Origin: Hyphomicrobiaceae bacterium
GTDB taxonomy: Bacteria > Pseudomonadota > Alphaproteobacteria > Rhizobiales > HXMU1428-3
Assembly: GCA_021775775.1 (NCBI GenBank)
Contig: JAJFHF010000205.1
Coordinates: 1-41,034 of the forward strand
DNA length: 41,034 nucleotides
Direction: 5' to 3'
Shown here: piece after piece, positions 1-41,034 of the stretch
Numbering within the stretch: position 1 is the first letter of the stretch
Layout: every line of letters starts with the position of its first letter
Program-made: the position numbers and the translations under genes
Notes under the pieces: model-generated
What the model was told of the DNA's origin: nothing
What the model saw: only the letters and a program-made list of their open reading frames with translations
The model's database searches: none

Positions 1-1
1 G

Positions 2-1102
2 ATTGAAAAAGTAGGTGAAGATGGCACTTATCTACGACAAGATAAAGATCACTATAATAATTTGGGCATTGATTATGTGCATGGTAAAGCGGCCGCTTTG
101 CATGGCAAATCTAAGCGGCTAAAATTAGAAGACGGCTCTGAGCTTACTTTTGATAAACTACTTATTTGCACAGGGGCCAGCCCTATTTCCCCGCCAGTAC
201 CAGGCCTTGACCGCGATGGCATCTATAATTGCTGGACCATTGAAGATGCCCGCCATATTGCCCGGTTGGCTCAATCTGGTGAACCTGTGGTTTTGATGGG
301 GGCGGGCTTTATTGGCTCGATCATTCTTGAAAGTCTGGCTTTAAAAGGTGTGAATCTAACCGTGGTAGAAATGGGAGACCGTATGGTGCCGCGCATGCTT
401 GATGAAACCGCTGGTGTGATGTTACAAGAATGGTGCGAGGGCAAAGGCGTTCGTGTTCTAACTGGCACGATGATCTCAGAAGTTACTGATGGCCCCGAGG
501 GTTTATGCGTACACACTAAGGGCGGTGAAAAGCTTGATGCAAAACTGCTGGTTGTGGCCGCAGGTGTGCAACCCAACATTGGCTTTTTGGCCTCAAGCGG
601 TGTTCAAATTGAGCATGGCATTCTGGTTGATCAATATATGCGCACCAGCGTTCCTGATGTTTATGCAGCTGGTGATGTCTGCCAGGCGACAGATTTCTCA
701 ACACAAAAGGCCGAGATGCTTGCCATTCAACCTGTTGCTGTTGAGCATGGGCGTATTGCAGCGCAAAACATGGCCGGTAAAGCGACCCCGCACGAAGGCA
801 GCTTGAACATGAATGTGCTTGAATCGATGGGACTTATCACAGCTTCGTTTGGCCTTTGGATGGGCGTTGAAGGCGGCGATAGTGCCCGCATGGTTGATAA
901 AGACAACAATCGCTATCTACGTCTTGAATTTGATGGTGATAAGCTGGTTGGTGGACAAGCTGTCGGGCTGACTGAGCATGTTGGTATATTGCGTGGCCTG
1001 ATCCAAACCGAACTTGCCTTGGGTAAATGGAAAGACAAACTCATGAAATCTCCTGAGCGTTTACCTGAAGCCTATGTTGCTTTATCACAAGGAATTATCT
1101 AA
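2..1102 (+). CDS. NAD(P)/FAD-dependent oxidoreductase, 5'-truncated by the window edge
   Basis: Pyridine nucleotide-disulfide oxidoreductase fold (rubredoxin reductase / NirB-like family), which moves electrons between NAD(P)H and a protein or enzyme partner through FAD. The frame is open from base 2, so the true start and the first FAD-binding Gly-rich motif lie upstream; an internal TTG at 62 is not a credible start. Visible are the segment after the first FAD motif (ICTGASP), the NAD-binding motif GAGFIG followed by the acidic VVEMGDR strand end, and the second FAD motif VPDVYAAGDV. It is the last gene of its operon, because a hairpin terminator follows 49 bases after the stop. A MoaD-like gene lies 1.2 kb downstream, so an FAD subunit of an aldehyde:ferredoxin-type oxidoreductase (AorC-like) is possible. 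That specific role is inference. Confidence 0.85.
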   Translation: MEKVGEDGTYLRQDKDHYNNLGIDYVHGKAAALHGKSKRLKLEDGSELTFDKLLICTGASPISPPVPGLDRDGIYNCWTIEDARHIARLAQSGEPVVLMGAGFIGSIILESLALKGVNLTVVEMGDRMVPRMLDETAGVMLQEWCEGKGVRVLTGTMISEVTDGPEGLCVHTKGGEKLDAKLLVVAAGVQPNIGFLASSGVQIEHGILVDQYMRTSVPDVYAAGDVCQATDFSTQKAEMLAIQPVAVEHGRIAAQNMAGKATPHEGSLNMNVLESMGLITASFGLWMGVEGGDSARMVDKDNNRYLRLEFDGDKLVGGQAVGLTEHVGILRGLIQTELALGKWKDKLMKSPERLPEAYVALSQGII

Positions 1103-1150
1103 CACTTAATGATGGCTTAACAGCTGACTGAGTGAACACGAATTCAAATA

Positions 1151-1189
1151 AAACCAGCTCTTCAATAAATATGAAGCGCTGGTTTTTTT
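1151..1189 (+). terminator. Rho-independent terminator after the FAD oxidoreductase
   Basis: AAACCAGC pairs with GCTGGTTT, with a further CTTC/GAAG inner stem after one mismatch, and runs into seven T residues. It closes the upstream operon and shows that the stretch before the next gene holds no continuing transcript from it. Confidence 0.8.
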
Positions 1190-1363
1190 GCGTTAACCAT
1201 TTATTTTATCATAAGTTTCTAAGACGTTACTCAGATTCTGTTGGTTTTTTATCACCATCATCAGGTCTAAGAAATATAATAAACCTTTTTCAATTAAATG
1301 GTTTTGATTCCCTCGTGATATCTTTTATAAAAATATCAAATCTAAATTTGGAGGGAAGCTAAA

Positions 1364-2161
1364 ATGTTTTTAAGAATGATCAAACCTTTGCTGGTAAGTT
1401 TAGTGTTATTGCTAGGGACTTTACCAGCTTACGCCCTAAGCCTTGAAGAAAATACATTTGAAGAAGGCGAAGTCGAGATTCAGTATGAGGCGACTTATAC
1501 CGATGATAATGGTGATGGAGCATATCAACATGAAGAAGAAATTGAAGCTCAGTTTGGGATAACTGATTGGTTTCGTCTAACTGTGGGGCTAGGTTTTGAA
1601 GAAGAAGAAGGAGAGCGCTCATTTGAGCTTTCTGAGCTTGAAGCTGAAGCTCAGATTAAGTTGATAGATCCTGAAAAAGGGGGATTTGGTTTTGGTCTCT
1701 TTGCCGGTATTACGAGAGAACTTGCCGCTGATGATGATGACCCAGATGAAACAGAATATGCTCTTGGTATCATTGCTGAGCAATTTTTTGATAAATGGCT
1801 TGTTCGTGGGAACCTTTTCTATATTTCAGACCTAGATGCAGAAGCTGATCAGCAATTTGACGGTATAGAGTATCGCTACCAAATTCGTTACCAAATGAAT
1901 GATGATTTAGGTCTTGGCTTGGAAGGTTATGGCACGAACAAAGACTTTGATGAAGCAGATGACCTAAACCAACATATGATTGGTCCGGTAGTTTATATCA
2001 ATCGAGACATCGGAGAACGAGGCCCCAAGCACTCTGTTAAAGATGATGAAGATGATGATGATGAAGGTATGCAGCTTGAGGCCCAATTAGGTGTGCTCTT
2101 TGGCACCAATGATGATACAGCTGATTTCACCGTCAAATGGGGTCTGGAATTAGATTTTTAA
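1364..2161 (+). CDS. Exported, strongly acidic beta-barrel-like outer-membrane protein
   Basis: 265 residues. The N-terminus is a clear signal peptide (hydrophobic run LLVSLVLLLGTLPAYA, cleavage likely after AYA). The mature part alternates short amphipathic strands with acidic loops and ends in Phe (LELDF), as outer-membrane barrels do. About 66 of roughly 240 mature residues are Asp or Glu, including runs such as EEEEGE, ADDDDPDE and DDEDDDDE, which suggests divalent cation binding. A strong GGAGG lies 9 bases before the ATG. It is a single-gene unit, flanked by terminators on both sides, between an FAD oxidoreductase and a MoaD-like gene. I recognise no named family; a small barrel or periplasmic metal-binding protein are both possible. 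Function is unknown. Confidence 0.75.
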   Translation: MFLRMIKPLLVSLVLLLGTLPAYALSLEENTFEEGEVEIQYEATYTDDNGDGAYQHEEEIEAQFGITDWFRLTVGLGFEEEEGERSFELSELEAEAQIKLIDPEKGGFGFGLFAGITRELAADDDDPDETEYALGIIAEQFFDKWLVRGNLFYISDLDAEADQQFDGIEYRYQIRYQMNDDLGLGLEGYGTNKDFDEADDLNQHMIGPVVYINRDIGERGPKHSVKDDEDDDDEGMQLEAQLGVLFGTNDDTADFTVKWGLELDF

Positions 2162-2185
2162 TTTAATAAGTATCTCAATTTAAAA

Positions 2186-2214
2186 AACAGCACTTTTTTC
2201 AAGTGCTGTTTTTT
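2186..2214 (+). terminator. Rho-independent terminator after the acidic outer-membrane protein
   Basis: A perfect 10-bp stem, AACAGCACTT with AAGTGCTGTT, a 5-base loop, and a T tract. It separates the barrel-like gene from the following MoaD-like gene, which therefore needs its own promoter in the short gap. Confidence 0.9.
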
Positions 2215-2296
2215 ATTGTTTTGATGATTGAGTTCTCAAAGTATCCAGCCTAATGTATATTTAATTTATCACTCATCGTTTTGGAGAAAATGGGTT

Positions 2297-2548
2297 ATGG
2301 ATGTCACGTTGAAATTGTACGCCACGCTTAGCAGCTGCTTGCCAGCGAAGGCCAAAAAAAATGAAATCGATATTCAAGTTGATGAGGGGACATCTGTTAT
2401 GGATGTTTTAGATGAATATCAAGTCCCCAAAGAAAGCTGCCACCTGATTCTCATTAATGGCAATTACACACCGCTTATCGCCGCTGACCAAAAAATACTT
2501 AATCAAGGCGATACTCTAGCGATCTGGCCACCTGTGGCAGGTGGATAA
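2297..2548 (+). CDS. MoaD/ThiS-family sulfur carrier (beta-grasp, C-terminal Gly-Gly)
   Basis: 83 residues from the ATG at 2297, which has GGAG at 2283. A longer frame from 2228 lacks a ribosome binding site and adds a non-conserved tail. The protein has the ubiquitin-like beta-grasp pattern (VTLKLYATLSSCLP, then VDEGTSVMDVLDEYQVP, then LILINGNY, then QGDTLAIWPPVAGG) and ends in the Gly-Gly that is adenylated and thiocarboxylated in this family. Members deliver sulfur for molybdopterin, thiamin or tungsten cofactor assembly. No E1-like MoeB/ThiF or MoaE is present nearby. MoaD paralogues of this kind often accompany tungsten aldehyde oxidoreductases; with the FAD oxidoreductase upstream, that is the preferred but unproven role. 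Confidence 0.8.
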   Translation: MDVTLKLYATLSSCLPAKAKKNEIDIQVDEGTSVMDVLDEYQVPKESCHLILINGNYTPLIAADQKILNQGDTLAIWPPVAGG

Positions 2549-2766
2549 GCATACATACAACAGCCCTAGATTGGATGTTCTGTTCTCATTGATTGGTGAT
2601 ACAGCTTAAAAAGACTCAATATTTTGCATTGTCCTTCACGCTTATCATAAAACGCCCAGTTCTCTTAGAAAGCTCTCAGGAAGCAGCCGCTTTTTCACAA
2701 TTAAGGGCAATTAGAGGGGGTTTCAGCGCTTGTTTCGTATGTACAAAGCTCTTTTGTTTCGCTATA

Positions 2767-2802
2767 TTTACGACAGTAATTTATCGATTTAGATATAAAT
2801 CG
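2767..2802 (+). promoter_or_regulatory. Putative promoter with overlapping palindrome before pqqA copy 1
   Basis: TTTACG and TAGATA stand 17 bases apart, which is acceptable for a housekeeping-type promoter. The -10 overlaps an inverted repeat with arms CGATTTA (2785-2791) and TAAATCG (2796-2802) separated by 4 bases, suited to an operator. The assignment is from spacing and symmetry alone. The rest of the 280-base gap before pqqA contains nothing else I can name. Confidence 0.3.
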
Positions 2803-2828
2803 TCAACACTAGACTTAGGAGATTGAAA

Positions 2829-2918
2829 ATGAAAAATTGGACAACACCTCAAGTTTCTACAACTGAAACAGGCATGGAAGTAACTAGCTACATGCCAGCT
2901 GAATTGGATCGTGCATAA
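2829..2918 (+). CDS. pqqA: PQQ precursor peptide PqqA, copy 1 of 3
   Basis: 29-residue peptide, too short for ordinary gene callers. It carries the family core GMEVTSYMPAEL, with Glu17 and Tyr21 in the E-x3-Y spacing whose side chains PqqE joins to build pyrroloquinoline quinone. The rest of the peptide is discarded by proteolysis in the known pathway. TTAGGAG lies 8 bases before the ATG. A private terminator follows, so this copy forms a monocistronic unit ahead of the biosynthetic operon. The encoded peptide is identical to copies 2 and 3; relative to copy 2 the gene differs at three third-codon positions only. Confidence 0.95.
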   Translation: MKNWTTPQVSTTETGMEVTSYMPAELDRA

Positions 2919-3238
2919 GCTTTAACGCTTATTGCGAACAATATAGTTTTTAAAAACCGATGGGTTATTCGCCTGTCGGTTTTTTATTTTGTAAAGTTTC
3001 GTTTTTGATGTTTTTCAAATAACTTGATCAATAAATAGAAATAATCTCTCTTACATTTTTTTAAAATTCAGACCCTCCTCAGACGACTCTCAAATGATTC
3101 TCATAATCATCAGCGAATTCCCCCCTGATAGTGATCAATCTAAGGTATTCATCTAAATTTATGATTATCTTTTCTCTTCAGCCCTACTTATATTTGAAGG
3201 ACTAAGACGATAAACTTTTAACTAAGGATAGATTGAAA
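2919..3238. other. Intergenic leader between pqqA copies 1 and 2
   Basis: 320 bases without a gene. It holds the terminator of copy 1 and then an AT-rich leader for copy 2. At 3095-3109 the sequence TGATTCTCATAATCA resembles a Fur-type 7-1-7 box, with 12 of 14 defined positions matching. AAGGAT at 3225-3230 is the weak ribosome binding site of copy 2. I see no clear -35/-10 pair that stands out from the AT-rich background. Confidence 0.4.
2955..2990 (+). terminator. Terminator after pqqA copy 1
   Basis: AACCGATGGG pairs with CCTGTCGGTT (two G-T wobbles) around a 7-base loop and is followed by a run of T. The stem sequence is unrelated to those after copies 2 and 3. Confidence 0.85.
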
Positions 3239-3328
3239 ATGAAAAATTGGACAACACCTCAGGTTTCTACAACTGAAACAGGTATGGAAGTAACTAGCTA
3301 CATGCCAGCTGAATTGGACCGTGCATAA
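3239..3328 (+). CDS. pqqA: PQQ precursor peptide PqqA, copy 2 of 3
   Basis: Encodes the same 29 residues as copies 1 and 3, including Glu17 and Tyr21 of the cross-linking motif. It differs from copy 1 at three bases (CAA/CAG, GGC/GGT, GAT/GAC) and from copy 3 at seven, all silent. The eight bases before the ATG (GATTGAAA) are shared with copy 1, while the farther flanks are unrelated, so the duplication is old or the flanks were replaced. Its ribosome binding site is weaker than that of copies 1 and 3. It has its own strong terminator. Confidence 0.95.
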   Translation: MKNWTTPQVSTTETGMEVTSYMPAELDRA

Positions 3329-3663
3329 GCCATCTGGTCAGAATTATAATAGCTTCAAATTAGTCAAGCCATTATAATTTAATAACTTGAAACTGGCGGG
3401 ACAATTATTGCCCGCCAGTTTTTTTATCTCTATACGTGCCCCAATTTGAATGAATGAAAAACTCACAAATCAGTATTGTCTTACGATTCTCTCAGGAATC
3501 CGTTTAAAATGCATCTAAATTGCATATTACTTTCAAACTAACTAGGTAAATTGAATTTCTTAATTTGAAAAAAACATTACACTGCTCTTATGCATAGCAT
3601 TTCAATGCTTTTAAACTTTGAGTGCTTTGCAATTTTTAACTAAACTTTTAAAAGGAGAATGAC
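3329..3663. other. Intergenic leader between pqqA copies 2 and 3
   Basis: 335 bases without a gene. It holds the terminator of copy 2 and the AT-rich leader of copy 3, which ends in a strong AAAAGGAGA ribosome binding site at 3650-3658. Direct repeats of the type GCATTT/GCAT occur around 3509-3607, but I find no symmetric operator or convincing promoter hexamers. Confidence 0.35.
3391..3427 (+). terminator. Terminator after pqqA copy 2
   Basis: Perfect 10-bp stem, AACTGGCGGG with CCCGCCAGTT, a 10-base loop, and a T tract. This is the strongest of the three pqqA hairpins. Confidence 0.9.
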
Positions 3664-3753
3664 ATGAAAAATTGGACAACACCTCAAGTTTCTACTACAG
3701 AAACAGGCATGGAAGTAACCAGTTACATGCCAGCTGAATTGGACCGCGCATAA
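3664..3753 (+). CDS. pqqA: PQQ precursor peptide PqqA, copy 3 of 3 (operon-proximal)
   Basis: Third gene for the identical 29-residue precursor, with Glu17 and Tyr21 in the family core. It is the most diverged copy in DNA: six silent changes from copy 1 and seven from copy 2. It has the best ribosome binding site (AAGGAGA, 5 bases before the ATG). It lies 246 bases before pqqB with a weaker hairpin in between, the usual arrangement in which pqqA is made in excess and some transcripts read through into pqqBCDE. This is probably the ancestral copy. Confidence 0.95.
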   Translation: MKNWTTPQVSTTETGMEVTSYMPAELDRA

Positions 3754-3793
3754 GCGTTTTTCCAATCAGATAGACAGTAATATGTCTATATTA

Positions 3794-3827
3794 GGCGGTG
3801 ATGGAGCATTTTTCATCGCCGTCTTTT
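3794..3827 (+). terminator. Partial terminator / attenuator between pqqA copy 3 and pqqB
   Basis: GGCGGTGATG pairs with CATCGCCGTC with two wobbles around a 10-base loop, but only four T residues follow. A leaky hairpin here would give high pqqA and low pqqBCDE expression, as known for other pqq operons. The leakiness is inferred from the short T run. Confidence 0.6.
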
Positions 3828-3999
3828 AGAAGATCTTTTACTGACCTTTTGAACTAATCTTTTGTATCGTCCCTTTGATTTTTATCATTGAACTTTTTTG
3901 ATCAGTGCTGCACTTTGTGAATAATAAAAATAAATAAATTCAATGGTTAAATTGCTTCCAATATGAGGAAGTTTATCGGGGGAAGGAAACCGTTTTATA

Positions 4000-4932
4000 A
4001 TGAAAATAAAAGTTTTAGGATCTGGTGCTGGTGGTGGTTTGCCACAATGGAATTGCAACGCGATTAATTCAAGAGATGCCCGCCAAGGCCATGAATTTGT
4101 AAAGCCGCGCAGCCAATCTTCCATTGCGGTGTCGGCCAATGATAAAGACTGGTTGTTGCTCAATGCCTCCCCCGATATTCGCCAACAAATTTTTGATAAT
4201 AAAGAGCTGCACCCGCATGAAGATGGGCCCGTACGGAATAGTCCTATTCAAGCTGTGATGCTGACCAATGCTGATGTTGATCATATCACTGGTCTTTTAT
4301 GTCTACGTGAGGGACATGCATTTAATATTTACGCCTCTGACCGGGTGATGAGTACGTTGAATACGAATTCTATTTTTTCTGTTTTAAACAAAGAGAAAGT
4401 TCACAGACATACAATTTCACAAAATGAACCATTTGATGTAACGGGCGCTGAGGGATCACTTGGGCTGAAAGTGACAACGTTTAATGTTCCTGGAAAAATC
4501 GCACTGTTTCTAGAAGATGCCTCTGATAGTAAAAACTTTGGTAGCTCTGAGGGTGATACCATTGGAGTGAATGTGGAAGATATCGCAACGGGTAAGAATT
4601 TTTATTATATTCCCGGCTGCGCTGAACTTGATGCCCCCCTAAAGGAACGGCTGATAGGGGCTGATCTTTTGTTTTTTGATGGCACGCTATTTACCAATAA
4701 TGAAATGCTTGATCAAGGGCTGCTGCCCAAAACAGGCGAGCGTATGGGACATATGAACATGTCAGCAGACAATGGCTCTTTAGCGGCCTTTAAAGACCTG
4801 AACATTACCCAAAAAATTTATATTCACATCAATAACTCAAACCCAGTTTTGCGCGATAATTCACCTGAACGTAAACAGGTTGAAGACGCTGGATGGCAAG
4901 TGTCCTATGATGGCATGGAGGTAAACTTATGA
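4000..4932 (+). CDS. pqqB: PQQ biosynthesis protein PqqB
   Basis: 310 residues, normal for PqqB. Metallo-beta-lactamase-like fold. The N-terminus KVLGSGAGGGLPQWNC is the family hallmark, followed by SSIAVSAN, the metal-ligand region ADVDHITGLLCLREG, and C-terminal GHMNMS and KIYIHINNSNPVL. Reported work on PqqB assigns a hydroxylation of the Glu-Tyr intermediate; older work proposed transport. Translation starts at the ATG after GGGGGAAGGA. The stop overlaps the pqqC start (ATGA), so the two are translationally coupled. Confidence 0.97.
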   Translation: MKIKVLGSGAGGGLPQWNCNAINSRDARQGHEFVKPRSQSSIAVSANDKDWLLLNASPDIRQQIFDNKELHPHEDGPVRNSPIQAVMLTNADVDHITGLLCLREGHAFNIYASDRVMSTLNTNSIFSVLNKEKVHRHTISQNEPFDVTGAEGSLGLKVTTFNVPGKIALFLEDASDSKNFGSSEGDTIGVNVEDIATGKNFYYIPGCAELDAPLKERLIGADLLFFDGTLFTNNEMLDQGLLPKTGERMGHMNMSADNGSLAAFKDLNITQKIYIHINNSNPVLRDNSPERKQVEDAGWQVSYDGMEVNL

Positions 4933-5669
4933 CAGAGCTTTTGACCAGAGACGAATTAGAGGCCGCTTTGCGCCAAATTGGTGCGACCCGTTATCATAAC
5001 CTACATCCCTTTCATAAATTGCTACATAGTGGCAAATTAAATAAGGGGCAAGTACAGGCCTGGGCTTTAAACCGATATTGTTATCAAGCAGCGATCCCGC
5101 GCAAAGATGCAGCGTTCATGGCCCGCACCACATGCCGCGAATTGCGCCGTGAGTGGATTCATCGGATTGCAGATCATGATGGTGATGGGATTGAAGAAGA
5201 AGGTGGCATTGAGCGATGGCTCGCCCTGACCACCGGCCTGGGGATTGATCCAGAGATTGTGATTTCAACCAAGCAGGCATTGCCCGCGCAAGTTCACGCG
5301 GTTGAAGAATATGTGGAATATGTCAAACGCGGTCCCATAGTGCAAGCTGTCGCTTCATCTTTAACTGAGTTGTTTGCCCCTAAAATCCATGAAGAACGCA
5401 TCTCAGGCATGTTAGAAAATTATGATTTCATAGATGAAAGTGTTATGAAATATTTTCGCAGACGTTTAACCCAAGCACCGCGTGATGCTAATTTTGCCCT
5501 GAACTATGTACTTGATAATGCTGACACAGTCTCTTTGCAACAAAAAGCGCTAGAGGCTTTGACATTCAAATGCAATGTTTTATGGGCCCAATTGGATGCA
5601 CTTTATTTTGCATATGTAGAACCTGGCTTCATTCCGCCAGGTGCGTTTGACCCAAAAGAACTAGGATGA
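4929..5669 (+). CDS. pqqC: Pyrroloquinoline-quinone synthase PqqC
   Basis: 246 residues, typical length. PqqC is a cofactorless oxidase that closes the ring and carries out the final eight-electron oxidation to PQQ. The all-helical heme-oxygenase-like fold is visible in YHNLHPFHKLLHSGKL, WALNRYCYQAAIPRKDA, the DHDGDG segment and the helix beginning FALNYVLDNADT. The ATG lies in the pqqB stop (4-base overlap), and pqqD starts 4 bases after the stop. Confidence 0.97.
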   Translation: MTELLTRDELEAALRQIGATRYHNLHPFHKLLHSGKLNKGQVQAWALNRYCYQAAIPRKDAAFMARTTCRELRREWIHRIADHDGDGIEEEGGIERWLALTTGLGIDPEIVISTKQALPAQVHAVEEYVEYVKRGPIVQAVASSLTELFAPKIHEERISGMLENYDFIDESVMKYFRRRLTQAPRDANFALNYVLDNADTVSLQQKALEALTFKCNVLWAQLDALYFAYVEPGFIPPGAFDPKELG

Positions 5670-5673
5670 GATT

Positions 5674-5964
5674 ATGAACTCTCAACGCTTAATCATTGAT
5701 CGTGACACAACGCCAGCCTTGAAAAGTTTTGTTAAATTACGACATGACAAGGGGCGTGACCGTTGGATCATTCTAGCACCTGAGCGCATTCTCACACCTG
5801 ATGAGACGGCTGTTGAGGTTTTAAAATTATGTGATGGCAAAGATAGCGTTGGTAACATTGCTGGCAGTTTAGCCAAAACTTATAATGCACCAGTTGACGT
5901 GATTGAAAAAGACATTACCACCATGCTGCAAGATTTAAGTGACCAGGGATATATAACATCATGA
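5674..5964 (+). CDS. pqqD: PqqA-binding peptide chaperone PqqD
   Basis: 96 residues. PqqD is a RiPP recognition element: it binds the PqqA peptide and presents it to PqqE. Family signatures are FVKLRHDKGRDRWIILAPE, DETAVEVLKLCDGKDSV and the winged-helix end DVIEKDITTMLQDLSDQGYI. The ATG follows AGGATGAG. The stop overlaps the pqqE start by 4 bases (ATGA), matching the physical PqqD-PqqE partnership. Confidence 0.96.
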   Translation: MNSQRLIIDRDTTPALKSFVKLRHDKGRDRWIILAPERILTPDETAVEVLKLCDGKDSVGNIAGSLAKTYNAPVDVIEKDITTMLQDLSDQGYITS

Positions 5965-7094
5965 TAGAAGCACAAGATAACAATGCAGACGCCATTTGCG
6001 CCGTAGCGCCAATGGGGCTTTTGGCAGAACTTACACACAGATGCCCGTTGCAATGTCCTTATTGTTCTAACCCCATGGAATTAGAACGCTCTAGCGGCGA
6101 GCTCTCTACCCAAGATTGGGTGCGCGTATTTCAAGAAGCAGGTGATCTTGGTATTTTACAGGTTCATCTCTCTGGTGGTGAGCCAACAGTTCGCAAAGAT
6201 TTAGAAGAGATTACGCAAGCTGCTGTTGACGCTGGCATTTATACCAACCTCATCACAGCTGGCGTCTTACTGAATAAAGACCGCCTTGCCGGTTTACGTG
6301 ATATTGGGCTGGATCATGTGCAATTGTCTGTTCAACATGTTGACGCTAAATTGGCTGATAAAATAGCTGGCTTTAAAGGCGGTTATTCTAAAAAAGTTGA
6401 AGTGGCCAAATGGGTTAAAGAATTAGGTCTCCCCCTAACACTTAACTCGCCGATGCACCGCCATAATGTGGAATACCTTGAGGAAATTATTGAATTTGCA
6501 GTCAAGCTTGGCGCCGAGCGGCTTGAAGTGGCTCATATTCAATATTATGGCTGGGCATTTGAAAATCGAAATTCTTTGATCCCAACCAAAGATCAAGTTT
6601 ATAGAAATGCGGATATTGTTGATGAAGCACGTGAGCGTCTCAAAGGTGTGTTGAGCATTGATTTTGTGGTGCCTGATTATTATGCTGTTCGCCCTAAACC
6701 TTGTATGGGTGGTTGGGGAAGCCAGTTTGTTACCATCTCTCCCACTGGCAAAGTGCTCCCTTGTCATGCCGCGGCCTCAATTAAGGGGCTGGAATTTGAT
6801 AATGTAAAAGATAAGCACTTACGCGATATTTGGCTCCATTCTTCAGCTTTTGAAAAATACCGCGGGACTGACTATCTACCCGATCCTTGCAAATCATGTG
6901 AATTTAAAGAGGTAGATTTTGGTGGCTGTCGCTGCCAGGCCTTTATGTTTACAGGAGACGCAGCCAATACAGATCCAGCGTGCGCAAAATCTGTTCATCA
7001 TAAAGATTTGCTTGCGATTGCTGAGCGCGAATCAAAAGAAGAGAGCGAATTTTTATATCGCAAATTTACCAGCCAGAGAGAGCCTGCAGAGTAA
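5961..7094 (+). CDS. pqqE: PqqA peptide cyclase PqqE (radical SAM, SPASM)
   Basis: 377 residues. PqqE forms the C-C bond between Glu17 and Tyr21 of PqqA using S-adenosylmethionine. The radical SAM cluster motif C-x3-C-x2-C is at Cys28, Cys32 and Cys35 (RCPLQCPYC), followed by HLSGGEP. The C-terminal SPASM domain keeps its auxiliary-cluster cysteines (KVLPCHAA, DPCKSCEF, GGCRCQAF, DPACAKS). It is the last gene of the operon and runs tail-to-tail into alr 19 bases away without a clear terminator. No pqqF/pqqG-type protease gene is present here, so precursor cleavage must depend on genes elsewhere. Confidence 0.97.
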   Translation: MIEAQDNNADAICAVAPMGLLAELTHRCPLQCPYCSNPMELERSSGELSTQDWVRVFQEAGDLGILQVHLSGGEPTVRKDLEEITQAAVDAGIYTNLITAGVLLNKDRLAGLRDIGLDHVQLSVQHVDAKLADKIAGFKGGYSKKVEVAKWVKELGLPLTLNSPMHRHNVEYLEEIIEFAVKLGAERLEVAHIQYYGWAFENRNSLIPTKDQVYRNADIVDEARERLKGVLSIDFVVPDYYAVRPKPCMGGWGSQFVTISPTGKVLPCHAAASIKGLEFDNVKDKHLRDIWLHSSAFEKYRGTDYLPDPCKSCEFKEVDFGGCRCQAFMFTGDAANTDPACAKSVHHKDLLAIAERESKEESEFLYRKFTSQREPAE

Positions 7095-7113
7095 TAATTA
7101 TGAAAGGCGGCTT

Positions 7114-8274
7114 TTAGTCTCCTATATATTTGCGGGTGACACGTTCACCTTCACATTGGCGCCCAATGTTGGTTAGCACTTCATAACCGATGGTCGATGT
7201 GCGTTTGGCGACCTCATCTATCGAGATGTGGGGGCCTATAAGTTCAATGATCGTGCCCTCCTTTACCAAGGTCTCATCAATGTCTGTGACATCTATCATT
7301 GTAAGGTCCATTGTCACGGCTCCAATGATCGGGGCATACTGACCAGCAATGGCAACACGTCCATGTTCCTGGTTGCAGTCTTCTTGTCCACTATGCGCGC
7401 CATGAGGTCCTCTCAAAAAACCATCACCATAGCCAATAGCTGCCGTGGCAATGCGGCTAGTACGCTTTGCTTTCCAGTTTGCGCCGTAACTCACACTTTC
7501 ACCAGCTTTGATGGATTTGACCTGTATAATTTCTGTTTCTAAAGTTAGGACAGATTTAAATGGGTTTTCTAACGCACGATAGGGGTTGCCTCCATAAAGC
7601 CCAATACCGATGCGCGCCAGATCATAATGATAGTCGGTTCCGTTTAACAGACCAGCAGAGTTTGCCATTGATAATGGGACATCAATGAGAGAGGGGGGCC
7701 GCAAATTCATCAAATGATCGAAAGCTTCTTTTTGTTGCTTATTTTTCAGGTCTTGGGGGGTATCAGCACATGATAGATGGCTCATTATTAACCGCACATC
7801 TAAAGCGTCCAGCAAGGGGGGCGCTGAACACAGTTCTTGAAATTGTGCGCTAGAGAGCCCCAGACGGTTCATTCCTGTTTCCACTTGTAGGACAGCAGCG
7901 CGATAGCCAGACTTATTAGCAAACGCGACCCAGCGCTCAATATCTTCCAAACTGTTGAGAATTGGCGTCAAGCTATGGGCTGTAAATTGCCGTTCTTGCC
8001 CCGGTCTTACGCCATGAAAAACAATGATTTGTGCTTCTTTTGAGGGAATCACTTTGCGGATCATGACCCCTTCACAGGCATGAGCGACAAAAAATGTACG
8101 GCACCCTTCTTGCCAAAGGCGTCGCGCAACCTTTTGTGCTCCCATACCATAAGCATTGGCTTTTATAACCGCACCCAGTAGTACATCCGACTTTAGGTCC
8201 TGGCATTTTTGGTCAAAGACCCGCCAATTTTCAACCAAATGGTCGAGATTAATCGTCAAACAGGTCGATGGCAT
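7114..8274 (-). CDS. alr: Alanine racemase
   Basis: 386 residues from the ATG at 8274; a TTG seven codons earlier is less likely because AGAGAG sits just before the ATG. PLP-dependent interconversion of L- and D-alanine for peptidoglycan. The Schiff-base lysine is Lys38 in GAVIKANAYGMGA. The second-half catalytic region is SVSYGANWKAK, with ATAAIGYGDG after it. DLARIGIGLYGG and GAVTMDLTMID are further family segments. It is convergent with the pqq operon and unrelated to it in function. Confidence 0.95.
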   Translation of the reverse strand: MPSTCLTINLDHLVENWRVFDQKCQDLKSDVLLGAVIKANAYGMGAQKVARRLWQEGCRTFFVAHACEGVMIRKVIPSKEAQIIVFHGVRPGQERQFTAHSLTPILNSLEDIERWVAFANKSGYRAAVLQVETGMNRLGLSSAQFQELCSAPPLLDALDVRLIMSHLSCADTPQDLKNKQQKEAFDHLMNLRPPSLIDVPLSMANSAGLLNGTDYHYDLARIGIGLYGGNPYRALENPFKSVLTLETEIIQVKSIKAGESVSYGANWKAKRTSRIATAAIGYGDGFLRGPHGAHSGQEDCNQEHGRVAIAGQYAPIIGAVTMDLTMIDVTDIDETLVKEGTIIELIGPHISIDEVAKRTSTIGYEVLTNIGRQCEGERVTRKYIGD

Positions 8275-8657
8275 AACTCTCTCTTTTATGTTCAACTCAA
8301 ATGAAATGGTGAGGCTGTTTCACAAGAACATCGTGAACTTTAATCTTGTTTGCAAAAAAATGCTTTGGCCTCTTTAGTCCTCATTTTTTTTATGCTACAG
8401 TTAACCTAAGGTAAATTGAAATTTAATAGCCTGAACATTATCGCACACAAAATTCGTGTTCTTGAATTTGGTTAATTTCAGCTTATAGTGGATGAGTACT
8501 TAGTTAAAAGAAAATAAGGAATTTTATACTGATTTTATTACAGCTCATAAAAATTAACCGGCTCAAAAATTTTTGATTATGATTTCACTGATAACAGCAA
8601 ATGACTAATCGAGAAATGACTAATCAAGATTTTTGAATTCAATAAAGAGGAATAAAT
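8275..8657. other. Repeat-rich intergenic region between alr and the Lys/Arg-rich protein gene
   Basis: 383 bases, divergent promoters. It holds a 14-bp palindrome TCAAAAATTTTTGA at 8563-8576, a related TCAAGATTTTTGA at 8624-8636, and between them a 15-base direct repeat (AAATGACTAATC plus GAG or AAG) at 8599-8613 and 8614-8628. TTAACCTAAGG at 8402-8412 is at best a half CtrA box. GAGG at 8648-8651 is the ribosome binding site for the downstream gene. Confidence 0.45.
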
Positions 8658-9284
8658 ATGCTATTGCGTTTTCTCACTCTTGCGACTGTCAGTTTGACTT
8701 ACTTAACTGTGCAAGCGGTAAGTTCTACTGAGACGAAAAGCGAGAGACTTTCTGCTACCTCTGCATTTACTCATGAACACATAGCTGACCTTCCTAGTTT
8801 AAATCAAATTGCTATGCTTGGTAAAAATCAAGCCACACAAAGGGCCAAGCCCCCTTTGCCAAAATCTTTTAAGGTTGCCGTCTTAACTGCAAAAGCACAT
8901 CGTAAACTCCTTAAAAAAGCAAACTCAAAAAAAATTATAAAAAAGAAAAAGCGTTTTGTTCGCTTAGCTTACATGCCAAGCTCTTACAATCCCGCAAAAT
9001 TGAAAAAATCTAATTTACATCTAAAAAAACAAAAGACCAAATCTAAGGCCAAGCCCAAAAAGACCGTCACTTTAAATAAGAAGAAGAGAAAACTTTCAGC
9101 CCTTAAACGGCGCAAAATAAGACGCTCACGTGCCATAAAGCCAAAATATAGCCTTGGCGCACGCGTAGCCTCTAAAAAAGTTGCCAAATATAAAAAGAAA
9201 CGAGCTGCCAAAAGGAGACGGGCACGTAGAGTGCGCTATAAACCGGTCAATTACCATGCCGCTTTAAGTGGTGGTGTTTATTAA
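8658..9284 (+). CDS. Exported Lys/Arg-rich protein, unknown function
   Basis: 208 residues. The N-terminus MLLRFLTLATVSLTYLTVQA is a signal peptide or anchor. From about residue 62 to the end the chain is very basic: about 40 Lys and 17 Arg in some 146 residues with no Asp or Glu, in clusters such as KKIIKKKKRF, KKQKTKSKAKPKK, LKRRKIRRSR and KKKRAAKRRRARRVR. The tail is GGVY. It has the composition of a histone H1-like or cell-wall/DNA-binding polycation, but the signal peptide points to the periplasm or surface. A ribosome binding site (GAGG) and a terminator frame it as a single-gene unit. No known family is recognised. The high A content reflects AAA/AAG codons. Confidence 0.7.
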   Translation: MLLRFLTLATVSLTYLTVQAVSSTETKSERLSATSAFTHEHIADLPSLNQIAMLGKNQATQRAKPPLPKSFKVAVLTAKAHRKLLKKANSKKIIKKKKRFVRLAYMPSSYNPAKLKKSNLHLKKQKTKSKAKPKKTVTLNKKKRKLSALKRRKIRRSRAIKPKYSLGARVASKKVAKYKKKRAAKRRRARRVRYKPVNYHAALSGGVY

Positions 9285-9309
9285 ACCATTGCAGCCATTC
9301 AATTTATTA

Positions 9310-9352
9310 AAAAGGGCGTCCTTACTTTTAAAAGTTAAAGAGGCCCTTTTTT
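9310..9352 (+). terminator. Terminator after the Lys/Arg-rich protein gene
   Basis: AAAAGGGC pairs with GCCCTTTT. The loop contains a second palindrome, ACTTTTAAAAGT, and a T run follows. Confidence 0.75.
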
Positions 9353-9406
9353 AATGAATTACACACTGTGCCCTGTTGCCCTCACATTGCTCGGCTTACT
9401 CAGTTC

Positions 9407-9745
9407 TCATTTGATTTTTTTTTCGATTTGTGACACCGCCCATTTCAAATATGTGGCAGAGCCTCCCTTTATAGGTAAGCAAATTATGGCAGGCTCCTCA
9501 TAGTCATGATGGGTTTTAATGAATGTTATGAGCTGATCTTGACAGGATTTAATGGTTTTAATCACCATGATCACTTCTGAGGTTTCTTCAATATTACCTT
9601 CCCATTCATAAAAGCTGATTGCATCTGGAATGATATTTATACAAGCAGCCATCTGTGCTTTAATGGCTTTACTAGCAACCTCTTTAGCATTACTTAAACA
9701 GCCAAAAGTGACATAAATGATAATTGGCTCTTGATCCACTAGCAT
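9407..9745 (-). CDS. cutA: Divalent-cation tolerance protein CutA
   Basis: 112 residues from the ATG at 9745, which is preceded by GGAGG at 9753-9757 at proper spacing; the 32 extra upstream codons of the open frame have no ribosome binding site. CutA1 is a very stable trimeric protein of ferredoxin-like fold linked to copper tolerance. Family features are AKEVASKAIKAQMAACINIIP, FYEWEGNIEE, VIMVIKT, and YEEPAIICLPIKGGSATYLKWAV. It is divergent from nadK, sharing a 110-base promoter gap. Confidence 0.93.
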   Translation of the reverse strand: MLVDQEPIIIYVTFGCLSNAKEVASKAIKAQMAACINIIPDAISFYEWEGNIEETSEVIMVIKTIKSCQDQLITFIKTHHDYEEPAIICLPIKGGSATYLKWAVSQIEKKIK

Positions 9746-9854
9746 GATAAAACCTCCATTACTTTTAACTCTTATAAATAAAACTGTTAGGCAGTTTTCC
9801 ACAAAATGGGCAATATTAAATTTCATTTTAGCCTTAAACAAGTGACGATAAATA

Positions 9855-10634
9855 ATGAGCGAAAAAAAAATCTCACAGATTGCATTTGTAAGCGGTGAAA
9901 GCCGTGAGGCTGAAGAGGCCGTAAATCTATTAAAAAACCGCTACGGCAGTGCCTCTATTGAAAAGGCAGATGTTTTGGTCGCCCTTGGCGGTGATGGTGT
10001 TATGCTGCAAACATTGCACGCTACCATTGATAACCCCGTGCCTATTTATGGGATGAATTTTGGCTCTATTGGTTTTTTAATGAATGAATATAAAGAAGAT
10101 GACTTACTAGAACGCCTACAGATAGCTGAAGAAAGCATCATTCACCCTTTAAAGCTCACCGCTTATGATGGCTCTGGTTCTACACTTAAAGCTTTAGCGA
10201 TCAACGAGGTGTCATTATTTCGCCGTTCTCATCAAGCCGCAAAACTTCGTATTTCAGTTGATGGCCGGGTACGTTTAGAAGAGTTGATATGTGATGGTGC
10301 TATGGTTGCCACCCCTGCTGGTTCAACAGCCTATAATTTTTCAGCCCATGGCCCTATCTTGCCATTGGCGGCCCAGCTGTTAGCATTAACCCCAATTAGC
10401 CCCTTTCGGCCACGGCGTTGGCGCGGGGCCTTGTTATCGAACAAAGCAGTGGTGGATGTTGAGGTTTTAGAGAGTGTCAAACGCCCCGTTAGTGCGGTGG
10501 CCGATCATATTCAATTTGAAGATATTCGACGTGTTCAAATATCCGAGGCACCGGACTTTTCTTTACGTCTGTTGTTTGATCCCGGCCATGCTTTGGATGA
10601 ACGGATCCTCACTGAGCAATTCCACTATTCATAA
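9855..10634 (+). CDS. nadK: NAD kinase
   Basis: 259 residues, the short alphaproteobacterial form. It phosphorylates NAD to NADP in the cytoplasm. The ATP/NAD-binding motif GGDG is in [48 protein letters not shown], and [23 protein letters not shown] are the conserved substrate segments. The ribosome binding site is weak. The gene is divergent from cutA and stands alone. Confidence 0.96.
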
Positions 10635-10710
10635 ATCCCATAGTTTTTATGCACTTAAAACCATTGTTTTGGCTAATATCACTCTTTTTTAAGTTGAGAA
10701 GCTGTACTTT

Positions 10711-10746
10711 TATGAAACTGTCAAAGGTTTCTTAAACTGTTTCATA
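10711..10746. repeat. Inverted repeat upstream of the receiver-domain gene
   Basis: TATGAAAC at 10711-10718 and GTTTCATA at 10739-10746 are exact complements 20 bases apart, and the arms share ACTGT next to them. It sits about 75-110 bases before the receiver-domain start, a plausible operator position. No regulator is identified. Confidence 0.4.
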
Positions 10747-10821
10747 TAAAACTTATTTTAAGCAGTTAGAGGAATTGTTCTTTTCACCTCATATTTTTTA
10801 AGTAAGTAGTGTACTGAGTCA

Positions 10822-11349
10822 ATGGCAAAAATCGACTTTGAAAAATTAAGATTTGTAGTTGCAGATGATAATGCGCATATGCGCCGTATTGTACGGACAC
10901 TTTTACGCGCATTTGGCTCTCGTGAAATATATGAGGTTGAAGATGGTGCCGCTGCTCTAGAAGCTGTGGAACATTTTATGCCAGATATCTTAATCACAGA
11001 TATTAAAATGCCAATTTTTGATGGCATTGAGCTAACCCAAATGATCCGCAATCCTGATGGATCAAAACACCCTTATATTCCCATTATTATGCTAACAGCT
11101 TATTCCGAACGCAAACGCGTTTTAATGGCGCGCGATGCAGGCGCTACGGAATTTTTATGTAAACCAGTTTCGGCCAATGCGCTCTATAAGCGTGTTCAAA
11201 ATGTCATCGAGAACCCACGACCTTTTATTAAAGTTAGCACGTATTTTGGGCCAGATCGGCGCAGAAATACTGACCCTAATTATAGTGGTGAAGAGAGACG
11301 GGAAACGGACCCTGAAGCCTTTGTAGTTGGTGATACCATTTCTATATAG
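10822..11349 (+). CDS. CheY-like response regulator with C-terminal extension
   Basis: 175 residues. The receiver domain covers residues 9-130 with acidic pair Asp15/Asp16, phosphoacceptor Asp60 (LITDIKMPIFDG), the switch Thr in IIMLTAY, and Lys in FLCKPVS. After it comes a 45-residue tail with the motif YFGPDRRR and a second GEERRETDP box, and no DNA-binding domain. Output is therefore probably by protein contact or phosphotransfer. It lies 24 bases before an Hpt gene, which is the likely phosphorelay partner. Chemotaxis or motility control is plausible, given the FlgJ-like lytic transglycosylase next door. Confidence 0.9.
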   Translation: MAKIDFEKLRFVVADDNAHMRRIVRTLLRAFGSREIYEVEDGAAALEAVEHFMPDILITDIKMPIFDGIELTQMIRNPDGSKHPYIPIIMLTAYSERKRVLMARDAGATEFLCKPVSANALYKRVQNVIENPRPFIKVSTYFGPDRRRNTDPNYSGEERRETDPEAFVVGDTISI

Positions 11350-11373
11350 ACTTCAAACCAGTAGGATTTTCAA

Positions 11374-11919
11374 ATGACCAAAAGTCGTTTTGCAGAAGCA
11401 ACAAATAACCCTGATATGATCGTTATTCCAGCGAATACCGAGTTGCGCGATCGTGTCGTTACTGGGGGTAGTCGTCATTCTGCCTATAAAAGTGCGATTA
11501 AAGCCGCAGAAGACGCCATTCAAGATCTAAGTGTTGAATTTGATGATTGGCTTAAAGAAGAGATTGAGCGTTTGATTTTGGTTTTTGATGCTTTAAAGGT
11601 AAGTGGCTGGAATGCGAAGATAAGTGATGAGATTTTCACCATTTCTCATGACATTAAAGGTCAGGCTACGACACTTGGTTACCCTGTCATCACTGATATT
11701 TGTGATACTTTATGTCATCTATTAGAAAAAACGCCTGATGTCAGCCATATCAGCCTTAACGTCATTGATCTATTTGTCTCTTCTATTCATAACATTGTGC
11801 AACAATGTCAACGTGGTGAAGAAAACAAAAAAGCAAATCATATTGCCCAAAGTTTGCGCATGATGGCTATGAAAATTCTTCAACAGGAGATGAAACGAGC
11901 CCAAGCTAAACCAGTTTAA
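11374..11919 (+). CDS. Histidine phosphotransfer (Hpt) domain protein
   Basis: 181 residues. The helical Hpt motif is FTISHDIKGQATTLGYP, with His92 as the phosphorylated residue (HxxKG). A predicted helix bundle surrounds it, and no kinase catalytic domain is present. It would shuttle phosphate to or from a receiver, most simply the CheY-like protein encoded 24 bases upstream with which it forms an operon. The stop is convergent with the lytic transglycosylase gene, 36 bases away, with a small AAAGATTT/AAATCTTT hairpin spanning the junction. Confidence 0.85.
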   Translation: MTKSRFAEATNNPDMIVIPANTELRDRVVTGGSRHSAYKSAIKAAEDAIQDLSVEFDDWLKEEIERLILVFDALKVSGWNAKISDEIFTISHDIKGQATTLGYPVITDICDTLCHLLEKTPDVSHISLNVIDLFVSSIHNIVQQCQRGEENKKANHIAQSLRMMAMKILQQEMKRAQAKPV

Positions 11920-11955
11920 GCTGTTGGCGAATGGGAGAACCAGTAAAAGATTTGT

Positions 11956-13095
11956 TTAAATCTTTGTCGTTGGCACTGACCCTTTTATGAATAAGCCCCC
12001 TTTTAAAAACAACTTAGGTGCTTTTTCTTGATTGTCCTTCACCGTCTCTAAAATTGGCCCTCGTTTAGTGGGTGGATGTGCTGAGCCAGCCGCTGGCGTT
12101 TCATTTTGAACCCGATTGCCCTGATAGCCTTGATCTAAAATTGCCCTTTGGCCCCATACACCAATTTGACCTTGCTTGGTCGTCCCCCTCGTTTCAGTGC
12201 CAGCTATTTTTTGAAAGGGTGTCACATTGGTTTTGCTCGTTGGTGGTGAATTAAAAAAACCTACCGCTTGAAACAGACTGTTATTCAACGAAGGCGAAAG
12301 CTTCTTTTGCATAGTCTCAACGTTTTTTTGAGCATCTACTCTGTTTTGAGTTAAATTCTGTTGAGGCGGATATGCCTCATTTGAAAAGCTGGCATCAACC
12401 CCAGCGGCCTTTTTATTGATGGCCACATTTGCATCCAACTGTTTTTGATTTTGTACATTCTTAAGGTCTGCGCCATTTATTTTTCCAACATTATGGCGGC
12501 GCACGAGGTTCTGATAAAGCCCTTTTACACTCACCGCTTTTCCCCGTTGATAAAATAAAGACTTGTTTGATCGTGCAGCTGATGGAAATAAATCAGCAGC
12601 TTTCATGGTGGGATTTACATTTGCCGCCTTGACTAACTTCCCCCCATTACCAGCTCCTAGAAAGTGAGCTATATAAAGTTCGCCAGATGTTGGTTTGCGG
12701 CTTAAAGTTTGCTCCATATGTTGGGCATTTAACTTTGTAAAGGCACCAGCCATGACCGATGCCACATCAGGGTTGTTCCGTAAATCTAGTATTTCACGCC
12801 GTTTGCCGGCATCTTCGACTACATATTTACCACTTTTGGTTTTGGAGATCTGTTTTGCTTGTTCCCCTAGCCCAAACTCATTGCCGTGCTCTTTGACCAT
12901 TTGTAACCATGTACTTTCAATAAATTGAAAAAGGCCTGAAGCGCTTGATGTTGGTGCTTTTACTGAGGGGCGAAACCCGCTTTCCCTGGCGGCTGTATCC
13001 ATCAAATATTGGAAATCCACCCCCGTTACAACGGAGGCTTTTTGCAGGGCATTGGTGATTTTTTGAGGAATGTGTCCTGTTGAATGCACTGCCAT
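11956..13095 (-). CDS. Lytic transglycosylase (SLT domain), FlgJ-like, no signal peptide
   Basis: 379 residues. The SLT domain occupies residues 1-180, with catalytic Glu38 in DTAARESGFRP, then SSASGLFQFIESTW and YIAHFLGAGNG. The remaining 200 residues are low-complexity, Asn/Gln/Lys-rich linker. The absence of a signal peptide is typical of alphaproteobacterial relatives thought to leave through the flagellar export apparatus. A perfect TTAA-N7-TTAAC box lies 70 bases before the start, consistent with CtrA control of flagellar genes. AAAGG serves as ribosome binding site. The phosphorelay pair on the opposite strand supports a motility context. The exact role is inferred. Confidence 0.85.
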   Translation of the reverse strand: MAVHSTGHIPQKITNALQKASVVTGVDFQYLMDTAARESGFRPSVKAPTSSASGLFQFIESTWLQMVKEHGNEFGLGEQAKQISKTKSGKYVVEDAGKRREILDLRNNPDVASVMAGAFTKLNAQHMEQTLSRKPTSGELYIAHFLGAGNGGKLVKAANVNPTMKAADLFPSAARSNKSLFYQRGKAVSVKGLYQNLVRRHNVGKINGADLKNVQNQKQLDANVAINKKAAGVDASFSNEAYPPQQNLTQNRVDAQKNVETMQKKLSPSLNNSLFQAVGFFNSPPTSKTNVTPFQKIAGTETRGTTKQGQIGVWGQRAILDQGYQGNRVQNETPAAGSAHPPTKRGPILETVKDNQEKAPKLFLKGGLFIKGSVPTTKI

Positions 13096-13164
13096 AATCT
13101 AAACCTTTTCAAATTACGCAATACAAGAGAGAATACATATGTTTAAGAGATTAGCCCTCCTTTC

Positions 13165-13180
13165 TTAATTCTAAATTAAC
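13165..13180 (-). promoter_or_regulatory. CtrA-type box (TTAA-N7-TTAAC)
   Basis: TTAATTCTAAATTAAC matches the full CtrA consensus on the plus strand; the core is palindromic. It lies 70 bases from the start of the lytic transglycosylase and 173 bases from the first vWA gene, so it could serve either. A match by chance in AT-rich spacer is not negligible. Confidence 0.5.
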
Positions 13181-13226
13181 AATATTTGGTCTGAACATAT
13201 TTTTTACCTCATTTATTGTCCATATT

Positions 13227-13275
13227 GGGTTAGTTTAGGGGCTACTTTTATGATCATGATGGCTTAAACTAACCC
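13227..13275. repeat. 11-bp inverted repeat in the divergent lytic transglycosylase / vWA promoter region
   Basis: GGGTTAGTTTA at 13227-13237 is the exact complement of TAAACTAACCC at 13265-13275. The 27-base spacer contains the palindrome ATGATCAT. No T run follows, so it is more likely a pair of operator half-sites or a DNA loop element than a terminator. Confidence 0.6.
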
Positions 13276-13352
13276 GTAAAATACGTAGATATTTAAAGAT
13301 CACGCTATAGGCCCGAACGGTTAAGATCGGGGCCCGCGTCACAGGAAAATAG

Positions 13353-15359
13353 ATGTTGTCTCACTTTGTTAATCGCTGCTTTTTTGCTTTGTTGTTGTCA
13401 ATGGTCATTTTCTTGGCGCCTCTTGTTGGTTTTGCTCAAACAAAATCAGATTTACCCAACACCATATTAATCCTGGATGGTTCTGGATCAATGTGGGGCA
13501 AAATTAAAGGGGGGCATAAAGTTGTCATTGCACGGCGCGCGATCGGAGCAAGTTTGAGTGCCTTTGAAGATCAGCTCAACTTTGGCTTAATGGCTTATGG
13601 CCACCGCCGCCGCGGGGCGTGTAATGATATTCAGTTAATAGAAGACCTAGCGAAACTCAATCCTCTTAAAATATCGCGCCGGGTGAAACGGGTTAAACCA
13701 TTGGGTAAGACCCCAATTACTGACGCCTTACTAAAGGCTATCACTCGTTTGCAAAAAGAGAAAACTGGGGGCAGCATCATTTTATTAACTGATGGGCCCG
13801 AGAATTGCCGACGTGACCCTTGTGCGTTGATAAATTCACAACTCGCCAAAGATCAAAACCTCACCGTTCATGTCATTGCATTCTCTATGCAGCCTAAAGA
13901 GGCTAAAAGTTTAGCCTGCCTAGCTAACAAATCTGGGGGGTTGTTTTTGAGTGCAAACACACAAAAACAACTTAGTGACGCCTTAAGCGCCACTCTTAAA
14001 GCCACTCTCAAAGGACCAGGGGCGGTCGCCGTTGTTGAACCGACCAAAAGCCGTGTCCAACGTATCAAAGCTGAACTTACCCTCACCGCCCGCCTTGGTC
14101 AGTCTTCTAGCGTTTTAAACGAAGGTCTTTTATGGAAACTTAATCGGCTAAACAATGAAAATTCTCCTGAAGAAGACATGCCCAGCTTAGGCAGTGCTAA
14201 AGGATCACCTACCTTTGATCTTAACGCCGGAGCTTATCGCGTAGTGGCACAATATCAAGGCTTTGAAATTACGAAGGATATTACTTTAAAAAAAGGTGAT
14301 ACACGTTCTGAACAAATTATTTTCAATCTCAATAGACTGCAATTGCCTGTTGGCTGGGCGAGCGCCAATAGCCGCTCTGGTTTTGGGAAACTGCTTTTGC
14401 AGCGCCAGGATACCAAAGAGATAGATGCGAAAACCACCCTGATTGAACTGACTGATAAAGAACAAACACAACTGATACCTGCTGGTGCTTATAAGTTAAT
14501 CGGTGTTGATAATGGTAATTTGCAAAGTTGGTTTATTCACGCCCAAGCTGGCAAGGTTACCTCTCTTCCCATATGGGAGAACACAGGGCGCTTACGTTTG
14601 GTCTTACGTGATGAAACAACAGGCGCGCCTCTAGAGGAACCTGTCGTTCGGATCTTTTCTCGGCGTGAGACAGACAAACAGACACCTCATGAAATACCCC
14701 AAAGCGCGTTGCAATTTGAGACGGCGCGATCAACTTCAAAGGCCCCTTTATTTGACCTGAAAGCTGGAAAATACTGGGCAAAAATTGACGATGGGTTTGC
14801 TTCAAAAATTGTAAATTTCGACATGCTAGCTAAACAGCTAACTAAGATCACAGTGGCGCTTGAACGAGCCACTCTTAATATTGGTTTTGAAAAAGATGAT
14901 CCTTTGACAAATCATACTCTTTCTATTTTTCAAATTAATAAAACTGGCCAGGAAACGCTCCTTGGTACCACGTCTCAATTAGATCAAAAACTCACGTTAC
15001 CACCTGGTCATTATCGTTTGTCATTAGTAACAGGACAGGCGGGTAACACGATTAATAAGACAGTTGAACTAAAAGCTGGTCATGCTCAAAAGGTTACTTT
15101 TTCAAATGTCACAACGCCGACTAGCTTTGTCATTAGCAATCGAGATGACCCTTTATCGCGTCATCAGATTTTTTGGCAATTGTTTGAAAAATCAGGGGCC
15201 TTGATTTGGCAAAGCACAAAACCGTACCCTCGTTTGCATTTGCCTAAAGGGGAGTATCATATAAAAGCCGAAATTGGAGATGATATCTATAGCCGTCAGT
15301 TTACCCTTAAAAATAAAGATAAGCTGGAACTCGATTTGGCAAACAGTTTACAAAAATAA
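13353..15359 (+). CDS. Exported von Willebrand factor A protein with repeated beta-sandwich tail (first of a pair)
   Basis: 668 residues. The signal peptide ends near VGFAQ. The vWA domain (about 35-230) has an intact MIDAS site: Asp42, Ser44 and Ser46 (DGSGSMW), Thr120 (GKTPITDAL) and Asp147 (LLTDGPENC). Cysteines at GACND, NCRRDPC and LACL recur in the next gene and probably form disulfides. From residue 280 on there are about five modules of one pattern, a G-x-Y strand followed by an AGK/KGD turn (GAYRVVAQY, GAYKLIGVD, GKYWAKIDD, GHYRLSLVT, GEYHIKAEI), like carboxypeptidase-regulatory beta-sandwiches. Likely a periplasmic or surface adhesive/assembly protein. No AAA ATPase partner is nearby. 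The exact function is unknown. Confidence 0.85.
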   Translation: MLSHFVNRCFFALLLSMVIFLAPLVGFAQTKSDLPNTILILDGSGSMWGKIKGGHKVVIARRAIGASLSAFEDQLNFGLMAYGHRRRGACNDIQLIEDLAKLNPLKISRRVKRVKPLGKTPITDALLKAITRLQKEKTGGSIILLTDGPENCRRDPCALINSQLAKDQNLTVHVIAFSMQPKEAKSLACLANKSGGLFLSANTQKQLSDALSATLKATLKGPGAVAVVEPTKSRVQRIKAELTLTARLGQSSSVLNEGLLWKLNRLNNENSPEEDMPSLGSAKGSPTFDLNAGAYRVVAQYQGFEITKDITLKKGDTRSEQIIFNLNRLQLPVGWASANSRSGFGKLLLQRQDTKEIDAKTTLIELTDKEQTQLIPAGAYKLIGVDNGNLQSWFIHAQAGKVTSLPIWENTGRLRLVLRDETTGAPLEEPVVRIFSRRETDKQTPHEIPQSALQFETARSTSKAPLFDLKAGKYWAKIDDGFASKIVNFDMLAKQLTKITVALERATLNIGFEKDDPLTNHTLSIFQINKTGQETLLGTTSQLDQKLTLPPGHYRLSLVTGQAGNTINKTVELKAGHAQKVTFSNVTTPTSFVISNRDDPLSRHQIFWQLFEKSGALIWQSTKPYPRLHLPKGEYHIKAEIGDDIYSRQFTLKNKDKLELDLANSLQK

Positions 15360-15536
15360 ACTTTATAAAAACCTTGCGTATAATCCCAGCTGTTATAAGC
15401 ATTGTGGTTGAACTCCCCCTTTTTGACGCGTAAATTAGACATACGATAAAAGTGATTCATTTTAAATTTCTTTTGCTGAATTTTCTTCCTAAGAGCTGTG
15501 CTCACTTAATTTGGCTGAAACTAGGTTGACTGAAAC

Positions 15537-17180
15537 ATGACGATAAGCCCCTCAAAATTAACGTTTAAATTAGCCTTTGCTCGGGCCTTCCTTGCCTGTT
15601 TCATCTGGCTTTTAGGAACGGGAACGGTACTGGCTGAACCAGATGAAGACTTACCAAGTGTTACTTTGATCTATGATTTATCTAACAGTATGTGGGCTGT
15701 TCTCAATGAGACGCCGAAAGTTACACATGCCCAAACCGGTATTCTCGCGGGGCTTTCAGGGTTAAACAAACAAATTAATTTTGGCCTCTTAGCCTTTGGG
15801 CACAATGAAAAATCTGGCTGCGAGAATGTTGAAACCATTCAACCCTTAACAGTTTTGAATGACGCAAAAACCAAGGTTGCACTTAAGCCTTTGCGTCCAC
15901 GAGGGAACGCACCAATTGGCAAAGCGCTGTTGGAAGCGGCCAATCTTGCTTCAAACCGGGCCTTACCATACACAATTATTTTGCTTAGTGATGGGGCAAC
16001 CAATTGTCCGATTGACCCTTGCTCGACGGCAAAGACTTTAAGCGGAGGCCATTCAGGCTTAATGATTGATGTCATTGCTTTGGGTCCCCCTAAATCAAAG
16101 ACATTAAACACACTAAGCTGCATTGCCACCCCTTCTAAAGGAAGCATGGTTTATGCAGCAACCAGTAAAGACATTGGTTTGGCCATCAAGGCAAGCATCA
16201 AGAGAGCCTCTGCTCGTTTGAAGGCGCACCTTCAGAACCGTCAACGCCCATTGGTTGTGGCAGATAAAAATCCAAAAGCAAAAGGTGATACTCCAAAAAA
16301 TGATTGGGCGGGGGCCACTGAAATTATTGTCGACACCCCTAAAGAAGACGTAAAAGACAAAGCAAAAGATGGCGCGCCAGATCAAGCTGGTTATAATAAG
16401 AACATTGCAAAAACCCACGGGGGGCTTGCTCTGCTTTCACATCTGATTGATAAAGGACCGCCGATTAAATCAGGGCTTATCTGGCGGATCTATGAAGAAA
16501 AACCAGATAAAGTCACCGGTAAGCACAAGCTAATCAGCGCCTATAAAGTTCCGCGCCCTGTTATGTCATTACCCAAAGGATCTTATCTTATTAACGCAGC
16601 CTATGGGCGAGCTTTTTTAACGCGCAAGATATCGATAAAGGCTGGCGAGAATAAAAATGAACATTTTGTTCTCAATGCAGGTGGTTTAAAAATTTCTTCG
16701 GTGCTTGCAAATGGAAATCCTGTTTTAGAAAACACGGTTATATTTGATATATTCTCAGACGAGAGAGATCAATATGGCAAACGGATTAAAGTTATTGGCA
16801 AGGTGCGCCCTAATCTGGTTGTGCGGCTCAATGCTGGAATTTATCATATTGTTAGCACGTATGGTGATGCCAACGCTAGCTCGCGCGCAGATATCTCTGT
16901 TGAAGCTGGTAAGATGACCCAGGCTACAATTGATCATAAAGCGGCCAAAGCGACCTTCAAACTTGTGTATCAAAAAGGAGGAGAGGCGCTTGCAGACACA
17001 CAATGGAGCCTTCTATCCCCCACTGGTAAGATCATAAAAAAAAGTGCTGGTGCCTTGCCCACGCATTTTTTGGCCGCAGGAGATTACACTGTTTTGGCTG
17101 AGCGTGGTGATAAGAAATATTCGCAACATTTCTCTATTGAAGCGGGTGAAACACGCCAAATTGAAGTGATCATTCAATAA
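15537..17180 (+). CDS. Exported vWA protein, paralogue of the preceding gene, degenerate MIDAS
   Basis: 547 residues. The signal peptide ends near TVLAEP. The vWA domain keeps Asp47, Ser49 and Ser51 (YDLSNSMW) and Asp152 (LLSDGATNC), but the MIDAS threonine aligned with Thr120 of its neighbour is Ala125 (RGNAPIGKAL). The shared cysteines (SGCEN, NCPIDPC, LSCIA) are kept. A Lys/Asp-rich linker (about 240-290) leads to three G-x-Y beta-sandwich modules (GSYLINAAY, GIYHIVSTY, GDYTVLAER). It follows the first vWA gene by 177 bases with its own possible promoter. A strong hairpin follows. Probable non-metal or weak-metal partner of the first protein, by inference. Confidence 0.85.
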   Translation: MTISPSKLTFKLAFARAFLACFIWLLGTGTVLAEPDEDLPSVTLIYDLSNSMWAVLNETPKVTHAQTGILAGLSGLNKQINFGLLAFGHNEKSGCENVETIQPLTVLNDAKTKVALKPLRPRGNAPIGKALLEAANLASNRALPYTIILLSDGATNCPIDPCSTAKTLSGGHSGLMIDVIALGPPKSKTLNTLSCIATPSKGSMVYAATSKDIGLAIKASIKRASARLKAHLQNRQRPLVVADKNPKAKGDTPKNDWAGATEIIVDTPKEDVKDKAKDGAPDQAGYNKNIAKTHGGLALLSHLIDKGPPIKSGLIWRIYEEKPDKVTGKHKLISAYKVPRPVMSLPKGSYLINAAYGRAFLTRKISIKAGENKNEHFVLNAGGLKISSVLANGNPVLENTVIFDIFSDERDQYGKRIKVIGKVRPNLVVRLNAGIYHIVSTYGDANASSRADISVEAGKMTQATIDHKAAKATFKLVYQKGGEALADTQWSLLSPTGKIIKKSAGALPTHFLAAGDYTVLAERGDKKYSQHFSIEAGETRQIEVIIQ

Positions 17181-17225
17181 AGCTCATCCCCTTGTTCTCT
17201 AAGGGATGAGCTTTCTTAATTTTTT
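17179..17225 (+). terminator. Strong hairpin after the vWA pair
   Basis: A perfect 12-bp stem, AAAGCTCATCCC with GGGATGAGCTTT, begins in the stop codon. A T-rich stretch follows after CTTAA. It protects the convergent thrS end from read-through. Confidence 0.85.
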
Positions 17226-17258
17226 CTTGGTTATTTTTCTAAACCCACTTGCCATTCA

Positions 17259-19181
17259 TCAAGTGCGCATATCAGGCGGTGTGGCTTCTTCTTGCAAAGC
17301 GCTGATCGCTTCGTCTATCGCCATAACCGTTTGATCTTTTGAACCAAGCCGGCGGATTGAAACGCTGCCGTTTTCGGCTTCGCGCCCGCCTAAAACAAAC
17401 AGCACAGGCACTTTGGCATGACTATGCTCGCGCACTTTATAATTGATCTTCTCATTGCGAATATCAAGAATTGGATTCAATCCAGCGGCGCGCAGTTTTG
17501 CCATGACGTCTTGGGCATAATTATCAGCCTCTGAGACAATGGTGCATACGGCAACTTGGGTTGGCGCCAACCAAAGCGGGAAACGCCCGGCATAATGCTC
17601 GATGAGAATGCCGCAAAAACGCTCAAGTGAGCCAAACATGGCTCTGTGGATCATAACAGGATGTTCTTTTTCACCTGATGGGGCAATGAAAAATGCACCC
17701 AAACGGCCTGGTAGGTTTAAATCAACCTGCACGGTGCCGCACTGCCAATCTCGGCCAATCGCATCGCGCAACACATATTCCAGTTTTGGTCCATAAAAGG
17801 CGCCCTCGCCTGGGTTTAATTCATAAGTCAGGCCGGCCGCTTCAACCGCTTTTTTAAGGGCCGCTTCAGATTTGTCCCAAACTTCATCAGACCCCACCCG
17901 CTTTTCTGGGCGATCGGAATATTTAATGATGACATTTTCAAAACCAAAATCTTTATAAATCGACAAGATCAATTGGTTTAGCTCAACGCACTCTTTCGTG
18001 ATTTGATCTTGGGTACAAAAAACGTGGGCATCATCTTGGGTAAAGTGGCGCACACGCATCATGCCGTGCAAAGCACCCGATGGTTCATAGCGATGAACTT
18101 TGCCAAACTCTGCGATTTTATAAGGCAATTCACGATAAGACTTCAGGCCATTTTTAAAAATTTGAACATGACCAGGGCAGTTCATCGGTTTGCAGCAATA
18201 GACCCGATCATCAGGGGTTTGTGTTGTGAACATATGCTCACCGAACTTTTCCCAGTGGCCAGACTTTTCCCATAGGCCCTTGTCCATCATATCTGGAGAG
18301 TTGACCTCTTTATAGTCATTTTCATCTTGGCGGCGGCGCATATAGGCAATCAACGTTTGAAACAAACGCCAGCCTTTGTCGTGCCAGAAAACTGAGCCTG
18401 GGGCCTCTTCTTGAAAATGGAACAGGTCCATCTCACGGCCCAAGCGCCGGTGATCGCGCTTTTCGGCTTCTTCCAAGTTGTGCAAATGAGTTTTGAGCTC
18501 TTTATCTGAGCTCCAAGCGGTCCCATAAATACGTTGCAACATTGGGTTATTTGAATCGCCGCGCCAATAGGCGCCGGCCACTTTCAAAAGTTTAAAGCCA
18601 GTGCCAATCTGGCCGGTTGAAACCATGTGCGGCCCACGGCATAGATCGAGCCAGTCGCCTTGTTTGTAAATTTTCAGCTCTTGATCGTCAGGAATGGCAT
18701 CAATTAGTTCCACCTTAAAGAGCTCGCCTTTTTCAGTGAAATAAGCTTTGGCCTCATCCCTACTCCATACTTCTTTGGTGAAAGGTGCATTGAGCTTGAT
18801 GATTTCATGCATCTTAGCTTCAATGGTCTCTAGATCATCTGTACTGAACGGCTCTTCACGTGCAAAGTCATAGAAAAACCCATCATCAATAACCGGGCCA
18901 ATGGTAACCTGGGTATCTGGCCACAGCTCTTGAACGGCCTGAGCCATGACATGAGCGGTATCATGACGAATAAGCTCTAAGGCTTGGGGTTCATTGCGGG
19001 TGATAATGGCAACCTGGCCATCATGAGGTATTGGATCTGCCAAATCCATAAGATCCCCATCTAGAGAAAAGGCCAGTGCCTTTTTTGATAGAGATTTGGA
19101 AATGGAGCTTGCTAGATCTTTGCCGCTAATACCGTCGTCATATTCGCGAACAGACCCATCTGGAAAGGTAAGTGAAACCAT
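17259..19181 (-). CDS. thrS: Threonyl-tRNA synthetase
   Basis: 640 residues from the ATG at 19181, which has AGAGG nine bases before it; upstream in-frame starts leave that site unused. It attaches threonine to tRNA-Thr in the cytoplasm. Domain order is TGS (1-60), the second additional editing domain with HxxxH-type motif ([12 protein letters not shown]), the class II core with zinc ligands in [14 protein letters not shown], motif 2 region [17 protein letters not shown], and a C-terminal anticodon-binding domain ([14 protein letters not shown]). Length matches the E. coli enzyme. It is convergent with the vWA genes. Confidence 0.98.
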
Positions 19182-19393
19182 TTTAGGCATCCTCTCAATC
19201 GCTGCCAACCATGCAGGTAAGGGGTTAAAATATATATTTACGCCATCTACACCGTTTAGATCTTAAAGTCTACTGCCTAGATTGCTTCTCTTGTAAAAAT
19301 ATGATTATGCTAACAATATTGATCTGCTTCCTTAGTAACCTGTATTCATTTTCAACCTTTATAACTTAGCTGCAACCTCTAAAAGACATTATT

Positions 19394-20062
19394 GTGACCC
19401 TGCCCAATCAAGCCCCCCCAATCTTTAACTTTAATGAGCTTACCTCTATCGACCTTGACGCTCAAAGCCCCTTGGCCAAGGGGAGCATTCGGAAGGTTTT
19501 TCTAGTTCCAGGTCATGAGGACCATTTGGTGAAGGTTTTTCGCTCTAATAAAACGCCGCATCATCAAAAACGACAACTTCACATGCACAAACTGCCATGG
19601 CTGCGCCACCCCATTGTGTTTGACCAAAACAGATATGACCTACGAGAGCTATCTTCGCTCAGCAAAAGGGTCGGGCCGCTGATTTGGCAGCATTTCCCCC
19701 CCACTTATGGCATCGTTGACACCACTTTGGGGCCTGGCCTAGTCCAACAAAAAATTAGAAACGCAGACGGCAGCGATTGTCTCAATTTAGAGGTCAGCTT
19801 GAAAAATGAGAGTGATATGCCGCGCATAAAAGAGGCGTTGTGGCAATTTCGCTCATTTTTATCCTACCACCACATTGTGATAAGGGATTTAAACACAGGC
19901 AATTTGCTTGTTCACCATGATTTAGACGATGCCCTCACAATTATAATGATTGATGGTTTTGGAAATTCTGATTATTTCAAATGGGCAAGCGTGTCCCGTG
20001 CCTTAAATGATAAAAAATTGGACAGAAAATTTGGCCGGCTGATGTCTTATCTGCAAATTTAG
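19394..20062 (+). CDS. YrbL-family kinase-fold protein
   Basis: 222 residues, GTG start. It matches the PhoP-regulated YrbL family, a small protein-kinase-like fold. The N-terminal ATP-loop equivalent is LAKGSIRKVFLVPGHEDHLVKV with the Lys in HLVKVFRS. The catalytic-loop-like segment is VIRDLNTGNLLV (HRD-like, Asp then Asn), and the metal-loop-like segment is IMIDGFGNSD. The substrate is unknown for the family. The gene is divergent from thrS. The ribosome binding site is poor, so the start is uncertain. Confidence 0.75.
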   Translation: MTLPNQAPPIFNFNELTSIDLDAQSPLAKGSIRKVFLVPGHEDHLVKVFRSNKTPHHQKRQLHMHKLPWLRHPIVFDQNRYDLRELSSLSKRVGPLIWQHFPPTYGIVDTTLGPGLVQQKIRNADGSDCLNLEVSLKNESDMPRIKEALWQFRSFLSYHHIVIRDLNTGNLLVHHDLDDALTIIMIDGFGNSDYFKWASVSRALNDKKLDRKFGRLMSYLQI

Positions 20063-20136
20063 GAGCCTGAAAATTTAATGGCTTATTTGTAGCTCAAAAC
20101 GCCCGCCTATACTTGATTTTCATCATGTAAAAGCAT

Positions 20137-23079
20137 GTGTATAAGTCATTTCAACTCGCTTTTCTCTCAAGCAAATCAGATAGATTGCCCCTTAATGGTT
20201 CTTTAAAAGCATCCTATGAGAGGCAGGAGATGTTAAGTTTAGGCCTTATATTTGGTGCTGTGGCGAACTTCTGGCGTGAAATGCAGCGCCTGATGGTAGT
20301 GCTATGGCTATGCGGAATGAGCACTGCCAGTGCTCTGTTGGCACTCGCGCTAGCTTTCTTACCCCAAGTACAAGACCTTTATACTGAAATTACTTATTAC
20401 AAAACACCCTCTTTGCAAGAGCATATCAATACCTTTGAATATTGGTTTACCTTTTATGGCCTTTGTTTTTTATGGGCTTTTACAGTTCATTATTGCGCCC
20501 GCACAGTTTTGTCTTTTGAGACCTGGCCGCTGACACGAAACGATAAAGCAGCTTACGCCTATTGGATTGAGGCTGTACCTCGTTATCTTGGTTGGATTTG
20601 CATTCTTGCCATTTTCATTGGGCAAATAAACGCCTTGAAGAATTTGCAAATTGATAATGATGTTTTGACGAAATCCATATCGTCAACTTATTCAGCACCG
20701 CTAATGATGGTTTTGTTTCTCATCATACTTTTGCAAACGGCCCGGCGAAAATTAGGCAAATCAGCAATTATGATCTCAGCGATTGCCATCGTTTATTGGC
20801 TCTTAACAGCCTATGATATTTATTTTAAAACACCGCTCAACGATCCGTATCGTTATCAGATTTTGCATAATTTAGCATTGCCTGTATTCACCATAATATG
20901 GGGTGTTTTGTTTTATTATTTTGTGGCCAATCGCCGCTCTTTATTGCATTGGCTTGCCCAGAACTTTGCCACCCCTCATCGTTTTGTTCTTCATCTCACA
21001 CGGGCGGTGTCTGAATTTTTCCCTGTGCAAATCCGGCCCATCTATAACCGCGAGCCGCGTCTGAATGCTCCTAAATTTCTCCCTTTTAAAAAACGGGGTC
21101 CCTTTAAATTTGAAGCCTCATCGCAAAATGTGCGCGGTCTCATGCTTGGTTTATTTTGTTTGACCATCATTATGATTTTTTGGCTGGCCTTTGCACTCTC
21201 GGACCCTGGCTCGCCTCCCTTTGGTTTGGAGCGCGCCCTATTGTTGCCCGTCTTGTTAGGGATTTGGGTGCCTCTATTGACGAGCGTTTGTTTTTTATCA
21301 AACCAATTGCGGTTTCCTTTCTTGACACTTTTTATTGTTATCGGTCTGAGCATGAGCGTGGTGTTTGGGGATAACCATGATGTGGAAATAGCAAGTGCAC
21401 TTGAGCACCCTTCAAGCGGATCAAAACCACAAAAGCGGTTTGAGAAACTACCCTTAAAAAAAGCCATTGAGATTTGGATGCGCCATCATAATTGCGACCA
21501 GAGACCGCGCAGTTGCCCGCCTCCCATCCTTATTGCAGCTAGCGGGGGGGCCTCTCGCTCGGCCTTTTATGTCGCAACTGTTCTGGGCGAATTGCACGAT
21601 AAACCAGAGTTGTTTTGGCCAAAAAATATGCCCGCAAACTTACGCCCCTCAACGCCTCTTGATGTCACAAAACAAATCTTTGCCATCTCTTCGGTTTCTG
21701 GTGGGTCTTTGGGGGCTGCAGCCTTTACATCCCTTTTAAGAGGGAGCGATACCAATTTATTTAATGGTGACCCCTGCAACCAGACGAGCCTGCGCAAAGA
21801 TAAGCTGTTGTTCTCTGTCCCTGAAGGGTTTGAAAACAAAGTTAAATTTAATGCCAATTGGAAAAACTGTTTACAAGCCATAACAGCTGGTGATTTTCTA
21901 TCCCCGGCCATGGTTGCGTTTACCTTTCGAGACAATCTGGCTTTTTCCAGTCTCATTGGGCAAGTGACCAAAACTGACAGAGCGATTGCCTTAGAACAAG
22001 CTTGGAGCCGACGTGTTTTAAAGCTGACAGAGCGATCTCATCTTAAGGACCCCTTGCTTTCTTTTCAACCAACGGCACAACAATGGATGCCTTTATTGCT
22101 CTTAAATGGAACCTCAGTTGGAACGGGAAAACGCCTTATTGCGAGCCCCTTAGACCCTAGATATACACCAAATGAGAAAATTGATTTTGCCCCTTATGTA
22201 ACATCGTCGCCTGAGCGCAAAGGGAGCATCTTAGCTAAAAAAAATGGCAAGCCGGTCGCTTTGTTCCCTGATAGCTTGGATCTGCATCAGTTGCTAAACC
22301 TGGAAATGACAGGAGATCAGACATGGGCAGGAGATGAGACATGGGCCCAAAAGGAGCAAAGCCAACATCGCCTCTCAGACATTAGCCTTGGGAAAGCGGT
22401 ATCTCTATCAGCACGTTTTCCTCTTATATCTCCCCATGCCAATTTAAGATCTCTTGATGGCACTATGATTGATCGGGTCGTTGATGGGGGGTATTTCGAT
22501 AATTCGGGGATGCTCAGCGCCCTAGAGTTAGCCCGTGCAATTCAAGTTTTATCCAATCATGCCCTTAAACCTGTTTTAATTCAGATCAGCAATCACCCTG
22601 TTACTCTTGATGTCGATGGCACCGATAAATTGAGACAAAGCGGGGCAAAATCAGCTGCGTTTCGGTGCCCTGATCACAGTTTTATCAACCGCACGCCCGC
22701 GCCAACAGATCATAAACTCTTGCCCGAACTGACCTCTGTGACGAGCGCTTTACTAAACGCGCGGGTTGCCAGGGGCAGTCATGCGATCGCACAGGCATTT
22801 CATGCATTCCCAGGGCGGTTCATCCACTTTCAGGTCGCAGGTATTAAAGATGAGATTGGGTCTAATAAAAAATTGTCCATGAGTTGGTGGCTATCAAAGT
22901 CTGTTCAAAACGCATTGAACAATCAAATTCATTGGCGACGTGATCTGCCAGATGGAGCCTCATTTCAAGAGAGTTTAAACCCGGCCTTTTGTGCCATCCA
23001 AAAATTCAGGAAAGCCCAGATTAAACATTGGAAAGCTTTGGATTCTAATCCTTATCAGGTATATGGGGCTGTGCCATAA
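20137..23079 (+). CDS. Large membrane protein with patatin-like phospholipase domain
   Basis: 980 residues from a GTG at 20137; an ATG at 20230 is an alternative start, but AGGAG abuts it too closely, so the start is open. The first 430 residues hold several hydrophobic segments (WLCGMSTASALLALALAF, IYFKTP-flanked helices, FCLTIIMIFWLAFAL and LLPVLLGIWVPLLTSVC). The patatin core follows: oxyanion-type loop AASGGASRSAFY, nucleophile Ser521 in SSVSGGSLG, and Asp783 in VDGGYFDNSG, which completes the Ser-Asp dyad. It would hydrolyse acyl esters at the membrane. Its stop overlaps the tail of yidD on the other strand by 35 bases. No close named family is recognised. Confidence 0.8.
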   Translation: MYKSFQLAFLSSKSDRLPLNGSLKASYERQEMLSLGLIFGAVANFWREMQRLMVVLWLCGMSTASALLALALAFLPQVQDLYTEITYYKTPSLQEHINTFEYWFTFYGLCFLWAFTVHYCARTVLSFETWPLTRNDKAAYAYWIEAVPRYLGWICILAIFIGQINALKNLQIDNDVLTKSISSTYSAPLMMVLFLIILLQTARRKLGKSAIMISAIAIVYWLLTAYDIYFKTPLNDPYRYQILHNLALPVFTIIWGVLFYYFVANRRSLLHWLAQNFATPHRFVLHLTRAVSEFFPVQIRPIYNREPRLNAPKFLPFKKRGPFKFEASSQNVRGLMLGLFCLTIIMIFWLAFALSDPGSPPFGLERALLLPVLLGIWVPLLTSVCFLSNQLRFPFLTLFIVIGLSMSVVFGDNHDVEIASALEHPSSGSKPQKRFEKLPLKKAIEIWMRHHNCDQRPRSCPPPILIAASGGASRSAFYVATVLGELHDKPELFWPKNMPANLRPSTPLDVTKQIFAISSVSGGSLGAAAFTSLLRGSDTNLFNGDPCNQTSLRKDKLLFSVPEGFENKVKFNANWKNCLQAITAGDFLSPAMVAFTFRDNLAFSSLIGQVTKTDRAIALEQAWSRRVLKLTERSHLKDPLLSFQPTAQQWMPLLLLNGTSVGTGKRLIASPLDPRYTPNEKIDFAPYVTSSPERKGSILAKKNGKPVALFPDSLDLHQLLNLEMTGDQTWAGDETWAQKEQSQHRLSDISLGKAVSLSARFPLISPHANLRSLDGTMIDRVVDGGYFDNSGMLSALELARAIQVLSNHALKPVLIQISNHPVTLDVDGTDKLRQSGAKSAAFRCPDHSFINRTPAPTDHKLLPELTSVTSALLNARVARGSHAIAQAFHAFPGRFIHFQVAGIKDEIGSNKKLSMSWWLSKSVQNALNNQIHWRRDLPDGASFQESLNPAFCAIQKFRKAQIKHWKALDSNPYQVYGAVP

Positions 23080-23383
23080 TTTTTGATTTTTTCCATACCC
23101 CATAGCGCCAACTTTGCCATAAGGGATAATCTATTTTTTTTAGATCTGGCACAGGATCAATGCCATAGCTGCCGCCCGGACCACAACGCCACAATCGACC
23201 AAGCGTTAACCAGCCCCCTTTCCACGCACCGTTTTGTTTTATGGCATCAATCGCATAAAGAGAACAGCTCGGCTCGTGACGACAATGACGGCCCATAAAA
23301 AAAGACAATGAATAGCGATAGATATAAATTGGGATTAATATCACCGCTGCCATTGCCTGACTTATGATAGAAAATAATTTCAA
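23045..23383 (-). CDS. yidD: Membrane protein insertion efficiency factor YidD
   Basis: 112 residues. YidD is a small inner-face membrane-associated protein that helps YidC-dependent insertion. The pattern of a hydrophobic N-terminus (AAVILIPIYIYRYSLS), then RHEPSCSLYAIDAIKQNG, GGWLTLGRLWRCGPGG and YGIDPVP is diagnostic. It usually neighbours rnpA/yidC, but here it sits downstream of an Fe-S scaffold-like gene with an 8-base gap on the same strand, so the two are cotranscribed. Its tail overlaps the patatin-like gene. Confidence 0.93.
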   Translation of the reverse strand: MKLFSIISQAMAAVILIPIYIYRYSLSFFMGRHCRHEPSCSLYAIDAIKQNGAWKGGWLTLGRLWRCGPGGSYGIDPVPDLKKIDYPLWQSWRYGVWKKSKIMAQPHIPDKD

Positions 23384-23391
23384 AACTGCCT

Positions 23392-23901
23392 CTATTGAGT
23401 GGTCGCCACTTCACTTTCATTTGACGGCTTCCGAATTTGAGCACGGGCAGCCTCATCCATGGCTTCAAGAACGGCGTCAAAAACCAACAACATTGATGTA
23501 TGGCGCGGCTTATAATCTTTCACTGGATATAAAACTTCCAAGTCGGTCCAAATCCCTGTTGGCGCGGCGCCCTCTTCTTTTAACATTGCCCACATCTGAC
23601 TTTGAACATCAAAGATATCTGAGCGGGTCAGACCAATGGCATTGCGTGCCATGATAGCGCTTGATGTTTGCCCTAGCAGGCAAGCTTCTACCTCATGCCC
23701 ATAATGGCTGATCTTGCCGCCTGCATCTACCAAAAGGTCGACCTTCACCTTAGATCCACATAATTTAGAGTGACGTGTAGCTGAGCCATATGCGCCATGC
23801 ATGTTATCTCTATCAGGGTGATTTTCAAGCAAACCCAGCTCTGGCATGGTTGCAACCACTTCTAAGATGCGCGTGCTATAAATATCCTCAGGGAAATCCA
23901 T
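23392..23901 (-). CDS. Iron-sulfur cluster assembly scaffold-like protein (NifU N-terminal / IscU-like)
   Basis: 169 residues. The fold follows the IscU/NifU-N scaffold: GSATRHSKLCGSKVKV, then GHEVEACLLGQTSSAIMA, then the C-terminal helix with RHTSMLLVFDAVLEAM. Two of the three canonical cluster cysteines are present (LCGS and EACLL). The third is replaced in RHTSMLL, and the Asp after CG is Ser. The protein may therefore bind clusters only weakly or do something different. It is the promoter-proximal gene of a pair with yidD and is divergent from folE. Confidence 0.85.
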   Translation of the reverse strand: MDFPEDIYSTRILEVVATMPELGLLENHPDRDNMHGAYGSATRHSKLCGSKVKVDLLVDAGGKISHYGHEVEACLLGQTSSAIMARNAIGLTRSDIFDVQSQMWAMLKEEGAAPTGIWTDLEVLYPVKDYKPRHTSMLLVFDAVLEAMDEAARAQIRKPSNESEVATTQ

Positions 23902-24400
23902 AAAATTATCCTACATGATCAAACAACTGATAAAGAAGCGCTCAACGACATGAATCGCCTTCGTCTCACACTATGAAACTCATCTTAAATAAGCCTAATC
24001 TTGAAACCTAAATCTTGAAACATCAGCTAACACTCTTTATATATAATATTATATAGAAATTTTTTTGATAAAAACCATTGTAAATCTGATTATGTGATCA
24101 TAAAAATTACATTGTCTTTATAAACATTGGAAATATAAATTTAGTTTCTATTTTTATTCCTTTAGCTCAAGGGCGAATAAACCACGGTGAAACTGCGGTT
24201 GTTGATAGTTTTGATGTGATATGGACCATTTATAAGGCCCTTCCTCACATTTTAGACCTTTATCTCAGCCAAAACCCGATTAGACTCACCTGTTCGCACA
24301 GCTGTAAATTTAAGAGAGATTTATTCTTAATAACGAACAGCAACAGTTTCTCACTTCCTAGCGAAATGCTACGAATGGGACCATCAAATTCAGGTGACGA
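23902..24400. other. Long divergent intergenic region between the Fe-S scaffold-like gene and folE
   Basis: 499 bases with no supported gene. It contains an 11-base direct repeat AATCTTGAAAC at 23997-24007 and 24011-24021, a 16-bp AT palindrome TATATAATATTATATA at 24040-24055, and a CTGTTCG/CGAACAG inverted pair at 24290-24296 and 24334-24340. A 62-codon open frame at 24216-24404 lacks a ribosome binding site and overlaps the folE start, so it is not called. I see no known riboswitch. Confidence 0.4.
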
Positions 24401-25072
24401 ATGACTTTAATTTCTGAAAAAAATGAACACACGGCTTGTAAATCTGCCAATGATGATCACAAAAAATCATCGCGCCTTAACGGCCGTTCATTGGAGCCGA
24501 CAAAGCGCCCCAGCAAAGCTCAAGCCCAAGAGGCTGTGCGCACTTTGATTGCCTGGGCTGGCGATGACCCTGATAGAGAGGGTTTGAGAGATACACCATC
24601 ACGGGTGGTCAAAGCTTATCGCGAATTTTACAAAGGCTATGAAGAAGATCCGATTGAGATTCTATCACGTACCTTTGATGAGGTTGCAGGCTATGATGAT
24701 ATGGTGATGTTACGCGGTATTGATATGTATTCTCATTGCGAACACCATATGGTGCCGTTTATTGGCAAGGTTCATATTGCTTATATGCCATGCGATAAAG
24801 TGGTGGGCATCTCTAAACTTGCGCGCATTATTGATACGTTTTCGCGCCGTTTGCAAACGCAAGAAACCTTGACAGCTCAAATTGCAAATGCGGTTGACAC
24901 TGGCCTTTCATCAAAAGGGACAGCGGTTATGATTGAAGCTGTTCATCAATGCATGTCTTTACGAGGGGTGCACAAACAAAATGTTGCAACGATTACCACT
25001 CGTTTTACGGGGGTGTTCAAGCAAGATAAAGATATTAAAGATCGCTTTATGAGATTGACCAAAAATGACTAA
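24401..25072 (+). CDS. folE: GTP cyclohydrolase I
   Basis: 223 residues. It converts GTP to 7,8-dihydroneopterin triphosphate for folate. Zinc and active-site motifs are intact: DMYSHCEHHMVPFIGKVHIAYMP, VGISKLARIIDTFSRRLQTQE, and VIEAVHQCMSLRGVHK-type end with the second zinc cysteine (HQCMSLRG). An N-terminal 35-residue basic, hydrophilic extension precedes the core. The end overlaps hisI by 8 bases, a common alphaproteobacterial pair. Confidence 0.97.
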   Translation: MTLISEKNEHTACKSANDDHKKSSRLNGRSLEPTKRPSKAQAQEAVRTLIAWAGDDPDREGLRDTPSRVVKAYREFYKGYEEDPIEILSRTFDEVAGYDDMVMLRGIDMYSHCEHHMVPFIGKVHIAYMPCDKVVGISKLARIIDTFSRRLQTQETLTAQIANAVDTGLSSKGTAVMIEAVHQCMSLRGVHKQNVATITTRFTGVFKQDKDIKDRFMRLTKND

Positions 25073-25496
25073 GCTTGTTGATGAAACGTTGCAGTTTATA
25101 CCTAAATTTGATGATGATGGTTTGATGCCAGCCCTCGCGATTGAAAGTGAGACAGGGGCACCATTAATGATGGCTTATGTCAATCGCGCCGCTTTACAAA
25201 AATCGTTGGAAACTGGATATGCTCACTTTTGGTCTCGTTCGCGTAGCCGTTTTTGGCAAAAGGGTGAGACCAGCGGCAATCGGCTAAAAATTCTAGAGAT
25301 ACGTGTTGATTGTGACCAAGATTCATTGGTTATGATGGTTGAAATGGAGAGGGTAAAGGCGGCTTGTCATACAGGGCGTAAAACTTGTTACTATCGCAAA
25401 TTAACCCTTTTGGATCCCTCTAACCCTCAAAATATCACTCTGGAATCTACCGGAGAGACACCGCTTTTTGACCCTAAAGAGGTTTATGAAAAATAA
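25065..25496 (+). CDS. hisI: Phosphoribosyl-AMP cyclohydrolase
   Basis: 143 residues, the monofunctional form without HisE. It opens the purine ring of PR-AMP in histidine synthesis. Signatures are MMAYVNRAALQKSLETG, HFWSRSRSRFWQKGETSGN, the metal site VDCDQDSLVMMVE, and CHTGRKTCYYR. It starts inside the folE stop region (8-base overlap), so it is translationally coupled to folE. The functional link with folE is only the shared zinc-dependent cyclohydrolase chemistry. Confidence 0.97.
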   Translation: MTKLVDETLQFIPKFDDDGLMPALAIESETGAPLMMAYVNRAALQKSLETGYAHFWSRSRSRFWQKGETSGNRLKILEIRVDCDQDSLVMMVEMERVKAACHTGRKTCYYRKLTLLDPSNPQNITLESTGETPLFDPKEVYEK

Positions 25497-25750
25497 TTTT
25501 CCCATATTTTTCAATTATCAAACACGCTTATATCTTTCCACGTCTTGTTCAACAACAATTCATTAATGCTCAGCTAGTATACTTAACCATAAGAGCCAAA
25601 CACACATGGCAACAGTTACGTGATGAGCTATCTTGTTTGTTAAGAAAACATAAATTGAATTTCATCACTGGTGTAGTGAGAAACCATCCTACCCTTGAAC
25701 TGTGAAATAACCAGTGTGGAGATGTATCTTTAAGAGTGGGAAGTACTGCG

Positions 25751-26665
25751 ATGACAGGACATAAATTAGGAATTGCGCTTGGAGGTGGAGGTGCCAGAGG
25801 ATGGGCCCACATTGGCGTATTAAAAGCACTTCACGACATCGGTATCCAACCTGATATTATTGCAGGCACCTCTATTGGCGCCATTGCTGGTGGTTGTTAT
25901 GCCGCAAATGAATTACCCAAATTAGAAGAATTTTCAACAAACCTTACACGGCGAAAAGTGCTTGGCCTGCTTGATGTTAATGTTAAAGGCAATAGCTTTA
26001 TTACCGGACGGCGTATTTGCAGTGTTTTGAAAACACAAATTGAAGACCGGCGCATTGAAGACCTTGATAAAAAATTTGTTGCTGTGGCAACAGAAATTGG
26101 CACCGGCCATGAAGTTTGGATGAGTAAGGGACAGTTGATGGAGGCGATGCGAGCCTCTTACGCCTTACCTGGTATCTTTAAACCAGTGAACATCAATGGA
26201 CGTTGGTTATTTGATGGGGCTATGGTTAACCCTGTTCCGGTTTCCGTTTGCCGCGCACTTGGGGCAAGTGTTGTTATTGCCGTGAATTTAAACAGTGATG
26301 TGTTTGGCAAAGGAACTGTGGTGCCTAATCATGAAGCCAAAATTGTCGAAGATGAAGAAGAAGATTGCGAGAAAAAACCTTATAATTATTCTTTGAGTAA
26401 TTTGCGTTCGCAGTTTTTTAAAGACAATGATAGCGGTGCACCTGGCTTATCCAGTGTAATGCTTGAGGCTTTCAATATAACCCAGGACCGCATAGCACGA
26501 GCAAGGCTAGCGGGTGACCCGCCTGATATTTCAATTACACCACGCGTCAATGATATTGGATTGTTTGATTTTCATCGCGCAACAGAATTAATTCAAATGG
26601 GCGCGGAGGCAACAATGCGAGCAAGGGATGATCTTAAACACCATCTTGCCCTGCTTGCAGCTTAA
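25751..26665 (+). CDS. Patatin-like phospholipase (RssA/NTE family)
   Basis: 304 residues from the ATG at 25751, with GGGAAG upstream; a GTG at 25736 is possible. The catalytic set is complete: oxyanion loop LGGGGARGWAHIGVL, nucleophile GTSIG (AGTSIGAIAGG), and catalytic Asp in LFDGAMVNPVPV. It is a cytoplasmic serine esterase; substrates are usually lysophospholipids or acyl esters. An acidic, charged insert (VEDEEEDCEKK) is near residue 205. It is unrelated in length to the membrane patatin-like gene upstream. Confidence 0.92.
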   Translation: MTGHKLGIALGGGGARGWAHIGVLKALHDIGIQPDIIAGTSIGAIAGGCYAANELPKLEEFSTNLTRRKVLGLLDVNVKGNSFITGRRICSVLKTQIEDRRIEDLDKKFVAVATEIGTGHEVWMSKGQLMEAMRASYALPGIFKPVNINGRWLFDGAMVNPVPVSVCRALGASVVIAVNLNSDVFGKGTVVPNHEAKIVEDEEEDCEKKPYNYSLSNLRSQFFKDNDSGAPGLSSVMLEAFNITQDRIARARLAGDPPDISITPRVNDIGLFDFHRATELIQMGAEATMRARDDLKHHLALLAA

Positions 26666-26759
26666 TCACAGCGCCGCCTACCTTCTGTTTAAGCAAAAAG
26701 AGCGGCTATAAAAGCTTCATTTTTCGCATCTAATCTTGATAAGCAAATAGATTTTCCGC

Positions 26760-26788
26760 CTCATAGTATAAATTCTTTATACTATGAG
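26760..26788. repeat. Perfect 13-bp inverted repeat between convergent genes
   Basis: CTCATAGTATAAA and TTTATACTATGAG pair perfectly around a 3-base loop. It lies between the patatin gene (stop 26665) and the CBS gene (stop 26836). A T run follows after AAGATCG on the plus strand, so a weak terminator is possible. The AT-rich stem and displaced T run make an operator or attachment-type site equally possible. Confidence 0.6.
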
Positions 26789-26835
26789 AAGATCGTTTTT
26801 TCACAAAGGGTCAGCCCATCATTAGGGGGCCGTTT

Positions 26836-27264
26836 TCAACCGGTTGCTATATAACTTCTCATTGCGCTGGCTTCAAGCTCAGTTTCTGCAATGCGCTGTT
26901 GAACCACATCCCCAATGGATATGATACCAACCAATTGACCTTGATCAATTACTGGCACATGACGAAAACGCCCTTGTGTCATGACACCCATAAGTTGATT
27001 AATGGTATCATCACCCTGGCAAGTAATCACATCTTTGGTCATAATGCGTGAAACGGGTAACCGTAGAATTTCTGCGCCGCGGTGTCCAATTGCTCGAACA
27101 ACATCTCTTTCTGAGACAATCCCTTTTACAGCGCCATCTTCAACAATCAAAATAGACCCAATTTTATTTTCAGCAAAGATTTTGGTTAAATCAGCAACCA
27201 GGTCAGTGGGTTTGGCTGTGATTACATTCCGGCCTTTTAAGTTCAATATAGTATTTACGTTCAT
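26836..27264 (-). CDS. CBS-domain-pair protein
   Basis: 142 residues made of two CBS domains (about 5-60 and 72-130). Typical segments are GRNVITAKPTDLVADLTKIF, IVSERDVVRAIGHRG, MTKDVITCQGDDTINQLMGVM, and LVGIISIGDVVQQRI. Stand-alone CBS pairs bind adenosyl ligands (AMP, ATP, SAM) and regulate other proteins. No partner domain is fused and no obvious target gene is adjacent. GGAG lies 12 bases before the start codon. It is widespread in Hyphomicrobiales. Confidence 0.92.
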   Translation of the reverse strand: MNVNTILNLKGRNVITAKPTDLVADLTKIFAENKIGSILIVEDGAVKGIVSERDVVRAIGHRGAEILRLPVSRIMTKDVITCQGDDTINQLMGVMTQGRFRHVPVIDQGQLVGIISIGDVVQQRIAETELEASAMRSYIATG

Positions 27265-27566
27265 TTGGTCGCATAGCTCCTTTTTAAAGGTGCACTAAAG
27301 AGTTGCACATAAACGTCTGCCATGGGTTGTTTATGCCCCTAACGGACAACTTATGATGCACCATGCGACATGCTGACGCAAGCCTTGGGTAGGAAATTTA
27401 TAATAATAATGACGAAATGATTAACTTTAAGAGCCAGTATAAACCTTTTTTCGCAGTTTTAATTGGTTAATGCGCCTAGTCTGGCATACCCCATGCAAAA
27501 CACATTTCATAGTACGGTTTATTCAAAACAATACAGTTGACATGCGTTTTATAGTGGTGAGAGAAA
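27265..27566. other. Intergenic region before the PAS_5 gene
   Basis: 302 bases, divergent promoters for the CBS and PAS_5 genes. TTAA half sites occur near 27420 and 27460-27471, but not with 7-base spacing. A perfect TTGACA at 27537-27542 is too close to the start codon to act as a usual -35 for the PAS_5 gene. Nothing else is recognised. Confidence 0.35.
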
Positions 27567-28181
27567 ATGGATTTGCGACAAAATAACGATTTGCTTGCCT
27601 ACTGGAACAAAGTTAGAGCTGGGCGCCCTTGGCCAAAACGAATAGAAATTACCCCCTCAGCAATTGCTCCTATTTTACCCAGCACCTTTATCTTGGAAGT
27701 TAAAAATGCAAATGATTTCACCTTTCGGCTTGCTGGTAGCAAAATGTGTGAAACCTTCGGCCAAGAGTTTCGAGGTCAAAATTTTCTATCATCTTGGCCT
27801 GAAATAGAAAGGCGCATTCTCAATCGGCATTTTAGCCAACTCATAGATGAAGGCACCACTATGCGTCTTATCTGTACTGTGAAATCGGCAAATGACGACA
27901 CTGGTGACATTGAAATACTGTTTCTCCCCTTAAGCCATAGCGGTGCCATGGTTGATCGTATTTTAGGATCCTTCTCACCCGTGATGGATTATGACTGGAT
28001 TGGGCACGGGCCTTTACACTTTCAGGAAATAAAGGAAGTGCATATTGGCTATATGCGCGGCACGTCATTACTTGCTGCACCAGAAGAGGTCTCTTCCCCC
28101 CCCGTATTTATTCCTCATAAACGATTGGTAGAAGGTAAAAATTGCCTCTTACGTGTTTTTGAGGGTGGTAAAATTGATTAA
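27567..28181 (+). CDS. PAS_5-family single-domain protein
   Basis: 204 residues. It matches the alphaproteobacterial PAS_5 family: LLAYWNKVRAGRPWPKR, then IAPILPSTFILEV, FTFRLAGSKMCETFGQEFRGQNF, and a later strand PLSHSGAMVDRILGSFSP. Such proteins have a PAS fold without an output domain, and ligands are unknown. GAGAG precedes the ATG. It is followed by a PilZ gene on the same strand 121 bases away, so a signalling context is likely but not proven. Confidence 0.88.
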   Translation: MDLRQNNDLLAYWNKVRAGRPWPKRIEITPSAIAPILPSTFILEVKNANDFTFRLAGSKMCETFGQEFRGQNFLSSWPEIERRILNRHFSQLIDEGTTMRLICTVKSANDDTGDIEILFLPLSHSGAMVDRILGSFSPVMDYDWIGHGPLHFQEIKEVHIGYMRGTSLLAAPEEVSSPPVFIPHKRLVEGKNCLLRVFEGGKID

Positions 28182-28257
28182 AAAGCTGAAAACATCTAAT
28201 TTTTAAAATTTTTCGTTCTGAATTATGCTTTCATTAACTGAACAAGCGATATTATGT

Positions 28258-28276
28258 TTACACTAATCTAGTGTAA
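28258..28276. promoter_or_regulatory. Perfect palindromic operator-like site before the PilZ gene
   Basis: TTACACTA at 28258-28265 and TAGTGTAA at 28269-28276 are exact complements around ATC, a 19-base symmetric site ending 26 bases before the PilZ start. The size and position are those of a dimeric repressor site. No matching regulator is encoded nearby. Confidence 0.55.
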
Positions 28277-28302
28277 GTTTTATTTGGGCGTTGATTGTTA
28301 AT

Positions 28303-29025
28303 ATGAAAGAAAATGAAGACATAGAGCAAATTGAGGCCCTATTCCCCTCAGAAATGGTCCCCCAGCCACTGCCGGGTAAAGACGATTATCTAATTGTAAA
28401 ACAGCATAATATCCAAAAAAATGGTATTGAAGGCCGACGCTTTCGGCGCTTTAATATGCGTCTCATGGGGCGCTTTATGACGCAAGATAGATCAGAATAT
28501 AACTGTCGTGTCATGAATGTTTCTGCCGGCGGGGCAGCAATCTCCTCAAATCTGCACCCTAAGATGGGTGAAGAAATCATTCTTTATATAGATCATATTG
28601 GGCGCGCTAAGGGACATGTTGGGCGCACTGAGCCAGATCACTTTGGTGTCTGTTTTGATGTATCTGAAGCACAAAGAGAACGTATTGGGCTCAAAATCAC
28701 CTGGCTGGTAAATCAGATTGATAGTGATGAGTTAAATTTACGTCGCCATCACCGCTTTATAGCGAATAGAAAAGAAGTTACGCTTCACTTAGCAAGTAAG
28801 ATTAGTGTGAAATGTAACGTACAAAATTATTCTTTAAGCGGTGTCGCTGTTGAGACCACCGCGCGCCCAGAACTTGGCACACAAGTTACCTTGGGACAAA
28901 TTAAAGCAATTGTTATGCGCTATTATGATGACGGTTTAGGGTTGGAATTTATTTCCCCCCTTTCAGCGGCCAAATTGCTTTCAGAGTTTGGACTTGTTAA
29001 TTCACCTGCAATGTTAAATGATTAA
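28303..29025 (+). CDS. Tandem PilZ-domain protein (putative c-di-GMP effector)
   Basis: 240 residues from the ATG at 28303; an in-frame TTG four codons earlier lacks support. It has two PilZ-like domains. The first has RRFRRFNMRL, then NVSAGGAAI and DHFGVCF. The second has RRHHRFIANR, then NYSLSGVAVE and DGLGLEFI. The RxxxR part is present in both, while the D/NxSxxG part reads NVSAGG and NYSLSG, so binding by the second is uncertain. PilZ proteins report c-di-GMP to motility or adhesion machinery. A LapG-like protease gene follows 185 bases later. Regulation is suggested by the palindrome upstream. Confidence 0.87.
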   Translation: MKENEDIEQIEALFPSEMVPQPLPGKDDYLIVKQHNIQKNGIEGRRFRRFNMRLMGRFMTQDRSEYNCRVMNVSAGGAAISSNLHPKMGEEIILYIDHIGRAKGHVGRTEPDHFGVCFDVSEAQRERIGLKITWLVNQIDSDELNLRRHHRFIANRKEVTLHLASKISVKCNVQNYSLSGVAVETTARPELGTQVTLGQIKAIVMRYYDDGLGLEFISPLSAAKLLSEFGLVNSPAMLND

Positions 29026-29103
29026 GTAATCCATGAATAAGGTTTGAGTTTATGTTCTTACTCAAATCTAAATTTTAAAATGAAAGTTTGAAGTAAAATT
29101 GAA

Positions 29104-29129
29104 TTAAAGCTGATTTAAAAATGATTTAA
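29104..29129 (+). promoter_or_regulatory. Two overlapping CtrA-type boxes (TTAA-N7-TTAA-N7-TTAA)
   Basis: Three TTAA blocks at 29104, 29115 and 29126 are separated by 7 bases each (AGCTGAT and AAATGAT). They lie 82-107 bases before the LapG-like gene. The region is AT-rich, so chance cannot be excluded, but two exact spacings in a row are less likely by accident. Confidence 0.45.
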
Positions 29130-29210
29130 TTTGTGGCGTGTGTATTTGCGTCATTGAAAAGTTTTTGTGTCATGCTCCCCATTAGTAAAGAGTTGTAGGG
29201 GACTATAATA

Positions 29211-29852
29211 ATGTACCGAGTAATTAATAGTTTTGCGTTTGTTTTATTTTTAATCACCGTTCAACCAAGCCTTGCTCACGCTGGTGAGTTTGCTGTTTGG
29301 GTTGATGGTCAAAATCTTGCTGCACAGAAAATGAAAGTCTATGGGCGCTCCAATCCACCAATTGGACATGTTCGATTTTGTCAGCGTTATCCTTTAGACT
29401 GCGATAAATATCGCTATTTAGGAAAACGCATGAAGCTGACCAATAAACGCTGGAATCAATTGGTAAAGATTAACCGCGCCGTTAATCACGCCATCAATCC
29501 TGTTACAGATAAAGAACATCACGGGGTCATTGAATATTGGGACTATCCATCCAATAATGGCGATTGTGAAGATTTTGTACTCTTGAAACGCCGTTTGTTG
29601 ACAGAAAGTGGATGGCCAGAAAATTCACTTCTTATCACTGTTGTTCGTGATGAGGAAGGTGCTGGCCACGCTATTTTGACTGTGCGCACTCACAAAGGTG
29701 ATTACATCCTTGATAACAAACATGACCAGGTTCAAGTTTGGAATAAAGCGCCTTATCGTTTTGTAAAGCGCCAATCTGCCAAACATCCAAAATTCTGGGT
29801 TTCCCTATATCCTAAAGAAAAAGAAAGCATTCGCTCTTCAGCGCAGCGTTAA
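29211..29852 (+). CDS. Periplasmic transglutaminase-like cysteine protease (BTLCP / LapG-like)
   Basis: 213 residues. The signal peptide ends at LAHA. The bacterial transglutaminase-like cysteine peptidase domain has Cys119 (GDCEDFVLLK), His153 (GAGHAILTVRT) and Asp168 (YILDNKHD). LapG of this family cuts RTX adhesins to release biofilm cells, under control of the c-di-GMP receptor LapD. No LapD or adhesin lies in the window, but a double PilZ gene is adjacent, so c-di-GMP control of adhesion is the preferred context. GGGGAC is the ribosome binding site. A strong terminator follows. Confidence 0.9.
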   Translation: MYRVINSFAFVLFLITVQPSLAHAGEFAVWVDGQNLAAQKMKVYGRSNPPIGHVRFCQRYPLDCDKYRYLGKRMKLTNKRWNQLVKINRAVNHAINPVTDKEHHGVIEYWDYPSNNGDCEDFVLLKRRLLTESGWPENSLLITVVRDEEGAGHAILTVRTHKGDYILDNKHDQVQVWNKAPYRFVKRQSAKHPKFWVSLYPKEKESIRSSAQR

Positions 29853-29928
29853 ACATTTTGTTTATAAAAGTTTTGGTCCAGCAATCCCAACTTGTGCCCC
29901 CCACATCCCCCTCGTTGGACCAATTTAA

Positions 29929-29966
29929 AACCGGCCTCTGCCCCCCCAGAGGCCGGTTATCTTTTT
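29929..29966 (+). terminator. Strong terminator after the LapG-like gene
   Basis: A perfect 12-bp GC-rich stem, AACCGGCCTCTG with CAGAGGCCGGTT, closes on a loop of six C. It is followed by ATCTTTTT. Confidence 0.9.
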
Positions 29967-30036
29967 GGAAGAATTGTAGTTGGTTGATATTTTTCACTTT
30001 GAGCGGCATGACAACCATGCCTGTTATTCCAAAGTT

Positions 30037-31251
<1,215 letters not shown>

Positions 31252-31412
31252 TCAAAATATGTTTGGTCTATAAATTTCATCGCAATTAATATAAAGAGAA
31301 CACCCCATTGCGCGCCGCAAACTCTAATCAGCAGACATAATATACGCAAGTGTAAAACATCTCTAAAGCGTAGATTAAACCAAATTGATAGATTAAGATT
31401 TAGAAATGAAGA

Positions 31413-31859
31413 CTAATCAAGTTGCTCACATTTTTTTACCATATGAACTTTGTTTCCTAATCTATATGTTTCAACCCAAGATAGGCCCTTATAAAAACTA
31501 ATATTTTGTGGCATTGCAACATGAGTGACCAAACGTAATTCATTCAAACCCAGACCGCTACATTTGGCCTCAGCTAGATTCATTAATGAGCGGCCTAAAC
31601 CGAGGCCTGAATGATCTGGGTGCACTGCAATATTTGCCACTATGGCATATTCATCATGTGGGATTACAATGATTACCCCTAAGATCTGTTGCCTGTTGTG
31701 CGCAACCCAGACAAGATCGTTCCCAACATGGTTTAAAATCCCTTCTGATACGCGAGGGAGGTCTGGTATTTGTGAGACATATTCTTTATAAGCTTCCTCA
31801 ATACAGGCGCCTATTCCCTCACAATCTTCCAACTCTGCTTGTCTAAAAGACACATCCAT
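31413..31859 (-). CDS. GNAT-family N-acetyltransferase
   Basis: 148 residues from the ATG that overlaps the stop of the previous gene (TGATG). The acetyl-CoA site is AIVANIAVHPDHSGLGLGRSLMNLAE, with the Q/RxxGxG/A motif as HSGLGLG. Further signs are the N-terminal FRQAELEDCEGI and ISFYKGLSWVETYRLG. The substrate is unknown. The one-base overlap makes it translationally coupled to the TPR-like membrane protein, suggesting a shared role. Confidence 0.93.
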   Translation of the reverse strand: MDVSFRQAELEDCEGIGACIEEAYKEYVSQIPDLPRVSEGILNHVGNDLVWVAHNRQQILGVIIVIPHDEYAIVANIAVHPDHSGLGLGRSLMNLAEAKCSGLGLNELRLVTHVAMPQNISFYKGLSWVETYRLGNKVHMVKKCEQLD

Positions 31860-34420
31860 CACTTGTTATTGACCATCTTTTTATCAAATTGCCCCAAAGG
31901 GACTTCATAAGCTATTCGTGCCGCTTGAGCATTTTCCATAAACTGGCGCATGCGGTTGGCCTGTTCTTTATGCTGGCTTTCAAGATAAATGTCATAGCTT
32001 TGAGCAAAACAATTTGCAGCGCGTTCTAGCCCCTCATGTTCTCCATAATGTTCGCTTTTGTCTATTAAGATCTGCCCTATACGATTCAAAGTCTTAGCCC
32101 TGTCCACATCATTTTGTTCTCTGGGCCTTAGTATTAATACCTGTTCATAGGCCGAAACTGCCTTATTCAACAAAGCTAAGTTTTTTTCTACTCGGGCATA
32201 ACGTTCCAATAAACGCCCTTGTTTTAAATAAAGCCCCGCCTTTATGTATGGGAGGCTTTGCCCTTCACCCGAAAGATAATCAGCTTGATAAGATTCACAA
32301 ATTAAAATGCCTTTTTGGAGCAAATTGCCAGCTTCATGAAAATCGTCAAGATTGTCTATGCCCTTAAATTGACGGCGCGATAAAAGTCCAGCCAAGTCAC
32401 CTGCTTCAACAGCCCAGCGCAATTCATTCTTATATTCTTTTGCAAAGTTAATTAGATCTCTACGATCATTGATGGCCCGATCTAACGTTCGATCGTCTCC
32501 TTCCAATTGATACAACATCTCTCTTAAGCGCGCGCGCAAACGCAACAAAACATCCCGTGTGGGAAAGCTGTTTGTTTTTTGCCCAATGACAGCGCTAATC
32601 TGGGTTATAGCCCTGCGGGCTTCATTTCTATCACGTTCAGCCAAAGCCAGACGCGCGCGCGCAACGGCAAGGGAGCGATCTAACAGGTTATCGCAGCTTT
32701 CATATTTTTGTTGATCTTTCAATGTGTTTAACTGGGTCAGGGCAGACTTATGGAATGATGGTTTATTGGTTATCCCGCCTAGATTTAAGGTGCTTTGAGC
32801 AATCGCTAAGGCTATCTCATTGTGGTTTGAGAAATAAGAAGCGGGTTTCTGCGCTTTCACTATCGAGAAATGATGGATGGCTTTTTCTAATCGCTCTTGA
32901 TCGCCATGGGCTGTCCCCCATTGCAGATAAAGCTGGCCCAATTCAAAGTGGATATCTTCGGGCTTGGGGGAAAACCAATCCTCATGATTTTGGCCATAAG
33001 AGAGAGCCGCTAAAAATGAATTTTCCGCCCGCTCCCACTCTTGCACGCCCATATGTTGTTTTGTGGTGTTTTTGATCATGCAGCTTAAAGCATAATAAGC
33101 CTCACAAAGCGCTACTTCATCACCGTTTGTTACAGCACTTTTTTGCAGGTGGGCAATTGCCGTTGTTAATTTTTTTTCTATGCTCCCTTGATCATAGATG
33201 CTTGTGAAACCGCCCTCGTTAGCGATATCTTTATTGCCTGCCTCTTCAAAAAATGTACCGGCAAGTGCCCCCCGCCCTCGAGCGAAGCTGGATACCATCT
33301 TTGCCCAGCCTATCCAATCACTGCAACGCTCAAAACTGGTCATGGCCCGGGGGGCAATTTCTATTGCGCTTAGATAATGTGCCTGCTGTTCTTTACTATG
33401 AGGCTGGGATAAGAGGGCAAGAGCCAGCGTGCATTCCACCTGGTTGGCCAACATAGCTGCGCGATCAAAATAGGAAAACTCATCCTCGTTAAACGCTTCA
33501 CTTTTCTTATACAAAACAAGTGCACGTGTAAGAGCTATTTTGTTTTTGCCCAGCAGCCCCACCATCATATGACACCAGGCACAAACCAGAGTGGTTTCTT
33601 GATATAAAATAGGTTGTGTTTGTTTTAAACCGGGTATCGCCTGATCAAAGCGTTGGGCGCTGTTGTTTAACAGTTTGACCGATAGGTCTTGCTTTGAAAT
33701 TTTAAGTCCGCGCCTAAGCGCCCCGATTAAAGCACACTGCAATAGATCTTTTTGGATGCCCGGCAGCTGACGAGTTAGCCCCTTTAAAGATATCAACGGA
33801 AAATCATAACAATGATAAGTGTATAGTGAATTTCTTAAAGTGTTCGTTGTTGGTTTGTTTGGCTTTAGAGGGATGATCGTTTTAACAATCGGCTCAGCTA
33901 TTATCTCGTCTACTGGCAATTCGTCAAAAGCTCTTCCCAATCGGATTAAACGCTCAGCATTTATAGCTGGTGAAGTAAAATAAAGTTCAAGTTTCTGCCC
34001 CTTAACTTTACCAGCTAGATGCACATCAAAGGAGGGCTGCGTTTCTGCGCCGATGCAGGGGGCCTTGGTGAATTGTTGCGCGCCAGTTGGCACGATTACA
34101 ACAGCTTTGGCGGGCGGACCAAAAAATCTCATAAACCTATTTTGCAATGTGGTTTTTAAAAACTGAGAGGTTTGACCAAAACGATCCCCCTCTAATACAT
34201 TTAAATATACCCGCTGTTTTAATTTTCTATTCAACAGGTGACCCTCTTTAAAGTCAGCCCCTTGGTTAGGTTTTATAGAGCCTTTTACCTTGCTGGCCAA
34301 AGGGCCCCTTGCTGCAATAGCTGCGCAAAAACCCCCGACCGATAAGATCACAATGAGCATCATGATCAAGCTGGTGAAACCACTGGCGCTAACAAGTTCA
34401 TTTAAATGTGCTTCAATCAC
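31859..34420 (-). CDS. Membrane-anchored alpha-solenoid (TPR-like) protein
   Basis: 853 residues from a GTG start with GAAGG 13 bases before it. A single transmembrane segment (LIMMLIVILSVGGFCAAI) is near the N-terminus, with the bulk on one side. Residues 60-200 form a separate region of unknown kind. From about 400 on the chain is made of degenerate helix pairs such as CEAYYALSCMIKNTT, HFELGQLYLQWGTAHG, AYEQVLILRPREQ and LERAANCFAQSYDIYLES, typical of diverged tetratricopeptide repeats with large insertions. It probably serves as a protein-binding scaffold. It heads an operon with the GNAT gene. No named family is recognised. Confidence 0.8.
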   Translation of the reverse strand: MIEAHLNELVSASGFTSLIMMLIVILSVGGFCAAIAARGPLASKVKGSIKPNQGADFKEGHLLNRKLKQRVYLNVLEGDRFGQTSQFLKTTLQNRFMRFFGPPAKAVVIVPTGAQQFTKAPCIGAETQPSFDVHLAGKVKGQKLELYFTSPAINAERLIRLGRAFDELPVDEIIAEPIVKTIIPLKPNKPTTNTLRNSLYTYHCYDFPLISLKGLTRQLPGIQKDLLQCALIGALRRGLKISKQDLSVKLLNNSAQRFDQAIPGLKQTQPILYQETTLVCAWCHMMVGLLGKNKIALTRALVLYKKSEAFNEDEFSYFDRAAMLANQVECTLALALLSQPHSKEQQAHYLSAIEIAPRAMTSFERCSDWIGWAKMVSSFARGRGALAGTFFEEAGNKDIANEGGFTSIYDQGSIEKKLTTAIAHLQKSAVTNGDEVALCEAYYALSCMIKNTTKQHMGVQEWERAENSFLAALSYGQNHEDWFSPKPEDIHFELGQLYLQWGTAHGDQERLEKAIHHFSIVKAQKPASYFSNHNEIALAIAQSTLNLGGITNKPSFHKSALTQLNTLKDQQKYESCDNLLDRSLAVARARLALAERDRNEARRAITQISAVIGQKTNSFPTRDVLLRLRARLREMLYQLEGDDRTLDRAINDRRDLINFAKEYKNELRWAVEAGDLAGLLSRRQFKGIDNLDDFHEAGNLLQKGILICESYQADYLSGEGQSLPYIKAGLYLKQGRLLERYARVEKNLALLNKAVSAYEQVLILRPREQNDVDRAKTLNRIGQILIDKSEHYGEHEGLERAANCFAQSYDIYLESQHKEQANRMRQFMENAQAARIAYEVPLGQFDKKMVNNK

Positions 34421-34828
34421 TTTTTTAAAAAAACCTTCATTTGTGACGATTTAAGTGTCTGTCATTGCACCCTCTTTATATGTACCCATTGTGAGGGGCA
34501 AACTCTCGCTTTTTGATGCTGAAATGGTAAGTTTATCCACGTTTAATTATGGCCTCATAAACACAGGGGACCCCATAAAACAAGGATGCTAATGGCCCAA
34601 AAGCGGGCAATTATGTGGTTTTTTGCTCTTATAGCCGCAATAAGAGGATAGATATCCGTCGAAAGGCTCGATTTTGGCTATTCACGCTCTTGACCTTATG
34701 CTAACTATTAACCGTTTGTTAACCATGTTAAGCCACTTGCAGTAAGCATATTAGTGCATTGTTTATTCTGGATAAACAAACATTAGGGACAATTAATTTT
34801 ATAATTTTGAACAAGAGAGGGCCGCGCT
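34421..34828. other. Divergent intergenic region before the small membrane protein gene
   Basis: 408 bases. The main element is a CtrA-type box at 34708-34723 followed by a second TTAA at 34728-34731. GAGAGG at 34814-34819 is the ribosome binding site of the small gene. A 19-codon frame at 34592-34651 with AAGGA nearby codes for a short hydrophobic peptide, too weak to call. Promoters for the TPR-like gene on the other strand are not clear. Confidence 0.4.
34708..34723 (+). promoter_or_regulatory. CtrA-type box upstream of the small membrane protein
   Basis: TTAACCGTTTGTTAAC is an exact TTAA-N7-TTAAC match, ending 105 bases before the start of the 59-residue protein. A further TTAA follows after CCATG. 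Confidence 0.55.
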
Positions 34829-35008
34829 ATGCGACTTAACCCACCAACAGTATTTATCTTTCTTATTTCACTTGTATTGGCAGTAGCTGCTGTAGCTAGC
34901 CATCAAGGCTTGGTTTCACTACCATCAGTACTAGCAGCACAAGACTTTTGGCTTGCCGTTAGTTCTTATGTAGTGCTTGCCATTGGTAATTTGGTTCGCG
35001 GTCTATAG
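34829..35008 (+). CDS. Small two-helix membrane protein (59 residues)
   Basis: 59 residues starting MRLNPPTVFIFLISLVLA and ending GNLVRGL. It has two hydrophobic segments: one near residues 8-23 (VFIFLISLVLAVAAVA) and one near 43-54 (LAVSSYVVLAIG). The start is fixed by GAGAGG ten bases upstream, and a terminator follows 22 bases after the stop, so this is a self-contained gene despite being short. The N-terminal NPPTVFIFLISL pattern resembles small conserved hypothetical proteins of Hyphomicrobiales as I recall them; that memory is not checked. A CtrA-type box upstream suggests cell-cycle or motility regulation. Function is unknown. Confidence 0.8.
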   Translation: MRLNPPTVFIFLISLVLAVAAVASHQGLVSLPSVLAAQDFWLAVSSYVVLAIGNLVRGL

Positions 35009-35030
35009 ATTTTTAAATCTTATACGTCGT

Positions 35031-35065
35031 AAAAAACGCGCTTTTCAAAAAAAGCGCGTTTTTTT
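35031..35065 (+). terminator. Terminator after the small membrane protein
   Basis: AAAACGCGCTTTT pairs with AAAAGCGCGTTTT and is followed by further T. The flanking A and T runs mean it can also work for the convergent flavoprotein gene on the other strand. Confidence 0.9.
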
Positions 35066-35096
35066 GTGATTTTAATTAAGATGACCCGTACGTGCT

Positions 35097-36380
35097 TTAC
35101 GCTACTTTTTGTTTGATGCGCGGCACTTTCATTAAGCGAAATAACAAACGCTCAAACACTGGCTCTGTAATCCCAGCGCGTAATTTACGGACATGATATC
35201 GCTCCATTGCCCGTTTCATGACGTGAACAAAACGCCCTTGATAAATTTTATCTATATTGCGCGGCGGGCGCTGAGGAACGGCCAAAAAGGCAGCTCCTTG
35301 TCTGCCAAAATCAATCATGAAAAAGCCATTGCCTGTGGGTTCATAAAGCGGATAGCGCGCGCGAATGATTTCAGCCAGATTTCCAGCAACTGTGCTTGTC
35401 ATGCTTTCGCGTAAGAAATCAGAACAAGGCTGGGGCGCTTCCATTGGTGTTGGGTCAAGCCGGTGTTGAGCCACGACCTCGCCGATCGCAAATATATTAT
35501 TATAAGCCAAAGATTGTAACAAACGGTTGGTTGGTATCAGCCCTGTATTGTTTGTTAACCCCTCCACATTGGCGATAAAAGGTTTGACCCGCATTGAGGG
35601 CCACAACATGCCATAACGAGTTTCCAAAAGTTGGCGTCCTTTTTCTAAGCCATCATCATCAAAGTGAATGGTATGGAACGCACTTGGATCAACCCGGTCG
35701 ATGGCAGCGTTGCAAATCCAAGAAATTTGACGAGAGCGAAACTCTTCTTCAAGTAATTGATTTGAATGACCAACCCCGCCTATACCAAAATGCCCTAAGA
35801 AAGGTTCTGGTGTGATAAATCGTATGGGGACTTGGTCTCTTAATCGATAACGGCGCAACAAACCATCAATGTTAAATATATATTGGTAGGCGCTCTCATA
35901 CTCACTTGAACCTGGCGCCAGCGCGACTGTCATGGGCCCTGGTGTGTTTAAAAAATCTTGAAATGCCAATTGCGCGCGCATGGTTTCATCTTGAGAGACA
36001 AGAGAATGAACCATGTCTAGTGATTGTCTTAGACCAGAGATGTGATCTTGTGCTGGTTCCATGCCATCTGCGATGATCAGATAATCAAACGGTATACGGC
36101 GGCCATTCTCTAACATCACAACTTGTCGCAATGGATGTAGTTGCTTGATAGGCGAGACAATATGATGGATCTTATGACGCTTCAAAAGAGGGGCCAATTC
36201 AATGCGGGCTTCCCTCATGGGACGAAGACCAACGCTGACATAGGGCAAGCTTGTTTTAACAATGCCACATTGCTCTTGAGATATGACTGTTATCCAGTCT
36301 TCTTGTGAGGTTAGTTTTTTCAACTGCAAAGCAGCTGTTAAACCATTTAGGCCCTCCCCCACAATCAAAATATGAGCCAT
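35097..36380 (-). CDS. SQR-like FAD/NAD(P)-dependent oxidoreductase
   Basis: 427 residues. The N-terminal FAD motif is ILIVGEGLNGLTAAL. The second flavin-related segment is NNIFAIGEVVAQH (in place of the usual FAIGD). The EPFLGHFGIGGVGHS segment is that of sulfide:quinone reductase-type membrane flavoproteins. The SQR catalytic cysteines are not evident; the few Cys are in QCG, ICN and QPCSD. Substrate assignment to sulfide is therefore not supported. A type II NADH dehydrogenase or other quinone reductase is possible. Four tandem palindromic repeats lie 18-100 bases before the start codon. The C-terminal 80 residues are basic and could bind the membrane surface. Confidence 0.85.
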   Translation of the reverse strand: MAHILIVGEGLNGLTAALQLKKLTSQEDWITVISQEQCGIVKTSLPYVSVGLRPMREARIELAPLLKRHKIHHIVSPIKQLHPLRQVVMLENGRRIPFDYLIIADGMEPAQDHISGLRQSLDMVHSLVSQDETMRAQLAFQDFLNTPGPMTVALAPGSSEYESAYQYIFNIDGLLRRYRLRDQVPIRFITPEPFLGHFGIGGVGHSNQLLEEEFRSRQISWICNAAIDRVDPSAFHTIHFDDDGLEKGRQLLETRYGMLWPSMRVKPFIANVEGLTNNTGLIPTNRLLQSLAYNNIFAIGEVVAQHRLDPTPMEAPQPCSDFLRESMTSTVAGNLAEIIRARYPLYEPTGNGFFMIDFGRQGAAFLAVPQRPPRNIDKIYQGRFVHVMKRAMERYHVRKLRAGITEPVFERLLFRLMKVPRIKQKVA

Positions 36381-36397
36381 AAAAGCGCACCTTGCCA

Positions 36398-36480
36398 GTG
36401 ACCTTAAGTCATCTTCTCGTGATTTAAGTCATCTTCTCGTGACTTAAAGTCATCCTCTAGTGACTTTAAGTCATCGCATT
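36398..36480. repeat. Four tandem 20-21-bp repeats with palindromic core (operator array)
   Basis: Units start at 36398, 36419, 36439 and 36460. Each has the form GTGAC-TTAAGTCATC. Units 3 and 4 have cores TGACTTAAAGTCA and TGACTTTAAGTCA, perfect inverted repeats around one base; units 1 and 2 have one mismatch each. The 20-21 base period equals two helical turns, so all cores face the same side of the DNA. They lie just upstream of the SQR-like gene start. Confidence 0.8.
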
Positions 36481-36773
36481 TCAAATCAAACACATAGAGG
36501 CCCTGCCTTAAAAGCAGAAATTTCTTGTATTGTTAAACCTGGTCAAATGAATATAACCTTGATCCAAAAGTATGATGAGCCAAAAGTTATAAACAGGGCC
36601 ACTACCTATAAATAGCCAGGCAAATTAATCCTTAATGATAGGGGTAAGTGAGGAATCAGTTAAAAGTCAATGATTAAGGTTGCAATGATCACGTTTTCAC
36701 ATAGGTGGTACACAGATATTACTGAGTATAGGCCGTTTTCCTGATCGTATGTCCTTGATAAACCCGAAGATTA

Positions 36774-36795
36774 AACATCTAACACCTTAGATGTT
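36774..36795. promoter_or_regulatory. 9-bp inverted repeat before the dehydrogenase gene
   Basis: AACATCTAA at 36774-36782 and TTAGATGTT at 36787-36795 are exact complements around CACC. No T run follows. It is 78 bases before the start codon. Confidence 0.5.
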
Positions 36796-36872
36796 CTCAT
36801 ATTATTACTATTCTTATCATAGTTGATGCCTACAATTAAAAGCACGTATCATTAAAAACGAAAGAAAATATA

Positions 36873-37745
36873 ATGATTAAGACCGCATGGATCGGCCTTG
36901 GCGCTATGGGACACCCTATGGCTGGGTATCTTAGCCAACATAAAAACATTGAGCTTTGCGTCTATAACCGCACAAAAGAAAAGAGCGAAGCCTGGCTAGA
37001 GAAAAACCAAGGGACACTGGCTCTTAGCGCCAAACAAGCTGCAGACGGGGCTGAATTTGTGTTTTCTTGCATTGGGAATGACGATGATCTTGTCGAGGTT
37101 ACATCTGGGACTGAGGGTGCGTTTCATAGCATGGCTCCTGGCGGCGTCTTTGTGGATCACTCAACCACATCAGCAAACATCGCAAAAACACAAGCTGAGC
37201 TGGCCAAAACAAAAGGACTTTGCTTTTTGGATGCCCCAGTGACTGGGGGCGAAAAAGGAGCGGTCAATGGTACGTTGAGCATTATGGTTGGCGGCGACGC
37301 ACAGGCACTGAAACGCGTGCAATCGTTAATCGAGACTTATGCAAAAGCCGTTCGGCACATGGGCGGGTCAGGGACTGGACAACAAACAAAGATGGTCAAT
37401 CAAATTGCCATTGCAGGCATTGTGCAAGGTTTGGCTGAAGCGCTTAACTTTGCAAAACAAGCCGGTCTGAATATAGAGGAAGTTTTGCAGGTGATTTCAA
37501 AAGGAGCCGCTCAATCGTGGCAAATGGAGAATAGCGGGCTTACGATGGCACAAGGCGAGTTTAATCATGGGTTTGCCGTTGATTGGATGCGTAAAGACCT
37601 TGGCATTTGTATTGAAGAGGCCAAACGACAAGACGCTCAACTGCCAATAACAACCATTGTAGAGACATATTTAAAAGAGCTTCAAGAGATGGAAGCGGGG
37701 CGCCTTGATATCACCAGCTTGATTAAACGGTTAGAAAACAGCTAG
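36873..37745 (+). CDS. Beta-hydroxyacid dehydrogenase family protein (3-hydroxyisobutyrate dehydrogenase-like)
   Basis: 290 residues. NAD(P)-dependent oxidation of a beta-hydroxyacid, for example 3-hydroxyisobutyrate or tartronate semialdehyde reduction. The Rossmann motif is WIGLGAMGHPMAGYL, with NRT at the end of strand 2 (CVYNRT), which favours NADP. The substrate segment is FLDAPVTGGEKGAVNGTLSIMVGG, and the catalytic Lys lies in GTGQQTKMVNQ. It is convergent with an Lrp gene. Substrate cannot be set from sequence. Confidence 0.93.
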   Translation: MIKTAWIGLGAMGHPMAGYLSQHKNIELCVYNRTKEKSEAWLEKNQGTLALSAKQAADGAEFVFSCIGNDDDLVEVTSGTEGAFHSMAPGGVFVDHSTTSANIAKTQAELAKTKGLCFLDAPVTGGEKGAVNGTLSIMVGGDAQALKRVQSLIETYAKAVRHMGGSGTGQQTKMVNQIAIAGIVQGLAEALNFAKQAGLNIEEVLQVISKGAAQSWQMENSGLTMAQGEFNHGFAVDWMRKDLGICIEEAKRQDAQLPITTIVETYLKELQEMEAGRLDITSLIKRLENS

Positions 37746-37797
37746 GCTCAAGATCCATTTTATATGCGTACTGCACCGATATGTCATCAAGCACGAG

Positions 37798-38292
37798 CTA
37801 TTGTGATGGCTCTGTTTTTGTTCCAGTATTGTCGGCATATTTTAGGGGAAGTTTTGTGGTGAATTTAATCTGCTCCATTGCAAATGAAGAGGAAACATCT
37901 GCAATCTCAACATTGGCGATCAAACGCTTATAAAAGGCATCATAGGCCTCAATATCAGGCACCACCACACGCAAAAGATAATCCACCTGTCCACTCATTC
38001 GATAAAACTCTACAACTTCAGGAAATTGCTCTATGGCTTGATGGAATTGATTTAGCCAGTCATCTGAGTGCTGGTTTGTGGTAACGAAGACAAAAACAGT
38101 AACCGGCACATTAACCTTCTCTGGATCCAACAGAGCAACGCGGTGCTTAATCACCCCTAATTCTTCCATTTTTTGAATCCGCCGCCAACAAGGGGTCGTT
38201 GAAAGGCCAACCTTCTTACCAATTTCTGCAACAGCAACGGTGCAGTCTTTTTGTAGAATTTCCAGAATTTTAATATCTAGCTTATCTAGCAT
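37798..38292 (-). CDS. Lrp/AsnC-family transcriptional regulator
   Basis: 164 residues. The N-terminal winged helix-turn-helix (LDKLDIKILEILQKD, VAEIGKKVGLSTTPCWRRIQKMEELGVI) is followed by the RAM ligand domain (TVFVFVTTNQHSDDW, VVEFYRMSGQVDYLLRVVVPDIEAYDAF). Such regulators sense amino acids. GGAGG precedes the ATG at good spacing. The gene upstream on the same strand is the thermonuclease, 156 bases away. The direct target is not known; the convergent dehydrogenase could be one. Confidence 0.95.
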   Translation of the reverse strand: MLDKLDIKILEILQKDCTVAVAEIGKKVGLSTTPCWRRIQKMEELGVIKHRVALLDPEKVNVPVTVFVFVTTNQHSDDWLNQFHQAIEQFPEVVEFYRMSGQVDYLLRVVVPDIEAYDAFYKRLIANVEIADVSSSFAMEQIKFTTKLPLKYADNTGTKTEPSQ

Positions 38293-38448
38293 TATTGGTA
38301 GCCTCCGGCTAATGCCACATCGAATAGAAATGACTTTTTCATATATGGAGGAAAGATAGCTTATTTTGGTAAAAATTTCTACAAAAATACACTAAATAGA
38401 TATGATTTTGCTGAATAATTTTAAATTAGTGAGCCAGAACAAGACTTA

Positions 38449-38943
38449 TTATCGATTAAAATTACGCCGGCGCCAGTCGCGTGGCATTTCAAATTCTCCT
38501 TGCCAAATACCGCGTTTTGCCTGTTTTGCCCCGCGTTGTTCCCTCAAAAATTCACTACCAAATGACACAGCCCAGCCCTCCTGCACCATATATTGATTGA
38601 TTTCAACGCCACCAACGCGGCAAAAAGCCAATAATCTGCCGTGCTTGTCATAGTCTTGACCTTTACAAACCACAGCTTTACGCCCGATTAATTGCCGCAA
38701 TGCGTTAGTTGATGAACGCCCACAGGCCCATTTTTTACCCTGTTTCTCGCAATATTGACGCCCTTCAGGTGCATCAATGCCCTTTAATCGCACGCGTTCA
38801 TTCTTAAATTCCAGGCTATCTCCATCTACAACACGCGGTATGCCGCTTGAATTATCTATAAAGGCTGTATCTTGCCACCAAATCAGGCCTGCAAACAACA
38901 AAAGACAAACAACAACCATAAGTTTTGACATATCAAATTGCAT
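38449..38943 (-). CDS. Membrane-anchored thermonuclease (SNase-like)
   Basis: 164 residues from an ATG with AAGGGG five bases before. An N-terminal anchor (LMVVVCLLLFAGLIWW) precedes the staphylococcal nuclease OB-fold: RVVDGDSLEF, VRLKGIDAPEG (Arg and Glu of the active site) and HGRLLAFCRV (second Arg). YMVQEGWAVSF follows, and a basic C-terminus closes the protein. The Cys in QYCEKQ, ACGRSS, VVCKG and FCRV suggest disulfides and thus an external location. It degrades extracytoplasmic nucleic acid. Confidence 0.92.
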   Translation of the reverse strand: MQFDMSKLMVVVCLLLFAGLIWWQDTAFIDNSSGIPRVVDGDSLEFKNERVRLKGIDAPEGRQYCEKQGKKWACGRSSTNALRQLIGRKAVVCKGQDYDKHGRLLAFCRVGGVEINQYMVQEGWAVSFGSEFLREQRGAKQAKRGIWQGEFEMPRDWRRRNFNR

Positions 38944-39036
38944 ACAAGCCCCTTAATTTTTTTAATTATTTATGAAATATAAACCGTAAATTAGTAATTA
39001 TAACTGCAAAATGGGTCATGAAATCTGAGGGTCGTA

Positions 39037-39058
39037 GTTTAACTTCGTTAAGTTAAAC
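39037..39058. promoter_or_regulatory. 9-bp inverted repeat before the sensor kinase gene
   Basis: GTTTAACTT at 39037-39045 and AAGTTAAAC at 39050-39058 are exact complements around CGTT, 25 bases before the GTG start. The overlapping TTAA-N5-TTAA is not a CtrA box. It may be an operator or an mRNA hairpin affecting translation. Confidence 0.5.
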
Positions 39059-39083
39059 CTGTAAAATTGTGTGAGTAAAGTCA

Positions 39084-40742
39084 GTGGTTAATAGTGCGCC
39101 TAAAAATCTTGCTCTTGAAGCAGCGCAAAATTCGCGTCTTGTGTCCTCAGTAAAAGAGGCGCGCGATCGGCTTGGGCAAAACAAAAACTCTCAACGCTTT
39201 CAGTATGAGCTCTTGTTAATGTTCGCCCGTAACGAACTGACGGCCTCTCTTTCAATTCCATTATTTGCGATTATTTTAGCAATTAGCATTTCTTTTTGGG
39301 TTCCTGTTACTAAAATTGCGGTGTGGTTAGGTAGCATTTTCATCACCAAAGCGGCTATTTTAATACTTTGCCGGCGCTTTACAAATATACCCCGAAAAGA
39401 TGTGAATTTAAAAAAATGGCGCATGAACCTAACCATAGCTGAATTGTTTTATGGCATTGCTTGGGCTGGCATAGCCTTAATTTCTTATACAACAACAGAC
39501 CAAGCTGCACATATTTTTATCTTTGCTTCCTTTATTGCCGTGATCTCTATTCGCATGATGTTCGCCTCAACGGTTATGCCGCTGGTGATTGCTGGCACCT
39601 TACCAATAACCATTGCCATTGTTATTAAATTTATAATGTTACAGTCCCCGTTTTATTGGGCTTTGGCTGCTATGGCTGTCGGGATACATGTGTATTTGAT
39701 GTTTTTAATGTCGGGCTTAAACTCGACCGTTTACACCATGCTTGAATACCGCGCCGATAAAGACATATTGATTGGCCGTTTGGAAGAAGCCCGTGCTTTT
39801 TCTGAAGATGCACGCAAACGAGCTGAAGAAGCAAATTTAGCCAAATCACGATTTCTTGCCACGATGAGCCATGAATTACGGACCCCCCTCAATGCGATAC
39901 TTGGGTTTTCTGAAGTGATGAAAACAGAAGCATTTGGTCCTCTGGCCAACCCCACTTACAAAGAATATGCCCTTGACATACACAATAGTGGTAATCACCT
40001 CCTTAACTTGATTAATGAAATTTTGGATTTATCTCGCATTGAAGCAGAGCGATATGAATTGCACGAATCCACTGTGAAGCTTGGCTATATAGCTGAAGAT
40101 TGCAAACACCTTCTTTCTATGCGCGCCCGCACAAAGGATATTGAACTTGAACTAAATGAGGAAGATTTTTTAAGTTCTATTTGGGTTGATGAACGCGCCA
40201 TTCGCCAAGTGGTTCTGAACCTACTCTCCAACGCGATTAAATTTACACCACCAAAAGGCAAGGTCACCATCACAGTTGGTAAAACATCTGAAGGAGGCCA
40301 ATTCGTAGCGGTGAAGGACACGGGTCCTGGCATTCCAGAAGATGAAATTGAAAACGTCCTCAAACCTTTTGGGCAAGGCTCATTGGCTTATGAAACAGCT
40401 GAAGGGGGAACTGGTCTTGGGTTGCCCATATGCCAAAAACTGGTTTCAATACACGATGGGACCTTCTCTTTAGAAAGTGAACTGCGCCAGGGTACCATTG
40501 TTCGTTTTGAAATCCCATCAAAGCGCGTGATGCATGCCCTTGCCCCATTAGAATTTCAAAATAAGGCAAAAGAAGCTGACTTGATTGCCCCCCTTGACCC
40601 TGACAGCAAAGAGTTTGAAGATTTAACAAATCAAATCCAAAACATTATCAAGACAAGGCAAGTGAAACGCGAATATTACGCGGCTAAAAAACAAGACGAT
40701 ACAGAGCAGCCCGTTCTTAAATTAAAAAGCCAATTACCTTAA
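39084..40742 (+). CDS. Membrane sensor histidine kinase (PdhS/PleC/DivJ-like)
   Basis: 552 residues from a GTG with a poor ribosome binding site. About six transmembrane helices lie between residues 55 and 215, followed by a coiled coil (RADKDILIGRLEEARAFSEDARKRAEEANLAK). The dimerisation domain has phosphorylated His263 (FLATMSHELRTPLNAILGFSEVM), followed by FGPLANPTYKEYALDIHNSGNHLL, which is characteristic of the alphaproteobacterial PdhS-PleC-DivJ group that acts on DivK. The ATPase domain has N box NLLSNAIKFTPP, G1 DTGPGIP and G2 GGTGLGLPIC. It lacks PAS domains. No response regulator is adjacent. A long inverted repeat precedes it. Confidence 0.92.
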   Translation: MVNSAPKNLALEAAQNSRLVSSVKEARDRLGQNKNSQRFQYELLLMFARNELTASLSIPLFAIILAISISFWVPVTKIAVWLGSIFITKAAILILCRRFTNIPRKDVNLKKWRMNLTIAELFYGIAWAGIALISYTTTDQAAHIFIFASFIAVISIRMMFASTVMPLVIAGTLPITIAIVIKFIMLQSPFYWALAAMAVGIHVYLMFLMSGLNSTVYTMLEYRADKDILIGRLEEARAFSEDARKRAEEANLAKSRFLATMSHELRTPLNAILGFSEVMKTEAFGPLANPTYKEYALDIHNSGNHLLNLINEILDLSRIEAERYELHESTVKLGYIAEDCKHLLSMRARTKDIELELNEEDFLSSIWVDERAIRQVVLNLLSNAIKFTPPKGKVTITVGKTSEGGQFVAVKDTGPGIPEDEIENVLKPFGQGSLAYETAEGGTGLGLPICQKLVSIHDGTFSLESELRQGTIVRFEIPSKRVMHALAPLEFQNKAKEADLIAPLDPDSKEFEDLTNQIQNIIKTRQVKREYYAAKKQDDTEQPVLKLKSQLP

Positions 40743-40894
40743 AATGTGTATTAAAAAGCCTACCTTCCAGAAAATGAAACGTTTAAAGCGGCCGCAATCT
40801 TCCATTTTCTCTCATTTGAATTAGTGATAAGGTTTTTTCTGACTATTAATAATGAACAAAGCCCTCCTAATAGACGGGCAATATGGAGATATTA

Positions 40895-41034
40895 GTGAGT
40901 ACGTGGTTTGCTCTTGGATTGTTGGTTGTTTCAGGTCTTATTTTGGTGCTCTATCATGATCAAGGCTCAATTGCTGGCATTGAAAGTTCTAGTTTTGCGG
41001 GCCTCATGGCCAGCATCGCATTGTTAATATGGCT
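40895..41034 (+). CDS. Membrane protein, 3'-truncated (possibly retropepsin-like aspartic protease)
   Basis: Only the first 46 codons lie in the window. The GTG at 40895 is preferred, since GGAG lies 6 bases before it; an in-frame ATG at 40883 is the alternative. The visible part has a hydrophobic helix (FALGLLVVSGLILVLY), the motif HDQGSIAG and the start of a second helix. This resembles the N-terminus of the TIGR02281 aspartic protease family of Hyphomicrobiales, judged from memory. The Asp-Thr-Gly catalytic motif would lie outside the window. Confidence 0.5.
   Translation, partial: MSTWFALGLLVVSGLILVLYHDQGSIAGIESSSFAGLMASIALLIW

Follow-up and report, generated by a model that had tools for sequence, protein, structure and literature searches.

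Three pqqA genes ahead of pqqBCDE

The window, which is the whole stretch of 41,034 nucleotides analysed here, corresponds to contig C119 of a 2.7-Mb genome in 266 contigs, and the named near relatives of this genome are metagenome-assembled Hyphomicrobiales. PqqA is the precursor of the cofactor PQQ, and one PqqA is used per PQQ. Three pqqA genes, each followed by a hairpin, were found in the window 5' of an intact pqqBCDE cluster (4000-7094), all four genes of which scored above the NCBIfam cut-offs. G001 to G007 denote the other seven genomes of the genus.

2829-2918, forward strand: pqqA copy 1, a 29-amino-acid PqqA precursor (translation and codon comparison; TIGR02107 over the cut-off; flanks orthologous to the first pqqA of G001, G003, G006 and others)
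2952-2984, forward strand: intrinsic terminator of copy 1 (terminator scan; fold z -5.2; conserved in the genus with compensatory changes)
3239-3328, forward strand: pqqA copy 2, identical peptide (translation and codon comparison; extra in this species, flanks without clear homologue in the genus)
3389-3426, forward strand: intrinsic terminator of copy 2 (fold -21.9 kcal/mol, z -7.2, then a T-run)
3664-3753, forward strand: pqqA copy 3, identical peptide, proximal to pqqB (3' flank orthologous to that of the pqqB-proximal pqqA of the genus)
3793-3826, forward strand: terminator or attenuator hairpin between copy 3 and pqqB (z -5.0 for 3755-3835; conserved in the genus)
4000-4932, forward strand: pqqB (TIGR02108, 390 bits, cut-off 245)
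4929-5669, forward strand: pqqC (TIGR02111, 351 bits, cut-off 240)
5674-5964, forward strand: pqqD (TIGR03859, 68.8 bits, cut-off 46)
5961-7094, forward strand: pqqE (TIGR02109, 551 bits, cut-off 381)

Translation of the 29 codons of each copy gave one and the same peptide, MKNWTTPQVSTTETGMEVTSYMPAELDRA, which scored 32.3 bits against the NCBIfam PqqA model TIGR02107 (cut-off 20). The segment E17-V-T-S-Y21 is present in all copies and holds Glu and Tyr at the E-x3-Y spacing required of PqqA; these are the two residues that are joined to form PQQ. No solved structures matching the 29-residue peptide were found, and an Rfam search of the window gave no relevant match.

The initial annotation had described three pqqA genes for one peptide that differ only by silent changes, and our codon comparison agreed with it exactly, with 3 nucleotide differences between copies 1 and 2, 6 between copies 1 and 3 and 7 between copies 2 and 3. 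The 8 variable sites all fall at third codon positions and are synonymous, and the chance that 8 random changes would all be silent is about 4.5e-6 (18.7 synonymous sites of 87, calculated without transition bias). The repeated segment is about 100 bp long, with 97% identity between copies 1 and 2 and 86% for copy 3. Similarity between the copies ends a few bases beyond the start and stop codons, and the spacers, also described earlier as unrelated, do not align with one another.

The hairpins 3' of the three copies are strong (z -5 to -7) and have T-rich tails. The alignment of the copy 1 terminator across the genus reads AAACCG...CGGTTTTTT, and that of the copy 3 hairpin reads CGGTGRTGG...TTTCATCACCGTTTTT in 7 genomes. 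On the 5' side of the array are an open reading frame of 265 amino acids without NCBIfam match (1364-2161) and a small MoaD/ThiS-like protein (about 2297-2548), and this region aligns as DNA with the same region of most genomes of the genus.

Copy number and history of the array

A fourth pqqA, absent from the initial annotation, is located elsewhere in this genome, on contig C253. It encodes the peptide MTWTAPQVSTTETGMEVTSYMPAELDRA, and its neighbours are a quinoprotein-dehydrogenase-associated SoxYZ-like gene and a methylmalonyl-CoA mutase gene. The genome-wide count of four pqqA versus one pqqC places the genome among those with multi-copy pqqA and, as judged by pqqC, a single set of the other pqq genes. 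It also encodes several PQQ-dependent alcohol dehydrogenases, which are ExaA-like (best match 1FLG) or, in one case, closest to the quinoprotein ethanol dehydrogenase 6ZCV.

Two tandem pqqA before pqqB and one orphan copy were observed in five of the seven other genomes of the genus (G001, G003, G004, G006 and G007), while G002, which is 78% complete, has one orphan and one isolated copy. The closest relative by PqqC (91%), G005, has a single intact pqqA. Its copy 1 has decayed to a pseudogene, which lies about 525 bp 5' of the intact pqqA on the reverse strand of L043 and has the cross-linked Glu changed to Lys and the Tyr codon to a stop. A further pqqA adjoins a gene for a PQQ-dependent alcohol dehydrogenase in G003 (L038:4587-7137) and G002 (L036). 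Across 397 genomes of the order, pqqA was found in 130, with at least two copies in 75, at least three in 34 and up to eight in a single genome.

Alignment of the flanks matched window copy 1 to the first copy of the genus and copy 3 to its pqqB-proximal copy, and for the flanks of copy 2 no convincing homologue was found in the genus genomes. Judged from these flanks, the pair found across the genus corresponds to copies 1 and 3, which predate the genus, and copy 2 is an extra, later addition. In a pqqA tree built on 90 alignment columns, the coding sequences of the three window copies formed one clade (support 98/97), and trees holding the position-1 or the position-3 copies together were rejected (p-AU 0.0018 and 0.0007, respectively). 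Thr11 is common to all four copies of the window genome, and Glu occupies this position in the other copies of the genus except the orphan of G007.

Since the coding sequences group by genome and not by position, gene conversion has to be added to the old duplication. Recurrent gene conversion together with purifying selection fits these sequence patterns better than old duplication alone. The initial annotation had favoured an old duplication followed by purifying selection; the selection and, from flanks and terminators, the age of copies 1 and 3 hold, whereas copy 2 is later and conversion is needed as well.

Copies 1 and 3 of one genome resembled each other in amino acids more than copies from different genomes did (permutation P 0.033), and their pairing by genome at silent sites was not significant (synonymous P 0.24). 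In the close group of G001, G003 and G006, orthologues have 1-2 silent differences and paralogues 6-10, so that the positions evolve separately there. From these patterns we concluded that conversion is intermittent, with purifying selection acting throughout.

Purifying selection on independent copies of an old duplication, with the peptide kept by selection only, would suit the age of copies 1 and 3, the separate evolution of the positions in that group and the pairing by genome without a significant drop in synonymous differences, and part of what looks like conversion in the amino acids could be due to strong selection that keeps one peptide in each genome. We nevertheless consider this explanation unlikely, since the window copies form one clade, the position clades are rejected and Thr11 is present in all four copies of the window genome. 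Under redundancy, a further alternative, the copies would come from a recent chance duplication, drift, and be dispensable beyond one. The decay of copy 1 in G005 and a tandem copy number that ranges from 1 to 3 are consistent with redundancy, but all variable sites are silent, the copy-specific terminators are conserved, the two-copy array is retained in five other genomes of the genus and multi-copy pqqA is widespread (75/130 genomes), which makes redundancy improbable. An assembly artefact, in which a single gene was collapsed or repeated in this fragmented assembly of 266 contigs, is very improbable, since the spacers differ and orthologous two-copy arrays are present in other assemblies, some of them on contigs of 0.4-1.3 Mb.

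Upstream CTYA repeats and the leader of the orphan copy

A CTYA repeat with an 11-bp phase was observed about 140-195 bp 5' of the tandem pqqA copies. Copy 2 has a perfect version and copy 3 a good one; the repeat of copy 1 is weak, as are those of several tandem copies of the relatives. The candidate operators of the window are listed below with P values from shuffle tests, which are post hoc because the element was spotted by eye in alignments of the same regions and tested afterwards.

2653-2678, forward strand: candidate operator of copy 1, CGCC-N7-CTTA-N7-CTCA in 11-bp phase, core TTAGAAAGCTCTCA (the weakest of the three, P 0.076)
3078-3103, forward strand: candidate operator of copy 2, CTCA-N7-CTCA-N7-CTCA (12/12, P 0.007)
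3469-3494, forward strand: candidate operator of copy 3, ATCA-N7-CTTA-N7-CTCA (11/12, P 0.007)

The spacing of 11 bp was uniquely the best at several tandem copies (12/12 at window copy 2), and none of the orphan pqqA copies tested had a significant CTYA-N7 repeat. The strict core has four sites in the 2.7-Mb genome, which are upstream of pqqA1, of pqqA2 and of an ExaA-like quinoprotein dehydrogenase on contig C22, with one elsewhere. Since a reversed-pattern control also gave four matches in the genome, the placement of the core is informative and its number is not. Related CTYA repeats are found 5' of the corresponding dehydrogenase in G001, G003 and G004.

Regulators of the OmpR/PhoB family bind operators near promoters that consist of direct repeats spaced at about 11 bp. 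In G003 and G004, a gene pair for an OmpR-family regulator and a kinase adjoins that ExaA-like dehydrogenase. The window genome has this regulator too, at 88% conservation. From these features we infer that the CTYA repeats may be operators of the tandem pqqA copies. Such pairs of an OmpR-family response regulator and a histidine kinase, beside an ExaA-like dehydrogenase with 11-bp-phased CTYA repeats upstream, were recorded at L208:1410-3757 (regulator at 3074-3757) and L207:6650-8955. A sigma-70 promoter scan found promoters no more frequently than in shuffled sequences, and the output of an unsupervised motif search over every upstream region was dominated by orthologous leaders and the end of the MoaD-like gene.

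The orphan fourth pqqA has a conserved promoter-like box and, directly 5', a predicted leader RNA of about 105 nt (C253:78-189, equal to L033:78-189), with orthologues on L035, L037, L040, L042, L045 and L046. The leader occurs once per genome in 7 of the 8 genomes of the genus. Of the 19 proposed pairs, ten show changes on both sides, and pairing is kept in 96% of the alignment cells compared with at most 47% in slid controls, the alignment being fitted to the model, which favours it. The stability of single-sequence folds was not unusual. No leader was found beyond the genus in the 397 genomes of the order under strict filters, no relevant Rfam match was obtained at E up to 1, and the literature on riboswitches and pqqA, judged from titles and abstracts, contained nothing naming a pqqA leader.

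What is new here lies outside the window and is this conserved and, by the alignment, covarying leader of the orphan pqqA, which is without Rfam match and was found in the genus only. It could reveal how PQQ supply is sensed in these bacteria. A speculative extension, to which we give little weight, is that PqqA is produced in two regulated modes, one being the homogenised array driven with the alcohol dehydrogenase by an OmpR-type regulator and the other the orphan with a new riboswitch-like leader that would sense PQQ, lanthanide or a related signal.

A proposed dosage model and known multi-copy pqqA

We propose that the three genes are arranged to raise the gene dosage of the precursor peptide PqqA. 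Since PqqA is consumed one per PQQ, it is needed in excess over the enzymes, and with its own terminator and its own CTYA repeat each copy resembles a short gene in its own right that supplies PqqA in bulk. Each would form its own short transcription unit of CTYA element, ribosome binding site, coding sequence and terminator, and the three would share their induction with alcohol oxidation, probably via the OmpR-family response regulator. The pqqBCDE genes would be transcribed less, by polymerases that read through the terminator behind copy 3. The peptide would be kept identical because every copy must suit the same PqqD, PqqE and PqqB, and the coding parts would be homogenised by conversion while the spacers drift. 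We put the probability of this whole model, from dosage and joint switching to read-through and homogenisation, at roughly 0.65; what we infer from sequence features is the role of the CTYA repeats as operators, the regulator involved, the separate transcripts, the read-through and the dosage effect.

The initial annotation had suggested that extra copies raise PQQ output or allow separate regulation of supply. The former is plausible, and PqqA availability is reported as rate-determining in Methylovorus sp. MP688, which has five pqqA (Ge et al. 2015, as cited in PMC11317620). Separate regulation is less likely for the array copies, which share one type of upstream element, and would fit the orphan fourth copy better. 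The array would be a clean case of keeping a peptide precursor that is consumed one for one abundant, by terminator-bounded mini-genes of which only the coding part is homogenised, and it names a shared candidate operator.

Extra pqqA genes in some methylotrophs, mentioned in the initial annotation, are indeed published for Hyphomicrobium, Methylobacterium, Methylorubrum, Methylovorus and other Methylophilaceae. Hyphomicrobium denitrificans FJNU-6 is, like the window genome, a member of the Hyphomicrobiales with several pqqA; its five copies are unequally expressed, one being with pqqBCDE and the others orphan, and unlike the window array its extra copies are dispersed, with one in a pqqADE operon (PMC9851590). 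Methylobacterium aquaticum 22A, a methylotroph of the same order, has pqqA1A2BCDE, in which, as likened by gene listing, duplicated pqqA stand with pqqBCDE as two copies compared with three in the window (PMC4392154). The Methylophilaceae have 3-12 pqqA copies (PMC4109929); they and Methylovorus sp. MP688, the latter as cited in PMC11317620, resemble the window genome in having many pqqA with a single set of the other pqq genes, but they are Betaproteobacteria. The orphans pqqA2 and pqqA3 of Methylorubrum extorquens are regulated apart from the main operon, and their expression responds to the lanthanide source (PMC11317620), which is a possible parallel to the fourth copy of the window genome.

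The exact arrangement, which was unfamiliar when the locus was first annotated, is not unprecedented. In G271 (family f42) three tandem pqqA lie 155 bp apart and encode near-identical peptides, which is a triple array as in the window, although one copy differs by two residues and the family is different. G008, also of another family, has five pqqA for one identical peptide with 1-10 nucleotide differences, the same pattern as in the window species. Given the published multi-copy pqqA, the 75 of 130 genomes of the order and the G271 array, the window array is ordinary in kind, and related bacteria that oxidise methanol and alcohols were known before to carry extra pqqA.
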